From: Candidatus Tumulicola sp.
Lineage (GTDB): Bacteria > Vulcanimicrobiota > Vulcanimicrobiia > Vulcanimicrobiales > Vulcanimicrobiaceae
Length of the DNA stretch: 64,000 bases
Reading direction: 5' to 3'
NCBI GenBank assembly: GCA_036490475.1
Contig: DASXDT010000005.1
Span: 310,001-374,000 of the forward strand
The notes beneath the pieces are model-generated. The model did no database searches. It was not told the DNA's origin and worked only from the letters and a program-made list of their open reading frames with translations. The position numbers and the translations under genes were made by a program. Positions 1-64,000 of the stretch are shown here, one piece after another (within the stretch, counting starts at the first letter, position 1; each line of letters begins with the position of its first letter).

Positions 1-38
1 GACGGCGGTTTGAGAGGAGCACGGGGTTTGATGCCATT

Positions 39-2330
39 TTGACCGCGCGCCGGCCGGCTCGGTGCTACACTTCGGTCACCTTGCCCCTCGTTCGAACGTT
101 GCTCTATTCGCTGGCCGGATTGCTCCTCGCGTTGCTCGCGGGCAGGGCACAAGCCGTCGCTTCCGTCGGCAGTACGTTCCAGTTCACGATGGCGCGGGCA
201 CCGCACCCGTTAGCGCTCGATCCGAGCCTGGCAGATCCGGCCTGGCAGACCGGCGCGGTGCCGAATGGAACTGGACCGTGGCAGAACATGACCACGCGTT
301 CGCCCGCGCAGTTCGCGACCACCGCGTACGTGCTGTACGACGACAAAAATTTGTACGTCGGGTTCAAGGCCGTGCAAACCGGCGTGCCGATCGTTGCGTC
401 GCAGACGACCAACGACATCGGATTCGGTCTCGACGATTTCGTCGGCCTGGGCGTCGACACGAGCGGAGCCGGCAGTCAAGCCTATTATTTCGAAACCACG
501 CCGCGCGGCGTGCGCTACCAACAGTCCAACGAAAACGTCCGCTACAAGCCCCGCTGGAGCGCCGCAGCCACGTCGGCCGATGGCTCGTGGAGTGCCGTGA
601 TGATTATTCCGCTGAACGTGTTGCGCGTGCCGCACGGCGGAAAGCAAACCTGGCGCGTGCAGTTCGTACGCGGCGTTGCCGGTCGCGGCGAGCATCTCTC
701 GTGGGTATCGGACCCGATCATGCAGGACTCCGGTGGCGGCAATTGGCCGCAGTTCGCCGACACGCGTTTTTGGGCTGCCGTGGCGATCGACGTAGCGTCC
801 GCGGCCGCCTTACGTCCGCGTCCTCGCGCGGATATTTACGGGTTAGCAAGTATCGGCAACGATCGCAATCTTTTTCAGCAAGCCAATGGGACGTTCTTAC
901 CGATGAAGGTGCGTTGGATCGGCGGGGATGCCAGCATACCGATCACGCCGACGATCCGCTTCGTCGGAACGCTCAATCCAGATTTTTCGAACGTCGAAAT
1001 CGACCAGCAGACGATCGCTCCGCAAGAATTTCAACGCCAGTTAGTGGAGTATCGTCCGTTTTTCGCGCAAGGTGCGGCCTTTATCAACGCATTGTCGGGA
1101 CCGCGGTCGCCGACCGGAACCTACGTCAACGCTTCTAATTTGATTTTTTACTCTCCCTCGGTCGGACCGTTCGACAGCGGAGGAAAGGTCGAGGGCACGT
1201 TCGGCAACCAGAGCTTTGGGGCGCTAACGTTCCACGGTTACGATCAGACGACCGGAAATACGTTTAGCGATCAGGCATTCGGATACGAGCACGCGATTCA
1301 AGGTGGATCGTTTCTGTATTGGAGCGACGGCGTGCTGGCCAATCACTCCATTTTCGGGACCGACGATACGATCGAGGGCGGCATGGAGGCCCGCGATTTG
1401 CAAAACGGGATGGTCTACTATTTCGATCACTCGTTCGAGAACGGTTCGTGGACCGGCCATGCGGACCTCACGCAAGCCTTCATCGACCGGCATAAAGGCA
1501 ACACCGAGTTCAACATCGGATACATGGACATATCGCCCAATTACAATCCGATCGACGGATACACGGCTAACTCCGACATTCGCGGGCCGCAAGCGTACGC
1601 TCAGATCACCGGCGCGAGCAGTGCGATCAAGAACTACGGAATCTTCGTTACCGGGGATCGTTTTCTCGACGACTCGGGAGCGGTTCACCAAGCGGACGCC
1701 CAGGTTTTCGTCAACGCAACATTCGCCAACGGATTCTCATTGAACGGCATCGGACAGGCCGTCGGTGAGTTGCGTTCCTACGGGATCCCGTCTGGTCCCG
1801 GCTGCAGCGGTCCGATCGCGTATACATCGAGCTTCTCGGGCGCACCGTGCTATCGCGACGGTTTCACGCAACCGTTCGACCTCACCCAAATTCCGATCGG
1901 TTATCGGGACGGTACGCCCACGCCGATCGACGCCAGCTATTCGTGGGGACCGTTCGGCGACAACTACATTCACCTGTTCACGATCTCGACGAGCCGTCCG
2001 ATCGGGCGGCGGCTCAGCCTCGGGCTCGAATACGACGGAACGTTGCAGCAAGCGTTCTCAAACGGCTCGATCGATTCGCAATGGTTACGCCGCGTGTCGC
2101 TCTCGTACGGTATCTCGAGCGAAAGTACGTTCACGCTGGAGCTGCGCGACATCAACGGTCTGGGTGGCTTTGCAACGCAGGTCGGTAACAATCTCGCCGT
2201 CGCGTTCCATCAACGGCTGCGCAGCGGTGACGAGCTCTACGTCAACTATGGCAGTCCGGCCGCCGGTGCCACCTTGAATCGTTTGATCGTGAAATACGTT
2301 TTCCATGCGGGCGCCGACGAAGGGACGTAG
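39..2330 (+). CDS. DUF5916 / CBM9-like secreted protein (paralogue 1)
   Basis: A 763-residue exported protein. A hydrophobic signal segment (LLYSLAGLLLALLAG) lies near residues 20-35. It is followed by a region resembling family 9 carbohydrate-binding modules (ALDPSLADPAWQTG, then YVLYDDKNLYVGFKAVQ) and a long C-terminal region typical of DUF5916, thought to form an outer-membrane beta-barrel. The substrate is unknown. A paralogue sits on the minus strand at 7272-9389; both end in a similar tail (VFHAGADEGT here, IFYAGAEKGT there) and share the motif LxPDxSNVEIDQQ(S/T)IAP. The start is uncertain: TTG at 39 opens the frame, but TTG at 81 lies nearer the signal peptide. A purine-rich GAGAGGAG at 12-19 is too far from either to decide. 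It is convergent with imuB, with only 3 bp between the stop codons. Confidence 0.75.
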   Translation: MTARRPARCYTSVTLPLVRTLLYSLAGLLLALLAGRAQAVASVGSTFQFTMARAPHPLALDPSLADPAWQTGAVPNGTGPWQNMTTRSPAQFATTAYVLYDDKNLYVGFKAVQTGVPIVASQTTNDIGFGLDDFVGLGVDTSGAGSQAYYFETTPRGVRYQQSNENVRYKPRWSAAATSADGSWSAVMIIPLNVLRVPHGGKQTWRVQFVRGVAGRGEHLSWVSDPIMQDSGGGNWPQFADTRFWAAVAIDVASAAALRPRPRADIYGLASIGNDRNLFQQANGTFLPMKVRWIGGDASIPITPTIRFVGTLNPDFSNVEIDQQTIAPQEFQRQLVEYRPFFAQGAAFINALSGPRSPTGTYVNASNLIFYSPSVGPFDSGGKVEGTFGNQSFGALTFHGYDQTTGNTFSDQAFGYEHAIQGGSFLYWSDGVLANHSIFGTDDTIEGGMEARDLQNGMVYYFDHSFENGSWTGHADLTQAFIDRHKGNTEFNIGYMDISPNYNPIDGYTANSDIRGPQAYAQITGASSAIKNYGIFVTGDRFLDDSGAVHQADAQVFVNATFANGFSLNGIGQAVGELRSYGIPSGPGCSGPIAYTSSFSGAPCYRDGFTQPFDLTQIPIGYRDGTPTPIDASYSWGPFGDNYIHLFTISTSRPIGRRLSLGLEYDGTLQQAFSNGSIDSQWLRRVSLSYGISSESTFTLELRDINGLGGFATQVGNNLAVAFHQRLRSGDELYVNYGSPAAGATLNRLIVKYVFHAGADEGT

Positions 2331-2333
2331 CCC

Positions 2334-3593
2334 TCAATCGTACGCTCCGCGTACGTACCAGTGCGCGCCCTGGCGATAAATACGATACAGTTCGCCGTCT
2401 TCGAGCAATACATCGTATTCGTCGCGCACCACATCGTGTTGAGGCCAACCGGTATCGATGCGCCACGGTCCGGCACATTCGAGCACCGCGCGCGGCGGAT
2501 CGCCGACCGATGCCGGCTCTCCGGCACGCAAACGCACGGCGATTTCCGCGACGGTCAGCAGCCGCAGTTGCGGTACGACCGTATCGGACGGTGCCGCCTC
2601 GGTCGCACCGCTTTGCAGTACCGTCCGTTTCGGTAACTCGAACCGATCGTACGAAAAGCGATCTTCGAGCGCGTGCGCTTCTTTGGTACGCGCGCGCTGG
2701 ACGGGGGTGCCGAGCACCGATTCGAGCCGAGCAATGGCAACCGCGACGGCTTGCGGATCGAGATCGTCGCCGGCCAGCAGCGCCAGCGCTTCCCCACCTT
2801 CTTCTAACCCGGCCGCTCGCACGCGCAAACCGACGATTGCGGCCGGAAACGTCGCGCCGTCGAGTTTCGCGCGCACGACGTCGAACATCGCACGTTCTTG
2901 CGCGGTCGGAGCGGCCAGCAATACGTCGAAGCGGTACGTCTGCGCGTCTTCCAACTCGAGCGACAATTCGAGCGCACCGGCGCGCCGCCCGCTGCGTTCT
3001 AGATCCGAAGCGATACGCGACAGTAACATCCGCAAGGCGAAAAATACCTGCGCTTCGTCTTCGGCACGCCCTTCACCGAATAACGCCGCTTCGATCGCCG
3101 CCGAATGTCCGCGCGGAACGAATGGTGTCGAATCGTCGCCACGAGCGAGCGCGTGCCATCGCGCCGATCGTGCCCCGAAACGACGCACGAACGGTCCGTG
3201 CGGAAGTTTGGCAAGATCGCCAAGACGTTCTACTCCCAACAATCGCAAGCGGTCGATCGCATCTTGGTCTACATCGAGCACGGCCAACGGTAACGGTGCC
3301 AGCATCGTGCGCTCCCGTCCCGCTGGAAAAATCGTTCCATCGTTTGTAAACGCCGCTCCGCGTGCGGCGATACGATTGCTGCCGGCGCCAAAACGGGCGC
3401 GGACGCCGGCACCCTCGAGCACCGTTCGGGCGTGCTCGATCCACTGGGGCGGCGTTCCCGGCATGCCGCGCATATCGATAAACGCGAGCCCCGGGCGAAC
3501 GTCGTCGATCAGCGGTGAGACGGCATCGAGCGCGTCGAGTGCGTCTTCCCACACAGCGACGTCGACCGGAATCGCTTCAACGCACAGCAGCAC
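2334..3593 (-). CDS. imuB: ImuB-like Y-family DNA polymerase homologue
   Basis: About 419 residues. The start is probably GTG at 3593 or GTG at 3602, giving CVEAIPVDVAVWEDAL as the first beta-strand and palm segment. The frame is open further upstream, but that part lies on top of imuA. The middle contains the helix-hairpin-helix-like stretch typical of Y-family enzymes (IDRLRLLGVERLGDLAKLP, near residues 150-170). A little-finger-like domain and a C-terminal accessory region follow. ImuB proteins are usually non-catalytic partners of ImuA and DnaE2 in SOS mutagenesis; the acidic palm residues look degenerate here (GLAFIDMRGM keeps one Asp). It directly follows and overlaps imuA by 17-26 nt, so the two are translated from one message under the LexA-type promoter at 4356-4384. 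No dnaE2 gene is visible in the window. Confidence 0.72.
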   Translation of the reverse strand: MLLCVEAIPVDVAVWEDALDALDAVSPLIDDVRPGLAFIDMRGMPGTPPQWIEHARTVLEGAGVRARFGAGSNRIAARGAAFTNDGTIFPAGRERTMLAPLPLAVLDVDQDAIDRLRLLGVERLGDLAKLPHGPFVRRFGARSARWHALARGDDSTPFVPRGHSAAIEAALFGEGRAEDEAQVFFALRMLLSRIASDLERSGRRAGALELSLELEDAQTYRFDVLLAAPTAQERAMFDVVRAKLDGATFPAAIVGLRVRAAGLEEGGEALALLAGDDLDPQAVAVAIARLESVLGTPVQRARTKEAHALEDRFSYDRFELPKRTVLQSGATEAAPSDTVVPQLRLLTVAEIAVRLRAGEPASVGDPPRAVLECAGPWRIDTGWPQHDVVRDEYDVLLEDGELYRIYRQGAHWYVRGAYD

Positions 3594-4347
3594 GGTGCAC
3601 ACGCTCGCGACGAATGGGACGATCTTGCGCCAGCACCCGCTCGCGTAATTGGGCACCCGCAAGCGCATCGATAGCATGCACGCGTGCGTACGCACCGGCG
3701 GCCGCGCGTTTATCTTTTCCGATCGACGCGCGCACGTCGTAGCCGGCGACCGTGCACCACGGACCGCGCGAGCCGTGCAGCACGACGCGCTCGAGCTCGC
3801 AGCGCAGCCGCACCGATGCGGCCGCGCCCAGTTCCGCACCGGCGCGCTCGGCGATTGCGACGAGCAATACACCGGAACGATGTGCGACGGCCGCCAGGCG
3901 CATCCAGGCCGCCGGCCGCAATGCGGGCGCGCCCATCAAAACCAAACGGCAGGCGCGCGAACGAATCAGAATGTCGGCCGCTCGTGCGATGCCTTTGGGG
4001 GTGGCCGCCGATACCACCATGAGCCGGTCGAGCCGGACGCCGGCTCGAACCAGATCCGGCGGATACAGCCCGCCATCGTCGATGACGGCGGCCAACGCCG
4101 TCCGGGTCACACCGGCCAGCGTACGAGCCAGAATGCTCCAGCGGCCGCTTCGCCCCTCGAGCGCGACCAAACCGGTGGGGAAACCGCCGCCCAACGCCCG
4201 GTCGAGCGCCGGAATCGAGGTGGGAACGGCGGCGGCAATTCGCAGTTGCGGTGCCGATGTGTGCCCTCCGGACAACGTGGCTTTGAGTGCGGAAAACGCC
4301 TCGCGGCGGTCCGCATCCGAGTCGGAATTCGTTCGATTCGGCGCCAT
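3577..4347 (-). CDS. imuA: ImuA-like RecA-fold protein of the SOS mutasome
   Basis: A 256-residue protein with a truncated RecA/SulA-like fold. IPALDRALGGGFPTGLVALE near residues 46-65 corresponds to the RecA entry into the P-loop, but the loop itself (EGRSGRWS) lacks the Lys-Thr of a true Walker A, as is common in ImuA proteins. The family acts with ImuB in lesion-bypass mutagenesis. The ATG at 4347 is preceded by a minus-strand TTGACA box, a 14-bp LexA-type palindrome and a weak -10, so SOS control is visible in the sequence. A 702-bp inverted-repeat element sits immediately upstream of that promoter. Annotation as ImuA rests on the fold, the small size and the imuB partner rather than on a unique motif. 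Confidence 0.68.
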   Translation of the reverse strand: MAPNRTNSDSDADRREAFSALKATLSGGHTSAPQLRIAAAVPTSIPALDRALGGGFPTGLVALEGRSGRWSILARTLAGVTRTALAAVIDDGGLYPPDLVRAGVRLDRLMVVSAATPKGIARAADILIRSRACRLVLMGAPALRPAAWMRLAAVAHRSGVLLVAIAERAGAELGAAASVRLRCELERVVLHGSRGPWCTVAGYDVRASIGKDKRAAAGAYARVHAIDALAGAQLRERVLAQDRPIRRERVHRAAVR

Positions 4348-4355
4348 GGGAGCAC

Positions 4356-4384
4356 AGCGTATCGAACACCTGTTCGTATGTCAA
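4356..4384 (-). promoter_or_regulatory. SOS promoter of imuAB with LexA box
   Basis: On the minus strand, TTGACA (4384-4379), a 17-bp spacer and TACGCT (4361-4356) form a sigma70-type promoter. The spacer contains CGAACACCTGTTCG (4363-4376), which fits the Gram-positive/actinobacterial LexA consensus CGAAC-N4-GTTCG. The start codon of imuA is at 4347, so the leader would be very short. The -35 hexamer lies wholly within the 9-bp target duplication of the adjacent element. Confidence 0.72.
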
Positions 4385-4386
4385 GG
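4378..4386. repeat. Left target-site duplication, ATGTCAAGG
   Basis: The nine bases ATGTCAAGG abut the outer end of the left inverted repeat. They recur in the same orientation at 5089-5097 abutting the right inverted repeat, as expected for a 9-bp staggered insertion. Confidence 0.85.
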
Positions 4387-4443
4387 GGCTTTGCCCATAA
4401 AACCTGGCTTGCCTAAAAAGCCAGCGGGTCTGCCCACAAAAAG
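4387..4443. repeat. Left terminal inverted repeat
   Basis: A 57-nt arm that pairs with 5033-5088 (reverse complement) except for T/G at the 19th base and one extra G after the shared GCCAGCGG. Confidence 0.85.
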
Positions 4444-4494
4444 GTCAGACTGACCCGGTGGGCTTGCCTTGCGTGCTAACCGAACCGCCCAGGT

Positions 4495-4815
4495 GTGAGC
4501 GCTGACGCAACAGCCGACGTTGTAGCCGCCCTGAGTATAGTAGGAGCGTTCGGAATTCTCGCAGCCCTAGGGGCTGTCTACCTTCGGTGGTGTCGCAAGA
4601 AATCTCGACGGCCCAGTTTCTTTGAATTCTTCGGCCTGCAATTGGCGGCTCAGTTCTTGCTGGCAGTCCTCGCTGGGGTCGTGTTCCTGCTAGTGCTAGG
4701 AGTCAACGCGCTACACTTAACCTGGCTGGGCGTAGTGATCGGCGTCGCCGCAATAGGAGTCATAATCGCAGTCGCCTGGCTATTGGCGGCGGCGCATCCG
4801 CGTAAGGCCCGATAG
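4495..4815 (+). CDS. Small predicted membrane protein inside the 702-bp element
   Basis: A 106-residue ORF with a GTG start. It has three likely transmembrane helices: residues about 8-30, 47-69 (LLAVLAGVVFLLVLGVNAL) and 75-98 (VVIGVAAIGVIIAVAWLLAA). A basic loop (RWCRKKSRRP) lies between the first two and a basic tail at the end. No family is recognised. Its last 55 codons overlap antisense with the minus-strand ORF at 4650-5000, so probably only one of the two is a functional gene. The strong alternation of hydrophobic helices and charged loops favours real coding, but there is no clear Shine-Dalgarno. Confidence 0.45.
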   Translation: MSADATADVVAALSIVGAFGILAALGAVYLRWCRKKSRRPSFFEFFGLQLAAQFLLAVLAGVVFLLVLGVNALHLTWLGVVIGVAAIGVIIAVAWLLAAAHPRKAR

Positions 4816-5000
4816 TTGTGAAAACGGCCGCCCTGCATCAACTCGGCTGCATCGATCCACGTCCCAGGCGTTATCAAATCCCAGAGAACTTCGCAGGTCT
4901 CGCTGCACCACATTGCGGCACCGCTAAGGAGCGCAGGCCCTTCGTAAATGACCAGCTCCGGACATACTGAGCACCGTCTGATCGAGAAAATCTGGTCCAC
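4650..5000 (-). CDS. Small cysteine-rich protein, possible zinc-binding, in the 702-bp element
   Basis: A GTG at 5000 is preceded by a perfect GGAGGT six bases upstream, one of the best ribosome-binding sites in the window. This gives a 116-residue protein. The N-terminal half has paired cysteines (RRCSVCPEL near residue 10, then MWCSETCEVLWDL about 22 residues later) that could bind one metal ion. The C-terminal half is Thr/Pro/Ala-rich and lies antisense to the membrane ORF, so the true gene may be shorter or decayed. No family is recognised. The name rests only on the cysteine spacing. Confidence 0.4.
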   Translation of the reverse strand: MDQIFSIRRCSVCPELVIYEGPALLSGAAMWCSETCEVLWDLITPGTWIDAAELMQGGRFHNYRALRGCAAANSQATAIMTPIAATPITTPSQVKCSALTPSTSRNTTPARTASKN

Positions 5001-5032
5001 GTTAACACCTCCGTAAAAGAGTATCAGTACCA

Positions 5033-5088
5033 CTTTTTGTGGGCAGACCGCTGGCTTTTTAGGCAAGCCCGGTTTTATGGGCAAAGCC
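5033..5088. repeat. Right terminal inverted repeat
   Basis: A 56-nt arm complementary to 4387-4443; its outer end reads GGTTTTATGGGCAAAGCC and directly abuts the second ATGTCAAGG. Confidence 0.85.
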
Positions 5089-5097
5089 ATGTCAAGG
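5089..5097. repeat. Right target-site duplication, ATGTCAAGG
   Basis: An exact copy, in direct orientation, of 4378-4386. Confidence 0.85.
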
Positions 5098-5187
5098 TTC
5101 CAGCCGGCGGTTTTGGTCCAGGAGTCCCGGTCTTATTAGCGCAGGAGCAAGGATCGGACCGATCGCTGCATTTGCGAAAGGATGCAT

Positions 5188-6189
5188 ATGTTACACCGAG
5201 CCCCATTTGCATTGTCTTTGGGAGCGGCCGCGGCGCTGTTGGCGGCGTGTCAGGGCAATCCAGCCGCCTCGTCGGGCGCACCGCCGGCGCTTTCCGCCGG
5301 CTCCTACGCGCACGACCGCTTGGGATCGTGGATCGCGCCGAACGCCCGCGCGGCATCGAGCTTACTGTACGTTTCGAACCTCAGAAGCAACGACGTTCGA
5401 ATTTACAGCTACGACGGGGGCGATCAGCACGAACTGATCGGAACGTTGAAAGGCTTCAAGCAACCGGCCGGCATGTGCACCGACAAATCCGGAAACGTGT
5501 ACGTGGTCGATAGCGGGGCGTATAGCGTCTACGAATACGCGCACGGACAAACTGCCCGTCTCCAAACCATCTCCGAACGCCCGTACGGCATTCCTTATTC
5601 GTGCGCCATCGATTTCCAGCACACCGGCGATCTGGCAATCGTCAATCAAGCCGATCGCAAGCGCCACCTCGTACCCAACGTGCGCGTCTATCGCGGCGGC
5701 TCCGGCGGCACGGGATACGAAGGCTTCGACAATACTGGCGACCTGCTGTGGTCGGCGTACGACGACAGCGGCACGTTATATGTCGATGGTTACGATAACT
5801 ACGGCATTCCGGCGCTCTTCGAACTACCAAAGCGCGGCGGAGCCTTCGGTGAAGTCGCCATTCACGGTGCCACCATTTCGACCCCGACGGGATTATCGTG
5901 GGTCAACCCAGCCCTTCTCATCGGCGACCAAGACTTTCAACGCAAGAACATTTCAGGGGCGTACAAGTTGAACGTGTACGGCGACCGTGCCGACGTCGTC
6001 GGAAAGCTGCCGTTCAAAGGCACGATCGACGTGCATGGATTCTGGCGCCGCGGCGACCGTTTGGTCGCGCCGGACGAAACCGAAAACAACGTTGCGATCT
6101 TCACCTTTCCGCAAGGTAAACCGTACGCGATTTTCAATAACGACGTTTCCAAACCGTTCGCGGCCACGATCAGTCAGTTCGGCAACTAA
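5188..6189 (+). CDS. Beta-propeller lipoprotein (NHL/SMP-30-like)
   Basis: 333 residues. ATG 5188 is chosen over the in-frame ATG at 5182 because AAAGGA (5177-5182) gives it normal spacing. The N-terminus is a lipoprotein signal (ALSLGAAAALLAAC, lipobox LAAC, Cys about residue 21). The rest consists of repeated blades with the pattern LYVSN...DVRIYSYDGG and GNVYVVDSGAYSVYEYAHG, typical of six-bladed propellers found in large families in some soil phyla. The ligand or reaction is unknown; the protein should sit on the periplasmic side of a membrane. It stands alone and ends before the bidirectional terminator at 6236-6265. Confidence 0.72.
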   Translation: MLHRAPFALSLGAAAALLAACQGNPAASSGAPPALSAGSYAHDRLGSWIAPNARAASSLLYVSNLRSNDVRIYSYDGGDQHELIGTLKGFKQPAGMCTDKSGNVYVVDSGAYSVYEYAHGQTARLQTISERPYGIPYSCAIDFQHTGDLAIVNQADRKRHLVPNVRVYRGGSGGTGYEGFDNTGDLLWSAYDDSGTLYVDGYDNYGIPALFELPKRGGAFGEVAIHGATISTPTGLSWVNPALLIGDQDFQRKNISGAYKLNVYGDRADVVGKLPFKGTIDVHGFWRRGDRLVAPDETENNVAIFTFPQGKPYAIFNNDVSKPFAATISQFGN

Positions 6190-6212
6190 CGCCGCTCGGG
6201 TCCGTGTTCGTT

Positions 6213-6242
6213 TAGATAGCAAAAAGGTAGATAGCAAAAAGG
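6213..6242. repeat. 15-bp perfect tandem duplication
   Basis: TAGATAGCAAAAAGG occurs twice in tandem (6213-6227 and 6228-6242). The second copy supplies the A-tract of the terminator that follows. Confidence 0.85.
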
Positions 6243-6265
6243 ACGCCGGTACGCGGCGTCCTTTT
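6236..6265. terminator. Bidirectional intrinsic terminator
   Basis: An A5 run, a 7-bp stem GGACGCC/GGCGTCC with a 7-nt loop, and T4 lie between the convergent genes ending at 6189 (+) and 6287 (-), serving both. Confidence 0.82.
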
Positions 6266-6286
6266 CACGTTCATGCGCGACCGGCG

Positions 6287-7213
6287 TTAGTGCGGTTTTT
6301 GGGTGGCGGCGGGTTGGGGTGAGGGAGCGGCGCATTGTTGCGCTCCGTTCATCACGGCGACGGAAGCGGTATTTTCACGCTTTTCGGTTTCGGCGATCGT
6401 CCAACGCAACGCCGTCAGTAACCGCGTCACCGGATTGTAGCCCAGCGTCAATCCCGGGACGTTGGCGAGATCGATGTCGTACGGGTTGGGCGGCAAACCC
6501 GGCTGATTGGGATTTTGCATCAGCGGATTCGGCGATGGCGTCCCGGACATCGACATGGTGCCGCCGCGGCTGCCGGTTTGTTCGCTGGAGTTGATCGCGG
6601 CGACGTATTCTTCGCCTGCGTGTTGCAAGTCGCCCATCTGCTCGGTAGCAACGAAACCGCTAACGATGTCGAGGGCAGCATTTTGAGTCGCCAGCGCTGC
6701 CAGAAGTTTGGCGCGAATGTCTTTCAGTTGCTTGTCGTCGTCGGGATTGCCGGTGCCTTGCATTAACGCAGGCGAATCGAGCAGTTTCTGCGTTTCGATG
6801 ATGTTGTTGGCGATCGGGCTGACGAGATTTTCCATTCCAAGCAACGCCATGTTCTGGTCGGCGTTGAGCGTGCCGTTCGACGCATCGCCCGCAGTCACGG
6901 CCGCGCCGTTCGCCGTGGTACCGACGCTATTGCTGACCGAGTTGTCTACGCCGTTCAACGCACTGAGGTTGTATTGCGAGAACAGCTTCGGACTTTGCTT
7001 GATCGTTCGATCGTTTTGCAGCATCATCGCGATGGCCGGCGCGATATGCTGGTGCAGCTCGGCACACAGCGGACGCGTCACGATGTGGTAAATCTCCGGC
7101 GGCGGGGTGCCTTTGGGAGCGGCCGTGGCGGCGACGCCGACGACCGCCATTTGGGGCGCGGACGCCAGCGCGGCAAAACTCAGAATCGCTAAAGCGGATG
7201 CGGCACGTACCAT
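6287..7213 (-). CDS. Exported protein of unknown function
   Basis: 308 residues from ATG 7213; the frame is open further, but that part lacks a signal and reaches back into the preceding gene. An N-terminal signal peptide (ALAILSFAALASA) precedes a mostly helical, polar body. It contains PLCAELHQHIAPAIAMMLQNDR near residue 50, an Asn/Asp-rich middle, and a Pro/Asn-rich linker (PSPNPLMQNPNQPGLPPNP). A helix ends at TALRWTIAETEKREN. No family is recognised. It begins 58 bp after the DUF5916 gene on the same strand and may be the last gene of that transcript. Confidence 0.55.
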   Translation of the reverse strand: MVRAASALAILSFAALASAPQMAVVGVAATAAPKGTPPPEIYHIVTRPLCAELHQHIAPAIAMMLQNDRTIKQSPKLFSQYNLSALNGVDNSVSNSVGTTANGAAVTAGDASNGTLNADQNMALLGMENLVSPIANNIIETQKLLDSPALMQGTGNPDDDKQLKDIRAKLLAALATQNAALDIVSGFVATEQMGDLQHAGEEYVAAINSSEQTGSRGGTMSMSGTPSPNPLMQNPNQPGLPPNPYDIDLANVPGLTLGYNPVTRLLTALRWTIAETEKRENTASVAVMNGAQQCAAPSPQPAATQKPH

Positions 7214-7271
7214 CACCGTAGATATACGCCCCCCGCAGTCTGCCGCCTCTCTTAAGCCGCCGAGCGTACGC

Positions 7272-9389
7272 TCACGTTCCCTTCTCGGCGCCCGCATAGA
7301 AAATCCACTTGAAAATCGCCTGCGGCACCGTCGTCAGCGCGTTCGGATTGCCGTAAGCGACGTAGAACTCGCTGTGCGGCGTCAACAGATGGTACGCGAC
7401 CGTCACGTTCGAGCAGCTGCCGACACAGTTGCCGCCTCCGTTAGGGATCGGAGGATCGCCGATGACGCGCCGGACGCCGAGCGCGAACGACGAGTTGCGC
7501 GTGATCTGAAACGAGTAGCTCGCGTTCTCGAACCACTGGATGTTGGGCGTCGCGTTCGGAAAGCGCTGCGCCGTATCGTCGAGCGCCAGCGTCAGCGCAC
7601 CGCGCGATCCCACGCGAATGGTCGAACTGCGGAACCACGTGTCCAAGCGCCCGTTGCCATAGGCACCGGTGCTGTAGTTGATCGAGGTCGGGTCCGAGGA
7701 CGATCCATGGTACGGAAAGTTACCCGGATTATTCGTCTGAAGACCGCTGTGATACGTAATTTGGAAGCCGGCGTTCTGCGAAACCGGTGTAAGAATCCCC
7801 ATCCCGGTAAGCGGGTCGACGAAACGCCAATAGTTCGATCCGGTGAAGACCTGAAAATCCCACGCGCTCTTGGTGAGGACGTCGAGCAGCAGCGAGTTAT
7901 CGCTCTGCGCGATCCCTTGTTGCGGTCCTTGGTACCGGTCGAGGAACCCCGCGACACCCACCGCCGCAAGCACGTCGTTGGGAGCGAACGTCCAAATCTT
8001 TGCGCTGTATAGCGCGTAGCCGGCGATACCCGGGTGCGAAACGAAGCCGTCGACCGGATTGTAATATTCGCCCAGCTTTCGAACCGAGCCGAAAAATCCG
8101 AACGTCGAGTTGCTCCAGCCGCCGCCGAAGTCGTAGCGCTGTGCCTGGTTCGGCACGAGCACGTTCGTGCCCGCATCGCTGCCGTAGTCGAAATACGCTT
8201 GAACGTGTTTGAGGTCGTAATACGAGATGCCGGTGGTCGTGACGTCGTCGGTCAACCCCGGCATGTTCGCAGAGATGCGCTGCACCGCGGCGCCCCATCG
8301 ACCGTCGGGCGACGAATAGTCGAGCGCGCTCGCGACGTCGGTGCGATCGTCGCCGATCGAGTCGAACGTTCCGAACGTTAACGGCCCCTGTTTACCTTCG
8401 ACGGCGTAGCCTTCGCGAGGCGTCGGAATGGCGGGCGTGTATAACTCTTGTATGCTCGGGCAGGCGTCGCAGTTGAACTGATTGTACACGTTGGCGCCCT
8501 GCGTGAAGAACGGGCGCACCTCGCTATAATAGCGGGCGTAGACCGTCGGCGCAATCGACTGCTGATCCAACTCGACGTTCGAATAATCGGGATGGAACGT
8601 CGCGTAGAACGCGGCAGTCGGGCCGATCGGAACGGACAGATCGGCACCGACGCGACTCGTCGATCCCCCAATCGTTTTCGACGCCGCTTCGGCGAGTGCG
8701 TAGGTCGCGAGTCGCGGCTTCGGTTTGGGGACGGAAACGTGGAGCGGCGGCATGACGAGGACGCCGGCGCGCGTTACGTCGTCGGCACTATTTTGTGACG
8801 AGTCGTACGACCATACCGCGATTTCGCCGGTCGCGTGGACGTATCGCACGAACTGCGCGCGCCACGGAACGTTCGGAGCGATGCCGCGTATGATCTTTAG
8901 AGGAATCTTCATGGTCACGGTATAGCCGCCGGCGTGCGTCGCGCCTTGCGACTGCCACGACGGCGTGTAGTTGGTATTCTCGGAAGAGTATTGATAGTGC
9001 GTGCCGTTCGGTGTCGCTTGAAACTGATAGGTGAAACCGCTGGTGCCGTCCGGCCATAGATCGATCCATACCGAGTCGTCACTTCCTTGCCCGATGTTGT
9101 CGGTACGCTGGGCTGCCGCTACCGGCTCGCGTTGCGTTGCATCGAAGCGAACGTACAGCGACGTTCCGTCGGTCGAAATTGCGGCTTGCGTCGCTTCGGA
9201 TGCTGGCCGCGACGCGGGAACGTTCCATCCTAACTTGACTCGTGCCGCCTGCGCCCACCCATCGCTCGATGACGACGGATCCAACGGCGCCGCCAACTCG
9301 GGTACGGTCAAGCGCGTGACGCCGAGCGCATTGGCCGGAGCAGCAAGCGTCGCTAGAAGACATACGACGATCGCCGCCCGGCCAAACAT
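7272..9389 (-). CDS. DUF5916 / CBM9-like secreted protein (paralogue 2)
   Basis: 705 residues from ATG 9389, whose A is shared with the TAA stop of the pentapeptide gene upstream (TAATG), so the two are probably translationally coupled. It has a signal peptide (AIVVCLLATLAAPANA), a CBM9-like N-terminal domain (SLYVRFDATQREPVAAAQR, DDSVWIDLWPDG), then the long DUF5916 barrel region. Features shared with the protein at 39-2330 include HPDYSNVELDQQSIAP and an RPFFTQGANVYN-like segment. The role is unknown; outer-membrane location is inferred from the family. Position behind the BlaI-M56 pair suggests expression with that signalling cassette. Confidence 0.72.
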   Translation of the reverse strand: MFGRAAIVVCLLATLAAPANALGVTRLTVPELAAPLDPSSSSDGWAQAARVKLGWNVPASRPASEATQAAISTDGTSLYVRFDATQREPVAAAQRTDNIGQGSDDSVWIDLWPDGTSGFTYQFQATPNGTHYQYSSENTNYTPSWQSQGATHAGGYTVTMKIPLKIIRGIAPNVPWRAQFVRYVHATGEIAVWSYDSSQNSADDVTRAGVLVMPPLHVSVPKPKPRLATYALAEAASKTIGGSTSRVGADLSVPIGPTAAFYATFHPDYSNVELDQQSIAPTVYARYYSEVRPFFTQGANVYNQFNCDACPSIQELYTPAIPTPREGYAVEGKQGPLTFGTFDSIGDDRTDVASALDYSSPDGRWGAAVQRISANMPGLTDDVTTTGISYYDLKHVQAYFDYGSDAGTNVLVPNQAQRYDFGGGWSNSTFGFFGSVRKLGEYYNPVDGFVSHPGIAGYALYSAKIWTFAPNDVLAAVGVAGFLDRYQGPQQGIAQSDNSLLLDVLTKSAWDFQVFTGSNYWRFVDPLTGMGILTPVSQNAGFQITYHSGLQTNNPGNFPYHGSSSDPTSINYSTGAYGNGRLDTWFRSSTIRVGSRGALTLALDDTAQRFPNATPNIQWFENASYSFQITRNSSFALGVRRVIGDPPIPNGGGNCVGSCSNVTVAYHLLTPHSEFYVAYGNPNALTTVPQAIFKWIFYAGAEKGT

Positions 9390-10027
9390 TACAGACGCGC
9401 TCCGGTTAAGGGCGAATGTCCGCGCTCGCGCAAGGTCGCCGCATCGACCGGCGCACACGAGTCGTTGTTACCGCAGATCATTGCGCCGCGGAGGTCGGCG
9501 CCGCGGACGTCGGCGTTCGCAAATTCGGCACAATCGATGTGGCCGTTGTAATCGCGCGTGCAGATTTTGGTATCGCGCAGATTTGCGTCGCGGAGATCGG
9601 CGCCGGTGAAGTTCACACCGATCAGATCGGCTCTCGGCATTTGCAAGCTTTGTGCTTTAGCGCCCCTGAAGTTGGCGCCGACGAGGCTGGCCGCGTCGAA
9701 ACGAGCGCCGGTTAAGGTCGCGAGCTGAAAGTTGACGCCGACGAGTTTGGCTTTGGTGAAATCGGCCGACGTCGCATCGGCATTACGAAAATTCGCGCCG
9801 ACCATTTTGGCTCCGGACGCTTTCGCGCCGCGTAGATTCGCGTCGGAAAAGTTCGCCCCGACGTAATTCGTGCCCGAAAGATCGGCACCGTGCAGATCTC
9901 GTCCGCTAAACGAGCAGCCGAGACAGCTCGACGGCAGATCCGACGAAGCACTGCGAGCGGCCGGTGGTACTGCCGCCACGATCGCGATTGCGGCGATCGC
10001 GAGACAAGCGGTGGTGATGCGGGTCAT
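9389..10027 (-). CDS. Secreted pentapeptide-repeat protein
   Basis: 212 residues. A signal peptide (ACLAIAAIAIVAAVPPAARS) is followed by about 25 A(D/N)LXX-type pentapeptides (ADLSG, ANFSD, ANLRG, ADLRD) that should form a right-handed quadrilateral beta-helix. An opening CLGCSFSGRDL motif closely matches CTGCDYTGVDW in the M56 protein encoded upstream, so the two repeat domains are probably related by duplication. Cysteines in the C-terminal third (ICTRDYNGHIDC, ICGNNDSC) suggest disulfides in the periplasm. It is the third gene of the blaI-like transcript. Confidence 0.75.
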   Translation of the reverse strand: MTRITTACLAIAAIAIVAAVPPAARSASSDLPSSCLGCSFSGRDLHGADLSGTNYVGANFSDANLRGAKASGAKMVGANFRNADATSADFTKAKLVGVNFQLATLTGARFDAASLVGANFRGAKAQSLQMPRADLIGVNFTGADLRDANLRDTKICTRDYNGHIDCAEFANADVRGADLRGAMICGNNDSCAPVDAATLRERGHSPLTGARL

Positions 10028-10137
10028 ATACTAACATCCTTTCGATGGTTTTGGGCGCAACAAACCAGACCGGGGGTCCGGCTCGAACAAATACTACGAA
10101 CTGTACGGGGTTAGCGGCTGGAGAGATTCATGCGTGG

Positions 10138-12228
10138 TTACCGATCGTCTGGATAGTCGGTATCGATGAGTTTGGCGCGAGCCAGGTCGGCACGCGTTAG
10201 ATTCGTCCCACTGAGATCGCAGTTGGTGAACACTGCACCCTCGAGGGTAGCGCCGCTCATGTGTGCCCCGGCGAAATCGACGTTAGTAAACGAGCCTCCC
10301 AGCAGATTGGCATGCGAGAGATCCGCGCCGGCAAAATCGATATTGGCGCCGCGAACGTTCGAAAGGTCGACGCCGCCGAGATTTGCTCCCGAGAAGTCGC
10401 AGCCGCTGCAACCAGTTACGATACTGCGGATGCGCGCCGAGGTCAGTTGTGCATGGTTGAACTGACATCCGGTGACGCGCGCGCCGGTGAAGTCGGCCCC
10501 CGACAAATCGGCGCCGGTGAAATCGCATCCGGAAAGACGGGCGTTACGGAACGATGCGTTACGCAACCGAGCGTGCGTAAAGTCGACGCCTAGGAACGTG
10601 CTGCCGGAGAAATCGGTGTTGTCGAGATTCGCACGAGTCAGATCGACGCCGGTATACGACACACCGCGAACGTCCCGTCCGCGCCAGTCGACGCCGGTGT
10701 AATCGCATCCAGTACACGCTTTTCCGTCGTTAACGAGGCCGATCTTCGGAATCGTGACGTCGATCGGTGCCAAGTGAATCGAGGGCATGTCGATGGCCGG
10801 GATGTGCACCGCGATCGCGCCGCTCGCGAGAGGTTTCGGCGAAACCGTTACTCGCAGGCTCTTCGTCCCGAACGGTGACATCGACGCGAGCGCATGCGCC
10901 GTCGCGACCGGATGCGCCGTCGACGCCGGGTGCGCCGTCGCGGATGCGTGCGTCGTCTTGATGGAAACCGTCGTTGCGGCAGGGTGCGATGACGGCACTG
11001 CGGTTGCCGCAGCAACGGCGGTGCGCGGAATGTCCACGTACCGGACTACGTCGCGAACGGTTTGAACCCGATCCGCCACGATCGGAGGTAGTGCGGCCGG
11101 CTGTACCGTCGCTGCAACCGACGGAGCGACCGAGCCGATCGCGCAGCCCAGCAGTACGACGCCGGCGACGGCGAACGCCGCGATGCCGAACGACGGGTTC
11201 GTGCCGGTGGCGCGGCCCGCGAACAAGAGACGTTCGATGCGCAGCGAGAGATGTTTGCGCGTTGCAAACACGGCCGGTGCGGCGATCGGGCCGCGCGGCC
11301 ACGACGAAGATTCGGCCATTTTCGCCAAGCACATCGCGTAGGGCCGAACGACGCCGCTCGCATCCAGCACGTAGTCGTCGCACGCAACTTCACGTTCGAG
11401 ATCGAGCTGCGCGGCGGCGAAGCGCACGGCCGGATTCCAGCCGAAAGCCGCTAGCAGAATGCGCGTCAGACCGTTCGTCCAATCGTCGGCGCGACGCAGA
11501 TGCGCCAACTCGTGTAACGCGATTTGGTCGATTTCATCGGCCGATAACCGTTCGAGCAGTTCGCGCGGAATCAAAATCATCGAATCGAACAGACCGACCG
11601 CGACCGGCACATCGATTTGATCGCTGATGCATAAGCGCACGTCGCGCACGCCCTTGGTGGCGGCGTTCCAGCGCACCATGCAGTCGCGATACTCGACCGG
11701 CAACGGAAGTGCATCGCGTTTGAGCCGTTCGAGCCGCATCAATCCGACGCCGAAGCGAACCGCGCCGGCGAACGTCACGAGCGCCCACAACGATGCGAGC
11801 ACGACCGCGACGACCAGCGGCAGCTGCAGATGCAAGCGCGGAACGACGGCCGGGGCGACGATCTCGTTGTGCGTTGCGGCGGCATCGTGGTGCGGTGTGC
11901 CGGTGCGCGAAGCCACCTGGCGAGCGCGAACCGGAGCCGCAGTAGCGGGGAAGGCATGCATCGCAGGTACGATGGACGCCTTCACCGCAGCGGTCGCCGC
12001 TGCCGGCGGCGACATCGAGAGGAACGGCAGCGTCGTTGCGACCGGCACAACCACGGCCGCAACGAGCGCTATGCTCCAGATCACGTATCGCGTCGCCGCG
12101 TTGACGCGCGGCCACGTACGTAGGAACATCCAAACGCACGCAACCACGAGTGCGTCTTCCCACAACGAGTTGAGTCCCACCGCGGTGACGGTTGCGGCAA
12201 CGTTGCCGAGAACGTGCGATGCGTTCAT
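10138..12228 (-). CDS. M56 (BlaR1/MecR1-type) membrane peptidase fused to pentapeptide repeats
   Basis: 696 residues. The N-terminal half is a BlaR1-type integral membrane zinc protease: helices near residues 25-38, 48-70 and 133-160, catalytic HELAH at 239-243 (ALHELAHLRRADDW), and a further helix near 350-375. Unlike BlaR1, the C-terminal sensor is not a penicillin-binding domain. A Thr/Ala/His-rich linker leads to about 30 pentapeptide repeats (from about residue 510, beginning CTGCDYTGVDWRGRD). The start overlaps the blaI-like stop by ATGA. By analogy it would sense an envelope signal through the beta-helix and trigger cleavage of the BlaI-like repressor. The ligand is unknown. Confidence 0.85.
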   Translation of the reverse strand: MNASHVLGNVAATVTAVGLNSLWEDALVVACVWMFLRTWPRVNAATRYVIWSIALVAAVVVPVATTLPFLSMSPPAAATAAVKASIVPAMHAFPATAAPVRARQVASRTGTPHHDAAATHNEIVAPAVVPRLHLQLPLVVAVVLASLWALVTFAGAVRFGVGLMRLERLKRDALPLPVEYRDCMVRWNAATKGVRDVRLCISDQIDVPVAVGLFDSMILIPRELLERLSADEIDQIALHELAHLRRADDWTNGLTRILLAAFGWNPAVRFAAAQLDLEREVACDDYVLDASGVVRPYAMCLAKMAESSSWPRGPIAAPAVFATRKHLSLRIERLLFAGRATGTNPSFGIAAFAVAGVVLLGCAIGSVAPSVAATVQPAALPPIVADRVQTVRDVVRYVDIPRTAVAAATAVPSSHPAATTVSIKTTHASATAHPASTAHPVATAHALASMSPFGTKSLRVTVSPKPLASGAIAVHIPAIDMPSIHLAPIDVTIPKIGLVNDGKACTGCDYTGVDWRGRDVRGVSYTGVDLTRANLDNTDFSGSTFLGVDFTHARLRNASFRNARLSGCDFTGADLSGADFTGARVTGCQFNHAQLTSARIRSIVTGCSGCDFSGANLGGVDLSNVRGANIDFAGADLSHANLLGGSFTNVDFAGAHMSGATLEGAVFTNCDLSGTNLTRADLARAKLIDTDYPDDR

Positions 12229-12611
12229 TGAGAACGTTCCTCGTATCGCTCGATGAGCGTTCGGAGACGGGACAGCTCGTCGTCGGACGGTCGTTCCGAC
12301 TCGATCAAGCGTAACGCGAGCGAGCCCGAACTGTTCTCAAAGAATCGTGAAACCAAATGTCCGACGGCAGTTTGAGCGGCGGCGTCTCGCGCGACCAGTG
12401 GATGGTACACGAATGCTCGCCCAGCTTCTTCATGAGCGACGAACCCTTTCTGCTCCAGGATGCGCATGGTCGTCAGAACGCTGTTGTAGGCGATTGGGGG
12501 CGGGGGAAGCGACGACACCACTTCGGCGACGGTCGCCGTCCCCAGAACCCACAGCACCTCCATTAACCGAAGCTCCGCCTCGGTCAACGTCTTCGAGCGC
12601 GAGCGCGCCAT
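12225..12611 (-). CDS. BlaI/MecI/CopY-family transcriptional repressor
   Basis: 128 residues. A winged helix starts LTEAELRLMEVLWVLG (residues 9-24), with a recognition region YNSVLTTMRILEQKGFV and a C-terminal dimerisation helix (SDDELSRLRTLIERYEE). The family binds operators as a dimer and is inactivated by the partner M56 protease. A good Shine-Dalgarno (AAGGAGG) precedes the ATG. The stop overlaps the M56 start by 4 nt. The dyad and promoter at 12642-12683 are the likely autoregulatory site. Confidence 0.9.
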   Translation of the reverse strand: MARSRSKTLTEAELRLMEVLWVLGTATVAEVVSSLPPPPIAYNSVLTTMRILEQKGFVAHEEAGRAFVYHPLVARDAAAQTAVGHLVSRFFENSSGSLALRLIESERPSDDELSRLRTLIERYEERSQ

Positions 12612-12641
12612 GTAGCCTCCTTCAACGGGTACTCTTAAAGA

Positions 12642-12683
12642 TTTAGTTACACTCTACGACGGTTAGAAACAGATGTCAACTAA
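12642..12683 (-). promoter_or_regulatory. Promoter of the blaI-like operon with a dyad operator
   Basis: On the minus strand TTGACA (12679-12674), a 17-bp spacer and TAGAGT (12656-12651) form a strong sigma70 promoter. It is embedded in an inverted repeat: TTAGTTGACA (12683-12674) and TGTAACTAAA (12651-12642). BlaI/MecI boxes are dyads containing ACA/TGT halves, so repressor binding here is plausible. It could also affect the divergent lipoprotein gene at 12743. Confidence 0.65.
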
Positions 12684-12742
12684 TTTCTTAGGAGTAGCCG
12701 CGCGCGGGAATGCCGCGACCGTGTGCCAATAAGGAAACGCTC

Positions 12743-13765
12743 ATGATGACGACGGTTTCTGTGCGCTTGGCCCTAGGCGCGGTTATTGCTGCCGCACTGC
12801 TCGCCGCTTGTGGAAAAGGGACGCCGCTGACCAGCGGTACCGCGACGCCGGGCCCGGCGTTTACGCCGCAAGTCACGAGCGAATACGCTATTCCGACGGC
12901 ATCGAGTCAGCCAATGGGCATCGCGCTCGGCTCGGACTTGAACATTTGGTTCAGCGAAGCGCGCTCCAGCAAAATCGGCCAGCTCAATGAAAACGCTAAG
13001 TTTAGCGAAGCGGTCACGCCGACCGCCAAAGCCGGTCCCGTCGGCATGGCGTCCGGTCCGAACGGCCTCGTTTGGTTTACCGAAAAGAGCGTCGGCAAAG
13101 TTGGGCAGATCCAGCTAACCGGGCCGACCTTCGTCGATTTCCAGCTGCCGAATGCCGCCGCCCAACCCGTCGGTATCACGCTCGGGTCCGACGGCAACAT
13201 GTGGGTGACCGATCCGGGCGCCGACCTCATCTGGCGCGTTACGCAAAAAGGTGTCGCGACTTCGTGCAAGCTGCAGGCCAACGCACAACCGTTGAGCGTC
13301 ACCAGCGGCCCCGATGGCGGCATTTGGTTTACCGAGCCCGGCACCAACAGCATCGGACGCGTCAGCGTGACCGATCCGTGCGCGTCGCTGGCCGAGATCA
13401 AGATTCCCACCCCTAACGCGTCGCCTGCCGGCATCACGTCGGGAACCGATAATGCGTTGTGGTTTACCGAGCAAAAAGCCGATAAGCTCGGTCGCATCGC
13501 CGTGACGGGCCAAGTCACCAATGAATATCCGATGACGCCGGCAATCTCGCCCGACGGAATCATCCAGGGCATCGACGGCAACTTCTATTTCAGCGATCCC
13601 GGAGCCAACGCGATGGGACAGTTCAAATACAAGAGCCAGGCCGTGCGCCTCTTCAAGGTTCCGACGCAGAACGCGCAGCCAGGGGCGGTGACGCTCGGTC
13701 CCGACTCGCAGGTCTATTTCGTCGAAACGGCTGCCGATAAACTCGGCCAGTTCAAGTACTTCTAA
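12743..13765 (+). CDS. Streptogramin-lyase-like (Vgb) beta-propeller lipoprotein
   Basis: 340 residues from ATG 12743, with AAGGAA about 8 nt upstream. The lipobox is LLAAC (Cys about residue 23). Seven blades carry the Vgb signature G(S/P)DGN(I/M)W(F/V)T(E/D) several times, for example GSDGNMWVTD and GPDGGIWFTE. Virginiamycin B lyases linearise streptogramin B, but most lipoproteins with this fold are uncharacterised. I do not see the complete His/Glu active-site set with confidence, so antibiotic inactivation is not claimed. It is divergent from the BlaI-M56 operon. Confidence 0.75.
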   Translation: MMTTVSVRLALGAVIAAALLAACGKGTPLTSGTATPGPAFTPQVTSEYAIPTASSQPMGIALGSDLNIWFSEARSSKIGQLNENAKFSEAVTPTAKAGPVGMASGPNGLVWFTEKSVGKVGQIQLTGPTFVDFQLPNAAAQPVGITLGSDGNMWVTDPGADLIWRVTQKGVATSCKLQANAQPLSVTSGPDGGIWFTEPGTNSIGRVSVTDPCASLAEIKIPTPNASPAGITSGTDNALWFTEQKADKLGRIAVTGQVTNEYPMTPAISPDGIIQGIDGNFYFSDPGANAMGQFKYKSQAVRLFKVPTQNAQPGAVTLGPDSQVYFVETAADKLGQFKYF

Positions 13766-13798
13766 AGAACTTCCAGGCGCACGGCGAAGGCGGGCTGC

Positions 13799-14470
13799 AT
13801 GATCGCCTTCAGTAGCCGAGCCTTACGGCCGGTCGCGGTCGCGATCGTCATCGCGATCGTGCTGGGAACGCTCCTGGCGTTATTCGGCCCGCATTGGCTG
13901 CGCAGCTGGGTGCGAATCGTTGCGGTGTACGATGCCGCCGCCGTAGGCATGCTGTGCACCTATTGCTGGAAGATCTGGCACGCCGATGCGGACGAAACCA
14001 AACGGCACGCCGCTGCCGACGATCCGGGGCGCAACGTCGCCGCGCTTATCGTCTTCATCGGCGTCCTGTTCGGTTTCGTTTCGGCATTGAGCATTCTCGC
14101 CCGCGGTCCGAGCGGCGAACCGCCGGGCCACGACGCCCTGATCGACGCGTTGGGATTCGGTGCGGTAATTGCCGGGTGGTTTTTGATCCACATGACGTTC
14201 CTCTTCCGTTACGCGCACTTGTACTATCGCGACCGCGATCGCGAGCCGGGCAGCGATCGCGGCCTGACATTTCCGGGCGACGAACCACCCAACGACCTGG
14301 ACTTCGCGTATTTCGCATTCGTGATCGGAATGACGTTTCAGGTGTCCGACGTGCAGATCACCAGCCGCAACATTCGGCGCCTGGTCTTAGCGCACGGCTT
14401 AGTCTCCTTCGGTTACAGCACGGCGATTCTGGCGTTGGTCGTCAACCTCGTTTCGGGCCTGCTGCACTAG
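13799..14470 (+). CDS. DUF1345 family integral membrane protein
   Basis: 223 residues with about five transmembrane helices (near 11-30, 38-57, 80-102, 115-137 and 198-220). Family landmarks are HMTFLFRYAHLYYRDRD, the segment LTFPGDEPPNDLDFAYFAFVIG, and MTFQVSDVQITSRNIRR. The function of DUF1345 is unknown. It follows the Vgb-like gene by 33 bp, so cotranscription is possible. Its 3' end overlaps the FliO-like gene tail-to-tail by 72 bp. Confidence 0.85.
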   Translation: MIAFSSRALRPVAVAIVIAIVLGTLLALFGPHWLRSWVRIVAVYDAAAVGMLCTYCWKIWHADADETKRHAAADDPGRNVAALIVFIGVLFGFVSALSILARGPSGEPPGHDALIDALGFGAVIAGWFLIHMTFLFRYAHLYYRDRDREPGSDRGLTFPGDEPPNDLDFAYFAFVIGMTFQVSDVQITSRNIRRLVLAHGLVSFGYSTAILALVVNLVSGLLH

Positions 14471-14698
14471 CAAGACCGGCGTACCGCCGGCGGCAATCAA
14501 AAATTCGCACTCGGCGGCTCGCACGATATGTACCGAAACGTTCGGAGCGAGTGCGATCGAGGCCAACACGGACAAACCGGCTCCATCCCCGGCCCGCTTT
14601 CGCCTCCGAAGGACGGAGGCCAACCGTGACAACAGCCAGAGCGCCGCGCAAACCGTTGTAACGGCGATTGCGTATCGCATCCAAAACGTCTGCGTCAT
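14399..14698 (-). CDS. fliO: FliO-like flagellar/type III export membrane protein
   Basis: 99 residues: one transmembrane helix (YAIAVTTVCAALWLLSRL), a basic juxtamembrane patch (RRRKR), then a small beta-rich domain LSVLASIALAPNVSVHIVRA...EFLIAAGGTPVLLV. This is the pattern of FliO (LSVLesLpLGpkrslvLVRv...ELLlGvt). FliO stabilises FliP during assembly of the flagellar export gate. It lies 27 bp after the FliJ-like gene, but no fliP, fliQ or fliR follows; the next gene is on the opposite strand. The C-terminal 24 codons lie antisense to DUF1345. The call rests on the pattern plus the FliJ-like neighbour. Confidence 0.5.
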   Translation of the reverse strand: MTQTFWMRYAIAVTTVCAALWLLSRLASVLRRRKRAGDGAGLSVLASIALAPNVSVHIVRAAECEFLIAAGGTPVLLVQQARNEVDDQRQNRRAVTEGD

Positions 14699-14725
14699 CG
14701 CACCCGCACCGTCTAGGAGTGCCCG

Positions 14726-15163
14726 TTATTGTGTCGCGCGTGCGAGCATCGCGGCATCTTCCAGAGCGGCGGCTTCGTTGAGCGCGCGACGGCGGCGCCA
14801 CACCGCCTGCCAACGCTCTTCGAGTTTTTCGATGACGCGACGGTCGAGCCGTGCCGCGCATAACGCCGAAAAAGCGGCATTGCGGCGCTCGGTACATTTG
14901 CGTAGCCGCTCGGAGGCGAAACGAAGGCTGAACGCGGCGCGCGACCGGTTCCACTCGGTCGCGGCGGCTCGCGCCGCCGGTTCGCGATCGCCCGCTACAT
15001 GCGAAGCAACCGCAGCACGTTCGAGCAGCCGAATCGATTCGAGCATTCCGTTCCATTCGGTTTCGATCTCGATCCACTCGCAGAAACGTGCCTCTTCGAT
15101 CCGGCCGCGTTCTTCGAGCAGTGGGTGCAACGAAAACACGCCGCGCCGAAGGCTCACGCACAT
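14726..15163 (-). CDS. fliJ: FliJ-like flagellar export coiled-coil protein
   Basis: 145 residues, almost all helical. It opens with FSLHPLLEERGRIEEARF, matching the FliJ N-terminal FrLqpLLelRe, and closes with VIEKLEERWQAVWRRRRALNEAA, matching the FliJ C-terminal kLkerr..e......E. FliJ couples the FliI ATPase ring to the FlhA export gate. Size fits the family (about 147). It sits 27 bp downstream of purA, which is an unusual setting for a flagellar gene. A T3SS-stalk protein of the YscO type would look similar. Confidence 0.5.
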   Translation of the reverse strand: MCVSLRRGVFSLHPLLEERGRIEEARFCEWIEIETEWNGMLESIRLLERAAVASHVAGDREPAARAAATEWNRSRAAFSLRFASERLRKCTERRNAAFSALCAARLDRRVIEKLEERWQAVWRRRRALNEAAALEDAAMLARATQ

Positions 15164-15190
15164 CTATCCCGCGCGCTCGATGGCTAGCGA

Positions 15191-16360
15191 TTAGCGAGCG
15201 AGTTGTGAGCGCTCCCGCCCGACCGAAACCAATGCGACCGGCACGTCGAGGGCGCGCTGTATGCGATCCACATACGCGCGAGCGGCGTGCGGCATATCCG
15301 AAATGGATCGACACTCCTCGATCGATTCGCTCCAACCCGGCACGTCGTCATATTCGACGCTCAAACGCTGGTCGGACGCATCGCCAAAACCGGCGGACGC
15401 ACCGTCGATCGAATATCGCGTTGCAAACGACAAGCGCTCGAATCCGCTCAATACATCGAGCTTGGTGATCACGGCCTCGGTCAATCCGTTCACGCCGGCG
15501 GCGTATGCGCCGGCGACCGCGTCGAACCATCCGCAACGTCGCGGACGTCCGGTCACCGTCCCGAACTCCCCACCCTGCCGCCGCAGCCGCTCGCCGCGTT
15601 CGTCGTGCAGCTCGGTGGGAAACGGTCCGGCGCCGACGCGCGTGCAATACGCTTTCGCAACGCCGATGACGCGACCGATCGATGTCGGTCCGATGCCCAA
15701 ACCGACGCATGCCGCGCCCGCGACGGTATGCGAACTCGTCACGTACGGGTAGGTGCCGTAACTTACGTCCAGCAGCGTTCCTTGCGCTCCCTCGGCCAAG
15801 ACGCGTTTACCCGAGTCGAGGCATTCGCGCATGTACGCGACGCCGTCGACCACGTGGGGCGCCAATCGTCGAGCCGGCGCCTCCGATCCGGTGACAAAAT
15901 CGCGCATCAGCGTTCCGGTGCGCGCGACTTTATCGACGTACGCCGGACCGATTCCGCGGCCGGTCGTGCCGATTGCATTGGCGCCGCGCGCCTCCTCGGC
16001 AGCGCGATCGGCTAACGCGTGCCGCTCCAGCACGACGTGCGCGCGATCCGAAATCTTGACGCGCGAAACGTCCACGCCCAGATCGGTCAAACGGTCGAGT
16101 TCTTGCACTAACGTGACCGGATTGACCACCGTACCGCTGCCGACGAATAGTTGCGCGTGGGGCACCAGCGCTCCCGACGGAACGATGCGCAATGCGAGCT
16201 CGGTCGCGCCCACCACGATCGAGTGGCCGGCGTTGTCGCCACCACCGAACCGCGCGATGACGTCATACTCTTGCGCGAAGAGATCCACGATGCGTCCCTT
16301 ACCCTCGTCGCCCCATTGGATGCCGACGATGATATCGACCGTGCGCCTGGAGTTACTCAG
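15191..16360 (-). CDS. purA: Adenylosuccinate synthetase with a probable CTG start
   Basis: Catalyses IMP + Asp + GTP to adenylosuccinate. The P-loop IQWGDEGKGR (with catalytic Asp) and GGGDNAGHS (catalytic His) are present, as are the GTGRGIGPAY-like GTTGRGIGPAYVDK, GTLLDVSYGTYPYVTSS and TGRPRRCGWFDAV. The first ATG/GTG/TTG in frame (GTG 16288) would delete the P-loop. Upstream the frame is closed by TGA with no standard start between. CTG at 16360 has GGAG seven bases upstream and sits in CTGAGTAA, overlapping the stop of the GH125 gene. It gives 389 residues, shorter than the usual about 430. Asp18 and His46 (from this start) match E. coli Asp13 and His41. Confidence 0.88.
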   Translation of the reverse strand: MSNSRRTVDIIVGIQWGDEGKGRIVDLFAQEYDVIARFGGGDNAGHSIVVGATELALRIVPSGALVPHAQLFVGSGTVVNPVTLVQELDRLTDLGVDVSRVKISDRAHVVLERHALADRAAEEARGANAIGTTGRGIGPAYVDKVARTGTLMRDFVTGSEAPARRLAPHVVDGVAYMRECLDSGKRVLAEGAQGTLLDVSYGTYPYVTSSHTVAGAACVGLGIGPTSIGRVIGVAKAYCTRVGAGPFPTELHDERGERLRRQGGEFGTVTGRPRRCGWFDAVAGAYAAGVNGLTEAVITKLDVLSGFERLSFATRYSIDGASAGFGDASDQRLSVEYDDVPGWSESIEECRSISDMPHAARAYVDRIQRALDVPVALVSVGRERSQLAR

Positions 16361-17756
16361 TCCGGAACTCCAAGTCGCTGGTGTCGCCCATCGGAATTTC
16401 CGAAGCGCCTTGAAACTGCGTCATGACGAATTCCGAGAACAAGGCGTTCGGCCATCCGAAGTCTTGACGGGTAAACTGATTGGGATTATCGGGATTGAAC
16501 GATTCATGCAATAAGTGGTCGCCCGGATCGCTAGCTAACAACTGCGTCAGTACGTCTTGCTTTTCCGTCGGCGTCGTAGCGGTGATGCCTTGCACGATCA
16601 GTGCGAGCGGCCACACCCAGTGATCCGGCGTGTGATAGCTGCCGATCCCGCGCGCCTTCTGACCCTGATAGAACGACGGATTATCCTGCGATAGCAAAAA
16701 GCGCCGCGTGTTTTGATAGTAGCGATCGCTGGACGTCGTGTAGCCGATGTACGGAGCCGACAGCAGCGAAGGGATATTGGCGTCGTCGGTGAGGATCGCG
16801 TGCCCGAGTCCATCCACCTCGTAGGCGTAAATGTAGCCGTATTTCGGTACCAGCACTAACCCGTAGGTTTGAATGCCGCGCTGCACTTCGTCACGTAGCG
16901 CCTTGGCTTCGCGCGCTTTGACGATGTTGTGGTACACGTCGCGTTCGATTTCCGCCATGTCGCCCAACGCGACCACGGCGAACATTTCCGATGGAATTAA
17001 GAAGTTGTAGTAGCACGCGTCGTCCGACGGCCGGAAGCCCGTCCAAATCATACCGGTGTATCCGACCGGTCGCCCGGTGCCGTTGTTCGGCAGCTCTTTA
17101 TGCGTGTAGCGGGAGTTCCGCGGGTGGTCTTGCTCGCGCTGCATGGTCGCCAGCACGTCGTCCAGCATCGTCGAAAATTCCGGCGTGAACATCGACGTGT
17201 CGCCGGTGGTCTTCCAGTAGCTCCACGCCAGTGCCGTCGGATATGCCAGCGAGTCGAGCTCGAACTTTTGCTCCCACACGCGGTAGTCCAGCGTATAGGC
17301 GTTGGCGTACGGATCGGTGTGCACGTAACGGACCATACGCGCCATGATCGCGACCATCAACTTGCGCACGTCGGGATCGTTCTTCGCGAAAAACAGATAG
17401 GGCCGCGATTGTGCGCTGGCGTCGCGCAGCCATTCCGCCGGGATATCGCCCGTCTTCACGTAGGCGGTGCCATCGGAGGCATATTCGGCCAATTTGCTCG
17501 TGTCGAGCAGCGCCGCACGGAACATTTCTTGCAGGTGTTCGTTGGCGTTGCGATAGTCGGCTGCGGCTTGCTCGATGGAGTGCAGCTCCAGCGCCGGAAC
17601 GCGCAACGGCAATACAAATACGACGAACGCTAAAAGCGCAGCGAGCCAACCGTGATACTTCGGCGTCGGCCCCCGTGACGTAGGCACGGGCGTTAGTCTA
17701 CGACGAATCGCGGCGAGCGTCCCGCCCCGGCCTCTTAAAAGCCGGTAAGGCTTCAC
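16353..17756 (-). CDS. GH125 exo-alpha-1,6-mannosidase-like protein (DUF1237)
   Basis: 467 residues. A membrane-spanning or signal segment (WLAALLAFVVFVLPLRVPA) near residues 36-55 precedes an (alpha/alpha)6 catalytic domain. Family hallmarks are TGDIPAEWLRDASAQSRPYL, VWEQKFELDSLAYP, GMIWTGFRPSDDA, ILTDDANIPSLLSAPYIGY and the C-terminal HESFN...FGWPNALFSEF. GH125 enzymes release terminal alpha-1,6-mannose with inversion; an extracytoplasmic location is inferred from the N-terminus. The GTG start at 17756 is not supported by a clear ribosome-binding site. It heads the GH125-purA-fliJ-fliO-like run. Confidence 0.85.
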   Translation of the reverse strand: MKPYRLLRGRGGTLAAIRRRLTPVPTSRGPTPKYHGWLAALLAFVVFVLPLRVPALELHSIEQAAADYRNANEHLQEMFRAALLDTSKLAEYASDGTAYVKTGDIPAEWLRDASAQSRPYLFFAKNDPDVRKLMVAIMARMVRYVHTDPYANAYTLDYRVWEQKFELDSLAYPTALAWSYWKTTGDTSMFTPEFSTMLDDVLATMQREQDHPRNSRYTHKELPNNGTGRPVGYTGMIWTGFRPSDDACYYNFLIPSEMFAVVALGDMAEIERDVYHNIVKAREAKALRDEVQRGIQTYGLVLVPKYGYIYAYEVDGLGHAILTDDANIPSLLSAPYIGYTTSSDRYYQNTRRFLLSQDNPSFYQGQKARGIGSYHTPDHWVWPLALIVQGITATTPTEKQDVLTQLLASDPGDHLLHESFNPDNPNQFTRQDFGWPNALFSEFVMTQFQGASEIPMGDTSDLEFRTE

Positions 17757-17978
17757 CAGCGACGTCCACCGTGGTGGCTTTGCCGCGGATGGCTTCTAAC
17801 CGATCTCGACGCGCTACGCGAGGGCTTACGCCATGGGAAAATTGTCCTATTTGCGGCGGGTCGCGCAGGGCCGCCCGCCGTTCGCGACCGGCTTCGCCGG
17901 ACTCTCTTAGCCTGCGAGCGCCAAACCGGCCGCTTGTGCCGCTAGGTTTGGCTGTGGACAACCTGGGAATCTAAAGAC

Positions 17979-18380
17979 ATGTGTCGGGTTGGGGTGCTTT
18001 GGCGATTTACAGCCGATGAAGCGATAATCGCCATCGCGCACCGCACCCAATTCGTCGGCATGCTTCGCAGCCATCAAGGCTGGTCGGTGGACGAATACGC
18101 GGCATCGGTCGTTTTCAGCGAGCTGGTCGGAAACGTCGTAACGCATTCCCCCGGTCCGATCGAAATCGTTCTCGAATGCGACAATCAAGAGATCGTTCTG
18201 AAGGTAACCGACCGTGGCATGGGTTTTCGCTTTTCGCCCACGTTGCCGCGTAACGTCTTGAGTGAAGGCGGCCGCGGTCTGTTTCTCGTGGCACAATTCG
18301 CCGCCGCGGTGCAGTTGGATGACGCGCGGCCCGGCACGACCGTTCGAGCCACCTTAGCCCGTAAGGTGCCGGCAGCCTAA
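17979..18380 (+). CDS. Anti-sigma-type histidine-kinase-like ATPase (RsbW/HATPase_c_2)
   Basis: 133 residues. The GHKL ATP-binding motifs are all visible: N-box SELVGNVVTHSPG, G1 box DRGMGF, and G2 box EGGRGLFLVAQF. There is no dimerisation/phosphoacceptor domain, so this is a stand-alone serine-kinase/anti-sigma type such as RsbW or SpoIIAB. Partner sigma or anti-anti-sigma genes are not adjacent. It is convergent with the RND pump, ending 12 bp from its stop. Confidence 0.8.
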   Translation: MCRVGVLWRFTADEAIIAIAHRTQFVGMLRSHQGWSVDEYAASVVFSELVGNVVTHSPGPIEIVLECDNQEIVLKVTDRGMGFRFSPTLPRNVLSEGGRGLFLVAQFAAAVQLDDARPGTTVRATLARKVPAA

Positions 18381-18392
18381 ACCGCGCTCCGT

Positions 18393-21300
18393 TTACACCG
18401 GCTCTTCTTGTTCGATTTCGGCGCGCGACGGCGCTAACCGCAAATACACGACCGGCACGAGCAGCAGCGTTAGCACTAGCGAGCTGGTCAGGCCGCCGAT
18501 GACGACCGTTCCCAACGAGCGTTGCGCTTCGGCACCGGGTTCGAGCGCCAATGCGAGCGGCAGCATGCCGGCGATCATCGCGACCGTCGTCATGACGATC
18601 GGACGGAATCGCTCGTACGCGGCCTCGATCATTGCCGCGCGCGCGTTCGTTTGCGTGATGCGCAGGCGGTTGGCGAAATCGACCAACAAAATGCCGTTCT
18701 TGCTAACCAAACCCACCAGCAATACCGAGCCGATGAACGAGAACAGGTTCAACGTTTGATGCGTGATCGCGAGCGCACCCAACGCACCGACCACGGCAAC
18801 CGGCACGCTAAACATAACGACCAGCGGCGTTCGGTAGCCGTTATATAGCGCAACCATCAACAGGTACACCAACAGGACCGACAATGCCAGCGAGATCGAC
18901 ATCCCGATCACCGTGTCGTTGACGAACTCTTGATTGCCGCCACTGACGGGCGCGACGATGATTCCGGGGCCCAGCTTGAGGCCGGCGAGACGCTTATTGA
19001 AATCGCCTTGCACGTTCGACAGCTCGCGACCCGGAGCGATGTTCGCTCCGACGTACACGACCGATTGCCGGTTGATGCGTGTGATCAAGGGCGGAGCCGG
19101 TTCGCTTTCGATGCGCGTGACGTCGCCGACGTTGACGATCGCGCCTGCGCTCGACCGCACCGGAATAGCTGCGATCGCAGTCAGGTTGGTCTGATCCGAT
19201 TGCGGATAGATGACCTGCACGTCTTTGAGACCGTCGGACGTCGGAAATTGCGTTGCCAGCGTTCCGCCGAACGCCGCTCGAATAGCGGATGCTGCCGTCC
19301 CGACTTCCACGCCGAGCGCGCGCGCTCGATCGCGGTCGAATGCGACTTCGACTTGGGGCGATGCCGGGTTGTCGGACGTCGTGGCGTCGACCGCTCCCGC
19401 CGTCTTGGTCATCGCAGAGTATACTTTGCCGGCAGCTTCGGTCGGATCGCCGCCCGGAGCGCTGACGACCTCATCGATCGGCTGCTGGATGCCTCCCATC
19501 GTGCTCGTCGCCGGCACCGCCACCACCGAAGCGCCCGGCGCTGCGCGACGCACGTCGTCGAGCACGCGCGTGCCGAAGTCGGACGTGTTGCGCCACCGCT
19601 TGGGATCCAAGAAGACGTGCAGTTGTCCGATCGCGCCGTTATTGACGTAGCCGGGAAGGTTGCCCTGATACGCGCCGGCCAGCGCGGTCTCGGCGAGAAC
19701 GCCGGGTGCGCCGTCGATGACCCGCTCCGCCGCGAGAATCCCCTTACGCGTCGTTTCGAGCGGCGTTCCCGTCGGATAGTTGAGCGTCAGGAACAGCTCG
19801 CCGCGATCGACGCTGGGAATGTACTCGAATCCGACGATACCCAGCGGCAACACCAGCAAGATGAGTGCTAACGAGCCGAACGAAATTAGCACGACGGTGC
19901 GCGCGCTTCCTAACCCCCACATCAGCGCGCGATCGACGTACCACAAGCGCGTGCGGTCGAACCAGTCGGTGAACGCATCGATCGGTTTCCACGGTTTCCA
20001 GCGCGAAACCAGCGACCAGTGCGCCGCCAACGACGGTGTGATCGTAAACGAAATGAATAGCGATGTGAGCGTGGCCACCGCCACCACCAATCCGAATTCG
20101 CGCAAGAACAACCCGACGGCTCCCGGCAAGAACGAAATCGGGAGGAACACGACGACGTCGACCAACGTGATCACCAAGGCCGCGGTTCCGATTTCGGAAC
20201 GGCCGCGATAGGCGGCATCGAAGGGCGCCTCGCCCGCTGCCGCGTGACGTTCGATGTTCTCCAGCACGACGATCGAGTCGTCGACTAAAATGCCGATGAT
20301 GAGCGTCATTGCCAGCAGCGAAACGGTGTCGAGGGTGAAGCCCAGCAGCCGCATCGCACCGAGGGTCACCAGCAGCGACGCCGGAATGGCGATCATCACG
20401 ACGATCGCACTCCGCCACGAACGAAGGAAAAACAGCATCACGATGCCCGTAACGACGATCGCCTCGGCCAGCGTACGCAAGACGCTGCTCAACTGCTCTT
20501 TGGTGTAGGTGGCCTGCACGTTCTGCACGGTAAAGTGTATATCGGGAAACTGCCGCGTGAGTTTAGGAAGCTCGTCCAATACGGCTTGCGATGCCGCCAC
20601 CTCGCTGGTATTGGCGGCCTTCTGCACGTCGAGTGCGATGGCCGGCGTGCCGTGGTCGTAGCCGAAGACGCGCTGCGGTTCGTACGTGTCGAGCACCGAA
20701 GCGACGTCGCCGATTTTCATCAGCCGGGCCGTGGTTCCGTATGCGCTGGTGGTGTCGCCCGACGCCGACCCGCTCGTCCCGAGGAGAAGATCGGCCACCG
20801 TCGGCGGGGTTTGTACGTCGCCGCGAATATCGATCGAGGTTTCGCGATTGGGTTCGTAGGCGATGCCACCCGGAGCGCGCACGTTGTTTGTCGATATCGC
20901 GTTCACGATGTCGGTCAATGTAAAGCCCGACGAACTCAGCGCGCGCGGGTCCACTTCAACTTGGAGCGACGGCGTCACGGCGCCGTTCACCTCGACGAAC
21001 GAAATGCCCGGTACTTGCTCGATCGCCGGCACGACCTTATTGGTCACCAGTGCCGACAACTGGCCCGCGCCCAAGGTCGACGATTTGGCCGTGAGCGACA
21101 CGACAACGGCTTGGCTCGGATCGTAAATGGTGATCTGCGGCGTCTCCAGATCGCTGGGAAGTTGGCGCTGCGCATTTTGTACGCGACCCTGCACTTGCAC
21201 CAAATCGGAGTTCTGGTCCGACGACAGCGCAAAGCGAGCAACGATCGTGGCTTGCCCAGGCTGAATCGCCGTTTCGATCGCGTCGAGATCCGGAGCACCC

Positions 21301-21515
21301 GCAATTTGGTCTTCGATCGGTCGGACGATCGCGTCGCGAATTTCGGTGGTCGATCCGCCCGGATACGTTAACGCGATTTGAATCGTCGGAACGTCGTAGT
21401 TGGGGAACTGCTGCTTGACCAGCACGTTGGCGGAGATCGTTCCGCCCAATAAGATCAATGCCAGCAGCACCGTCACCAGCGACGGGCGTTTGATAAAGAG
21501 ATCGGTAAGCTTCAT
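18393..21515 (-). CDS. RND efflux pump inner-membrane subunit (MdtC-like)
   Basis: 1040 residues in the normal HAE1-RND size range. It shows the RND N-terminus (FIKRPSLVTVLLALILLGG), the duplicated 6+6 helix layout, and the TM4 proton-relay region GILVDDSIVVLENIERH. TM10-12 segments include LVGLVSKNGILLVDFANRLR and VIGGLTSSLVLTLLLVPVVY. It exports small molecules using the proton gradient with the fusion protein at 24776-26050. Its start overlaps the preceding RND gene by ATGA. Two consecutive, divergent RND subunits suggest a heterotrimeric MdtBC-type pump. No outer-membrane channel gene is present here. Confidence 0.88.
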   Translation of the reverse strand: MKLTDLFIKRPSLVTVLLALILLGGTISANVLVKQQFPNYDVPTIQIALTYPGGSTTEIRDAIVRPIEDQIAGAPDLDAIETAIQPGQATIVARFALSSDQNSDLVQVQGRVQNAQRQLPSDLETPQITIYDPSQAVVVSLTAKSSTLGAGQLSALVTNKVVPAIEQVPGISFVEVNGAVTPSLQVEVDPRALSSSGFTLTDIVNAISTNNVRAPGGIAYEPNRETSIDIRGDVQTPPTVADLLLGTSGSASGDTTSAYGTTARLMKIGDVASVLDTYEPQRVFGYDHGTPAIALDVQKAANTSEVAASQAVLDELPKLTRQFPDIHFTVQNVQATYTKEQLSSVLRTLAEAIVVTGIVMLFFLRSWRSAIVVMIAIPASLLVTLGAMRLLGFTLDTVSLLAMTLIIGILVDDSIVVLENIERHAAAGEAPFDAAYRGRSEIGTAALVITLVDVVVFLPISFLPGAVGLFLREFGLVVAVATLTSLFISFTITPSLAAHWSLVSRWKPWKPIDAFTDWFDRTRLWYVDRALMWGLGSARTVVLISFGSLALILLVLPLGIVGFEYIPSVDRGELFLTLNYPTGTPLETTRKGILAAERVIDGAPGVLAETALAGAYQGNLPGYVNNGAIGQLHVFLDPKRWRNTSDFGTRVLDDVRRAAPGASVVAVPATSTMGGIQQPIDEVVSAPGGDPTEAAGKVYSAMTKTAGAVDATTSDNPASPQVEVAFDRDRARALGVEVGTAASAIRAAFGGTLATQFPTSDGLKDVQVIYPQSDQTNLTAIAAIPVRSSAGAIVNVGDVTRIESEPAPPLITRINRQSVVYVGANIAPGRELSNVQGDFNKRLAGLKLGPGIIVAPVSGGNQEFVNDTVIGMSISLALSVLLVYLLMVALYNGYRTPLVVMFSVPVAVVGALGALAITHQTLNLFSFIGSVLLVGLVSKNGILLVDFANRLRITQTNARAAMIEAAYERFRPIVMTTVAMIAGMLPLALALEPGAEAQRSLGTVVIGGLTSSLVLTLLLVPVVYLRLAPSRAEIEQEEPV

Positions 21516-24500
21516 CGAGCGGGCGCCTCTGCGACGATGTCGAGGGGCGGTGCGATCGGTCCCGGCCGCGATTGATATTTCGGTGCGAGTAAGACGAACG
21601 CAACCGGAACTACCACCAGCGTCAGTAGCAGGGAACTCAACAATCCGCCGATCACGACGACGCCCAGCGCCTGGCGTTGCGAGCTGCCCGGCTCGAGTGC
21701 CAGCGCCAGCGGCAGCATGCCCGCCACCATCGAGGCCGTCGTCATGACGATCGGCCGGAAGCGTTCGTGCGCGCTCTCGCGGATGGCGCGAACGCGATCC
21801 ATACCGGCCCGCACGCGATTATTCGCAAAGTCCACTAATAAGATACCGTTCTTAGATACGAGTCCGACCAGCAAGATCGTTCCGATGAGCGAGAAGAGGT
21901 TGAGCGTTTGGCGCGTCAACGCCAGCGCGCCGATGGCACCGACGGCGGCCACAGGGACCGTAAACATGATGATGAACGGAATTCGATAGCTATCGTAGAG
22001 CGCCAGCATCAACAGATAGACGAGCAACAGCGAGAGCGCCAACGCGACACCCATCCCCGCGAGCGTCTGCGCGAGATTGGCCTGTTGGCCGCCAGCCGAC
22101 GGAATCACCGAAACGTCGTCGGGCAGATTGGCCGCGGCCAGGCGCTTGCGAAACCCGCTCTGCACCGTCGACAAGGCGTATCCCGGCGAAACGTTCGCGC
22201 TGATGTGAATGACGGTTTGGCGATTCGTTCGAGTGACGATCGGCTCGACCGGGTCTTGCACCAGGCGCGCGACGTCGCCGACGCGCAGCAGACTGCCATT
22301 ACGGGCGCGAATCGGTATCGCGAGCACGTCGTTCACGCTGGTTTGCGCCGACCGCGGATACGTAACTTGGACGTACTGAATGCCCTTGGCGGTCTCGAAT
22401 TGGGTGACCAACGCGCCGCCGTAGCTCGAGCGGATCGCGTTCGCGGCCGTCGCGATATCGATGTCGAGAACGCGAGCGCGGTCTCGGTCGAACTCGACGT
22501 CAACCTGGGGCGACAACTGCTGATACGAGCTCGTCACGTGCGTCGTGCCCGGCGTAGCGGTCAGTAGTGCGAGAATTTTGCCGGCGTACGCTTCGGGCTT
22601 ATCGTCGAGCGACGTCACGAGGTAATCGATCGGCTGCTGATTGCCGCCGCCGCTACCTGTGGCCGGAATCGCTACGACGTTGGCACCCGGTGCGACACTA
22701 CTTCCCATGGTTCCAAAACGCCGCGCCCAGTATTCGGTCGACTGTTTGCGGTTCAGTTTGAGAAACACGTGCAGCTGGCCGGTCGACCCGACGTTCAACG
22801 ATCCGCCGAACGATTGTTGCGAGGCGCCGGCAGTACCGGTGACGGCTTGCACGTCGGATTGCCGGGCGATTTGCGCCGCGAGCTTTTGAATCGCGCCGTT
22901 CGTGATCGACAACGGCGAGCCGGTCGGATAGCGAACCTGCACGAACACTTCTCCGCGGTCGACCGCCGGCATGAACTCGAATCCGACGGCCCCCAACGCT
23001 AACAGCGCGGCCGCCAGCACGACTGTAGCGGCACACGTGCCGAACACCAGCCAGCGATGACCGAGCGCCCAGTCGACGACGCGGGTTGAATAGAACCGAC
23101 GCACGCGCTCGAACCCGCTTGCGAAACGCTCCAAGAACGGCCACGGCTGCCACTTGGAATGTAACGCCCAGTTGCCGGCGAGCGACGGCGTGATCGTGAA
23201 CGATACCGCCAACGATGTCAGCGTAGCGGCGACGACCACCAAGGCGAACTCGGCCAGAAACTTTCCAGTGATGCCCGGTAAGAACGCGATCGGCAAAAAC
23301 ACGACCACGTCGACCAGCGTGATCACGATCGCGGCGGGACCGATCTCGGTGCGTCCGAGAATCGCCGAAACGCGTGGTGATTCCCCGTTGTCGTAGTGGC
23401 GCTCGATGTTTTCGATGACCACGATCGAGTCGTCGACCAAGATACCGATGATCAAGGTCATGGCCAAGAGCGAAACGGTGTCGATCGTGAACGAAGCCAG
23501 CTTCATGATCGTGAATGCGATCAAGAGCGAAGCCGGAATCGCGATCAGCACGACGACTGAATTGCGCCACGAATGCAAGAACAGCATCATCACGATGCCG
23601 GTTAGCACGATGCCCTCCGCCAGCGTGTGCCACACCGCGTCGATCTGCTGCTTGGTGTATTGGGCTTGGACGTTTAGTACCTTGAGATCGATGCCCGGAT
23701 AGCGGGCACGCAGGGCCGGAAGCACCGCCAGCACCGCATTGGACGCCGCAACCTCGCTGGCACCGGTAGTTTTCTGCGCGCCGAGCGAAATGGCCATCGA
23801 ACCGCCGACGTAGGAATAGACGCGCTGCACTTCGGCGCCGTCGAAGACGTGGGCCACGTCGCCGACCTTGACGTAGCGCGGCGCGACGCTGAACGAATTA
23901 AACTCGTCGGCCGACGATGATACCGGCGTTCCCGACGTCTGCGTCGGCGTAACGGTAGTTGCCGCGGTGCCGGACAACCCGGAGTTGAGCGTCGCGCCGC
24001 CGGTGCCGCCGGCGGTCGGCTGCAAGAACAGGTTACTGACCGATGCAACGTCTTGCACGTCGCCACGCACGTCGACGCTCGTCTCGCGATTCTGTGAATA
24101 GACGATGCCGCCCGGCGCCCGCACGTTGTTGCTGCCAATCGCACCGACGACGTCGGCGAGCGTAACGCCTGAAGAACTCAGCTGCGCCGGATTGACATAC
24201 ACCTCGATCGCCGGCGTGAGGGCGCCGCTGGCGTTGACGTTCGCGATACCCGGAACTTGCTCGAGATCCGGAACCAGTTGATTGTTGACCAGTAGCGATA
24301 GCGCTTCGGGCGTCATGGCCCGCGACGTAACGACCAGCGTCGCGACCGTCGGCTCGCCCGGATCGAAGCTGCCGATACTGGGCGTGACCAAGTCGCTGGG
24401 TAAATTGCCTTCGGCCGATTGCACTCGCCGTTGTACCTCAACGAGATCGGTCGTTTTGTCGGAGCTCAGCGTAAACGTGGCGGCGATCGATGCTTGTCCG

Positions 24501-24757
24501 TTCTGAATCGTCGAGTTGATGTGATCCAAATCGGGCGCACCCGCGATCGCGTCCTCGAGCGGACGGACGATCGCATCGCGAATCTCGCTCGGCGAACCGC
24601 CCGGATAGCTGGCGCGGACTTGGATGGTGGGAAAATCGATGTTCGGAAACTGTTGGTTGACTAGATTGACGTACGAAACGATGCCCGCCAGCGCGATCGC
24701 GGCGAGCGTGACGAACGTCAGCGTGGGCCGGTTAACGAAGACCCGGGTCAACCACAT
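21512..24757 (-). CDS. RND efflux pump inner-membrane subunit (MdtB-like)
   Basis: 1081 residues. N-terminal VFVNRPTLTFVTLAAIALAG, porter-domain YPGGSPSEIRDAIVRPLEDAI, TM4 GILVDDSIVVIENIERH with the acidic pair, and TM11-12 LVGLVSKNGILLVDFANN are all present. An extra Gly/Thr-rich insertion (TAGGTGGATLNSGLSGTAAT, near residue 255) distinguishes it from its partner. It starts 18 bp after the fusion-protein stop and overlaps the next RND gene by 4 nt, so all three form one operon. Confidence 0.88.
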   Translation of the reverse strand: MWLTRVFVNRPTLTFVTLAAIALAGIVSYVNLVNQQFPNIDFPTIQVRASYPGGSPSEIRDAIVRPLEDAIAGAPDLDHINSTIQNGQASIAATFTLSSDKTTDLVEVQRRVQSAEGNLPSDLVTPSIGSFDPGEPTVATLVVTSRAMTPEALSLLVNNQLVPDLEQVPGIANVNASGALTPAIEVYVNPAQLSSSGVTLADVVGAIGSNNVRAPGGIVYSQNRETSVDVRGDVQDVASVSNLFLQPTAGGTGGATLNSGLSGTAATTVTPTQTSGTPVSSSADEFNSFSVAPRYVKVGDVAHVFDGAEVQRVYSYVGGSMAISLGAQKTTGASEVAASNAVLAVLPALRARYPGIDLKVLNVQAQYTKQQIDAVWHTLAEGIVLTGIVMMLFLHSWRNSVVVLIAIPASLLIAFTIMKLASFTIDTVSLLAMTLIIGILVDDSIVVIENIERHYDNGESPRVSAILGRTEIGPAAIVITLVDVVVFLPIAFLPGITGKFLAEFALVVVAATLTSLAVSFTITPSLAGNWALHSKWQPWPFLERFASGFERVRRFYSTRVVDWALGHRWLVFGTCAATVVLAAALLALGAVGFEFMPAVDRGEVFVQVRYPTGSPLSITNGAIQKLAAQIARQSDVQAVTGTAGASQQSFGGSLNVGSTGQLHVFLKLNRKQSTEYWARRFGTMGSSVAPGANVVAIPATGSGGGNQQPIDYLVTSLDDKPEAYAGKILALLTATPGTTHVTSSYQQLSPQVDVEFDRDRARVLDIDIATAANAIRSSYGGALVTQFETAKGIQYVQVTYPRSAQTSVNDVLAIPIRARNGSLLRVGDVARLVQDPVEPIVTRTNRQTVIHISANVSPGYALSTVQSGFRKRLAAANLPDDVSVIPSAGGQQANLAQTLAGMGVALALSLLLVYLLMLALYDSYRIPFIIMFTVPVAAVGAIGALALTRQTLNLFSLIGTILLVGLVSKNGILLVDFANNRVRAGMDRVRAIRESAHERFRPIVMTTASMVAGMLPLALALEPGSSQRQALGVVVIGGLLSSLLLTLVVVPVAFVLLAPKYQSRPGPIAPPLDIVAEAPAR

Positions 24758-24775
24758 GTCGGAGGTTCCGGTTTC

Positions 24776-26050
24776 CTACGGACCGTCTTCGAGATCTTCG
24801 CCGGCCGTAATCCCGAGTTGCCCGTTCGAGATAACGGTGGCGCCGCTTTTCAGGCCTTCGACGATCGATGTCGTGCCGTCGTTAGCGACTTCCCGCACGG
24901 ACGTGCGCGCCGCCGTGCCGTCCTTGTCGATCATCACCGATGTGTGCGAATCGTCGAGAAACGCGGTGACCGGAATGCCGACACCGCTGGCCGACGGCAA
25001 CGCGATCACGCCCGTCACGGGCAGGCCCGCGGCCAATGCGCCTTTCGTATTGCGCACCAACACCTTTACGGTGAAGTTGGTCGATCCAGGCGACACTTGA
25101 CCGAGCACGCCGATGGTCGACCCTTGATAACGCGCGTTGGGTTGGCCCGGAATCGTTAGTGCGACCGGGGCGCCGGCATGCACGCGAAACACGTCGGAAC
25201 TCGAGGCATTCAGTTCTGCGAATACCGGGTCGTCTTGCTGCACGACGAAGATCGTGCGCGAACCCGGATATTCGCCCGGATTCAGATTGCGGTTCACGAC
25301 GATGCCGTCGACCGGCGATACGATGGTCGCGCGGGAGATTTGCGCGCTCAGATTGCGCGCGTCGGCTTGAGCCGAGGCCGCATCTTGACGCGCCGCGGCA
25401 ATGGTCGAAGCTTGCAGACCTTGCTGCAGGTTGCCGTTGGTGCGTTGGGAGATCACGGCAGAGTTCAACGCCGCTTGATTCGAACGGACGTTGGCGGTGT
25501 AAACGTTCGCAAGCGTCTGCTGGGTCTGCAACGATTGCGCCGATAGATAGCCCTGCGACTCCAACGATCGATCGCGAGCCAAATCGGCGTTTGCCTGGTT
25601 CAGGTTGGATTGGGATTGGTTGAGCGCTTCGCGCGCGGTCGAAACCGTATTAGGCGCCTGGTCGATCGTCTGCTGAGCACTGAACACCGCTTGGTCAGCT
25701 TTCGAAGAATCCGAGCTGGCGGTATGCTGGGCCGATTCGTATTGCGCTTGCAGGTCGGCAGTGTTGAGGACGGCGAGCACCTCGCCCTTAGTGACCCGAT
25801 CGCCTTCGTTCACGTTGACCGAGTCGGTCGGCTCGGGCAAGTTATTAGTCAGCATCACGTTTTGGTAGGGAGCGATGATGCCTGAGATGCTGAGCTTCGG
25901 GTGGATCGTCGCCGGCTTGGCCGTCGCCGTTGGGATCGACCCGGCATGCGCGCCCCCTTGCCGACTTTGCCGGCCACCCCCATGGCCGCAACCGGCAAGA
26001 AGGCAGACGCCGGCTAAAGTGGCCGTCACGCGTAGCAGGGCTCGTTTCAC
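24776..26050 (-). CDS. RND membrane fusion lipoprotein (HlyD/MdtA-like)
   Basis: 424 residues from GTG 26050, chosen because it places the lipobox LLAGC (Cys about residue 20) correctly. The order is typical of adaptor proteins: lipoyl half (VMLTNNLPEPTDSVNVNEGD), a long Gln/Ala-rich coiled-coil hairpin (about residues 95-230), second lipoyl half (IVSPVDGIVVNRNLNPGEYP), beta-barrel and membrane-proximal domains. It bridges the RND trimer and an outer-membrane channel. The ribosome-binding purines (GAGGAG) lie rather far upstream (about 13 nt). It is divergent from the small lipoprotein at 26163. Confidence 0.87.
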   Translation of the reverse strand: MKRALLRVTATLAGVCLLAGCGHGGGRQSRQGGAHAGSIPTATAKPATIHPKLSISGIIAPYQNVMLTNNLPEPTDSVNVNEGDRVTKGEVLAVLNTADLQAQYESAQHTASSDSSKADQAVFSAQQTIDQAPNTVSTAREALNQSQSNLNQANADLARDRSLESQGYLSAQSLQTQQTLANVYTANVRSNQAALNSAVISQRTNGNLQQGLQASTIAAARQDAASAQADARNLSAQISRATIVSPVDGIVVNRNLNPGEYPGSRTIFVVQQDDPVFAELNASSSDVFRVHAGAPVALTIPGQPNARYQGSTIGVLGQVSPGSTNFTVKVLVRNTKGALAAGLPVTGVIALPSASGVGIPVTAFLDDSHTSVMIDKDGTAARTSVREVANDGTTSIVEGLKSGATVISNGQLGITAGEDLEDGP

Positions 26051-26162
26051 GTTATTAAGCCTACTCCTCAAGCTGAGAACTACCGGGGGGAACGCAAAAT
26101 AGCTCAGACGCTTCCCAGGGCCGGTACGTATCCTAATCCGCCGGTAACAAAGGATGGTGACC

Positions 26163-26537
26163 ATGTCTTTTTCTTCAAGCCCACGACTCCAAACATGCAT
26201 CGGGGTCATAGTAGCGTCGTTGGCTCTAGCCGCGTGCGGCGGCGGAGCGAAAAGCGCAACGCCCACGCAACTCTCGACCTCGGCGGCGGACTATGACGGC
26301 CAATCCGTCAGCGTCAGCGGAACCGCCAAAGACCCGCACGTGCGAAAGACCCAACGTGGCCAAATGGTGCGGTATCAACTCTGCGACAGCACCTGTATCA
26401 ACGTCGTTCAGTTCGGCGACGCCAGCGTAGCCGATGGGACGCAAGTAACCGTGACCGGTTCCTTCCATCAATCGTTCGGACGAGTCCGCAAGTACTCGAA
26501 CGTTGTCGTTGTCGGGGGACGCCGCCCGAATTCATAG
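26163..26537 (+). CDS. Small OB-fold-like lipoprotein
   Basis: 124 residues. ATG 26163 is preferred over ATG 26154 because AAAGG then has normal spacing. The lipobox is LALAAC. The mature part has the strand pattern of an OB-fold (DYDGQSVSVSGTAKD ... QLCDSTCINVVQFGD ... GTQVTVTGSFHQ), with a Cys-X3-Cys pair. The ligand is unknown. It shares a 112-bp divergent promoter region with the RND operon, so a linked envelope-stress role is possible. Confidence 0.6.
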   Translation: MSFSSSPRLQTCIGVIVASLALAACGGGAKSATPTQLSTSAADYDGQSVSVSGTAKDPHVRKTQRGQMVRYQLCDSTCINVVQFGDASVADGTQVTVTGSFHQSFGRVRKYSNVVVVGGRRPNS

Positions 26538-26651
26538 AGCGACTCGGCGCTGACCAAAAAGGCGCACGACTGAAACGCACATTGGCTGCAGGTACGGCAA
26601 CGCCGCGCGCCTGCCTGCAGCATTGCGCCTACCTTCGGCCGACCGGTAGTC

Positions 26652-27695
26652 CTACGCTCGCTCGAACCACAAGACGAAGCGCGCTCCACCCAAACGTGAC
26701 GGTAAGACGCTGACACGCCCGGCGCAGGAACGGACGATCGCGGCGACCGCCGCCAATCCAAAACCGCTTCCGGCGTAATTTGAGCCGGCTCGTCCCCTTC
26801 GCTCGCATTCGAAGATCGCGCGCCGTTCGCGCGGATCCACGCCTGGCCCGTCGTCGTCGATCGTAACGGCAACTCTGCCCCCGGCGGAGCTCGAAGCGAC
26901 GTGCACGGTGCGTGCGCCCACATCGATTGCATTCTGCAAAATGTTAACGGATGCACGAATACAATCGTCGGAAGCTATGCGAGCCGCACCGCGAGCGCGA
27001 TGCGTTATGCGGACCAAAACGCATTTCGCAAGCGCGCGGGGACGGATGGCCGCTACGGCGTGGTCGATTGCGGGTGCGACGTCGCACGTCGCGTCCGGGC
27101 GTATGGCGCTACCGTCGAGCAGCGAAACGTCGACGATGCCGTCGAGCAACCGGCTCAACCGCAAAACTTCACCGCGGGCGGTCTCCAAGCACTGCAGCCG
27201 CCCCGGCACGTCGCCGGGCGGCTCGAGCAACAACTCTAACTGGCCGCGAATGCTCGTGAGCGGCGACCGCAATTCATGCGCGATGCCGGCGAGTTCGCGT
27301 CGTCGTTCGTCCCGGCAAAAGGCGTCGTCCAACATCCGGCGGAGCACACGGGCCGAAACGGGACGGGTCACCCGAGCGAACGCACTCTCAAACGCACACC
27401 CCATGCTTTCCCGAAGCGCCCCCGCGATGCGGCAAGCGGCGCCGCGGACGTGCCGGTCGCTCGCATCGGCACCATCGCGCGGATCGCTCAACAACCCGAC
27501 CACGTAGGTGCCGCCGTGCGGTTCGTGCATCAGAACGTCTTCGGCGCGCACGATCGGCACGCAGGAGCGCCGGCCGTTTCGGGCCCTACGAACGACGCCC
27601 GAACGATCGCGCAGCGCGATCAGCGCGACTGGATATCCATGCCCGACGCGACGATTAATCGCACCGGCGAATGCGCCGGCCGATAGTGCCGTCAC
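26652..27695 (-). CDS. Cytoplasmic sensor histidine kinase
   Basis: 347 residues, GTG start overlapping the response-regulator stop (GTGA). The H-box is LAGIAHELRSPLTSIRGQ (His near residue 148). ATPase motifs are N-box ASVNILQNAIDVG, G1 DDDGPGVD and G2 GSGFGLAAVAAIV. No transmembrane helix is visible in the first 140 residues, so the sensor is soluble and of unknown specificity. Its cognate regulator, the preceding gene, has lost its receiver domain, so the pathway is probably broken or the kinase acts on another protein. Confidence 0.82.
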   Translation of the reverse strand: MTALSAGAFAGAINRRVGHGYPVALIALRDRSGVVRRARNGRRSCVPIVRAEDVLMHEPHGGTYVVGLLSDPRDGADASDRHVRGAACRIAGALRESMGCAFESAFARVTRPVSARVLRRMLDDAFCRDERRRELAGIAHELRSPLTSIRGQLELLLEPPGDVPGRLQCLETARGEVLRLSRLLDGIVDVSLLDGSAIRPDATCDVAPAIDHAVAAIRPRALAKCVLVRITHRARGAARIASDDCIRASVNILQNAIDVGARTVHVASSSAGGRVAVTIDDDGPGVDPRERRAIFECERRGRAGSNYAGSGFGLAAVAAIVRSCAGRVSVLPSRLGGARFVLWFERA

Positions 27696-28102
27696 GCCGG
27701 GGTAAACTTGTAGCCGAGCCCGTGCACGGTACGAACCATCGACGGCAGCGAACGTGCTTCCTCAACCTTCGCGCGCAGCCGCCGAATATGCACGTCGATC
27801 GTGCGAACGTCACCGTCGAAATCGAAACCCCAGACCTTTTCGACCAAGCGCTCGCGCGAGAGCGCGATACCTGGATTCGCAGCGAGCTCTAAGAGCAGCG
27901 CGAATTCGCGCGGCTTCAACCGCACGTCTTGGCCGTCCACGCGGACCTCGCGGGCGCGCTCGTCGATCTCGAGCCGTCCGAAGCAAAGAATCCGGCCTAC
28001 CGGCTCGACCGGCGTACCGCTGCGCCGTAACACCGCTTTCACGCGCGCCGCGACTTCGCGCGGCGAAAACGGTTTGCAGATGTCGCCGCTTCTGAGAGCC
28101 AT
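27692..28102 (-). pseudogene. OmpR-family response regulator lacking its receiver domain
   Basis: What remains is the last strand/loop of a receiver (GDICKPFSPREVAARVKAVLRR) joined to an intact OmpR winged helix (LKPREFALLLELAANPG ... VRTIDVHIRRLRAKVEEA ... TVHGLGYKFTP). A normal gene would have about 100 more N-terminal residues including the phospho-acceptor Asp. The upstream sequence (28103-28124) does not encode them, and a stop lies in frame 8 codons before the ATG. The break is only about 25-40 bp from the left boundary of the 15-kb element at 28124. The missing segment is not found at the element's other end either, so the truncation is a separate or earlier event. Confidence 0.78.
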
Positions 28103-28123
28103 TGGAGAGCCGCGCCCGAATCG

Positions 28124-28132
28124 CTAAATAAT
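28124..28132. repeat. Left flanking duplication of the 15-kb element, CTAAATAAT
   Basis: CTAAATAAT lies directly outside the left inverted terminus and recurs in the same orientation at 43317-43325 outside the right terminus. The core shared without ambiguity is the 8-mer TAAATAAT. Confidence 0.75.
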
Positions 28133-28143
28133 TGCTCTGTTCC

Positions 28144-28515
28144 AAAAATCCACTTTCCAAGTGGATTTTTTAGTTCAAGGTCAAGGCGCGTGGATTACCA
28201 TAACTGACGCGCCTAAGACTCTGCCTGACGCGAGAACGCGCGGTGTCAGACAGCTGATGCTGGGGGCCCGTTATGAAGAAGGGCTTCCCTCGACCTACGA
28301 CCCGAGTGCAGAAGGCAGGAAGAACTGCCGCCGCCCTTTGGCCTCCCGAAAGTTTATCTTGGGATCACCTGCGCAGTCCCGCCGCGCCTTCTGGACGGCA
28401 ACGGTCTCCTTGCTCCCTATACATCCTGCGCGACTTTGGGAACTTGGCCATGGAACGTCTGGGTCTGCGTGTAGTTCCCGGCGGAACAATGTTTAGCTTG
28501 GAAATACCTCCAAAT
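28144..28515. other. Left subterminal region of the element, no convincing gene
   Basis: A perfect palindrome (AAAAATCCACTT, 3-nt spacer, AAGTGGATTTTT, 28144-28170) begins this stretch. The open frames here (for example 28161-28496 on the plus strand) have no ribosome-binding site or recognisable domain and are best read as non-coding. Confidence 0.5.
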
Positions 28516-29799
28516 CTAAGACTCGTGGTCGGCCGATGCTGCAGCGTCATCTAAAATGCGCCTTACCGCTTCAGGGCGTAGCTTGCGCCGTTGTGCGAGG
28601 GCCACTGTAGCGAGGTCAATAACGCGGCCTCTGGTTTCAGAGCCGCGAAGTAGGCGCTGCAAGTCTTTGGAGAAGCGGGCGACTGTCACGTTCGATTGAA
28701 TCTCACCGTGCGAAGATGGCGCCGGCGACAGCTCCCACAAAGCTCGCTGACCCCGCGAAAGCATCCAATAATCTTTGCGAAGCGAGCCTATTGTGGGGCT
28801 AAGGTGAATTTGGGTGCCTACACTTTCGTATAGCCGCCGCAGATCTCGTGAGAAAGCAATCGCGCCCTCGACATAGGGTTTGCTTTCCAAACGCAAGACA
28901 AGCGCAACTAACACGAGGCATGTATCTGAATAGATGTGTTCGACGTTCCATGCGATACCATCGAGCGATGCCCGGCTCGGAAGCGATTCGGCAGTCGCCG
29001 CAAACGCCTTGGCGAGCATCTCACTCATCCCAGTGTGTCCGTACGGCTGCCTCTGGTAGACAACCGGACTACCCAACAAATCGTTCAACGCCAATACCAA
29101 AGATAATACCCCTTGTTCCACGGTCTCCGATTCGCTGTACCGCCGCACGCTGACTACACCCGGACCGAACCGCAATAGGTCCATGATCGTGCTACCCAGC
29201 TGGGTGAAAACGCAATAGGGCTCGACCGGAACGTCTGCGCTCCGTTTTGCGACCGCCAATATCTCGGCGGTGTCGATGTTTGGAAAGAGCGCCAACAGCG
29301 TCTCTCGCGCCGCACGCCCTATGCGGACAGATTGGTCGATTGCGAGCATTGTGGCGAGTGGCGGTTCCTTGCCGGAAGCAATAGCTAAATCGAACGCTAG
29401 TCGCTGATCGACCAAACCGGCTGCGATCGCGTCGAACTCGAAGCAACCACGCTGCAAACGAAGGTCTACGATCAATGCCGATAGGCGATGTTGGAATCCG
29501 CTGTGCGCCTCATCCCCGTATCGGTGATAAAGCTGTAACCAGTGGCGTTCGAGCTCTTCGCGCGAGGACGCCTCTACGCCGAGCTCCTGTAAATACAGGT
29601 GTAAATATCCCGTATGCACAGGAACCGATTCACCTCGCTCGTAGATCGCGCGCCAGTATCGAAAATACGCCCGATGCTCCTCGTTCATGGCGAGGTAGTG
29701 GTTCATATATCCAGCTCTCTCGGGCATGGGAACGATCACCGGTTCGTCCCGAGGTGGGAAGTACGTCGGATCGTAGTTCAGTTGTTTAGGGTCGTCCAC
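28516..29799 (-). CDS. TerB_N-domain protein (TerB_N-like paralogue A)
   Basis: 427 residues from GTG 29799; the frame is open to 29964, but that would overlap the helicase by 139 nt. The N-terminal module YFRYWRAIYERGESVPVHTG-YLHLYLQELG fits the TerB N-terminal domain (PF13208). The central part is helical (ERHWLQLYHRYGDEAHSGFQHRL); a C-terminal segment KPYVEGAIAFSRDLRRLYESVG and RFSKDLQRLLRGSETRGRVIDL are shared with the paralogue at 33262-34758. TerB_N proteins have been linked computationally to DNA processing. This is the last gene of a four-gene operon with a BrxD-like ATPase and helicase. Enzymatic activity is unknown. Confidence 0.7.
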   Translation of the reverse strand: MDDPKQLNYDPTYFPPRDEPVIVPMPERAGYMNHYLAMNEEHRAYFRYWRAIYERGESVPVHTGYLHLYLQELGVEASSREELERHWLQLYHRYGDEAHSGFQHRLSALIVDLRLQRGCFEFDAIAAGLVDQRLAFDLAIASGKEPPLATMLAIDQSVRIGRAARETLLALFPNIDTAEILAVAKRSADVPVEPYCVFTQLGSTIMDLLRFGPGVVSVRRYSESETVEQGVLSLVLALNDLLGSPVVYQRQPYGHTGMSEMLAKAFAATAESLPSRASLDGIAWNVEHIYSDTCLVLVALVLRLESKPYVEGAIAFSRDLRRLYESVGTQIHLSPTIGSLRKDYWMLSRGQRALWELSPAPSSHGEIQSNVTVARFSKDLQRLLRGSETRGRVIDLATVALAQRRKLRPEAVRRILDDAAASADHES

Positions 29800-29825
29800 T
29801 TGACGTATATAGACAAAAGGAGGCT

Positions 29826-32027
29826 TTACTGAGTGATGATGGATTTGTCCGTTGTGGCGGCTCCGGCCATCGCATCGCGCGCGGCCCGCTCGATAGCAGG
29901 CTCGAGTACGCGATAATATCTGCTCAACGCGTGCCGCTTGGTCTTTGGTCCCAGATAGTCCCAAAACTTCCCGAGGCGACCCTCGTACGTGTCGTTCAAG
30001 GCGACGCCGAGCCGATGCTCTCGGAGTTCTTTTGATTGCAGCAGGGCATGCAACTCGGTCTTAGCAGGTTCGATAGCCAAGCCATTGACGACAACAAACT
30101 CGCTGGTAGCGACGGAGCCGTGAACGCTTTCATTTCCGCGTACGAGCAGCGCGAGATACGCATTTAGCGTAGTGCCGAAGAACGTATGCAGACGAACGCC
30201 GCGCTCCTCCATTGAGACGGGAATCCGCCCGATTTGCCAGCCGTCGGCGACAGCTTGCGCTCGTGCCGGAGCCATCTTAGCAGACAGCGCATCTGTTTCG
30301 AGCTGGGACCGCCGACCGCACAGCAAGTCGAAAGTTCGCCGCATGATCTCGTACGACGGACCTAGGCCACTATTGTTCCATTGTGGGACAGGGCCTCGTT
30401 CCGACGGCTCGACGGTAAGGATGAGATGCGACTCGTCGACCTTTACGACGCGCCATCGCCGGCCTCCGAGCACCAGAAATGTTTCGCGGTCGCGTGCGAT
30501 CGGATAGCGTCTGTCGATCGCGCCGATTACCTGTGAAGCCGTACGTACGGTCCACTCGGTTTCCGTTTCGAAGACTCCATAAAAATCGCGATAGCCCATG
30601 GCGGAAAAGCGACGCTCGGTCTCGGGGCCGACGCGCAGCCACGCCCTATCGCGTTCTAAATATCCGTCGCCGAGCATCTCTCCGATGACGTCGTCGTACT
30701 CGGCTTTAGTGAGATCACGGAAACTTCCGGCAGCCGAGAGTATTGAGCGAATCTCCGGTTCGTCAGCACGCTCGCGCTCACGAAGTAACTGGATAATCTG
30801 ATGAAAAAGGACATGGCATGCAGCCGTCTGGGGATACAACTCTTCGACGATGCCCTCGGCCGTCAGCTCTGCCCCGGCGAGGCAGACTGCCAAGTCAGAC
30901 TCGAACATCGCATAAACGACGCCCTTCGGATCGCGGCCTGCGCGACGACCGGACCGCCCGATTCGCTGTGTCAGCGACAGCGAACTGAACGAGGGGCCGA
31001 TCTGAACGACCAAATCCATGTCGCCGATATCGATCCCCAATTCCAATGTGCTCGTCGCTACGATGACACTTCGATCGTCGTCGCGGAACGATTGTTCGAC
31101 GCGCTCCCGTTCCTCTCGATGAATGGAGCCGTGATGCACGAGCGCCGGTACGCCGATTTCTTTGAGCTCAAGAGTGATCGTTTCGGCGTCACGCCGGGAG
31201 TTCACGAAGACGATCATCCGCCCGCTACACGCGTGCCTGGCGATCACTTGGGCGGCACGTCGAACGGCGCGCGCCTCATCTTCCTTGTCCTTACGGTCGC
31301 CTGCCCCAAGATAGCCAACACCGACCCGTCGCGGGCGCGGTTTAGGATCGATGATCACGCTTATCGAAGGCGCGTCGGTGCGCGGGGAGGATATCCACTG
31401 CGCGATTCTCGCAGGGTTGCTTACGGTCGCGCTGAGCGCAACACGAACGAGGGGCGTACGTTTACCCGCTTCTAGCCGCGCAAGAAGCGATAAAAGCTGT
31501 GTGCCACGGTCATCGCCGATGAAGGCGTGAATTTCATCGAGCACGACGTAGTGAACATCGCCTAATAGACCACCATGGCCATAAGAGTCCGATGAGAGCA
31601 GCACCTCGATCGATTCGGGCGTCGTAAAGAGCGCGTCCGGAACGTACGAAAGCAGTCGTTTCCTCTGGCTCGCCGGCAAATCGCCGTGCCACCAACCCAC
31701 GCGCAATCCGCACTCTTCGAGGAGGACTCGCGCACGGCGTGTCTGGTCGTTTACCAGCGCGCGCAACGGAGCGACGTACAGCAGCGAAAGCGGGAGCAAC
31801 TTCTGTCGCTGGATTTCGGAAATCACCGGTAGTAGCGCCGCCTCGGTTTTTCCCGTCGCAGTAGGCGCTACGAGCACCGCCCCGTTGCCGGCCAGCAGCG
31901 CTGGAATCGCCGCGCGCTGAATCGGCGTGAAGTCATTCCAGTCGTGCTCCAGCATCCAGCGCTGAACGCCCTCGTCCAGGCTATGGAAAAGCGCGGCTGT
32001 GACCGTTTCGCCCGTTTCGTCCGGCAA
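29826..32027 (-). CDS. Lhr-type SF2 DNA helicase (DExH)
   Basis: 733 residues, TTG start 5 nt after the ATPase stop. SF2 motifs: Q-motif DFTPIQRAAIPAL, I APTATGKTEA (54-63), Ia APLRALVNDQ, II LDEIHAF, III LSATVSNP, IV VFVNSRRDAETI, V ATSTLELGID, VI QRIGRSGRRAGR. A winged-helix and Lhr-core-like C-terminal region follows (RRFSAMGYRDFYGVFE, RRWRVVKVDESHLILTV), similar to Lhr/BrxHI helicases that translocate 3'-5' on ssDNA. It is followed by the TerB_N paralogue A gene. With the BrxD-like ATPase it resembles the helicase/ATPase pairing seen in some BREX loci, but no PglX methylase or PglZ is present. Confidence 0.88.
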   Translation of the reverse strand: MPDETGETVTAALFHSLDEGVQRWMLEHDWNDFTPIQRAAIPALLAGNGAVLVAPTATGKTEAALLPVISEIQRQKLLPLSLLYVAPLRALVNDQTRRARVLLEECGLRVGWWHGDLPASQRKRLLSYVPDALFTTPESIEVLLSSDSYGHGGLLGDVHYVVLDEIHAFIGDDRGTQLLSLLARLEAGKRTPLVRVALSATVSNPARIAQWISSPRTDAPSISVIIDPKPRPRRVGVGYLGAGDRKDKEDEARAVRRAAQVIARHACSGRMIVFVNSRRDAETITLELKEIGVPALVHHGSIHREERERVEQSFRDDDRSVIVATSTLELGIDIGDMDLVVQIGPSFSSLSLTQRIGRSGRRAGRDPKGVVYAMFESDLAVCLAGAELTAEGIVEELYPQTAACHVLFHQIIQLLRERERADEPEIRSILSAAGSFRDLTKAEYDDVIGEMLGDGYLERDRAWLRVGPETERRFSAMGYRDFYGVFETETEWTVRTASQVIGAIDRRYPIARDRETFLVLGGRRWRVVKVDESHLILTVEPSERGPVPQWNNSGLGPSYEIMRRTFDLLCGRRSQLETDALSAKMAPARAQAVADGWQIGRIPVSMEERGVRLHTFFGTTLNAYLALLVRGNESVHGSVATSEFVVVNGLAIEPAKTELHALLQSKELREHRLGVALNDTYEGRLGKFWDYLGPKTKRHALSRYYRVLEPAIERAARDAMAGAATTDKSIITQ

Positions 32028-32032
32028 CGGAG

Positions 32033-33262
32033 CTATACCGCGGCTTCGATCACATCATCGTCCAATGCAGCCGCAGAGAGTGTGTCGGTATCTTTTGCTT
32101 CATCGACGATGGCATTGAGATCGACGTCCAGCCCTTGCTGCCGCGCGTCCAACGCATCCACCAGCGCTTTGAGGAAGGCACGGGGACGCTGTTTTACTTC
32201 ACCGAACTTCGTGCCGGCCGCCGCGATCAGCGCGCGCACGCTCGTTTCGGGAAAACGCTCCCGCGCGTCCCAATCATACGCGAGCGCGTGCAGCTCGCGG
32301 ACCTTCTCCGAAACCATGCGTAAAGCGTCGCCGTCGAACTCCTCAAGTCGAATGATCGGCTGACGCAGATCACGCTGACTATAGACCTGCTGCGGTCGGA
32401 CGCGCTGCCATAGGGGCTGATATGAGGCACAGCCTTTGAACTCGTCTTCAAAAAACGGGGGTGTCCCTGCGAAGAGGAACAGCGTGTAGGGAAACTCCAC
32501 GGGACCGACGTCGATGATTTCTCTCATCGAGCCATAGGCAGCGTCACGCTGTGGTTTCGATAGGCGTTGGACGGCTTCGATCTCGTCGATGAGAATTACG
32601 ATCCCCGGATAGCCGGCGTCCCGCATCAGCGCGCAAAACGCACGCAGTCGACGGAATGCGCCTTCGGCGCTCACCTTCCCAACGACTTTGATCGCGGCAC
32701 GCACGTCTCGCTCGATGGACTCTCCGCGTAGCCAATCAACGACGCCCTGCATGAGGATATCGTTCCCATCGATCATCGCTCGGTGGTAGGCTCGCAACCC
32801 CATTGCCATTCCCGGGTCCGAGGATGACACACGAGCGATCGCTTCAGCCAGTTCCTTGTTCACTTCGACCGGCGTCGATGGATCGTACTTGTAGAACCAT
32901 CGTTCAAGAATCTCACCCATGGCGCAACTCGATCCCGAGTTCACCGTGCGTAACCCGCGCAGTACTTCGGCCAGCACCAGATCGCGACGACCAAAGGGAA
33001 CTTCGCGGTTAAGATTTACAATGGAGACCACCATGCCAGCCTCGAAGGCGAGCTCGCGAACGATACTACACATGAATGTCTTGCCGGAACCGTAATCGCC
33101 GCGCAGATAGCGCGAGTCGAAGCCGCCACCAGCGATATACTTGAGAACGTTGCCGAACTCGGCAATCTCGGGTTCGCGTGCAACGCACAGTCGCCTAGTC
33201 CCAACATGTGGTACCTTGCCGAACTTCAGCGCCTTGATGACATGCATTGCAGTAACGTCCAT
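32033..33262 (-). CDS. BrxD-like (DUF2791) AAA+ ATPase
   Basis: 409 residues. Walker A RGDYGSGKTF (54-63), Walker B IVILIDEIEAV (near 225-235), a sensor-like FLFAGTPPFFEDEFKG and arginine-rich lid match the BREX ATP-binding family (DUF2791, PF10923). These ATPases are thought to load or remodel helicases or nucleases on DNA. The ATG shares one base with the stop of the TerB_N gene (TAATG), and the helicase gene begins 5 nt after its own stop, so stoichiometric coexpression is likely. Unlike BREX type 2 BrxD, it is not accompanied by PglX/PglZ/PglW. Confidence 0.82.
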   Translation of the reverse strand: MDVTAMHVIKALKFGKVPHVGTRRLCVAREPEIAEFGNVLKYIAGGGFDSRYLRGDYGSGKTFMCSIVRELAFEAGMVVSIVNLNREVPFGRRDLVLAEVLRGLRTVNSGSSCAMGEILERWFYKYDPSTPVEVNKELAEAIARVSSSDPGMAMGLRAYHRAMIDGNDILMQGVVDWLRGESIERDVRAAIKVVGKVSAEGAFRRLRAFCALMRDAGYPGIVILIDEIEAVQRLSKPQRDAAYGSMREIIDVGPVEFPYTLFLFAGTPPFFEDEFKGCASYQPLWQRVRPQQVYSQRDLRQPIIRLEEFDGDALRMVSEKVRELHALAYDWDARERFPETSVRALIAAAGTKFGEVKQRPRAFLKALVDALDARQQGLDVDLNAIVDEAKDTDTLSAAALDDDVIEAAV

Positions 33263-34758
33263 TAGATCAGAGCTCCCGGTGAACAGCCAGTGTGCGATTC
33301 GAAAGCAGTCTTTACGACGTCAGCGCTCGTTCGCCGACGACGCGCAATTCTGACGGCCAATGCGTGCATGGCCTGCTCGCGTGCCGCGGATCCCCTCAAG
33401 AGATGTTGCATCTCCTTCGTAAAGCGTGCCACCGTTACACCCGTTTTCACATCGTTCGGCACGTTTGGTGCGGGTTCCAAGACCCACACTGCTCGTGGTC
33501 CGTGCGAGAGTGTCCAGAAATCCCGGCGCATCGTCCCGATGGTCGCGTTGAACCCCAAGTCGGCACCTACGCCTTCGTACAGCGATCGCAGGTCCTTCGA
33601 GAACGAAATAGCCCCTTCGATGTAGGGCTTGTTTTCGAGCCATAGGACGAGCATCAGCAACAGCAGAGCGCCGTCGTCGAAGACCCGCTCGACGCTCCAT
33701 ATCAATCCTTCGATCGAGGAGGTTTGCGGCAACGAACCAATGGCCTTGCGCACCGCTTCGCCAATGGTATCATCGCTTGTTGGTACCGGCGCCGGGCGTG
33801 GGTTATATTTTACTGGTGGAGCACCGCTCAAGTCGTTCAGCGCTACGAGCAGATTGACAACCGCGTCGCGTATTGAGTCTGAGCGACTGAACCGGATGAC
33901 ATTTGCTTCTAGCGGTCCGAAGAGCTGAAGACGCGCCGCCGCCCAACCCATATCATGAAACAGGTTCACTCGCTCAGGTGTCGGCGAGTGCTGGTCGGCT
34001 ATCTCCAAAAGCGACGAGGTATCAACGGCCCGTAGCATTCGTTTAATCCGCGTCCTGCTTTCGGGATCGAAATAAACCGGCAGCTGCAATGAAAATAGCG
34101 AATCAAATGGCGGTGCGACGCCGGCGGCCAGCGCCAAATCAAATAGCAGCGACGCGTCGGTTATCGCTTCAGTCACCTCGTCGAACGTAATCGTGTTTCC
34201 GACGGGCTCCCACTTCGCCGTAAAGGCGCTGCACTCGCGTTGGAGACGAAGATGAACAATCCAATTCGCGAGACGGTGTCCAATGTTGTCGCTCGCGGTT
34301 CCGATTAGCTGCGAAAGCAGTTTGCTCCAAGCGCTCTCGAGACCGTCTGACGTCTTCGCTTCGCATGCTAGCTCGTAAATATACAGATACACGTAAGAAG
34401 CGTCCGCGTCGAGCCGCGTACCTTCTTCGTACCGTCGACGCCAATATCTGAAGTACGCTTGCTGGTCAAGGTCCAGCATCCCGTAAGCCGTGTAGTACAT
34501 GACGCACCGTGGCATCCTGACCTCCGGTGCATCGTCACGCGGTGGGAATTTCTGCGGATCGACGCCACGCACGCTACGACTGACAGCGGTTGCTGCACGC
34601 AGCGACGTTCGAGGTTTCGGACTCGCTTTGTCCGACACCGAGCGCTGGCTCGGGTGCCACCCCGCGGAGGAGCGGCTCGGCCGCGGCGCTGGCGCCCGGG
34701 CATGCCGAACCAGCGCCACCACGATCCAGACGGCTATCCCCACCAGCAGGATCCACAC
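33262..34758 (-). CDS. Membrane-anchored TerB_N-domain protein (TerB_N-like paralogue B)
   Basis: 498 residues, GTG start with GGGAG just upstream. One N-terminal transmembrane helix (WILLVGIAVWIVVALV, residues 2-17) is followed by a basic, disordered linker to about residue 70. The TerB_N-like module follows (QQAYFRYWRRRYEEGTRLDA-YVYLYIYELAC). The rest parallels the paralogue at 28516-29799: HRLANWIVHLRLQREC, LLVALNDLSGAP, KPYIEGAISFSKDLRSLYEG and RFTKEMQHLLRGSAAREQA. The anchor differs from paralogue A and could tether the complex to the inner membrane. It is the first gene of the leftward operon, divergent from nurA. Confidence 0.72.
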   Translation of the reverse strand: MWILLVGIAVWIVVALVRHARAPAPRPSRSSAGWHPSQRSVSDKASPKPRTSLRAATAVSRSVRGVDPQKFPPRDDAPEVRMPRCVMYYTAYGMLDLDQQAYFRYWRRRYEEGTRLDADASYVYLYIYELACEAKTSDGLESAWSKLLSQLIGTASDNIGHRLANWIVHLRLQRECSAFTAKWEPVGNTITFDEVTEAITDASLLFDLALAAGVAPPFDSLFSLQLPVYFDPESRTRIKRMLRAVDTSSLLEIADQHSPTPERVNLFHDMGWAAARLQLFGPLEANVIRFSRSDSIRDAVVNLLVALNDLSGAPPVKYNPRPAPVPTSDDTIGEAVRKAIGSLPQTSSIEGLIWSVERVFDDGALLLLMLVLWLENKPYIEGAISFSKDLRSLYEGVGADLGFNATIGTMRRDFWTLSHGPRAVWVLEPAPNVPNDVKTGVTVARFTKEMQHLLRGSAAREQAMHALAVRIARRRRTSADVVKTAFESHTGCSPGALI

Positions 34759-35062
34759 GCGCTCCCTTTATTGGTCCCCCGTCTCACGACCCGCTCGGTT
34801 GGCGGCGCGATATTCAGCCGGGCCGTCGCGAGGAAAATCGGGCGCCTTCCCCGAGAGTTGACGCAAATTCCCGACGCTGCCGAACGAGAAGTGCCAGGCG
34901 TATGGCACGACACCGTGCTAGATCTGGTCACATGAGCAACTGCTCCACGGCAGCCGACCCGGAAACGCAGTACACCCGATGCGGCTGCCCGAAGGATACC
35001 GACCGACCTCGCGCCTCTATCGAGGCGCGGTGGCTGCCGTTGCGGGGGAAGGGCGAGCCTCG
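34759..35062. promoter_or_regulatory. Divergent promoter region between the two operons of the element
   Basis: About 300 bp separating the leftward TerB_N/BrxD/helicase operon from the rightward nurA-herA-mre11-rad50 operon. No reliable -10/-35 pair or operator palindrome can be singled out by eye; TTGACG at 34856-34861 is a possible -35 for the rightward operon but lacks a convincing -10. No regulator gene is encoded in the element. Confidence 0.4.
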
Positions 35063-36061
35063 ATGAGCGATCAGATCGTCGATCCCACGACCACGGAAGG
35101 CTCCGAAATTTTCGTCGAGCCCTGGTCGAGCGCGTACGACAGCCCCATGCAGATCGACGAGGATGCCGAGGCCGGCGGCGCAGAGATCATGCCCGAGGAA
35201 GGCTTTGCGTTTGTCGCGCCGACCCCCGCCGAGCCGATCGCGATCGCGTTCGTTGATGGCGTCCGCCGCCAGGAAGCCGCCGTTTCGACCTACGTCGACG
35301 GGCACGTCTTACCGGGAATTACCGGCGCCTATGGAGTCGGCGCGGTAATCTGCGAACCGGACAAGACGCCGATATTTTCGTCTGAAATCGTCGAGCGACT
35401 CCTCGTCTGGTCACGTGGCGGTAAGGGAACCTTACTGCCTCTGGCCGGCGGGTGGTCGTGGAAGGAGGCCGTCAGCTCCGATGCCCACCCCGGAGCGCCG
35501 ATGCGCAGACTCCAGGAAATGATGCGGCAGAAGGAAGCGACCCTTGGCGACCAGCTCGCCCAGGAAGGCTATCTCGTCCTTCTGGACGGCACACTGTGGT
35601 TCGCTTCTACCTACGACAAGCGCAACATCGCTGGCTACGTCAAGACCCACCACGTCCGGCTTCTCCCCGAAGCTGAATCAAAGCAGCTGCCCGAGCTGCC
35701 CGCGGGTTGGCGAACGAGCCTCTTCCGGTTAACGCGCTCGAATCGATACGGCCTGTATCTCCGCCTAGCTCCCCGTGGTCCGTATGCTCCGCCGATGGCC
35801 GGTATCGTGCGCTTGGAATTTGCTGGGTCGTTGCCGCTCGACGAAGCTCGCGCAATGGCACACCGCTTTGCCGTTACGCTACCGCGGTTCGCCGGTGTCG
35901 CACACGCGGACCCGCGCGCGCCGCAAAACCTACAGCCCATCGGAGCGCTCGAAACTCGCCTACGCCACCTTCTCGGTGATTCGCAACTCGCTGAACGAGC
36001 GGCGCGCGACGCCGTGGCCGCCCACGCCCGCAACGGTAATGGAGAACGTCATGGAACGTAA
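35063..36061 (+). CDS. nurA: NurA-like 5'-3' nuclease
   Basis: 332 residues from ATG 35063; an upstream in-frame ATG at 34979 would add 28 Arg-rich residues and is less likely. NurA landmarks: AIAFVDGVRRQE (near 58-69) carrying the first metal-binding Asp, GYLVLLDGTLWFAST (near 170) with the second, and IAGYVKTHH (near 190) with the conserved Lys. NurA trims 5' strands at DNA ends as a ring stacked on the HerA hexamer. It overlaps herA by 11 nt. Sequence is divergent from archaeal NurA, so the assignment leans on the motifs plus its HerA/Mre11/Rad50 neighbours. Confidence 0.7.
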   Translation: MSDQIVDPTTTEGSEIFVEPWSSAYDSPMQIDEDAEAGGAEIMPEEGFAFVAPTPAEPIAIAFVDGVRRQEAAVSTYVDGHVLPGITGAYGVGAVICEPDKTPIFSSEIVERLLVWSRGGKGTLLPLAGGWSWKEAVSSDAHPGAPMRRLQEMMRQKEATLGDQLAQEGYLVLLDGTLWFASTYDKRNIAGYVKTHHVRLLPEAESKQLPELPAGWRTSLFRLTRSNRYGLYLRLAPRGPYAPPMAGIVRLEFAGSLPLDEARAMAHRFAVTLPRFAGVAHADPRAPQNLQPIGALETRLRHLLGDSQLAERAARDAVAAHARNGNGERHGT

Positions 36062-37844
36062 CGACAATCTTCTCGGGTACATCGATGGCTCTACTAACGC
36101 TACAACGCAGCGCTTCGAAGTGGTGCTGGCCGACCACGCGGTCGTTCAACTGGACGATCTCGTCGTCGTGCGACAAACGCTCGCCGACGGATCGGGCGAA
36201 TTGACGCACTTCGGAATCGTCGTCGAAGGGGTGGGTCTCATCGAAGGCGCGCGGCTCGCCAGCGATACGCAGCGCATCTGCGGCACGAAAACAATGCCGG
36301 GCCAACGGGTTCGCAAGATCGTCGTTCAGATTCTGCGAGTGGACCCGGAGCGATGGATGCCGCCGCTACCCGGTGCGCGCGCCGAACTCGCGCGCGGTGT
36401 ACAACGTGAGATGGCGCTCTTCCAGGATCGTATGGAAGAAAACCGCTTGGCGCTGGGCCTTGACCACCTCGACGAACCGGTCTACGTAGATTGGAGCTTC
36501 TTCAACGGCGACAAAGGCGGCCATCTGTCAATCAGTGGCATCTCGGGCGTTGCGACCAAGACGTCCTACGCACTTTTCGCTCTCTATATGTTGCTGGAGA
36601 CGGATGCCGGTCGGCGGCTACTCGGCAATTATGTAGGACGCACTAAAGCGGTAGTGTTCAACGTTAAGGGCGAGGACTTGCTGCACATCGATCGTCCCAA
36701 TCGCAAGTTCGAAGGCGACGCTCGGGCTCGCGAGATGTGGGCGGCGCTAGGCGTCGACAATCCACAACCGTTTCGCAGCGTACGTCTCTTCGTGCCCCCG
36801 CTGCCCGGTGCCGGAGACGGCCCACTAGCGGCTCGCGTCGGACATCGTCGCGACAGCGAATACACGATTTACGGGTGGACGCCGGTGGAATTCGTCCGAC
36901 GTGGGCTGCTCCAGTATGTCTTTGCCGACGCGCGCGAACAAAACCAAGTCTCCTTCGTCGTCGAGCATGTTCGTGCGCTGCTCGCTCGCCACGCAGTCGC
37001 ATCATCAACGCATCCGGGCGCCGTCATTCTCAAGGCATACCCAGTGGCCGGCCGCGGGCGGGATTTCGAGCGTGCCTCGGACCTGCTCAACCGCGCGGCC
37101 GCCGAACCCGAAGAACCGGGCGACACCGTCATTGAGGATTTCTCTGATCTTATTTCGGCGCTCGAAGACCGGTTCGATGATAATCTGGGTGCTCCGTGGG
37201 CCTCGGCACGTCTGGCCCCCGCTACGATCGATGCGTTCCTGCGGCGCTTGATCGCCATGAGTCGGCGCATGGGTCATCTCGTGAATCGCCAAGCGCGCAC
37301 GCTTGAGCTCTCGGACACCGTCAACGTCGTCGACATCCACAGCCTGCATGACGACGCGCAGCGCTTCGTTGTAGGCTCGCTTCTCGATCAGGTCTGGCAA
37401 GAAAAGCAGACGGGCGGGCGCGAACCGCTGCGCTTCATTGTCCTTGATGAGCTCAACAAATACGCGCCGCGCGAGGGTCGCAGTCCGATCAAAGAAATGC
37501 TGGTCGACATCGCAGCGCGCGGTCGCAGTCTTGGCGTCATCCTCGTCGGGTGTCAGCAGAACGCCGGTCGCGTTGAGAGCACGATTGTCGACAACGCCTC
37601 CATCAAGGTTGTCGGGCGTCTGGACGCAAGCCACGCCGACGACTACAAATTCCTTTCAGCCGAACTACGCCAGCGCGCGGTGCGCTTTTTGCCGGGAACG
37701 ATGGTGATCGACCAGCCCGTCGTACCGGCGCCGATTCCCATTGTGTTTCCCTTCCCGCCGTATGCCACGAACGTCGCCGAGGACCCGATCGGCGCGAACG
37801 ATATGCCGGCCGGCATCGACCCGGTCGACCAGGTCGCGCCTTAG
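36051..37844 (+). CDS. herA: HerA-like hexameric DNA translocase
   Basis: 597 residues from ATG 36051, which has GGAG six bases upstream; the longer open frame to 35775 runs inside nurA. The N-terminal HAS-barrel is GYIDGSTNATTQRFEVVLAD ... GELTHFGIVVEG. The ATPase core shows Walker A GISGVATKTSYALF (about 163-176), Walker B RFIVLDELNKYAPRE and a Gln sensor VGCQQNAGRV. HerA pumps DNA into NurA during end resection. The stop is one base before the mre11 start. Bacterial HerA is often found in anti-phage loci with a nuclease partner, here NurA. Confidence 0.85.
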   Translation: MERNDNLLGYIDGSTNATTQRFEVVLADHAVVQLDDLVVVRQTLADGSGELTHFGIVVEGVGLIEGARLASDTQRICGTKTMPGQRVRKIVVQILRVDPERWMPPLPGARAELARGVQREMALFQDRMEENRLALGLDHLDEPVYVDWSFFNGDKGGHLSISGISGVATKTSYALFALYMLLETDAGRRLLGNYVGRTKAVVFNVKGEDLLHIDRPNRKFEGDARAREMWAALGVDNPQPFRSVRLFVPPLPGAGDGPLAARVGHRRDSEYTIYGWTPVEFVRRGLLQYVFADAREQNQVSFVVEHVRALLARHAVASSTHPGAVILKAYPVAGRGRDFERASDLLNRAAAEPEEPGDTVIEDFSDLISALEDRFDDNLGAPWASARLAPATIDAFLRRLIAMSRRMGHLVNRQARTLELSDTVNVVDIHSLHDDAQRFVVGSLLDQVWQEKQTGGREPLRFIVLDELNKYAPREGRSPIKEMLVDIAARGRSLGVILVGCQQNAGRVESTIVDNASIKVVGRLDASHADDYKFLSAELRQRAVRFLPGTMVIDQPVVPAPIPIVFPFPPYATNVAEDPIGANDMPAGIDPVDQVAP

Positions 37845-37845
37845 G

Positions 37846-39072
37846 ATGCGACTGCTCCACACGTCTGACTGGCACATCGGCGTCGCTCACCACGGCGTTG
37901 ATCGGCGTGCCGATCACGAACGGGTTTTTGCGCAAATAAAGGCGCTCGCGATTGAGGAGAAAGTCGACGCTATTCTCAATACCGGCGACCTCTTCGACAA
38001 CCCTTATCCAAACCTAGACACGTTAATGTTCGGATGGTCGGTGCTGGAAGAGCTGGCTTCATTGAACGTTCCGATGATCGTCGTCTGCGGGAATCACGAC
38101 AGCGAGAAGCTCTTCCAGTTGATGAGTACGATCCTGAAGAGACGCTTGAAGATTTACTTCATCGATCGCTCGACGCTTCAGGAGCGCCAGGCAGGCGTCG
38201 TTCATCTCCCGACAGCGGCCGGCGAAGTCCTCAAAGTCGCCGCAGTGCCATTCGTTAAGCGCAGCAGCTACATCCGCGAGTATCTGGAGGGCGATCCGGA
38301 TCGCGCGAGCCTGAAATACGGTGATGCCGTCGGCTCTCTTGAGAAAACCGTTGGCGACTGGCTCAAAGTCGATTACGATGCGAAACGCGACGTCACGGTC
38401 TTCGCTGCTCACCTTCTGGTCGACGGGGCGCAAGTCGCCAACAGCGAGTATGAACTCTATCGTTCACGCGACTTCGTGACGTTTCCCGAGCGCATTCCGA
38501 ATGCCGACTACATCGCATTCGGGCACATCCACAAACCGCAGCAGATTGGGAATTTGGAGCACGCGCGATACGCAGGGTCGCCGATTCCGATCGATTTCGG
38601 CGAGGTCGGTGATCGCAAGCTGGTATATCTCGTGAGCGGCGAGCCGGGGCGCCCCATGAAGATTGAGGAACGCACGCTCGATATCGGCAGACGCCTCATC
38701 GACATCGAGGGGACGCTCGACGACATACGCGCGAAGGCGGAAGCCTATGCCGGCACGATCGCGCGCGTAAAGGTACGCGTTACTGAACCAATCCCTCAGC
38801 TGGAGACCCAAGTCGCCGAGCTGCTGCCGGATACGGTGATCTGCAGGGTAAGTGCGCAGTTTCCGCGGCCGGATGGCGCGATCACCTTGGATGGGGATAC
38901 CGGGTGTTCGGAACCTTCAATGAACGAACTCTTCGAACAGTATCTCCAGGAGCATCCCACTCTCGGCGATACCGAGCGCATCGCGCGCTACTTCCGAGAG
39001 CTCCTGTCGGATGTGGAACATGGTGATGACGGCAACGAGCGCTTCGCCGGTCTTGACGAGATGATTCCATGA
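37846..39072 (+). CDS. sbcD: Mre11/SbcD-family nuclease
   Basis: 408 residues. Calcineurin-like phosphoesterase motifs: I SDWHIG (7-12), II GDLFD, III GNHD, IV VFAAHLLVDG, V AFGHIHKPQ, with the ordinary Mn-binding residues. A C-terminal capping and Rad50-binding region ends near residue 380. Mre11 is a 3'-5' exonuclease and endonuclease controlled by Rad50. ATG follows the herA stop with one base between, and its own stop overlaps the rad50 start (ATGA). Confidence 0.92.
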   Translation: MRLLHTSDWHIGVAHHGVDRRADHERVFAQIKALAIEEKVDAILNTGDLFDNPYPNLDTLMFGWSVLEELASLNVPMIVVCGNHDSEKLFQLMSTILKRRLKIYFIDRSTLQERQAGVVHLPTAAGEVLKVAAVPFVKRSSYIREYLEGDPDRASLKYGDAVGSLEKTVGDWLKVDYDAKRDVTVFAAHLLVDGAQVANSEYELYRSRDFVTFPERIPNADYIAFGHIHKPQQIGNLEHARYAGSPIPIDFGEVGDRKLVYLVSGEPGRPMKIEERTLDIGRRLIDIEGTLDDIRAKAEAYAGTIARVKVRVTEPIPQLETQVAELLPDTVICRVSAQFPRPDGAITLDGDTGCSEPSMNELFEQYLQEHPTLGDTERIARYFRELLSDVEHGDDGNERFAGLDEMIP

Positions 39073-42023
39073 AGCCCATTGCCATCTCGCTGCAGAACTT
39101 TCGCAGCTTCCGCACAAAGCGCGATCTTTCGTTCGAGGGCAAAACCATCTTCGGGTTGGTCGGTGATACCGGCGTCGGCAAAACGTCGGTCCTCGAGGCC
39201 ATCACATACGCGCTCTACAACCGTTCTACGTGGGAAGGCCGCGGCGTTACCGATCTCATCGCCAAAGGCACACGGACGATGTCCGTTGAGTTCGCCTTCG
39301 AGGTCGACGGGCAGAAATACACGATCGTCCGACAGACCGGCCAAGCCGGAACCAACGCCCGCATTTGGTCAGAAGACCGTACCGTTGATACCAGCAACGC
39401 CGACGCGGTGACCGAGCAGGTACGCAAGATTCTGCACATGGACGCCGAGACGTTTCTCCACACCGTGTTGCTTCCGCAAGGGCGTCATGCGGAGTTGCTA
39501 ACCGCGAAGTCGCGCAACCGAAACGAGATTCTCATGGACCTCTTTCGGCTCAAGGATCTCGCAAAGGTGCTGGAGCTGACGCGTCGTCACGAGGCCCGGG
39601 CCGAGACCGAGCTGCGCCTGTTGGGCGTGCAGCGCGCAGAGTGCGGAGCGAATCCGCATGAAGCTGAGGAAGCGACGGCGGTGGAACTCACGCGCGCGAA
39701 AGCGCGTCTTAAAGACATCTCCAAGGCGGTCGTGCGCGATACCAAACTCGAGCAGGACGTTGCGAAGATCAACGAGCAGCTCGCCGGCGAAACGCGGCTT
39801 CTCTCCACGTTCGAGCAGACCGCTTCGATTCTCGATGGGCTCGCCACGATCGCCACGAAATCGACTGAGCTTACGGCCATCGTCACCGCAGCAAGGCAAC
39901 GCGCGCTGCAGGCGCAGGAGATTCTGCGAGTAGCGCAAGCCGGTGCTGAGGAACTCCGACGGGTTGAAGCCGATGCAGATACGTTGCGGACGATTCAGCG
40001 TTCGCTTGAGGCGCTAGCGGCGGCGGCTCGGACGATAGAAGGGCTTCGGGCAGACATCGAACGCCACGGCCTCTCAATCGCCCAGAACGAAACCCAACTT
40101 GCCGAGCTGCGCGATCCGATCAAGGCGAAGACCAAAGAGCGCGTCGATGTCGAACGCGCTATTGATCAGGCCGACAAACAGGCCGCTGCCTTGCGGACAC
40201 GTCGTGAAACGCTCGAGACTACTGCGAAGGCGTTTCAGGATGCTCAAAGTACGCTGACGATTGCGCAGGCGAGCGTCGCAGAGACTCGAGCACGAATAGA
40301 GGGGCTTCGGGCCAAGCTTTCGGCCGCGCAGCAGGCCGTGAGCGAAGCGGCGGAGCGACGTGACACTGCCGACGACGCGGCGCAACGGCATCGTGTCGGA
40401 AACGAGATTGCGGCGATCGCCGGTCATCTGCACGTCGGCGATGATTGTCCGATATGTCATCGAGCATTGCCGAAGGCCTTCCAGACGCCGCGCAGTGAAG
40501 ACCTTGAGGCAGCCACGAAGGCAGCAACGGAAGAGCGTACGGCCTTCGACATCGCGCAACGACACGCAAGTATGATCGAGGGAGAGCTCAAGACGCAACC
40601 GCCGCAGTTGGCTCGTTCCGAGCAAGCCTTGGCCGCCGCCGAAGCGACACTCGCTCACGTGCAAAACAAAATGGACGCCGCACGCGCGGAGGATTTACGA
40701 GAGCCGGAGCTGATTGCTTCCGAGCTGCGACGAGCCTTGGAAGAGACCGAAGAGCGGTTGCGCTCGTCCCGTGAAACGATATCGCAGGTCGATGGCGAGC
40801 TGAGTCGGATGCGTGGCGTCGAGATTCGCCTGTCGACTAGCATTGAGAGCGCGCGTATGGAACTGACTCGCGTACAAGAACAGCTCGACGGAGCCGTTGC
40901 TAAGCAGCAGGCGCTGCGCGACGGGATTCCACAGAAGTACCGCGCGAAAACAGCCGACGAACCGCTGAACACGTACCTCGCCTCTGTCGCAGCCCGTATA
41001 GTAGAGGCTGAGCGCGTTCGCGACCGGATTGAAAAGGCGACGATGGATGTCGCTTCGTCGGTCCAAGTGCAAAGCGAGGCCGAATCTAAATACACGGCTG
41101 AAGTCGGCGAACCGCGAGTGCGCGCCTTCGAACAACTCAAGCCGATTGCCAAAGCTGCCGGGTGCGCTGATGCTCCGAAGACTGCCGGCGGCTTGGACGC
41201 CTGGAGCTTTTCGGTTTGGGAAACGGTTCAGCTCCGAATAGCCGACATCACGAAAGGCGTGGAGAGGCACCGCAGCAACATCGAGAAGGCGGTGCTCGAA
41301 CGTGCGGCGATCCGTGAGAAACTCGACGGCAAAGAGCCGCGACCTGCAGAAACCGCCGCAACGATTCACAAGACGCAAATGGAATCCGAACTCGAACGCG
41401 TACATGGATTAGCTTCGCGAGCCCGAGAGTGCGACGCGAAGATTGAACGTCTCGATCGCGTTCGCGCCGGATTAGCTGGACTGAAGGAAGCGCTCGGGGG
41501 CCGCGCACGTGCATTTCCCGCCTACGCCACCGCGCAACGACAGCAGCGACTTCTTCAGGAAGCCAACGTCATTCTACGCGAAATGAGCAAGCAGCGGTAC
41601 GAATTTACCGGCGACTTCGACCTTCTCGATTACGAAAGCAACGAGCAGCGCCCATCGCAGACGCTTTCGGGCGGGGAAAAGTTTCTCGCGAGCCTCGCGC
41701 TCTCTTTGGGCGCGGTAGAGATCGCTTCAAACAGTGGCAAGCGGATCGGGGCAATCTTTCTCGACGAAGGCTTCGATTCACTTGACGTGCACCGGTTGCG
41801 CTTAGCGATGCTGGAGCTACGCCGCCGCGCCGAGAAGGGCCGAATGATTGGGGTGATTACGCACGTTGAAGAGGTAAAGGAGTTTCTCAACGATACAATT
41901 GTTGTCTCTGCGGGACCCGATGGCAGTTACTTCACCGACACCGATGCAGTCTCAGAAGACGACGGTCTAGTACAAGGCCTCGTGTCACACCTTTCGGACG
42001 GCGGACCACTTACCGCCGCTTAG
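39069..42023 (+). CDS. sbcC: Rad50/SbcC-family ATPase with zinc hook
   Basis: 984 residues. N-terminal Walker A GLVGDTGVGKTS (29-40), long coiled coils, a zinc hook Cys-Pro-Ile-Cys at 460-463 (GDDCPICHRALP) and the C-terminal ABC signature TLSGGEKFLASLALSL are present, with Walker B IGAIFLDEGFDSLD. Rad50 tethers DNA ends and gates Mre11. Coiled-coil arms of about 270-300 residues each side of the hook place it in the size range of bacterial SbcC, though somewhat shorter than E. coli SbcC. It is the last gene of the rightward operon. Confidence 0.92.
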   Translation: MKPIAISLQNFRSFRTKRDLSFEGKTIFGLVGDTGVGKTSVLEAITYALYNRSTWEGRGVTDLIAKGTRTMSVEFAFEVDGQKYTIVRQTGQAGTNARIWSEDRTVDTSNADAVTEQVRKILHMDAETFLHTVLLPQGRHAELLTAKSRNRNEILMDLFRLKDLAKVLELTRRHEARAETELRLLGVQRAECGANPHEAEEATAVELTRAKARLKDISKAVVRDTKLEQDVAKINEQLAGETRLLSTFEQTASILDGLATIATKSTELTAIVTAARQRALQAQEILRVAQAGAEELRRVEADADTLRTIQRSLEALAAAARTIEGLRADIERHGLSIAQNETQLAELRDPIKAKTKERVDVERAIDQADKQAAALRTRRETLETTAKAFQDAQSTLTIAQASVAETRARIEGLRAKLSAAQQAVSEAAERRDTADDAAQRHRVGNEIAAIAGHLHVGDDCPICHRALPKAFQTPRSEDLEAATKAATEERTAFDIAQRHASMIEGELKTQPPQLARSEQALAAAEATLAHVQNKMDAARAEDLREPELIASELRRALEETEERLRSSRETISQVDGELSRMRGVEIRLSTSIESARMELTRVQEQLDGAVAKQQALRDGIPQKYRAKTADEPLNTYLASVAARIVEAERVRDRIEKATMDVASSVQVQSEAESKYTAEVGEPRVRAFEQLKPIAKAAGCADAPKTAGGLDAWSFSVWETVQLRIADITKGVERHRSNIEKAVLERAAIREKLDGKEPRPAETAATIHKTQMESELERVHGLASRARECDAKIERLDRVRAGLAGLKEALGGRARAFPAYATAQRQQRLLQEANVILREMSKQRYEFTGDFDLLDYESNEQRPSQTLSGGEKFLASLALSLGAVEIASNSGKRIGAIFLDEGFDSLDVHRLRLAMLELRRRAEKGRMIGVITHVEEVKEFLNDTIVVSAGPDGSYFTDTDAVSEDDGLVQGLVSHLSDGGPLTAA

Positions 42024-42057
42024 AGAGGCGCGGATCTGCCCACTTGTCCGCGAATCT

Positions 42058-43176
42058 TCAGCGATAGCTCTGGTAGCTGTCCTTTCCAAAGGAAAATGTC
42101 GAACAGTAACCATCGTTTAGGATGGTCGCTCCGGGCATCCCAGTCATTTCGTTGAGATCCCTGTACCACATGAGCTTCGGCCAATCGGCGCTCTGTATGA
42201 TCTCCAAGACCTCCTGATTAACACCGACGAATCCATGTGCTCCAAGGCTTCCCACCGCGCCCTCGGATCCAACCGAAAAGCGCCGTCCTGCGTAAATCGC
42301 GTTACCTATTGCAAGCCTCTCCTGAGCGTCATCCGGATTCAATTGAGTCGGGAACCGGTAAATGGCTTTCGGAGGAAACCTTCCATCGTGAGTCAGGATA
42401 TGCTGCAGTACAGCCTGCACTATCTCTGCATGCGATACCAAACCAGCGTCCTGAAGAATGCGCTCATAATTGGACAAGACAGCCGAACGCCGCCGGATGG
42501 CCGGAATGGGGTCGACGGGTTCCTCCTGATCAAAGATTACGATTCTCGATCGTGACTCCGGGCGTGTTTTATACGGCGGTCCATACTGCAAAATTACGCC
42601 CAGAATATTTTGAAAGCCATATGCAGCTCTCGCCCCTACTTTCTTGTCGGTTATTGGCTTAATATCGTACTGCATACTCAACTTCGGACTATGCTGCCGA
42701 AGTCTCGCTTCCACTCCGACCATTCTCTTCTTTGCAACGTGTATAGGTAAGACGAAATCGGGACGCGACAGGCCGCCGCCAGCAAAAAATTCACACCTCG
42801 CAACGCGAACACTAGGTAACCGACTCGCAAGAAGAAGGGAAACGCCGCCTGCCATGTGTTCCCCTGACCACTTATGATGTTCCGACGAGTAAACGGATTG
42901 TGAACTGAAAGCCGTGTTGATCATGGGAACTGCCATGTCGACATCCCAAAACGTTTGGAGGTGCCATGCGAGTATAACCTTCCACTCATGAACCAAGTCA
43001 CGTTCAGGTCGAGATTTTCCGCGAACGTACATGTAGCGTGACGCGGCTTCGATAATATCGCGGATCGTTAATGTAAGCGAGGTTGTTCCGCGCAAGGGGC
43101 CAAAGCGACCGCGAAGCGGCTTGCGGGTATCTTCTACAACGGAGAAGGTCGCTGCAGTATCCAGGTCAAGGTACAC
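42058..43176 (-). CDS. Unknown protein with a possible PD-(D/E)XK-like site
   Basis: 372 residues, GTG start with GGAG about ten bases upstream. It is convergent with rad50 and the last gene before the right end of the element. No family is recognised. The segment SRPD140FVLPIHVAKKRMVGVE156AR158 has the spacing of a PD-(D/E)XK nuclease core with Arg in place of Lys. An upstream conserved-looking helix (HEWKVILAWHLQTFWDVD) and the loop SSEHHKWSGEH would fit a substrate-binding face. The C-terminus is Gly-rich (GSEGAVGSLGAHGFVGVN). A nuclease role is only a suggestion. Its lone minus-strand position in the element suggests independent expression. Confidence 0.5.
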   Translation of the reverse strand: MYLDLDTAATFSVVEDTRKPLRGRFGPLRGTTSLTLTIRDIIEAASRYMYVRGKSRPERDLVHEWKVILAWHLQTFWDVDMAVPMINTAFSSQSVYSSEHHKWSGEHMAGGVSLLLASRLPSVRVARCEFFAGGGLSRPDFVLPIHVAKKRMVGVEARLRQHSPKLSMQYDIKPITDKKVGARAAYGFQNILGVILQYGPPYKTRPESRSRIVIFDQEEPVDPIPAIRRRSAVLSNYERILQDAGLVSHAEIVQAVLQHILTHDGRFPPKAIYRFPTQLNPDDAQERLAIGNAIYAGRRFSVGSEGAVGSLGAHGFVGVNQEVLEIIQSADWPKLMWYRDLNEMTGMPGATILNDGYCSTFSFGKDSYQSYR

Positions 43177-43316
43177 GGTGAACGCTCTCCACTTTGTCTG
43201 ATGACTGGCGACATTCAGGCATTACGAGCGTCAGACCCTTGAGAAAGTGGATTTCCCGAATCCGGTGTACCCTGAAATTGGATTTCTCGAATCGAGCCCA
43301 TTTACGGAACAGAGCC
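43177..43316. repeat. Right end of the 15-kb element with subterminal direct repeats
   Basis: GAAAGTGGATTTCCCGAAT (43243-43261) and GAAATTGGATTTCTCGAAT (43274-43292) are direct repeats 31 bp apart, about three helical turns. They are followed by the terminal GGAACAGAGCC (43306-43316). The spacing suits cooperative protein binding, for example by a transposase. Confidence 0.65.
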
Positions 43317-43325
43317 CTAAATAAT
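43317..43325. repeat. Right flanking duplication of the 15-kb element, CTAAATAAT
   Basis: A direct copy of 28124-28132 immediately outside the right terminus. Confidence 0.75.
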
Positions 43326-43450
43326 CCTCATTTCTATTAAACCGCTCGGGACGGCCGTCAACCCGAACTGTTCGGCGGCCGTACCATCGTTAGACGCACA
43401 TGAGACGCACATGGTTGCTCCCGCGCGGCAAGGCTCATTGCTGCCTTCGC

Positions 43451-44554
43451 TTACGTGGAACGCGATGCGTCACTTTGTGAAGACGTACCAACCGCAGCAT
43501 CGGTTACCGCTGGCTCGAAAGGCAACCACCCTTTCGAGTGAAGGACATCAAAAGCCAGTTTTATCTGCCGTAACGAAAAATTCTTCTTACGTTCACTCCA
43601 TTCGTAAACGCGAGCCACGACATCGGCCAACCTAGTTGCGCCTTCGCGCGTCGCAACCCAGTGCACAGTAGATAGCAACTCGAGACCAAACGGACTTTCA
43701 AAGCCTGCAACGAGATCGGCGACCCTCGCGAAGCGTTCCTTTGAGGCTGCGTCACCATCAAGGAGCTGCATCGCCTCTGGGACCGCACCCGGAACAAGCT
43801 CTAGGCGCTTGTCTGGAGCATCGCCTCCGTCGAAGTAACCCGCTATTAAGTGGCCCTCTGCTGCGTGCAAGACATGACGAAGATTCTCTGCATACGGCCC
43901 ATACGGAGCTTTCGTGTATCGAAGCCGAAGCGATTGCCCCGCTTCCTGCATGAAGTACATGAGCTTATGCACCTCAAGCAACGAAATGAATGGATCAAGC
44001 AAACCAGCCAGATAGCGATCGATCAGCACTACTAGGGCGCCTCGTCCTAAGCTCATCTTAGGGACCTCTTGCGTCCGAGCCATCACGCGCGCATCGGGAG
44101 CCTCGCTAGGTTCATATATCGTGACGTGCACGCCTATAAGCGGCCTCATGGCGTCCTCTATGAGGATACGCACATCAGGCCAGTACAGACCACCTAATCC
44201 ACTGCCCAGCGGCGGTATGGCAATCGAATTGATCTTACGCTGTTTTATTTCAAACACCAGCGACGTAAGCCCGCTCGCAATGTCAGACAAGCGGCTTCGT
44301 CCGCGCCAATGTCGCTTGGTAGGAAAGTTGATGATGTATTTCGGATCGGTCATGCTGCCGGTCTCGAACACAAACACTTTCCCGGGTTGGATTTCTTCGC
44401 GATTACACGCTGCCTTGTACATTTTGAAATTCTGTGGAAAAGCGTTCTTGAATTGTAAGGCTATTCCGCGTCCCATGATGCCGACGCAATTAACGGTATT
44501 CACAAGTGCTTCTGCGTCCGACTTGAGGATATCGCCCTGTGCGCACTCTATCAT
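43451..44554 (-). CDS. darG: DarG antitoxin: macrodomain DNA ADP-ribosylglycohydrolase
   Basis: 367 residues. The macrodomain opens MIECAQGDILKSDAEALVNT and has the diagnostic NTVNCVGIMGRGIALQFK loop and PPLGSGLGGL. The C-terminal half contains LLEVHKLMYFMQEAGQSLRL and YGPYAENLRHVL, typical of the DarG C-terminal domain that binds DarT. It removes ADP-ribose from DNA bases and neutralises the toxin encoded 10 bp upstream. The pair forms a toxin-antitoxin and anti-phage system. Immediately outside the 15-kb element. Confidence 0.92.
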   Translation of the reverse strand: MIECAQGDILKSDAEALVNTVNCVGIMGRGIALQFKNAFPQNFKMYKAACNREEIQPGKVFVFETGSMTDPKYIINFPTKRHWRGRSRLSDIASGLTSLVFEIKQRKINSIAIPPLGSGLGGLYWPDVRILIEDAMRPLIGVHVTIYEPSEAPDARVMARTQEVPKMSLGRGALVVLIDRYLAGLLDPFISLLEVHKLMYFMQEAGQSLRLRYTKAPYGPYAENLRHVLHAAEGHLIAGYFDGGDAPDKRLELVPGAVPEAMQLLDGDAASKERFARVADLVAGFESPFGLELLSTVHWVATREGATRLADVVARVYEWSERKKNFSLRQIKLAFDVLHSKGWLPFEPAVTDAAVGTSSQSDASRST

Positions 44555-44564
44555 CCCATCGCCC

Positions 44565-45209
44565 CTAGTAATACCATGAGGTCTTCACCTCAATGGGTGG
44601 CCGGTGCCCGCTCAATTGTAAAGCCGAAGCGGCGCGGTGTCCAACAGCAGCCGAGTGGACTCCAATCCGCTCGATGAGCTCCCACGGAAAGGATTCCTCA
44701 ACCAAAAACTCGGCTTGTTTCGCTTCCTGTGTCGCCGGATTCGACCAATCATTGGTCTTCACGGCCGTCCAGTCAATCTCACACAACTGGGCCGTATCGC
44801 AGCGATCTTCGAAGTAACGCGAGCCTGCGTTCGAAAGAGTGAACGCCCAACGTTGCCCAACCGAATTCGCCCAGCGTATCGCCTTGTTAAGGTCGCATTC
44901 GAGATGCACGATTGGTTCTTGCCCACCACGGTACGATAGGTCTGGGTGGTTTGCCCGATATATCAGGTACAACATCACCGAGCGAGGACAAAAGTAGAAT
45001 GGAACGCATTCGCCAACAAAGAGCCCTGGGTGGCTACGCAATTGCAACTCATTGAGACGTCGACTTTTGATTGAGCTCATGCCAATTACGGTCCCGGATT
45101 TTGAGCTGACATTGACTACGGCGTCGGAGCACAATCGCCCGTCGTGAATTATGGATGGCAGCCGATCGACATGTACAATGTGGTAGATCTTCGGATGAGT
45201 GGCAGCCAT
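44565..45209 (-). CDS. darT: DarT DNA ADP-ribosyltransferase toxin
   Basis: 214 residues from ATG 45209 (an upstream in-frame ATG would add 12). Signatures: KIYHIVHVDRLPSIIHDG at the NAD-binding N-terminus, GECVPFYFCPRSVMLYLIY, and the C-terminal KQAEFLVEESFPWELI with the catalytic Glu. DarT modifies single-stranded DNA bases with ADP-ribose from NAD+ and blocks replication. The gene precedes darG by 10 bp on the same strand, the normal toxin-antitoxin order for this family. Confidence 0.92.
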   Translation of the reverse strand: MAATHPKIYHIVHVDRLPSIIHDGRLCSDAVVNVSSKSGTVIGMSSIKSRRLNELQLRSHPGLFVGECVPFYFCPRSVMLYLIYRANHPDLSYRGGQEPIVHLECDLNKAIRWANSVGQRWAFTLSNAGSRYFEDRCDTAQLCEIDWTAVKTNDWSNPATQEAKQAEFLVEESFPWELIERIGVHSAAVGHRAASALQLSGHRPPIEVKTSWYY

Positions 45210-45696
45210 GTATGGCCTGGATTCCGCGCGCGACCGCCCACACACTTTTGGGGGCGACGTCAGCTTCCTCGACGGAGGGCCGAACCCGACTGATCATTGT
45301 CACAACTCCCTCCGCTGTCCGGCCGCAAGCCCTCAAACAGTCTCATCCTGGCGTGCGAACATCCGTTCGCCACTAGGTACACGGCCGCCTATCCATCGCT
45401 TTCAATCGCAGATCATACACGAAGTCTCCCAGTCCGAAAGTCAACCGTTTTCGCCAGAGGTGTAGAAAGCCACGCCCGCTTGCCAGCTTACCCATATATA
45501 GTGGGTAAGTTGATATGCGAGCACAAGGAGTCCGGTGCGATAGGGAGAATTGCAATCTCCCTTCTTTCGGAAAACCGGGGCTCCGCCGACTTCGGCCGCC
45601 AAGATCCGAAGGACATTCCTGAGGATGCTTCTCGCCCAATGCCCGCAAATTTTTGAAAAGACTAAACGGCAGCGGCCCCCGGGCCGACGGCACAAC
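45210..45696. promoter_or_regulatory. Divergent control region between darT and the CBASS operon
   Basis: About 490 bp with no convincing gene. It contains a perfect inverted repeat CTTACCCA-TATATAG-TGGGTAAG (45487-45509), a likely operator for a dimeric regulator, roughly 190 bp before cap4. No regulator gene of CapH/CapP or CapW type lies nearby. Confidence 0.5.
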
Positions 45697-47214
45697 ATGA
45701 GCGGTACCCGCGGGGCGGTTTCCGCTCGATTGCGCGGCGATGACTTTCAGGGGCGCATCTTCTGGACCGAAGCCATGCGCATGTTCGATCGCCATCCTCG
45801 GGTTGAACGGGTTGGAATCGAGGTCTCGAGCTATAAGCACTTCGACGATGTCGTCGTGCTGTACCGCGATGGCCACGGGCGCGACTGCGACCTTGAGTTG
45901 CATCAAGCGAAATACCACGTTCGCAACGATGACACATTGAGCTGGGACGCAATGATGGACCCGGGTTGGCTCGGTGTGGCCAACCAGTCACTCTTGCAGC
46001 GCCTCCTGGAAGCGCACCGCCAGCATCGCGGTCGAGCAAATCTGTATTTCACGACGCCGTGGACAGTCGACCCCACCGATTCGCTGAGTAAATTAATGAC
46101 GGGCTTCTCGAACAAGCTGAACCTCGACCTACTGTTCAACGGAAGGCCTCGATCGGTCCAGGCTAAGGTTCGGAAGAATTTGCTCGGTCATCTCAACTGC
46201 GGCGAGCAAGAGTTGCGCGCTGCCTTATCACGTTTGCAGATCCGTGACCGCGTTAAGCTCGATCCGATGCAGGCGTTTTTAGACGAACGGCTCGAGCGAC
46301 ATAACTTCGTTCCGGTAGGCGACTCGCCCACGAATATGTACGACGAGCTCGCACGCAAAATCATTCAAGCCGGACCCAACATCTTCAATGCGCCCGAACT
46401 GCGAGCTCTTCTCGAGAAGGCCGGATTATCCGACTCCGCTATAGCCCCCGGCTCAGGGGCACGCCTCGTCGGCATTCGTTCATTCGAACGGCAGGCCGTG
46501 TATCTCGACGAGGAGATGGACGAACTGCTCGACTTTCTGCCGTTCTTCGAGGACCGCTCCTTGCGTCGCGATTTTTCTTGGAACACTGACATTGGACCGC
46601 GCGTGCATCAGTTCATGACGCGAATCGACGACGAGCGTCGCACCGACGTCGAACTCCATCTCCATTGCAAGCTATCGATCGCATACAGTGCTGGCGCAGC
46701 CATCTCACGTAAGTCTTCAACGCGATACTCATGCCGTCAACCCGGCCATCGCGGGGTGGAGCTCTGGCGCGTTAGTGAAGGGGCTGGTGCAAGGCCGGAA
46801 GAGACGTGGATAGTGGAAGACATAACGCTGAACCACGATGCTCCCGATGTCGCGGTTGCGGTGGCTGTCAGCAACGACTCCGCCAAAGACGCTCGGCTTT
46901 ACGTTGAACGCAATCTTCCGACGGTTGGGCGCCTGTTGATTCTTGAGCCAGTGAACGGCATCGGACAACGCGCCGTACGAAATGGCGCACACGCGTATGA
47001 TATGGGCGAGACATTCGCTACCATGGTCAATGATAAACGCACGCCAGAGGAACGCAAGGCTCTACTTCATCTGCTGCCGTCGGTGCCCGCCAGCGTCGCG
47101 TTTACGATGGGTCGCGCCGGTAATCGCCTGGGCCCAACACAACTGTACGAGTTCGCTCTGAAACGCAATGACCCTGAGGGCTACTCGCCCTCCCTTTTAC
47201 TCAACACCGCATAA
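45697..47214 (+). CDS. cap4: CBASS effector Cap4: DUF4297-type nuclease fused to SAVED domain
   Basis: 505 residues from ATG 45697; the frame is open upstream but without features. The N-terminal domain (FQGRIFWTEAMRMF, then VEVSSYKHFDDVV-like VGIEVSSYKHFDDVVV and LELHQAKYHV) has the DUF4297/PD-(D/E)XK layout of Cap4, a double-strand DNA endonuclease. The C-terminal half, from about residue 270, is a SAVED-like nucleotide-sensor (DVELHLHCKLSIAYSAGAAI ... DAPDVAVAVAVSNDSAKDARLYVE). It should degrade DNA when bound to a cyclic oligonucleotide from the next gene. First gene of a four-gene operon. Confidence 0.8.
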   Translation: MSGTRGAVSARLRGDDFQGRIFWTEAMRMFDRHPRVERVGIEVSSYKHFDDVVVLYRDGHGRDCDLELHQAKYHVRNDDTLSWDAMMDPGWLGVANQSLLQRLLEAHRQHRGRANLYFTTPWTVDPTDSLSKLMTGFSNKLNLDLLFNGRPRSVQAKVRKNLLGHLNCGEQELRAALSRLQIRDRVKLDPMQAFLDERLERHNFVPVGDSPTNMYDELARKIIQAGPNIFNAPELRALLEKAGLSDSAIAPGSGARLVGIRSFERQAVYLDEEMDELLDFLPFFEDRSLRRDFSWNTDIGPRVHQFMTRIDDERRTDVELHLHCKLSIAYSAGAAISRKSSTRYSCRQPGHRGVELWRVSEGAGARPEETWIVEDITLNHDAPDVAVAVAVSNDSAKDARLYVERNLPTVGRLLILEPVNGIGQRAVRNGAHAYDMGETFATMVNDKRTPEERKALLHLLPSVPASVAFTMGRAGNRLGPTQLYEFALKRNDPEGYSPSLLLNTA

Positions 47215-47229
47215 AGGAACGGAAGTATA

Positions 47230-48297
47230 ATGGAGTCCAACGAATCGTTCAAAGAATTTCTTTCTGAGATTAGACTGCCAGAGGATCTACGCGAAGAAGC
47301 TAAGCTCGCACACGTAGACTTTCGCGCGGTCGTCGAAAGCGACGAATTGCTCAAGCCAATCATCGTCGACACTTTCTTACAAGGTTCGTACCGCCGTCAT
47401 ACCGGCGTAAAGCCTGAGCCAGGTAAAAAGGCCGATGTCGACATTGTCGTCGTCACGAACTTGAACCGCAACGAGATCTCGGCGCGCGAGGCGCTCGACC
47501 TGTTCATTCCCTTCCTCGAAGTCCACTATGCTGATGCCTACGAGAAGCAGAGCCGTTCGTGGGCTGTGCACGTCGGTAACATCAAACTTGATCTCGTGCC
47601 GACCTCCGCACCATCCGAAACGACGCGGAAAGTCCTTGAAAAGGCGCGCGCCGTTCAGGGCGACGAATTTATGGGTAGTCTCTCACGCGAGAGCTTGAAC
47701 TATGTCAAAAAAGCCGCCGGCGTTCAGGACTGGAAAAACGAATCGCTATGGATTCCTGACCGCGATGCTGCGACGTGGGACGAGACGAATCCGCTTGAAC
47801 AAATTGCCTGGACCGTGGAAAAGAACGCTTACACGAATATGCACTATGTGAACGTGGTCAAGCTCGCGAAGTGGTGGCGTGCTTACAACTGTGGCGGGAA
47901 ATATCCGAAGGGATATCCACTCGAGCATCTCATTGGGCAAAACTGTCCCAATGGCATCGAAAGCGCTGCGGAAGGTTTCACGCTGGCTCTTGAACATATC
48001 GTGAGTAACTACTACCTCAACCGCCTCACCGGCAGCGTGCCGCATCTAGCGGATCACGGCGTACCGTTACACGATGTCTTTGCGCGCATCACGCCGGAAC
48101 AATTCGCGGCTTTTTATGACGCCGTTCAACTTTGCGCGCCGCAAGCGCGTTTGGCGCTCGACAATGACGACAACGATGCAAGCGCCGACGCGTGGTTCGC
48201 CATCTTCGGCGAACCGTTCCCAAAGCGGGCTTCGAAACAAACAGCTTACAGCAAACCAACGGCGTCGGCAGTGCTGACGAAGGGACACTTCGCTTAG
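47230..48297 (+). CDS. CD-NTase: CBASS cyclic-oligonucleotide synthase
   Basis: 355 residues. Nucleotidyltransferase core: helix-loop FLQGSYRRHTG (near 49-59), DVD at 69-71 (KKADVDIVVVTN) as the first two metal ligands, and IKLDLVP (near 124) as the third. OAS-like C-terminal helices follow (NVVKLAKWWRAY, GYPLEHLIGQN). It makes a cyclic di- or trinucleotide on phage infection; the product is not predictable here. The C-terminus is a candidate for Cap2-mediated conjugation. Gap of 15 bp from cap4. Confidence 0.88.
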   Translation: MESNESFKEFLSEIRLPEDLREEAKLAHVDFRAVVESDELLKPIIVDTFLQGSYRRHTGVKPEPGKKADVDIVVVTNLNRNEISAREALDLFIPFLEVHYADAYEKQSRSWAVHVGNIKLDLVPTSAPSETTRKVLEKARAVQGDEFMGSLSRESLNYVKKAAGVQDWKNESLWIPDRDAATWDETNPLEQIAWTVEKNAYTNMHYVNVVKLAKWWRAYNCGGKYPKGYPLEHLIGQNCPNGIESAAEGFTLALEHIVSNYYLNRLTGSVPHLADHGVPLHDVFARITPEQFAAFYDAVQLCAPQARLALDNDDNDASADAWFAIFGEPFPKRASKQTAYSKPTASAVLTKGHFA

Positions 48298-48300
48298 GAC

Positions 48301-50070
48301 GTGACCTCGCTGCCGCCGCCAAATCTCCGGCTGGGCATCAGTGCGCTATCTGGGATACCGGGCGTTGAGATTCTCGAACTGCCGACCTACGACGAGGAAG
48401 AGTCATTGTGGGTTCTGCGCATTCGCCTGACAATCGAAACGTCGTCGGATTTCGTTTCGGTAGCGACGGACTGGTACGTACTGATCGACTCCGAGTACCC
48501 ATCCGGGCGCGCCGATTTCCATCCGGCGCAAGAAGGTGGTATTCACGCTACATTCCGGCACATGAAACGCAATCTGCCAACTGATCGAGCTTGGCAAAGC
48601 GGCGTGTTGTGCCTTGATCGCCCAGGCCGATGGCTCGGGAACGCCGCTCTATCGGGTCAGCCGAATGACGCTGTCGGGAAGCTGCGCTTTTTCGTCGGAG
48701 CCGCCTTGCGGTGGCTTGATTTTGCAGCTCGCGATGCCCTGACAGAAGATGGCGAACGATTCGAACTTCCGAGCTTCGCCGGGTCAAGAAGCTTAGAGGT
48801 TATAGGCTTCGACGAGTCGCCCGACCGGTTCACGCCGTGGACGGAACTTCTAGGTCGAGCAGGTCGCGCAAATGTGCGAAAATTAACGGATGTGGCTGGG
48901 GTCGTTGAGCAATTCACGTTGGGCGATGCCGTCGTGCAACCGTCGCGATGGGGAGTCCACGTCTCTTCCTTGACCGATTTCATGAACGCTTCATGGATCA
49001 CGCTTCCGAGTATGCCAGTAGTCGCGCCTTGGGCAGCTCCGAGGACATGGGGTGAATTTCGCACCGTAGTTCGAGCGACCGGTAGCGGCCTAAATTTAGA
49101 CGAGCTGCTCAAGATCGTCTATCGACGTATTCGCCAAGGCGACAACGCGGATGGTCATGTCCTGCTCGTCGGCTTTCCAATCCCGCATATCTATGACAGA
49201 GCGAACGTACAGATGCACTGGCAGCCGCTCTTATTGCCGGAAGCCGTCTGTGGTAGCAAGAGCTCGCTGAGGCACGCCCGCGACAAGCTTGTTTGGATGA
49301 CGCAGCGCGCCAGAAGCCTTCACGACGATGCCGTCATTGAGTGGTTATCCAGCGAGAACTGGAGCGAAAATACATTGAGTATCCGTGGCAGGCTGCACGA
49401 ACGCCTTTGCGACGCGCGCATCGCCCTAGTTGGAGGTGGCGCACTAGGTTCATCGCTCGCTGAAATGCTCGTTCGCGAAGGCTGTCGCACTATTGACCTT
49501 TTTGAGAACGATGAAGTGCAAGTTGGAAACCTTCGTCGGCATACCCTTGCGCTAAACGACATCGGGCGAGATAAGGGAAGCGCACTTGCCGAACGGCTAA
49601 ACGCTGTCTCGCCATTCGCGAGAGTCCGTGCCTTCCCGCGCCTTCTCGATTCAAGCGGCCATCTCGATGAACTCCGTAGCGCGGACATCATAGTTGATTG
49701 CACCGCAGACGAGGACGCTATAGCAACGCTTGCTCGTAAGTTGACGGACGGCAAGACGCGCTGGTTCTTCTCCGGCGCTTTTGGCGTCGACGCCGAACAG
49801 CTGTTCCTGTACTCGGAATATGGCCTCGGTGTCGACGTCGGCTACTACCACGCTCAAATGGCCGAGGCGCTCGCCAGAGAGCGAAGGAAGATCGAGGAGC
49901 GCGGACTCAACGACATGCAAAATGCGGGTTGCTGGAATCCGGTGTTTCCAGCAAAATGGTCTGCGATCCAAGCGCGCGCGACCGAGATGCTCAACGCAAT
50001 TGAAGCTGCCGTAATTTCCCACCCGACAGAGGAAAAGACACTGTCCATCATCCCGCCAGCCGCTGCCTGA
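48301..50070 (+). CDS. cap2: CBASS Cap2: E2-E1 fusion ubiquitin-transferase-like protein
   Basis: 589 residues, GTG start 3 bp after the CD-NTase stop. The N-terminal E2-like domain carries WQSGVLCLDRPGRW with catalytic Cys104. A linker precedes an E1/ThiF-type adenylation domain (RIALVGGGALGSSLAEML, LFENDEVQVGNLRRH). Near the C-terminus is the E1 cysteine (NAGCWNPVFP). Cap2 conjugates the CD-NTase C-terminus to a target and primes signalling. This makes the operon type II CBASS. Confidence 0.88.
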   Translation: MTSLPPPNLRLGISALSGIPGVEILELPTYDEEESLWVLRIRLTIETSSDFVSVATDWYVLIDSEYPSGRADFHPAQEGGIHATFRHMKRNLPTDRAWQSGVLCLDRPGRWLGNAALSGQPNDAVGKLRFFVGAALRWLDFAARDALTEDGERFELPSFAGSRSLEVIGFDESPDRFTPWTELLGRAGRANVRKLTDVAGVVEQFTLGDAVVQPSRWGVHVSSLTDFMNASWITLPSMPVVAPWAAPRTWGEFRTVVRATGSGLNLDELLKIVYRRIRQGDNADGHVLLVGFPIPHIYDRANVQMHWQPLLLPEAVCGSKSSLRHARDKLVWMTQRARSLHDDAVIEWLSSENWSENTLSIRGRLHERLCDARIALVGGGALGSSLAEMLVREGCRTIDLFENDEVQVGNLRRHTLALNDIGRDKGSALAERLNAVSPFARVRAFPRLLDSSGHLDELRSADIIVDCTADEDAIATLARKLTDGKTRWFFSGAFGVDAEQLFLYSEYGLGVDVGYYHAQMAEALARERRKIEERGLNDMQNAGCWNPVFPAKWSAIQARATEMLNAIEAAVISHPTEEKTLSIIPPAAA

Positions 50071-50071
50071 T

Positions 50072-50578
50072 ATGCATTTTGCCAGCAACGATGGGACGTT
50101 TCAGCTTGAGCTTCCATCGGAGGTCGCGCGCTACATCCGCCTGCAGTCGACGTTAGCTAAGGCCAATGAAACCGGCGGCATTCTCATCGGCAGATACTCG
50201 GCAAACCTTTCTTTAGCAATTGTTTCGCGTGCGACTGCGCCGCCGGCAGACTCGCGGGCTGGAGCCACTTGGTTCGAAAGAGGTACGACCGGCATAGAAA
50301 AGTTGCTTACAGAAGTTTGGAGCAAAGGTTTGCATTATCTAGGCGAGTGGCACTACCATCCGCGCGGTGCCCCTTTTGCAAGTTCGAAGGACGAAGCACA
50401 GATGCGCAGGATCGCAGCTGACGAGCTTACGAGGTGCAACGCCCCTATTCTGCTCATACTCGGAGAAATTGGGGGGAGGCCCGAAATTGGGGTTTACGTC
50501 GAAGCTAACGGTTATTTGGTGCGACTCGATGTCGCGTTTAGGCGAAAAGATCGGCGTCAGTCTTATGCGAGCCGCTAG
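50072..50578 (+). CDS. cap3: CBASS Cap3: JAB/JAMM isopeptidase
   Basis: 168 residues. JAMM zinc motif: Glu33 (NETGGILIGRY), then HYHP with His94 and His96, and Asp107 ten residues later (SSKDEAQM), matching E...HxHx10D. Cap3 removes conjugates made by Cap2 and limits activation. The ATG lies one base after the cap2 stop. Confidence 0.88.
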   Translation: MHFASNDGTFQLELPSEVARYIRLQSTLAKANETGGILIGRYSANLSLAIVSRATAPPADSRAGATWFERGTTGIEKLLTEVWSKGLHYLGEWHYHPRGAPFASSKDEAQMRRIAADELTRCNAPILLILGEIGGRPEIGVYVEANGYLVRLDVAFRRKDRRQSYASR

Positions 50579-50730
50579 TCGAAATAGTCGTCCGAGAAGC
50601 GTCGAGCGTTATGAGCCACACTGGCGTCGATCCCACGCGACGACACTCGGGCTTGCTAGTAGAACGACGTCACCCGATTCCATGGACGCCTCGGTGACCC
50701 GAAGCCATCGCAGGCGCTCTAACCGGTTGC

Positions 50731-51142
50731 TCACCAGCGCGTAATCGAACGCCGAAGCCTCTCATCGATGAGTTTACCTCGACGAGCAAACCCTAGGATC
50801 GGAAAGGCGGCGACAAGCATCTCATCATCGGACCGCAAGATACCATCACTGGCAATCCAGTTAAGTATTGCCTGAATGTCCGATTCAGGGTAGTCGCCGA
50901 TCCTGTCGTAGACGTGAGAGTCTGGACGATGCCCGCGTTGCTCCGGACCAATCACACCACTTTTGGGATCCCCGCACCGTGCGCCACACGGCAGGTTTCG
51001 CTGGACTATCCACTTCTGCGAGAGCTGACTCATAGGCGTCCACGGCTCAATCGATCTCGCCGACGCGGTCGTCATGCCAGTCCAGAGACCATATGCGATG
51101 AAATCTCCAGCCGCGACTCTCCCGTCCCCCATCATGAAAGTC
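50731..51142 (-). pseudogene. 3' remnant of a DUF3320/MTES-type helicase-nuclease gene
   Basis: In one minus frame (from 51142) the text reads ESRGWRFHRIWSLDWHDD, the signature of the Vsr-like C-terminal nuclease segment of large DUF4011/DUF3320 helicases (lexxGWRfhRIWStDW). That frame meets an in-frame TGA at 51049-51047, continues (AVDAYESALAEVDS), then the similarity moves by a frameshift to the next frame (YPESDIQAILNWIASDGI ... RRGKLIDERLRRSITRW), resembling the DUF3320 tail. So this is a degraded, 5'-truncated gene with at least one stop and one frameshift. Such helicases are common in defence islands. Confidence 0.65.
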
Positions 51143-51444
51143 TCAAGGAGTCTCCGCTAACGCTGGTGTTCTCAAAGCGCTCCCCACCATCTTAGACTGT
51201 AACTCACATTCGAAACCTTATTAACCGTGAAGCGCTTTCTTGCGACGTCGCGAGAGCTAAAATGGGTTCTTACGATACTCGTATTGAAGTGGACCATTAA
51301 TATCGTGATGTTATCAGGTCGCCGTTGGGCGAGCCAATGTTTGAGACAACAGATCTGCTCCGCGATTCCTAACCACATGCTACAGAAAGCAGAAGGGCGC
51401 ACCCGTCGGGCATCATGAACGCCGCACTCAGGCGGATACAAGCT
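51143..51444. other. Intergenic stretch, nothing recognised
   Basis: About 300 bp, more AT-rich than its surroundings, between the helicase remnant and the Nramp gene. Open frames on both strands (51227-51418 +, 51172-51441 -) have no ribosome-binding site or recognisable domain. It may be the scar of an insertion that removed the 5' part of the remnant gene. Confidence 0.4.
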
Positions 51445-52725
51445 CTATGCGCCAATGGCCATGAAGTAGAACATACCTAGTGTCGCCGCTCCCATTAACG
51501 TTACGCTGAACCAACCCCAGGCAACGGCGACACGCGAGCTGCGCCAGTCTCGCATGATCGACTCATTCGATGCGAGCTAGACAATGACCGCAATCAGTGG
51601 TACGGCGGCAACGCCATTGAGAATAGCTGACCAAAAGAGCGCCTTGATCGGATTGATCTTCAGCAGATCCATGACCACGCCGATGATAATCCCCGCGACG
51701 ATAACGGCGTAGAATTGCCTGGCACGGCTGGGCTTTTCGCTCAAGCCCTCGCGGAATTTGAACGTCTCCGCCGCGACGTATGCCGAGGATGTCGCTAACA
51801 CCGGAACAGCGAGAACGCCGGTCCCGACCATCCCGAGTGTGAATAACAACGCAGCGAAATTGCCAGCCAGCGGACGTAGGGCCTCCGCTGCGTCCTGCGC
51901 CGTCGCAATGTTGTGTTTGCCGTGGGCGCCCAACGTCGCGGCCGTGGTCACGATGATGAAGGCCGCCACGATATTCGAATAGATCATCCCCGCGTTGATA
52001 TCAATGTGCGCATCCTTGATCGATTGTTCGTCCGTGCCCCTCCGCGATGCAACGGTCGCATGGCCGGCTTTCTTCTCTTCCTCCACCATTTCCGCGGATT
52101 GCCAGAAGAACAAATACGGGGTAATAGTCGTGCCGAGGATAGCGACCATCGTCGACAGCCACTGCGATTGAAAGTGCACGGTCGGAATCACGAAGCCCGA
52201 TAGAACTTGGGGCCACGGCGGGTGCGCGATGAACGCGGTGATGACATAGGCGAAGAGAACGACGGTGAGCCACTTAAAAACCGACGCGATCATGTTATAC
52301 GACAGCCAAACCTGTGCGGCGATCAACGCAATCCCAAAGAACATCACCCATACTTCGACCGGTATTGGGATGAGTAATTTCGCTGCTGCAGCCATACCGC
52401 CAATGTCGGCGCCAATATTGAATGTGTTCGCGACGATGACCAATGCCGCAAGCGGATACATGAGCGAACGCGGCAACCGTTTGCGCATCAATGTCGCCAG
52501 ACCCTCGCCCGTGACCATAGAGATGCGAGCGCACATGCCTTGAATGACCGCCATCATCGGCGTCGAGATGAACGTGAGCCACAGCAACGAGTAGCCGGTC
52601 GTGGCGCCGGTGACTGAGTAGGTTGAGATCCCGGACGGATCGTCGTCCGCCGCTCCGGTGATCAGCCCCGGCCCCAGCGTTCGAAAAAAATGGGCGACCC
52701 GAGATCGCAGCCCCGAGTCCTTCAT
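51445..52725 (-). pseudogene. Nramp-family divalent metal transporter with an in-frame amber codon
   Basis: Nramp features are clear: TM1 ADDDPSGISTYS (DPGN-type metal motif as DPSG), TM2-6, TM6 YLFFWQSAEMVEEEK region and TM10 VVMDLLKINPIKALFWSAIL. The frame meets TAG at 51579-51577 after 382 codons (LIAVIV-stop). Without a break it resumes as LASNESIMRDWRSSRVAVAWGWFSVTLMGAATLGMFYF, which is the expected loop and last helix, ending at TAG 51447-51445 (426 codons in all). One base separates it from an intact gene. It may be a recent nonsense mutation, readthrough, a functional short form, or a sequencing error. The substrate would be Mn/Fe-like metals or Mg. Confidence 0.75.
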
Positions 52726-52842
52726 GGGGCCAGTTTCCGCAAGCTGCTTATTGGTGACGGGCGCGATGCAGCAACGGCATCACAGGGACGTAGCGACAGT
52801 AGGCGGGCCGGTCCATGCGAGATCGGCCAGCCCGCTGCCGGG

Positions 52843-54195
52843 TCAGTAGTCTTCGGCGTCGAGAACTGCCTCCGGCGCAGTACCGGATTGAAAGGGCGGC
52901 GCCGTTATAGGAGTGAAAGCGCTGGGTGCCTTCTTAAAGTTAAACGCATCCATCAAATCGTCCGAACGCATGTCGGTACCATGTAGAGAGCCCTTCTTGA
53001 TACCGAAAGTCTTCTCCGTAAAGGCGAGGATGCTCGCGAACTCATGTTGGCGATGCGAGACATAGCCTTTCTTGGCGTACGGCGAAACGATGATCAGCGG
53101 TACCCGAAAACCAAGCTCGTAGGCGTTGTAGATTTTCGGCGGCACATGGTCGTACCAGCCTCCCCAGTCGTCCCAGGTAATGAAAATCGCCGTGCTGTTC
53201 CAGTATTGGCTTTGCCCAATGGCATTAACGACCGCGGCAACCCACGACGGACCCGCGGTACTCTTGTTACCCGGATGATCCGAATGCAAATTGTCGGCGG
53301 GCATAACCCACGAAACTCCCGGCAGATTGCCGGTCGAGATGTCCGTCAGAATCGATGCCGGCGGCGTAACAACGTTGGCGTAGTCTGGGCCGTACCGGAT
53401 GTGTTTGATCGAATCAAAGGCGTGCCACCAGCCCGGCCCGAGCTGGCGCTGGTAATAGCGCCATGTGACGCCTTGATTGTCTAGGAAGTCGGTCAGCGAG
53501 GGGCGATCAAAGCACGGGAATAGGTTCGGACCACCGAGTGCGGTATGAAGATTGATGGTGGCGACCAGCATTTCTTGTGGAGAGTCGCAGCCCGCGGGCC
53601 CCTCCTTTCCATTGGGATAGGTAGGTCCACCCGCGATTTCGTCCTGGGTTTCCGGCAGCGCGCGCGCGGTCGCGCTAACGATGTATTGGTGCGATGGGTA
53701 GCTGCTCGATTGATCAGTTTCGAACATGTGATCCGCGAAGGCGTATTGCGTCGCCATGTCCCAGTATGGCTGCGCCTCGTTCGCCGGAACGTAGGAATAC
53801 GGACGCCATGCGAGCTTCACCGGTTCGACGAGGTTGAATCCGTCTTGTTTACCCTTATCCCATTCAGTTAAGAAAGTCTGATGTCCGTGGCCAATGTCCC
53901 ATGGAGCGGCCAGAGACTGCGGCTGCAGCTGCACCGTCTCGCCCAGCGAATTTGGACCGCTCTGTGCTATCGTCGCACCCTCGGAGATCAGACTTGGCGA
54001 CTGGAACAGGTTGTCGGGCGTGCGATTCTCTTGAAAAATAATAACGACATGTTGAATCGGCGACGTTCCGGTGAACGCAGCTTTTGCACGGGCGTTCGCG
54101 GGGTTCGAGCTCGCTGGCAACGATCCGTTTTGCGGAGCGGCGCACGAAGCGAGCACTACGATCGTTACCAGCGGAATAAGCCTGTTGCGTTTCAT
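52843..54195 (-). CDS. PF04185 phosphoesterase lipoprotein (acid phosphatase/phospholipase C-like), copy 1
   Basis: 450 residues. The lipobox is VLASC (Cys about residue 18). The N-terminal catalytic segment PIQHVVIIFQENRTPDNLF carries the Glu-Asn pair of the family. Further motifs are DHMFETDQSSSYPSHQYIVS, WVMPADNLHSDHPGNKS, IFITWDDWGGWYDHVPP and RVPLIIVSPYAK. Members hydrolyse phosphomonoesters or phospholipids in the periplasm. It lies 23 bp after copy 2 on the same strand and is likely cotranscribed. Confidence 0.87.
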   Translation of the reverse strand: MKRNRLIPLVTIVVLASCAAPQNGSLPASSNPANARAKAAFTGTSPIQHVVIIFQENRTPDNLFQSPSLISEGATIAQSGPNSLGETVQLQPQSLAAPWDIGHGHQTFLTEWDKGKQDGFNLVEPVKLAWRPYSYVPANEAQPYWDMATQYAFADHMFETDQSSSYPSHQYIVSATARALPETQDEIAGGPTYPNGKEGPAGCDSPQEMLVATINLHTALGGPNLFPCFDRPSLTDFLDNQGVTWRYYQRQLGPGWWHAFDSIKHIRYGPDYANVVTPPASILTDISTGNLPGVSWVMPADNLHSDHPGNKSTAGPSWVAAVVNAIGQSQYWNSTAIFITWDDWGGWYDHVPPKIYNAYELGFRVPLIIVSPYAKKGYVSHRQHEFASILAFTEKTFGIKKGSLHGTDMRSDDLMDAFNFKKAPSAFTPITAPPFQSGTAPEAVLDAEDY

Positions 54196-54218
54196 TGATT
54201 GCTCCCTTTAACTGCCGA

Positions 54219-55613
54219 CTACTGCGTGTCGACTGGATCGTAGTCCGGCGGCTGGCGCAAGAAGTAGTTCTTGTCTAGGCTCGACGGGATGGAGACGAAT
54301 GCGCGCGGTTTGCTCTTGAAGTGAAAGAGCGTCGTTAGACTATGAGCGCGCACGTCGTTGGAGTGCAAGCTGCCCAGCTTGAACGTCTCCTCGACGTATT
54401 TCACGACGCTCGCGAACTCGAACTGCGTGCTTACGACTTGGCCTTTGGCGACGTACGGCGAGATGATCAGGAACGGTACGCGGAAACCGAGACCGCCCTG
54501 GTTGTCGATGAACGCCGGCGGAACGTGGTCGTAGAAGCCGCCCCAATCGTCCCATAGAATAAGGACCGTCGTATTGTTCCAATATTGGCTCTGGCCTACG
54601 GCGTTGACCACCGACGCGATCCATTCGGGGCCGTGATACGTGCCATTTAGTTTATGCGGATGGTCGGAATCGACGTCGCTCGGAACGATCCAGTTCATCT
54701 GTGCGAGCGTTCCGTTGCTGAGATCGCTGAAAATGTTCGTCTCCGGCATAGAGATGTTGGTGGCCCATTCCGGCCCGTTACGCACTGCGTCGATTGCGTC
54801 GAACGCGTTCCAGATATTGCCGGTATCACCGCCGCCTTTGTGTGGTGGTGAATAGTATCGCCAGCTTACCCCCTTAGCATCGAGAAGGTCACGCAACGTT
54901 CCGGTCGGGTAGGTGAGGCACGGGAACGGCCCTTGACCCGATTCGAGTTTGAGCTTAGTCGTGAGCAGGTCGGTGACGGTTCCTTTGTGTGAATCGCAGC
55001 CCCAATGGTCGTTATCGGAGGGCACGTTAACGATGCTGTGCGAGCTGTCGATCTTGCTCCAGCCCGCGATAAAGTCTTGATGTGCCGTGAAGCTCCCGCT
55101 GCCTTGCGTCTGGAACATGTGATCGCCGATCGCGTAGTTTTGCGCGATGAACCAGTACGGCTGGATCTCGTCGGGATTGGCGTACTGATACGGGTAGGTC
55201 GGCTTCGCTGGGAACTGGCCGAGGTAGGTATGGTCGAACCCATCCATCTGACAGACGCTGCCCTTGAGATCGCAGTCGATCTGATACTGGGGGCGCATGT
55301 GATTCATGTCGAGCGCAGCAAGGTGCTCTTCTTTGAGCGCGATGACCTTGCCGTTGCTTTCCTTGCCGGTCGTCGTGCCGTCAACACCGGGAAACGTAGC
55401 GAAAAAATCATCGAAGGTACGATTCTCTTGAATCATGACGATGATGTGCTGGACCGGCGTGTTGCCTTTCACGAGGTGAGGCTGCAAGTCGGCGCGTAGC
55501 GCTTGTTGCTGCGGGATCGCTGAAGTCGAGGATGCGCCACCCGCGTTACAGCCGCCGCACGCGAGTACAGCAGCCAATACAAATAAAGAAGACGTCCGTG
55601 TGCGACTATTCAT
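54219..55613 (-). CDS. PF04185 phosphoesterase lipoprotein, copy 2
   Basis: 464 residues. Signal LFVLAAVLACGGC with a lipobox Cys, then PVQHIIVMIQENRTFDDFF, GDHMFQTQGSGSFTAHQDFI, WIVPSDVDSDHPHKLNG, LILWDDWGGFYDHVPP and RVPFLIISPYVAKG. It differs from copy 1 in the insert KGSVCQMDGFDHTYLG. First gene of the two-gene operon; the 240 bp upstream hold its promoter but nothing else identifiable. Confidence 0.87.
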   Translation of the reverse strand: MNSRTRTSSLFVLAAVLACGGCNAGGASSTSAIPQQQALRADLQPHLVKGNTPVQHIIVMIQENRTFDDFFATFPGVDGTTTGKESNGKVIALKEEHLAALDMNHMRPQYQIDCDLKGSVCQMDGFDHTYLGQFPAKPTYPYQYANPDEIQPYWFIAQNYAIGDHMFQTQGSGSFTAHQDFIAGWSKIDSSHSIVNVPSDNDHWGCDSHKGTVTDLLTTKLKLESGQGPFPCLTYPTGTLRDLLDAKGVSWRYYSPPHKGGGDTGNIWNAFDAIDAVRNGPEWATNISMPETNIFSDLSNGTLAQMNWIVPSDVDSDHPHKLNGTYHGPEWIASVVNAVGQSQYWNNTTVLILWDDWGGFYDHVPPAFIDNQGGLGFRVPFLIISPYVAKGQVVSTQFEFASVVKYVEETFKLGSLHSNDVRAHSLTTLFHFKSKPRAFVSIPSSLDKNYFLRQPPDYDPVDTQ

Positions 55614-55856
55614 GAAAAGCGTGTTTTCCGTGGCAGGTCCTTTCCCTCTCGGATATTCGGGAGCTAGTTACAGAAAAGTCGGAATGAGGTCGCACATTAT
55701 AAAACACCAACGAATTTGAAATAACTACAGTCATCTTTCACGCGACTAGCAGAATGGCAGGGTCTTCTCCCAAAATAGTACCGCCGCGGATAACGAAGGC
55801 GGGCAAACACCGTCTTGATCGCGTGCCTAGGCATTTCCGTGCCGGGTTTTGGTAGC

Positions 55857-56372
55857 TCACGTGACGACTTTTGCATATGTTCCGACAGCAGTTACAACGG
55901 CCCCCGCGGCTCCAAGTGCAAGAGCCCATCGCCAGGGGCTGCCGTGTAGCGCACAGCTCAATACGATTCCTAGACCGCTAAGCGTCGCCAGGCCGAACGC
56001 CACTGCCAACCATTGTTCGTGAGGGAATAATCCCGCGAGTAACAGTGGCAGCAATGAACCACAGAAGGCGGCCGCACTTGATAGCGCCGCCGACGCGAGA
56101 CTCTCTCGTAAGATCGCATCCCCTAGCCGGCCAGTCACGAAGCGACCTCTACTTGCGAGATTAAGTTCTTGCTCTGCATGACCCAGCTCGCTGCGTAATT
56201 CTGAATATCGCGCAACGAAAAACGCGACAGCGCCCGAGAGTAGGGCGACCAATGCAATTCGAAACGCTAGTCCGGGCGATAACTCTTCGTTCGAACTGGT
56301 CAGCCGGCCCGCGGCCAGTGCAAGTGCGGTGAGGACGCCATCCACAAGACCGAGTACAATCGGAAGCATCAA
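55857..56372 (-). CDS. VIT1/CCC1-family Fe2+/Mn2+ transporter-like membrane protein
   Basis: 171 residues with about five helices. The family signature is LPIVLGLVDGVLTALALAAG in TM1 and the cytoplasmic YSELRSELGHAEQELNL segment after TM2. VIT/CCC1 proteins export Fe2+ or Mn2+ from the cytoplasm. It overlaps the DUF211 gene by 4 nt, so the two are coupled. Small size resembles the short archaeal members found next to DUF211. Confidence 0.75.
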   Translation of the reverse strand: MMLPIVLGLVDGVLTALALAAGRLTSSNEELSPGLAFRIALVALLSGAVAFFVARYSELRSELGHAEQELNLASRGRFVTGRLGDAILRESLASAALSSAAAFCGSLLPLLLAGLFPHEQWLAVAFGLATLSGLGIVLSCALHGSPWRWALALGAAGAVVTAVGTYAKVVT

Positions 56373-56653
56373 CGGCTTCGCTTCACTCCCTCGACAAAGC
56401 GCCGACCAGAAACAAGTTGATCGAGGCTGTGAACCACCGCACCCGTCGATTCTATAGCGCGCACAATGGCGTCGTAGTCCAACCCATCGCCCTCAATCGT
56501 GATGTCCATTCCGACCGTCTCGACATCGATCTCTGTCACAGTGATGTTAACGGCTTCAACGTTAGGCGAGGACTCGATACCCTTTGCAATGTCGATTAGG
56601 CTAGGACGCGCGATAGCCTTGTCCACGTCGAGCACGAGTCTACGAACATTCAT
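56369..56653 (-). CDS. DUF211 ferredoxin-fold protein
   Basis: 94 residues from ATG 56653 (AAAGGA about 10 nt upstream); the frame is open 39 nt further. Pattern VRRLVLDVDKAIARPSLIDIAKGI, NVEAVNITVTEIDVETVGMDITIEG and IESTGAVVHSLDQLVSG fits DUF211, mostly known from archaea and often beside a VIT/CCC1 gene as here. It may sense or bind a metal for the transporter. It starts the two-gene operon. Confidence 0.85.
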   Translation of the reverse strand: MNVRRLVLDVDKAIARPSLIDIAKGIESSPNVEAVNITVTEIDVETVGMDITIEGDGLDYDAIVRAIESTGAVVHSLDQLVSGRRFVEGVKRSR

Positions 56654-57397
56654 AATGCTTAAATTCCTTTCGTACACACTACGAGAATTCATGGAGAGTC
56701 CGACGGCCTACCAATGAGCGTCGCACCGGCTGTACTTCGGTTTTCTCCGATCGCGAACATCTCCTTAGCTCCGCCCGTGCGAAGCGATCAATCGCTCTGT
56801 TGTACGCGCGATACATTGCTAGATTCGATTGTCGATTGTAGAAAATCGTCTGCACCATTCGTTTCGAGATTGTTGCACCTTTCTGTGCCACGTTAGGACT
56901 ATAATCCGGCACTACCGTCTGACCTAGGTCGCCGATGCGTGGCGGCAGCAACTTACTGGACTCGATTCCGCTCGAACCTCGTTCTAAGAGTATCTTGAGC
57001 AAGACTAGGCTACGAGCGGCTGTCGTCGACTACCCTCTTCTCGCAACCGGCCGACACACGGCTGACGAGCCGCTCTTGGCGCCATCGTGTCTGCGCCTGC
57101 TTTATGCCATCGACCGCAGCTTTCGGCGTAGAGGAACAGAGGCGGGATGCAACCGAATACCTTCGACACAGATTCGCGATGGAGCTCGCGTAAGCCCGAG
57201 AGGGATGACGGCTCCTACTTCGGTGCCTTAGCATGGAGTTGGCGAATTGTGGCTATCCTCTTAACCTTTCCGTGGCATGGTCTTGCTGAGCAGGGCTGCA
57301 TGGCGCTAAGCTGCCTGCCTCCTGACTATACGCGCAGGCGCGCTGGCAAAGTGCAGAGACCGCCGTTGCAGTGCCAACTCGAGGATAGGCAGTCCTG
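56654..57397. other. ~740-bp region with no recognised gene
   Basis: Lies between the divergent DUF211 operon (-) and the Cfa gene (+) and must hold both promoters. Short frames on both strands (for example 56679-57002 - and 57147-57401 +) have no recognised domain or good ribosome-binding site. No yybP-ykoY (Mn) riboswitch or rho-independent hairpin was found by eye. Confidence 0.45.
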
Positions 57398-58702
57398 TTG
57401 AACGGACTTGAGCCGCGCGACCGCTATGCGGAGTTGGCGCTCGATTTACTGCGCCTACTATTCGGGGACGCGTTCGCTCGCGATTTCGGTGTCAAATTAT
57501 GGAACGGAACAATCGTAACCGCATGTGGACCCCTAGCGCGGTTCACGCTCCACATCAAACATCCCGCGGCGCTGCGCGAAATGCTAAGGCGACCAGTCGA
57601 CCTCGGTGGAGGACGGGCTTTTGTCGCAGGTCTGATAGATGTTGAAGGCGATCTGGAGCTGGCAATCGATGCGCTATTGCAGGTGACCGCAGTCGATACC
57701 TTACGCGCGTTCCGAATAATGAGTCTGGCGCGTCGGCTTCCGCGAAGTCCAATCGCCCTATTGCGCGAGGCCCGTCTTCACGGCCGTGCGCATACCCTTG
57801 AACGCGATAGAGCGGCTATCGGATTTCACTACGATCTTCCGATCGAATTCTATCAGACGTTCCTCGACGATAGTCTTACGTACTCATGTGCGTACTTCGA
57901 CGAAGGTATAGAGACTCTTGACGCCGCTCAGAGGGCAAAAATCGACCACATCTTCCGAAAGATTCGCTTGGAGCGAAACGAGCGCATTCTGGACATCGGC
58001 TGCGGTTGGGGCGGTCTCGTCGTGCGAGCTTCATCCGTGTTTGGTGCAAGGGCAACCGGCATCACGTTGAGCGAGCCGCAGTTTCAAGAAGCTCGCCGGC
58101 GTGTTGCCGCCGAAGGCGCGCGTGCTGACGTACGCCTATGCGATTATCGGGAGCTTAAGGACGAGACTTTCGACAAGGCCGTTAGCGTTGGCATGTTCGA
58201 GCATGTCGGACGCCGCAATCTCAAAACCTACTTCAAAGCAGCATTTGCGGCCTTACGCCCAGGGGGGCTATTTCTTAATCATGGGATCGCGAATCAAAAT
58301 GTTTCAACACGAGATAATGCAGAGCGAAGTTTCATCGGTCGATTTATTTTTCCAGACGGTGACCTGCTGCGAATATCTGAGGCATTGCGTATCGCTGAAT
58401 CCGTTGGGTTCGAAATTCGTGATGTCGAGAACCTCAGACAGCATTATGTGCGGACCCTTGCAATGTGGGTAGCAAGTCTCGAGCGCAACCGTGAGCGTGC
58501 CATTTCCGTGGCGGGAGAGCAAACGTATCGCGCTTGGAGGCTGTACATGGCTGGCAGCGCACAGGGTTTTCGGTCAGGACGGCTGGGACTTTATCAAGTT
58601 TTGCTTGGCCGGCCCGACAATACCGGCAGCCTAGACATCCCGGCGACACGACGCGACATTTACCGAGCACCTATCGAATCATTCGAGAGGAGAACAGTTT
58701 GA
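57398..58702 (+). CDS. cfa: Cyclopropane-fatty-acyl-phospholipid synthase-like methyltransferase
   Basis: 434 residues, TTG start. An N-terminal lipid-binding domain (about 1-120) precedes AIGFHYDLPIEFYQTFLDDSLTYSCAYF, the CFA-synthase hallmark. SAM motif I ILDIGCGWGGLVVRA, ITLSEPQ and MFEHVGRRNLKTYF follow, with C-terminal LGLYQVLLGRPDN. It adds a methylene bridge from SAM to unsaturated phospholipid chains. Its TGA overlaps the TTG start of the next small gene. Confidence 0.9.
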   Translation: MNGLEPRDRYAELALDLLRLLFGDAFARDFGVKLWNGTIVTACGPLARFTLHIKHPAALREMLRRPVDLGGGRAFVAGLIDVEGDLELAIDALLQVTAVDTLRAFRIMSLARRLPRSPIALLREARLHGRAHTLERDRAAIGFHYDLPIEFYQTFLDDSLTYSCAYFDEGIETLDAAQRAKIDHIFRKIRLERNERILDIGCGWGGLVVRASSVFGARATGITLSEPQFQEARRRVAAEGARADVRLCDYRELKDETFDKAVSVGMFEHVGRRNLKTYFKAAFAALRPGGLFLNHGIANQNVSTRDNAERSFIGRFIFPDGDLLRISEALRIAESVGFEIRDVENLRQHYVRTLAMWVASLERNRERAISVAGEQTYRAWRLYMAGSAQGFRSGRLGLYQVLLGRPDNTGSLDIPATRRDIYRAPIESFERRTV

Positions 58703-58914
58703 ACCTCGAACGTTTACTATTCGCAATGAAATCGACGCGTGTAACGTTTGAACTGACTTCTGGGAAACCCATAAGCGGCGAAGTAACATTCCTCGGTAGC
58801 GACTTCGTTGCGCTTAGCATTAACGCCGAACGCGTCGTTTCGGAAATTGTGCCCTTCTCGAGCATCGCCAGCGTTCACGCGGTATCCGACGAGCTCTTGC
58901 ATACGAAGCGGTGA
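58699..58914 (+). CDS. Small LSm/SH3-like protein coupled to cfa
   Basis: 71 residues. TTG at 58699 overlaps the cfa stop (TTGA) and has AGGAG five bases upstream, so translational coupling is likely. The sequence TRVTFELTSGKPISGEVTFLG-FVALSI ... VSEIVPFSSIASVHA has the five-strand pattern and turn of LSm/Hfq-like small barrels. It is not clear that it binds RNA. Function unknown; possibly a regulator or partner of Cfa. Confidence 0.55.
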   Translation: MNLERLLFAMKSTRVTFELTSGKPISGEVTFLGSDFVALSINAERVVSEIVPFSSIASVHAVSDELLHTKR

Positions 58915-59143
58915 AGAATGCGGCTCAGCCTCGTCCCGGCTGGGTCTCAGCGAGTAAACGCGCAGCGAACAGCAAGCGCCGAGGTTCGGTTAGGTGCGCT
59001 ACCCATTAGACTAGATGAATATGCGGCCAAGGATATTTCTTTGCGAACGTCGCGCTTCTGAATCGCCGACGCCCGCTGACGACGGCCAAGTGAAGCATGG
59101 TGATGAACGCGGATTGATGATCGTCGCCGCCCGCGATTGGTCG

Positions 59144-60592
59144 CTAGTAGGTGTCTCCAGGCGTGTCGTCAGCGTGCGTCAGGAAATATCGAGCGTCCTC
59201 GCCGGCCTTAATGGGCACGAACGGGATTGGCTGCTGCGTGAAATCGAACATATCATCGAACCCATCGGCCCGTTGATCGGCGTATTTATGGTGCGAGCCG
59301 ATAAACGGTAAGCCAAATGTTTCTTCGATGAACCGTGCAGTGCTCGCGATCTCGTGTTGCTGGTGTGAAACGTATCCAGCTTTTGCGTACGGCGAAACGA
59401 CGATCACCGGAACACGATATCCGAGACCCTCAAACGCTCTGGTCTCGGGATCCGAGTATTGTTTCGGACGAACCGGATCGAACCACCCACCCCACTCGTC
59501 CCACATAATAATGATCGCAGTGCTGTTCCAATACTGACTCTCACCGACAGCGTTGACGATCGATGCAACCCAAGACGGGCCTAAATTACCTGGCACTTCC
59601 CCGGGGTGATCGGACTTATGCCCGCTCGGGGTGACCCACGATACATTGGCTAAATTATTGCTCGCGATATCCTTGAGGACCACCGTGTCGGGTGTAATGA
59701 TGTTCGCTCGATCGGGGCCTGTCCAGATTGGATTATTGGCTTTGAACGGATCCAGGTTGCTTCCAGAGTCCGCCTCTTGCGTGTAATATTTCCATGTAAC
59801 GCCGGCTGCGTCGAGACTGCCGACGATCGTCGCATACGTGAAGCACGGGAACGGTCCCGGAATTTCATGACCGGTCAACTTTGAAAATACGGCCGGCGTC
59901 GCTTGGCCATACGCCAGTAAATTGACTGTCGTTGACTTGTCCTGAGCGTTGCAGCCCCACTGCGGGCCATTGGGCACCTCAGTTGCATGGCCGGATTGAC
60001 CAGCAACCATGTACTGGTGGGAAGGAAACGTTGGGCCATTGTTAGAGGAAAAAGTATTATCGCCAAGCGCGTATTCTCGGGCCATTGTCCAGTACGGTTG
60101 AATGTCGGAATGTTGTACATAAGAAAATGCCATCTGTTTGAACTTTTCGTTCTTCGAGATCACCCAACATTGCGGTTCGTTGTATGCGTTAACCTTGGTG
60201 CATACCGAACCAGAGTCTTTGTTGCCGACGATGTATCCGTCGAAGCCGTCGCTCTTGCCCTGATCATAGTCTTCGAGGAACTCCGCGTGTGAATGGGTCA
60301 TTTCGTACGGCCAGGTGAGCGGTATCTCTTGAAGCTTATACCGCTTACCGTGGCCCATGCCACTTCCGGCCGATTCCGCGCCTGGAAAGCCATAGAATAA
60401 ATTATTGAAGCTGCGGTTTTCCTGCATGATAACGATGACGTGTTGAATCGGTGTCGATCCGATGGAGTGACGTTCGAAGCTTCCCGTTATTCTTGGAGAG
60501 CCGGGACTCGTTTGCGTATATGAAGAATTGCAGGCGGTTAGGGCTGCCAAAACGAGTATAGAGAGCCGCTTCAAGAGAATTCGCGGTAGCAC
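59144..60592 (-). CDS. PF04185 phosphoesterase lipoprotein, copy 3
   Basis: 482 residues from GTG 60592, chosen because GGAGG lies 4 nt upstream and the lipobox LTAC falls near residue 22; the frame is open to 60808. Family motifs: PIQHVIVIMQENRSFNNLFYG, ALGDNTFSSNNGPTFPSHQYM, WVTPSGHKSDHPGEVPG, IIMWDEWGGWFDPVRP and RVPVIVVSPYAKAG. It is longer than the pair at 52843-55613 and separate from them. It is convergent with the LSm-like gene. Confidence 0.87.
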   Translation of the reverse strand: MLPRILLKRLSILVLAALTACNSSYTQTSPGSPRITGSFERHSIGSTPIQHVIVIMQENRSFNNLFYGFPGAESAGSGMGHGKRYKLQEIPLTWPYEMTHSHAEFLEDYDQGKSDGFDGYIVGNKDSGSVCTKVNAYNEPQCWVISKNEKFKQMAFSYVQHSDIQPYWTMAREYALGDNTFSSNNGPTFPSHQYMVAGQSGHATEVPNGPQWGCNAQDKSTTVNLLAYGQATPAVFSKLTGHEIPGPFPCFTYATIVGSLDAAGVTWKYYTQEADSGSNLDPFKANNPIWTGPDRANIITPDTVVLKDIASNNLANVSWVTPSGHKSDHPGEVPGNLGPSWVASIVNAVGESQYWNSTAIIIMWDEWGGWFDPVRPKQYSDPETRAFEGLGYRVPVIVVSPYAKAGYVSHQQHEIASTARFIEETFGLPFIGSHHKYADQRADGFDDMFDFTQQPIPFVPIKAGEDARYFLTHADDTPGDTY

Positions 60593-60931
60593 GTTGCCTC
60601 CAGTCATTATGATTTTGCATGCTACTGCGTTGAGCAAAATTCCTTTGAGCCGCTTGACTGTTGGCGGCAAGCCCTCTGCTCGGTTGGTGATCCTTCGGAC
60701 TAGGTAGTTGCGAAAATCGTAAGGCATCATCAAGCGCACTCGGTGCGACGCTTGTAAGGAGCTGATCCCCGCCGTACGGGCGTTCGACAAGTCGGCCGGC
60801 CCACACAAGGAACTGTCTTGCTGCGAGCTGGTTCAAGGCAAGCCGCCCCTAGCGCACTCGAAGAACAGTCTTTTGATCGCGCAGTTTCAACGTTCCTCGA
60901 CAACATTCACGTCCTATCGGTTAAGCGGAGT
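60593..60931. other. Gap between copy-3 phosphoesterase and crcB, nothing clear
   Basis: About 340 bp. The frame continuing upstream of the phosphoesterase start (DFRNYLVRRITNRAEGLPPT) looks protein-like, but I cannot assign it to a family. Confidence 0.35.
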
Positions 60932-61321
60932 TCAGCGAATTGCCAGGCGCACACAAGATCCGCCAAGCGCGGCGCCGGTCAGCCCGAGGACGATAGATAG
61001 CGCAACGTAGATGGTCGGAATTAACCATCCCTGCTCAGCAAGGGTCACGCCATCGAGTGCGAACGTGGAGAATGTCGTATAGCCCCCAAGTATGCCCGTT
61101 GCGGCGAAGATTCGGACGGCCGGGGTGGCGCCCATCGCCCGCGACGCCGCGAGTTCAGCAATAATCCCGATAAGAAAACTCCCAGTCACGTTAATAAACA
61201 AGGTCCCATAAGGAAAGCCAGGTCCAAAGCGCTGAAAAAATAGCTGTCCTACGACGTACCGCAGCACACCCCCGATGGAAGCTCCGATCGCTACGAGCAC
61301 GATAGCGCGAGGCTCTATCAT
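60932..61321 (-). CDS. crcB: CrcB/Fluc fluoride channel
   Basis: 129 residues with four helices. Family landmarks: GASIGGVLRYVVGQLF, GTLFINVTGSFLIGII (conserved Asn and Phe region) and GGYTTFSTFALD. Fluc works as an antiparallel dimer that exports fluoride. The ATG overlaps the stop of a small upstream frame (ATGA). It lies downstream of a DUF190 gene governed by the fluoride riboswitch at 61935-61984. Confidence 0.93.
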   Translation of the reverse strand: MIEPRAIVLVAIGASIGGVLRYVVGQLFFQRFGPGFPYGTLFINVTGSFLIGIIAELAASRAMGATPAVRIFAATGILGGYTTFSTFALDGVTLAEQGWLIPTIYVALSIVLGLTGAALGGSCVRLAIR

Positions 61322-61437
61322 TTTGACTGCCTCATCGCATCAAGGATGCGACGAAAATAAAATCGAACGCCCGCGGTATTCCGATCTGTCGTGAGGGTGT
61401 ACCGCAGCTCGCCATCACAAATGATGGCCAACGACAT
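61318..61437 (-). CDS. Possible 39-residue ORF overlapping crcB
   Basis: ATG 61437 gives CDGELRYTLTTDRNTAGVRF-type residues ending at TGA, which overlaps the crcB start. The overlap suggests coupling, but there is no clear ribosome-binding site and no family is recognised. It could also be the tail of a degraded longer gene in the 240 bp between the DUF190 gene and crcB. Confidence 0.3.
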   Translation of the reverse strand: MSLAIICDGELRYTLTTDRNTAGVRFYFRRILDAMRQSK

Positions 61438-61562
61438 GCAGTGTGGTTCGCGACTACGAGCGGCCCGTTTGTCGCAACTATTCGGGCATACTGCTCGGAA
61501 TGGAGGTGACGCACAAGACGTCTATACTTTGTCATACGAGGGCGCGCACATCATGTTGCGGC

Positions 61563-61898
61563 TCAGCGCTTCGCGCACAGGATGCGCATTTGAATTCGTT
61601 CTAAGGTGATCAGCCCATCTGGAATCATCTCGCGTAGTTTGGGAACGGTTTCTCGTATTTTCTCCTCGGTTTCCGCAACCTCGATAAGAATTGGCAGGCT
61701 TGAGGCGCTGTCGATCACACGCATCGAATGCACGCGCTCGTGACTTCCGAAACCTTCGATGCCGCGAAGGACCGTGGCTCCGCCGAATCCGCGATCGCGC
61801 AGCTCGTCGACGATTGCCATGAACAATGGTTTCTTGTGGTAGCGCTCGCCCTCGTCGACGAAGATCCGCATTAGGGTAGCGGTCTGCATCGCGTCCAT
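61563..61898 (-). CDS. DUF190 family protein A
   Basis: 111 residues from ATG 61898; the stretch upstream of it is riboswitch and terminator, not coding. LMRIFVDEGERYHKKPLFMAI, GATVLRGIEGFGSHERVHS and LPILIEVAETEEKIRETVP define DUF190, a PII-like ferredoxin fold often encoded beside crcB. TAGGAG of the terminator stem lies 7 nt upstream and can act as its ribosome-binding site. It is read only if the fluoride riboswitch lets transcription through. Confidence 0.88.
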   Translation of the reverse strand: MDAMQTATLMRIFVDEGERYHKKPLFMAIVDELRDRGFGGATVLRGIEGFGSHERVHSMRVIDSASSLPILIEVAETEEKIRETVPKLREMIPDGLITLERIQMRILCAKR

Positions 61899-61941
61899 AA
61901 AAAAGCTCCTATCTGAAGGCGTGTGCTTCGTCAATAGGAGC
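61899..61941 (-). terminator. Riboswitch-controlled intrinsic terminator
   Basis: On the minus strand GCTCCTA (61941-61935), a loop and TAGGAGC (61911-61905), then U6 (61904-61899). The 5' arm overlaps the conserved 3' end of the fluoride aptamer, so folding of the aptamer and of the terminator exclude each other. Confidence 0.85.
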
Positions 61942-61984
61942 CATCAGCCGCTAGCGGCGGGTAAAGGCGGCGCTCCATCGCCTT
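61935..61984 (-). promoter_or_regulatory. Fluoride riboswitch (crcB motif)
   Basis: Minus strand: GGCGATGGAGCGCCGCC, TTTACCCGCC, then GGCTGATGGCTCCTA. This matches the crcB-motif consensus GGNGAUGG...CCNCC, AACCGCC-like and CUGAUGNCUCCUA, including the loop pairing for the pseudoknot. It is followed by the terminator above and DUF190-A and crcB. Confidence 0.88.
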
Positions 61985-62020
61985 GAAAGAACTCTTCGCG
62001 CCCCGCGTGCCGCCACCTCG

Positions 62021-62392
62021 TCAGGCAGGGGATTCGGGCTTGTTGGCTGTTCGCTTACCCGAGCGCGAGAGCTTCAGGTATTCAGCGGCCTCTAGCGTGA
62101 TTAGTCCTTCACCTACGAAGGATTCCAATTCGGGAATGAGTGCTTCAATTTTGTCGGCGTCATCGACGACTTCGATGAGGACCGGCAGATTTGGAAGCCA
62201 CGAAAATATCTTTGCGAGGTGAATCTCACGATGTTGCCCGAAACCCTCAATACCGCGAAAGACTGTGGCGCCGGCCACGTGCTTGGAACGCAACAGCTCG
62301 ACTACTGCTGTGTACATCGGTTCAATCCCATGGCGGTCCGTCTCGTCGACGAAGATGCGCAGCAATCGGCCTTGCTTGAACCCGTCCATCAC
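62021..62392 (-). CDS. DUF190 family protein B
   Basis: 123 residues: LLRIFVDETDRHGIEPMYTAV, GATVFRGIEGFGQHREIHL and LPVLIEVVDDADKIEALIP. Sequence is about half identical to DUF190-A, suggesting local duplication. It sits upstream of the riboswitch, so its own transcript is not under that control. The extended basic tail (SRSGKRTANKPESPA) is unlike copy A. Confidence 0.85.
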   Translation of the reverse strand: MMDGFKQGRLLRIFVDETDRHGIEPMYTAVVELLRSKHVAGATVFRGIEGFGQHREIHLAKIFSWLPNLPVLIEVVDDADKIEALIPELESFVGEGLITLEAAEYLKLSRSGKRTANKPESPA

Positions 62393-62529
62393 CTAACCTC
62401 GTTCCGCTCGTATGATACACCCTGGGCAGCTTCTTGTCACTCAGAGCACGTGCTGAGCTCCGGTCACATTCGAGTCTGCAGACATTGCGGCCTTGGGGAG
62501 GCGCGAGGTGGGCTTATCTTCCCAGGACG

Positions 62530-63147
62530 TTAGTCGGCTAAGCTATTCAGGTGCTCTGTGTCGTTCATACGTTCGAGCCGAGTTCCCATTTCGGTCAACA
62601 CAAGCTCGTTTAATGCGCATGGTGCTTGAGCGAGCTTCCAGTAGGACGCGAGTGGCGCGCTGAGCGCATAGAGTAACAACACGCGGATGACGGTGTCATG
62701 CGTAACGAATACGACGCGATTGCCCGGAAAGAACGAACGCATAAGTCGTAACGCGTCAGCTGCTCGAACGCCGACGTCCTGCAGGCTTTCACCTCCGGGA
62801 AACCTCACCTCGTCCGGGGCGCTATACCAGCGAGCCAAAGCATCGGGATCTCGACGGCTGAGTTCTTCAACCGTTTGCCATTGCCATTCGCCGTAGTCAA
62901 TATCCGTGAGGCATTCGGCTACTTTCGATTCGAGTCCGCATAGTTCTGAAATCTTAGCAGCAGTCGCAATGCAGCGCCGTAGAGGACTTGCGTAAATAGC
63001 GCTCGGCGTGCCGGCCGCCACAACTGCCCGCGCGAGCGCGGTAGCTTGCTGCAGCCCTCGTTCTGTAAGCTCGACATCGGTGCGCCCGCGAAATCGCTCG
63101 GGCGAAATTCCTTCGACCTCACCGTGTCTCGCGAGAAGAACGGTCAC
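62530..63147 (-). CDS. Histidine phosphatase family protein
   Basis: 205 residues from GTG 63147, which starts just before VLLARHGEVEG; a longer frame to 63237 adds a Ser/Arg-rich stretch. Phospho-His motif ARHGE, then YASPLRRCIATA, DIDYGEWQWQT, PGGESLQDVGVRA and VFVTHDTVIR complete the active site. Such enzymes include phosphoglycerate mutases and alpha-ribazole/sugar phosphatases; the substrate cannot be set. It is divergent from the MFS gene. Confidence 0.85.
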   Translation of the reverse strand: MTVLLARHGEVEGISPERFRGRTDVELTERGLQQATALARAVVAAGTPSAIYASPLRRCIATAAKISELCGLESKVAECLTDIDYGEWQWQTVEELSRRDPDALARWYSAPDEVRFPGGESLQDVGVRAADALRLMRSFFPGNRVVFVTHDTVIRVLLLYALSAPLASYWKLAQAPCALNELVLTEMGTRLERMNDTEHLNSLAD

Positions 63148-63227
63148 GCCAAAAGTTGCAGAACGTTGAGGTTGCGGAGACGTAAAATAGCGAGGAAGTC
63201 TCGACCTGCTCGGCTCGGGAGTACTGC

Positions 63228-64000
63228 TTGAAATCAACGAAACGGGCCCTCCGATTCATCATTGTTTTGGGCGTCGTCAGCCTCTTTGCTGACTTTACGT
63301 ACGAAGGCTCGCGGAGCATTGCAGGCCCGTACTTAGGACTCCTCGGCGCGAGTGCAGTGCTCATCAGCATCGTTGCTGGCTTCGGAGAACTGCTGGGCTA
63401 CGGTCTACGGCTCGTCTCTGGGCCATTGGCGCAGCGGACAGGTCGTTTTTGGCTTATCACGATCGCAGGATATGTTCTTCAGATGAGCTCCGTTCCGCTC
63501 TTGGCACTCGCAACCAATTGGCAAACTGCTGCAGTGCTCATCGTCCTCGAGCGAGTCGGTAAAGCGGTGCGCAATCCCCCACGCGACGTCATGATTTCGT
63601 ACGCCGCCAAGGAAGTTGGTTATGGCTACGGCTTTGGAGTGCACGAGGCGCTCGACCAGCTCGGAGCGTTGATTGGTCCGCTGCTTGTGGCGCTGGTCCT
63701 AGCGACGCATCATGCGTTTCGGGCGGCGTTCGTCGTCTTAGCGGCTCCGGCAGTCGTTACGATCGTTGCCGTCATCGCGGCGCGTGTTATTTATCCGCGA
63801 CCGCACGACTTTGAAAGGCCCGAACGAACCCCTGTCGCTCGCGCTCGACGCGACCCGGCGCTCATTCTGTATCTGTCGGGAGCGATACTGGTGGCGGCCG
63901 GTTTTGCCGACTACCCTCTCATCGCGTTTCACTTTCAGCGGCATCTCGGTATGACCACATGGCTTCCGATCGCCTATGCTATCGCGATGGCGACGAGCGG
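63228..64000 (+). CDS. MFS transporter, 3' end beyond the window
   Basis: TTG 63228 with GGAG six bases upstream. At least 257 residues, running off the window. N-terminal FIIVLGVVSLFADFTYEGSR, GPYLGLLGASAVLISIVAG, then the inter-TM2-3 loop GPLAQRTGRFWLIT and VGKAVRNPPRDVMIS indicate a 12-helix major facilitator. Substrate unknown. Divergent from the histidine phosphatase with about 80 bp between. Confidence 0.75.
   Translation, partial: MKSTKRALRFIIVLGVVSLFADFTYEGSRSIAGPYLGLLGASAVLISIVAGFGELLGYGLRLVSGPLAQRTGRFWLITIAGYVLQMSSVPLLALATNWQTAAVLIVLERVGKAVRNPPRDVMISYAAKEVGYGYGFGVHEALDQLGALIGPLLVALVLATHHAFRAAFVVLAAPAVVTIVAVIAARVIYPRPHDFERPERTPVARARRDPALILYLSGAILVAAGFADYPLIAFHFQRHLGMTTWLPIAYAIAMATS

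What the first reader, a model, noticed from the sequence alone, without database searches (positions are those of the whole stretch)
4378..5097. 702-bp element inserted exactly at the -35 box of the SOS imuAB promoter, which the target duplication preserves
The left TSD ATGTCAAGG, read on the minus strand, contains TTGACA with 17 bp to TACGCT and a LexA palindrome between. The insertion therefore split the sequence at the promoter edge but left a complete -35 copy on the imuA side. The element now supplies everything upstream of -35 and could change SOS induction of error-prone repair.
Basis: partly seen in the sequence, partly recalled or inferred. Interest (0 to 1): 0.8.

Follow-up and report, generated by a model that had tools for sequence, protein, structure and literature searches.

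The report
Cassette transposon parked at SOS promoter
A small transposase-less mobile DNA cassette sits two bases upstream of the DNA-damage-controlled promoter of the imuA repair gene in an uncultured bacterium, and its relatives land again and again at the same base pair just upstream of other regulated promoters, which suggests a mobile element that uses promoters as landing marks without breaking them.

Summary
Window 4387-5088 is a 702-bp element with ~57-bp inverted ends (96%) and a perfect 9-bp target duplication, ATGTCAAGG, which carries the -35 hexamer of the LexA-controlled imuA promoter. A congener (G108) has the empty site; 30/30 family imuA loci read share the promoter. Sequence upstream of -35 is not conserved, so altered SOS induction is untested and not favoured.

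The element is a non-autonomous cassette. Complete relatives encode a SWIM zinc finger plus DDE transposase, a sister of the IS903 group (IS5 family), with ends starting GGCTTTG and bearing three ~19-bp iterons, 9-bp duplications and cargo, including toxin-antitoxin-type genes.

The larger finding is where they land in Eremiobacterota. At ribBA, 9 of 78 promoters are occupied, tip 17 bp before TTGACA in eight and 18 in one. At argF, 7 of 30 are occupied, 10-11 bp before TTGCAT. One to three cases lie at groES, a multicopper oxidase, mntH and imuA. Duplications pair within genomes but differ between them, congeners are empty, and arrays grow at the same spot. Recurrent promoter-anchored insertion is the best reading; its mechanism is inferred. 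Partial precedent: E. coli IS5 at glpFK.

The parts
4378..4386 (.). left 9-bp target duplication ATGTCAAGG; contains the -35 hexamer of imuA on the minus strand
   Evidence: single copy in the empty site of G108
4387..4443 (+). left terminal inverted repeat, type A end: three iterons (TGCCCATAAAA / TGCCTAAAAAG / TGCCCACAAAAAG) in direct order at 18-21 bp spacing
5033..5088 (-). right terminal inverted repeat, also type A
5089..5097 (.). right 9-bp target duplication ATGTCAAGG
4379..4384 (-). -35 hexamer TTGACA of the imuA promoter
4363..4376 (-). LexA-type operator CGAACAGGTGTTCG (CGAACATATGTTCG in most relatives)
4356..4361 (-). -10 hexamer TACGCT
3577..4347 (-). imuA-like gene (256 aa)
2334..3650 (-). 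imuB-like Y-family polymerase ORF (start codon not determined)
4495..4815 (+). cargo ORF, 106 aa, hydrophobic (small membrane protein); no convincing relative in the phylum
4650..5000 (-). possible second cargo ORF (GTG at 5000, preceded by GGAGGT; CxxC and CxxxC motifs in its N-terminal part; its 3' half overlaps the 106-aa ORF)
   Evidence: sequence; no Pfam match
5182..6189 (+). divergent native neighbour, NHL-repeat protein; the element separates its 5' region from imuA

Best explanation
The 702-bp sequence is a non-autonomous cassette (two transposase-binding ends around small cargo ORFs, no transposase) of a family of cargo-bearing transposons moved by a SWIM-zinc-finger DDE transposase that is a sister of the IS903 group. 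It was inserted by cut-and-strand-transfer with a 9-bp stagger at the upstream edge of the LexA-controlled imuA promoter, so that the whole core promoter was kept and imuA most likely stays LexA-regulated. In Eremiobacterota this family is directed to the upstream edge of core promoters of regulated genes; new copies enter at the same promoter-relative position, duplicate the same 9 bp and push older copies upstream, giving arrays. Shown: element anatomy, empty site, family membership of the ends, association of the ends with the transposase, fixed positions at ribBA and argF, array structure. Inferred: that the transposase (or a partner bound at the promoter) reads the promoter, that the fixed position is targeting rather than selection, and that imuA expression is unaffected.
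For: Anatomy. Same end type around complete relatives with transposase and 9-bp duplications: L012 446-3641 TAAAACTCG, and further copies with 9/9 duplications in Eremiobacterota and other phyla. Transposase: SWIM plus DDE_Tnp_1, homologous to the IS903-group transposase of pSC101 (hhalign 98.6%, E 1e-15), same best NCBIfam model. Own genome keeps only a 76-aa transposase remnant inside a second element. ribBA: 9 of 78 promoters occupied within 60 bp, tip 17 bp before TTGACA in eight and 18 in one; reversed-motif control 0. argF: 7 of 30, tip 10-11 bp before TTGCAT. groES (CIRCE) tip 11 bp before TTGCAG...TAACAT; multicopper oxidase x3 and MntH-like x1, each 38 bp before TTAGGnnnnCCT. Independence: duplications pair 9/9 within G000, G038, G089, G102 and G116 and 8/9 in G108, yet differ between genomes, even between the two congeners G000 and G108; congeners G034, G088, G097 and G099 are empty. 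Arrays: G108 ribBA, G053 oxidase. Promoter core conserved in 30/30 imuA loci, upstream not.
Against: imuA is a single case and its offset (2 bp) differs from ribBA (17) and argF (10-11), so no one distance rule holds. Several other Eremiobacterota copies (G101, G124, G119, G079, G037) are not clearly at promoters. Across all 32 bacterial sites with exact duplications, the promoter signal is only modest (7 of 32 with a strong match at 0-20 bp versus 1-4 in other bins). No expression or transposition data exist; the genomes are largely metagenome-assembled.
Confidence: 0.7

Rival explanations
1. Random insertion plus selection: copies that break genes or promoters are lost, and the narrow strip just upstream of a core promoter is one of the few harmless places.
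For: All promoter cases keep the core promoter; IS insertions in dense genomes are generally filtered by selection (general knowledge).
Against: Selection defines a strip of tens of bp, not one base pair. Eight of nine ribBA tips are at the same base and the ninth is one base off; seven argF tips are within one base. Where both ends are known, six of seven asymmetric elements face the promoter with the same end type.
Confidence: 0.15
2. Structure-driven landing as described for E. coli IS5: DNA that melts under superhelical stress near promoters attracts the transposase, and bound repressors mask or unmask the site.
For: E. coli IS5 enters upstream of the glpFK promoter always at the same place and orientation, in a destabilised region, and GlpR or cAMP-Crp binding blocks it (PMC5493358). 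The targets here also have repressor-type operators (LexA, ArgR-like, CIRCE, TTAGG...CCTAA).
Against: The duplications at ribBA and argF are GC-rich and unrelated in sequence, which does not fit a melted AT-rich target; destabilisation energy was not computed here.
Confidence: 0.3
3. Vertical inheritance: the ribBA and argF elements are old insertions kept or lost in different lineages.
For: Several carriers at argF belong to one genus (g37); element ends at ribBA of G000 and G108 look alike.
Against: Duplication pairs are identical within but not between genomes, which an old insertion cannot keep; contents and lengths differ (420 to 7953 bp); congeners are empty.
Confidence: 0.1
4. The element acts as a regulatory insertion that raises or insulates SOS expression of imuAB.
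For: It supplies all sequence upstream of -35, and its left end can form terminator-like hairpins reading towards imuA (4 found, 1.1 expected).
Against: Upstream sequence is not conserved in relatives; no promoter-like site found in the element.
Confidence: 0.15

Closest known systems
IS903 group of the IS5 family
   Same: DDE transposase with Y-x2-R-x3-E-x6-K motif, homologous over the catalytic part; ends start GGCTTTG (IS903B IRL/IRR GGCTTTGTTGAATAAATC and 9-bp duplication CTCAGATGC in PMC10569121); 9-bp duplications.
   Different: Extra N-terminal SWIM zinc finger, ends of about 57 bp with three iterons, element length 0.4-8 kb with cargo; below the curated cut-off of the IS5_2 model that IS903 passes.
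Mobile insertion cassettes (MIC) and transporter IS (tIS)
   Same: IS-type ends around passenger genes, with (tIS) or without (MIC) a transposase; the window element is of the MIC type.
   Different: Described mainly for other IS families (my knowledge; term found in PMC3129680 and PMC2266710 abstracts); here with promoter-anchored positions and arrays.
E. coli IS5 at glpFK and flhDC
   Same: IS5-superfamily insertion upstream of a regulated promoter, same position and orientation each time at glpFK (PMC5493358).
   Different: 4-bp target, selected laboratory mutants within one species; here natural insertions at several genes in several genera, with 9-bp duplications.
Tn7 at attTn7
   Same: Insertion at a fixed distance from a conserved site that is itself not altered; oriented insertion.
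   Different: No TnsC/D/E-like genes recognised in the elements read; single transposase; many promoters instead of one gene end.
Mutator-like elements of eukaryotes
   Same: SWIM zinc finger, 9-bp duplication, long ends, captured genes, preference for 5' gene ends (my knowledge).
   Different: SWIM is N-terminal here; nearest bacterial relatives by sequence are IS5/IS903; resemblance only.

Membership tests
IS5 family, IS903 group | DDE transposase of the DDE_Tnp_1 type with YREK motif | tested here: met
   Pfam DDE_Tnp_1 E 1.5e-22; Y344 R347 E351 K358 invariant in A1, in relatives of the window element, which itself has no transposase
IS5 family, IS903 group | ends beginning GGCTTTG and 9-bp duplication | tested here: met
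   IS903B ends from PMC10569121
IS5 family, IS903 group | transposase above the curated cut-off of NCBIfam NF033579 | tested here: not met
   112.9-137.4 bits against cut-off 140; IS903-group protein 352 bits. Hence filed as a sister group, not a member
Mobile insertion cassette (MIC) | IS-type ends, passenger ORF, no transposase | tested here: met
   ORFs and family scans of 4387-5088; ends shared with autonomous relatives
Mobile insertion cassette (MIC) | mobilised in trans by a related transposase | not testable with these tools
   own genome shows only a 76-aa remnant of the transposase
MITE | short, non-coding, many copies | tested here: not met
   one copy in the genome; ORF of 106 aa
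Tn7-like transposon | dedicated target-selector proteins (TnsC/D/E) | tested here: not met
   none recognised among 20 cargo proteins scanned with Pfam; a distant form could be missed

The most novel reading that the evidence does not exclude
A widespread transposon family (bacteria and archaea) whose DDE transposase reads the upstream edge of a core promoter, perhaps through its SWIM domain or a bound host factor, and inserts at a fixed distance from it, so that regulated promoters act as attachment sites for growing arrays of cargo cassettes; the imuA insertion is one use of an SOS promoter as such a site.
Probability: 0.4. Interest if true: 0.82.

Novelty: new variant of a known kind. Interest (0 to 1): 0.6.

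Why it matters
If promoters are the attachment sites, this would be a prokaryotic counterpart of promoter-seeking transposons in eukaryotes: the element finds a place that is always present and does not kill the host. It would also give a natural, many-genome data set for the debated idea, raised by E. coli IS5 at glpFK, that regulatory proteins steer where insertion sequences land. For imuA itself the lesson is that a mobile element can sit two bases from an SOS promoter without touching its core.

Tried and rejected
(1) LexA-linked targeting: only one case, and none of the other 29 imuA loci read carries an element at the promoter. (2) One distance rule for all promoters: rejected, offsets 2, 10-11 and 17. 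(3) Consensus in the 9-bp duplication: none seen. (4) General sigma-70 enrichment over all phyla: only modest; many Chloroflexi and other duplications lie instead in the middle of palindromes (L081, L083, L088, L091, L094, L098, L129). (5) MITE: rejected, single copy. (7) Relatives of the 106-aa cargo protein: only weak matches (E 1e-4 or worse). (8) A crude longest-ORF gene caller outside Eremiobacterota was too unreliable to classify sites. (9) The G041 hit (27 bp) was not followed up and is treated as chance. (10) Literature searches for a SWIM-bearing IS5 relative or a promoter-targeting bacterial transposon found none beyond IS5/SIDD work; the library is partial.

Full report
1. Observation. 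The sequence at 4378-5097 is as described. The element proper is 4387-5088, 702 bp, with ends that match over 41 nt (98%) and 17 nt (100%) and a perfect 9-bp duplication ATGTCAAGG. On the minus strand the left duplication reads CCTTGACAT and carries the -35 hexamer; 17 bp downstream is TACGCT, and a LexA-type palindrome CGAACAGGTGTTCG fills the spacer. The tip of the element is 2 bp from TTGACA. The gene is imuA-like, followed by a Y-family polymerase ORF. LexA is encoded in the genome.

2. Empty site and promoter. The congener G108 has one CCTTGACAT followed by the same promoter (L013:4409-4440), and a near-identical promoter at L013:14118 in front of a gene whose start looks like a PHP-domain error-prone polymerase (gene identity by eye). 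In 30 of 30 imuA loci of the family (the window's own included) the -35, the CGAAC-N4-GTTCG box, the -10 region and the start codon lie in the same arrangement, while the DNA upstream of -35 differs freely. The insertion therefore replaced only unconserved sequence. That argues against, but does not exclude, an effect on SOS induction. The consensus scan found no promoter-like site in 4300-5200 (it also misses the imuA promoter, whose -10 is poor). It found four terminator-like hairpins (1.1 expected), three in the left end reading towards imuA, so some insulation is possible.

3. What the element is. BLAST and pattern searches found no second copy in the genome, but related ends in G108. L012:446-3641 is a 3196-bp relative with 9-bp duplication TAAAACTCG and a 408-aa protein with an N-terminal SWIM zinc finger and a DDE_Tnp_1 domain. 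Relatives of this protein occur in 23 of 149 genomes of the phylum and, by a collection scan, in Acidobacteria, Chloroflexi, Planctomycetes, Verrucomicrobia, Alphaproteobacteria and several archaea. In many of these loci the gene lies between ends that start GGCTTTG and are flanked by 9-bp repeats, which ties the ends to the transposase. Each end holds three iterons of about 19 bp. One end type has all three in direct order (A); the other has the inner two inverted (B). The iteron core differs between lineages but is shared within an element. The window element has two A ends and no transposase; the genome's only transposase trace is a 76-aa remnant in a second, 2179-bp element. It is best called a mobile insertion cassette.

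4. Relation to known families. The transposase is homologous to the IS903-group transposase on pSC101 (hhalign 98.6%, E 1e-15), shares the Y-x2-R-x3-E-x6-K motif and has the same best NCBIfam model, but at 113-137 bits it stays under the cut-off of 140 that the IS903-type protein passes with 352. A low-to-medium confidence model (mean pLDDT 70) matches Tn5 transposase best (E 6e-4). IS903B has ends GGCTTTGTTGAATAAATC and a 9-bp duplication (PMC10569121). I therefore file the family as a sister of the IS903 group, with SWIM domain, iteron ends and cargo as differences.

5. Where the family lands. The second element in the window's own genome lies upstream of ribBA, and so do elements in other genera. 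Among 78 ribBA promoters with usable upstream sequence, nine have an element tip within 60 bp of the -35: eight at exactly 17 bp before TTGACA and one at 18 (G038 counted at the copy next to its tip; its contig has an assembly gap there). A reversed-motif control gives none. The carriers belong to eight genera labels (g1, g2, g5, g6, g25, g32, g33, g35). Congeners G034, G088, G097 and G099 are empty. The duplications pair within a genome (9/9 in G000, G038, G089, G102, G116; 8/9 in G108) but differ between genomes, including between the two congeners G000 and G108, so these are separate events. At argF seven of 30 promoters have a tip 10-11 bp before TTGCAT; the ends in G059 and G061 are decayed and the far ends of most were not read, and G077 has a motif match at another offset that I do not count. 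One element lies upstream of groES with CIRCE, three upstream of a multicopper oxidase gene, one upstream of an MntH-like gene, the last four each 38 bp before a TTAGGnnnnCCT operator-like site. These are all promoters with repressor-type operators; the operator names are by sequence likeness only.

6. Arrays. In G108 ribBA the order is [element 2] GAGTCTGAA(t) [element 1] GAGTCTGAT ATATCACC TTGACA; in G053 three elements upstream of the oxidase share CGAGCAGCG. This is what repeated entry at one promoter-relative position would give. G048 shows GCCTCAGG GCCTCAGGT ATATCATC TTGACA without an element, which looks like an excision footprint of the G038-type insertion (suggestive only).

7. Mechanism. 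Shown are anatomy, empty site, family and positions. Inferred is that the strand-transfer complex is positioned by the promoter or by something bound to it. Selection alone can keep elements out of genes but does not explain single-base precision; vertical inheritance does not explain duplications that match within but not between genomes. Melting DNA under superhelical stress, with masking by repressors, is documented for E. coli IS5 at glpFK (PMC5493358) and is the strongest mechanistic rival or complement. imuA fits the pattern with its own offset, and one case cannot prove targeting there.

8. Cargo. Other elements carry a RosmerTA-like pair (RmrA E 9e-146, RmrT E 1e-56; L070), a PIN-like DUF5615 gene (L067), P63C-domain proteins (L068, L069) and several small membrane proteins. 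The window's 106-aa hydrophobic ORF has only weak matches; its function is unknown, and a small membrane toxin or effector is a guess.

9. Limits. The sequences are largely metagenome assemblies; gene identities rest on profile matches or, for L012 and dnaE2, on likeness; promoter positions are by sequence; outside Eremiobacterota the promoter link is not established.

Noticed in passing
L061:3729-5907 (own genome, contig 2:60728-62906): Second, degraded element of the same family in the window's genome, duplication GTGTCGCAC, 17 bp before TTGACA of ribBA, with membrane-protein ORF, 287-aa ORF and transposase remnant.
   Followed up: yes
L011:3366-3796, L062:2131-9733, L069:5917-5927, L071:2910-2920: Elements lie end to end separated by one 9-10 bp duplication (30-40 bp at one L062 junction): tandem arrays anchored at promoters.
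   Followed up: partly
L081, L083, L088, L091, L094, L098, L129: In Chloroflexi and other phyla the 9-bp duplication of these elements lies in the middle of GC-rich palindromes (REP- or terminator-like hairpins).
   Followed up: partly
L112, L123, L132, L141: In archaeal copies the duplication is followed directly by A-rich and TTTAAATA-like sequence resembling BRE/TATA boxes, so promoter-edge insertion may extend to archaea. Not tested statistically.
   Followed up: no
L070:4400-6180: Element carries an RmrA/RmrT (RosmerTA-type) toxin-antitoxin or defence pair.
   Followed up: no
G048 ribBA promoter (L259): GCCTCAGG-GCCTCAGGT-ATATCATC-TTGACA without an element: possible excision footprint.
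   Followed up: no
L080, L081, L083, L085, L088, L090, L094 and others: The iteron core changes from lineage to lineage (TGCCCATAAAA, TGTATCAAAAG, TGTGTAAAAAGT, TGATACGGAATT) while GGCTTTG at the tip stays: likely co-evolution of the binding domain and the ends.
   Followed up: no
about 30 bases left of window position 1 (contig 5:309970-309983): Another perfect LexA-type box CGAACGTATGTTCG near imuAB; its gene was not identified.
   Followed up: no
ribBA loci (e.g. L061:2270-3676): RibBA in this family has an N-terminal XRE-like helix-turn-helix and a conserved palindrome CTTGACAnnTGTnAAG over its -35: probably self-regulated riboflavin synthesis.
   Followed up: no

Follow-up and report, generated by a model that had tools for sequence, protein, structure and literature searches.

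In staphylococci and bacilli, the BlaI/BlaR1 and MecI/MecR1 systems place a repressor and an M56 protease in one operon. The protease bears an HExxH motif with a third ligand, and the repressor a segment at which it is cleaved. The locus described here shares these elements, the cleavage segment being a predicted one. It differs in its sensor, a predicted double pentapeptide beta-helix on a long linker where BlaR1 and MecR1 have a penicillin-binding domain, in its predicted targets, a secreted pentapeptide protein and a CBM9/DUF5916 barrel, and in its operator, CTAA-N4-TTAG. For BlaI_0696 and BlaI_1845 of Clostridium thermocellum, two dyads (inverted-repeat pairs) per target are given as the rule in the accessible part of the report (PMC8457756). 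According to the same part, those repressors are autoregulated and have small regulons with paired inverted repeats at the targets, as is predicted here; their half-site, GTCTAT / GACTAT, and their targets are different (PMC8457756).

The second element of comparison is the pentapeptide domain. HetL, Qnr and MfpA, which share the fold, are free-standing, whereas here one such domain forms the outer part of a membrane protease and another belongs to an exported protein, and CxGC caps with further conserved Cys residues set the present proteins apart. The fold of pentapeptide repeats is named the right-handed quadrilateral beta-helix. DUF5916/CBM9 proteins have a CBM9-like domain followed by an outer-membrane-type barrel, as is predicted here; no published function for DUF5916 was found in the literature searched. 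The searches, which ran mostly outside subscription papers, also returned no description of an M56 protein with pentapeptide repeats or of pentapeptide repeats in Eremiobacterota. The core is of the known BlaI/BlaR1 kind; as far as these searches go, the pentapeptide sensor, its partner and the DUF5916 regulon have no earlier description.

The operon and its sensor protease

The window is the whole 64,000-nucleotide stretch of DNA that was analysed, from Candidatus Tumulicola sp. Five co-directional genes run along its minus strand from 12611 to 6287, encoding BlaI, an M56-pentapeptide protease, an exported pentapeptide protein (PPsec), a DUF5916 protein and an exported protein of no known family (Table 1). 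The blaI and protease genes overlap by 4 nt (ATGA), and the TAA of PPsec shares one base with the ATG of the DUF5916 gene (TAATG). For the last gene, neither Pfam (on the longer reading, 6287-7297) nor NCBIfam gave a match. Gene maps of related loci indicate that the operon is kept over many genera. A virginiamycin-B-lyase-like gene (12710-13765, plus strand) is divergent from blaI, and likewise in several relatives (e.g. L033, L036-L040, L049). The same genome contains a second M56 gene.

Table 1. Features of the operon, in window coordinates
Feature	Position	Strand	Details
Operator O1 (predicted), CTAAGAAATTAG	12680..12691	-	abuts the -35 box
Promoter	12651..12679	-	-35 TTGACA 12679-12674, 17 bp spacer, -10 TAGAGT 12656-12651
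Operator O2 (predicted), CTAAATCTTTAA	12635..12646	-	45 bp from O1, directly downstream of the -10 box
blaI-type winged-helix repressor	12225..12611	-	128 aa; Penicillinase_R E 2.6e-29 (Pfam)
Membrane protease of family M56 (BlaR1-type), C-terminal domain a pentapeptide beta-helix	10138..12228	-	696 aa
PPsec, exported pentapeptide protein	9389..10027	-	212 aa; Pfam pentapeptide E 9.9e-40
Exported CBM9-like domain and outer-membrane-type beta-barrel, DUF5916 family	7272..9389	-	705 aa
Last gene, exported protein	6287..7213	-	308 aa; homologues in related operons
Intrinsic terminator ending the operon	6225..6275	-	hairpin then T run, -24.2 kcal/mol, z -5.55

The first-pass annotation, made from the sequence, proposed a BlaI-M56 pair with a pentapeptide sensor, and its genes and coordinates were right: Pfam finds Penicillinase_R, M56 and PF00805 as described. 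BlaI scores 102.3 bits against a cut-off of 22.6 and aligns to MecI over 8-121, with R101-L102, in the segment LALRLIE, opposite MecI N101-F102. N101-F102 is the cleavage site of S. aureus BlaI in the accessible text of PMC9834060. In the protease, the M56 domain covers residues 26-333 (E 7.7e-32; 111.1 bits, cut-off 31) and PF00805 matches after residue 500 (E 1.9e-37). HELAH lies at 239-243, and E280, which aligns with the corresponding BlaR1 Glu in a profile alignment, is the downstream Glu zinc ligand. H239, E240, H243, E280 and F321 are present in all 25 aligned sensors. The distance from E240 to F321 is 81 residues, as compared with 82 from Glu202 to the autocleavage Phe284 in BlaR1, the latter figures being from the accessible text of PMC9834060. 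A profile of the M56 part retrieves BlaR1 8exp with an E value of 2.8e-15, whereas the NCBIfam model blaR1_generic reaches 66 bits against a cut-off of 400, its match confined to the M56 part.

What follows the M56 domain sets this protein apart. HELAH had been read as followed by about 30 repeats; the motif and the repeats are there, 34 five-residue units over 505-690 in two blocks (18+16), 32 of them matching a simple pattern, but the last transmembrane helix and a disordered linker of ~120 residues (about 378-501) intervene. In many sensors, e.g. L034, L038 and L040, the linker aligns as a run of VxVP-like repeats. An AlphaFold2 model, built with 25 relatives, has long helices at 3-38, 44-69, 138-172 and 347-367, which we read as transmembrane, and two beta-helices at 505-597 and 607-690 with a short helix between them; pLDDT is over 90 over most of the beta-helical length. 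In Foldseek this tail matches HetL, Qnr and MfpA, while BlaR1 8exq is the match for the membrane part. Each beta-helix begins with a conserved CxGC cap. C505, C508, C607, C610 and C670 are invariant in 25/25 sensors, and C568 and C588 are found in 24/25. Because C508/C568/C588 and C610/C670 are spaced by 20 or 60 residues, which is whole helix turns, these cysteines should stack along one face of the beta-helix. Going by the topology of BlaR1 (PMC9834060, accessible text), the pentapeptide tail would lie outside the cytoplasmic membrane.

Distribution of the fusion and the secreted partner

A named genome scan with alignment returned 51 M56 loci, comprising 36 fusions, 12 uncut loci without pentapeptides and 3 cut by contig ends. 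It took up the suggestion of searching for M56-pentapeptide fusions and their neighbours: the fusion boundary is conserved, and the partner is absent in some loci. Of the 36 fusion records, 34 bear the label Eremiobacterota or Eremiobacteria, and two are named otherwise, L089 ("bacterium") and L095 ("Proteobacteria bacterium"); apparently all 36 belong to Eremiobacterota, L089 falling in the same family and L095 in the same class. An M56 match at 1e-20 was obtained in 84 of 149 genomes of the phylum, all in the same family or class. The M56 proteins of Gemmatimonadota, Zixibacteriota, Latescibacterota and Fraserbacteria in the scan carry no pentapeptides, and the one of Bryobacterales is cut; as the query consisted of two M56 peptides, the scan may have passed over fusions elsewhere whose M56 domains have diverged. 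A Gemmatimonadota M56 protein with a DUF4837 tail (L117, 5986-8151) represents another unusual outer domain. We also used a hand-picked set of relatives, mostly from the top of the relatives list; it overlaps the named scan, so the tallies from the two are not independent. BlaI is encoded upstream of the fusion in 34/36 loci of the named scan and 37/37 of the hand-picked set.

The next gene had been called an exported pentapeptide protein with a similar CxGC cap, and the cap is indeed found in both proteins. PPsec, assigned to its family from sequence (PF00805; the beta-helix model is of the sensor protein), has a signal-peptide-like N-terminus and 24 five-residue units, 20 of which match the simple pattern. 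Its cap is at 35-38, with further conserved Cys at 156, 166, 185 and 191 in an alignment of 28 ORFs, the counts retaining a few rows that are mis-started or are not the post-sensor gene. A hydrophobic leader is present in 34 of 39 distinct homologues. Two tandem pentapeptide genes follow the sensor in L066 (5858-7339). In all 29 pairs compared, a DUF5916 start is found between -3 and +4 relative to the stop of PPsec, and in 21 of them the two genes overlap by 1 or 4 nt. This arrangement, typical of translational coupling, suggests that PPsec and the DUF5916 protein act jointly.

The assignment of that protein to DUF5916 (PF19313) is a probable one: it scores 20.3 bits itself, below the cut-off of 22.6, but its orthologue in L183 passes with 27.4. 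In the model (mean pLDDT 76.7), a beta-sandwich similar to CBM9 (VIA Z 18.9, rmsd 3.0, 189 aligned) is joined to a barrel that resembles outer-membrane receptors (Z 15.5, rmsd 4.8, 336 aligned); the barrel matches of Foldseek and VIA reflect a widely shared barrel layout and do not point to a close relative. Among loci with at least 2 kb of sequence, DUF5916 follows the fusion on the same strand in 25/29 (named scan) and 22/34 (hand-picked). Of the four named-scan loci without it, L084 (genome G034) and L095 (G070) have DUF5916 elsewhere with its own operator pair (L181, L182, L187), L090 (G002) has an operator where a contig ends, and nothing of the kind turned up for L108 (G052).

Operators and regulon

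The promoter, TTGACA-N17-TAGAGT, is the only sigma-70-like site in 6000-13000, a count not above chance (1 found, 1.8 expected). It had been placed inside a single dyad. The dyad exists, with 23-nt arms that are 78% complementary, and the promoter is framed by BlaI-type dyads; one BlaI site at 12642-12683 was rejected, however, as the dyad is made of the facing halves of two self-palindromic operators. Each palindrome is CTAA-N4-TTAG, and the promoter sits between two copies ~45 bp apart. Among 41 regions upstream of blaI, 25 contain two copies of the motif or of a close variant at a spacing of 44-46 bp, as compared with 0.0 expected from first-order resampled sequence; the pair is found at 22/37 fusions and at 3/4 paralogues without pentapeptides. 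Its first copy touches the -35 box and its second comes after the -10 box. The four paralogues (L060-L063) have no other Pfam tail domain either, and since three of them share the operator type, a genome may have several BlaI proteins that recognise it. In L036, L037 and L049 the operator pair lies ~160-215 bp before blaI, farther than at other loci, which leaves room for a leader or a small ORF. Nine more distant loci (L064-L072), all fusions, have no such operator upstream and, where this can be judged, lack a DUF5916 gene in the 1.5 kb that follow the sensor; the link between sensor and DUF5916 is therefore not universal.

Which other genes carry the operator? Genomes were searched with a pattern consisting of the operator pair plus its -35 box, the reversed pattern serving as control. 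There were 31 hits in 78 genomes as compared with 2 for the control, and 10 in 12 genomes as compared with 0; in the genome of the window the single match is this operon. Sorted by neighbours, 29 of the 41 matches are at BlaI-M56 loci and 12 elsewhere. Five of these orphan operators (L179, L181, L182, L183, L187) are 11-58 bp upstream of a DUF5916 gene, the longest reading of which overlaps the operator in L182, and one (L195) precedes a secreted pentapeptide gene. Three precede other genes, encoding a DUF4097 protein (L186), a PDZ protein (L185) and a 317-aa protein (L204); for L178 and L180 the target is not clear, and L184 is at a contig end. In L047 and L059 the operators also face a divergent DUF5916 gene. 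The orphan operators ahead of DUF5916 tie blaI to this family independently of gene order, in agreement with the earlier proposal that the operon controls its DUF5916 gene, and the orphan targets point to a regulon made up largely of DUF5916 barrels and secreted pentapeptide proteins. The strict pattern gave no such operator at further DUF5916 genes, among them two additional copies in the same genome. A second DUF5916-family gene is present in the window itself at 39-2330 on the plus strand (G000:C5:310120-312327, 510 bits), and the search gave no BlaI operator pair for this gene.

A proposed mechanism and its alternatives

Gene order, the conserved operator pairs, the genes that carry them and the active-site residues come from the sequence and from comparison, and the folds are predicted. 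Our preferred reading, to which we give a probability of about two in three, is a repressor-cleavage envelope sensor, in which an M56 protease with a pentapeptide input acts on BlaI bound at O1 and O2 and the output is an envelope module. Topology, signalling and cleavage would be as in BlaR1. BlaI dimers would occupy both operators, flanking the one promoter, and keep the operon off. The protease would bear its double beta-helix outside the cytoplasm on the long flexible linker, and a change at that domain would open the cytosolic zinc site. Cleavage of BlaI at about R101-L102 would then derepress the operon and other DUF5916 genes. The products would be a pentapeptide protein in the periplasm and a CBM9/DUF5916 barrel in the outer membrane, their synthesis linked by translational coupling, along with more repressor and sensor. 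PPsec is here read as part of the output, possibly with feedback on the sensor; our guess is that it works chiefly with the barrel and may in turn influence the sensor, either by pairing with it or as a decoy.

The first-pass annotation saw the signal in a heteromeric contact, with PPsec docking on the sensor beta-helix. The two proteins have the same fold and the same CxGC cap, and the separate secreted pentapeptide gene of L195 has its own operator. Among loci with at least 1 kb of room, PPsec directly follows the fusion in 25/33 (named scan) and 26/35 (hand-picked, one of the 26 being a 62-aa remnant), which leaves it away from the sensor in 8 and 9 loci of these overlapping sets. Genome-wide, PPsec is absent from G006, G012, G037 and G054, which are 95-96% complete and keep the sensor, the query matching the sensor only, and an obligatory partnership was rejected on this ground. 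Similarity between PPsec and the first sensor module is 0.413 within a genome (20 pairs) and 0.413 between genomes (530 pairs), from which it appears that the modules split long ago, with no sign of pairwise co-adaptation at this coarse level. As PPsec is, moreover, coupled to DUF5916 and not to the sensor, we consider the docking signal unlikely. Rather doubtful, in our judgement, is a role for PPsec in negative feedback, in which it would serve as a soluble version of the sensor module and end the response by taking up the ligand or by capping the sensor. PPsec would suit this: it is an ancient duplicate of that module, the modules being 38-41% identical, and from gene order and operators its synthesis would be limited to times when the operon is expressed; its loss in several lineages and its tighter coupling to DUF5916 than to the sensor speak against it, and the binding it requires is hypothetical.

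Could the locus be an ordinary sensor of beta-lactams or cell-wall damage, with the pentapeptide domain only a scaffold in a decorated tail? The BlaI-M56 core would fit, and homologous pairs govern resistance elsewhere (accessible text of PMC9834060). We regard this as very unlikely, because only pentapeptide families exceed the Pfam cut-off in the C-terminal, extracytoplasmic part, where Pfam finds no penicillin-binding domain, because no beta-lactamase is among the regulon targets seen, and because Cys residues and caps that stay invariant across the 25 sensors speak for a specific role. A doubtful but more far-reaching variant is a sensor of outer-membrane quality or occupancy: free PPsec or an unpaired barrel would be read by end-to-end stacking on the sensor beta-helix, and the protease would adjust barrel supply through destruction of the repressor. 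If true, it would be a BlaR1-type pathway serving outer-membrane homeostasis, not drug resistance.

BlaR1 is known as an antibiotic sensor. In the repressor-cleavage envelope sensor that we prefer, the same protease-repressor core, fitted with a different outer domain, appears to control proteins of the envelope in a class of soil bacteria most of which are uncultivated. Together, the operator and its regulon provide a first handle on DUF5916, and they make sensing by a pentapeptide beta-helix testable.
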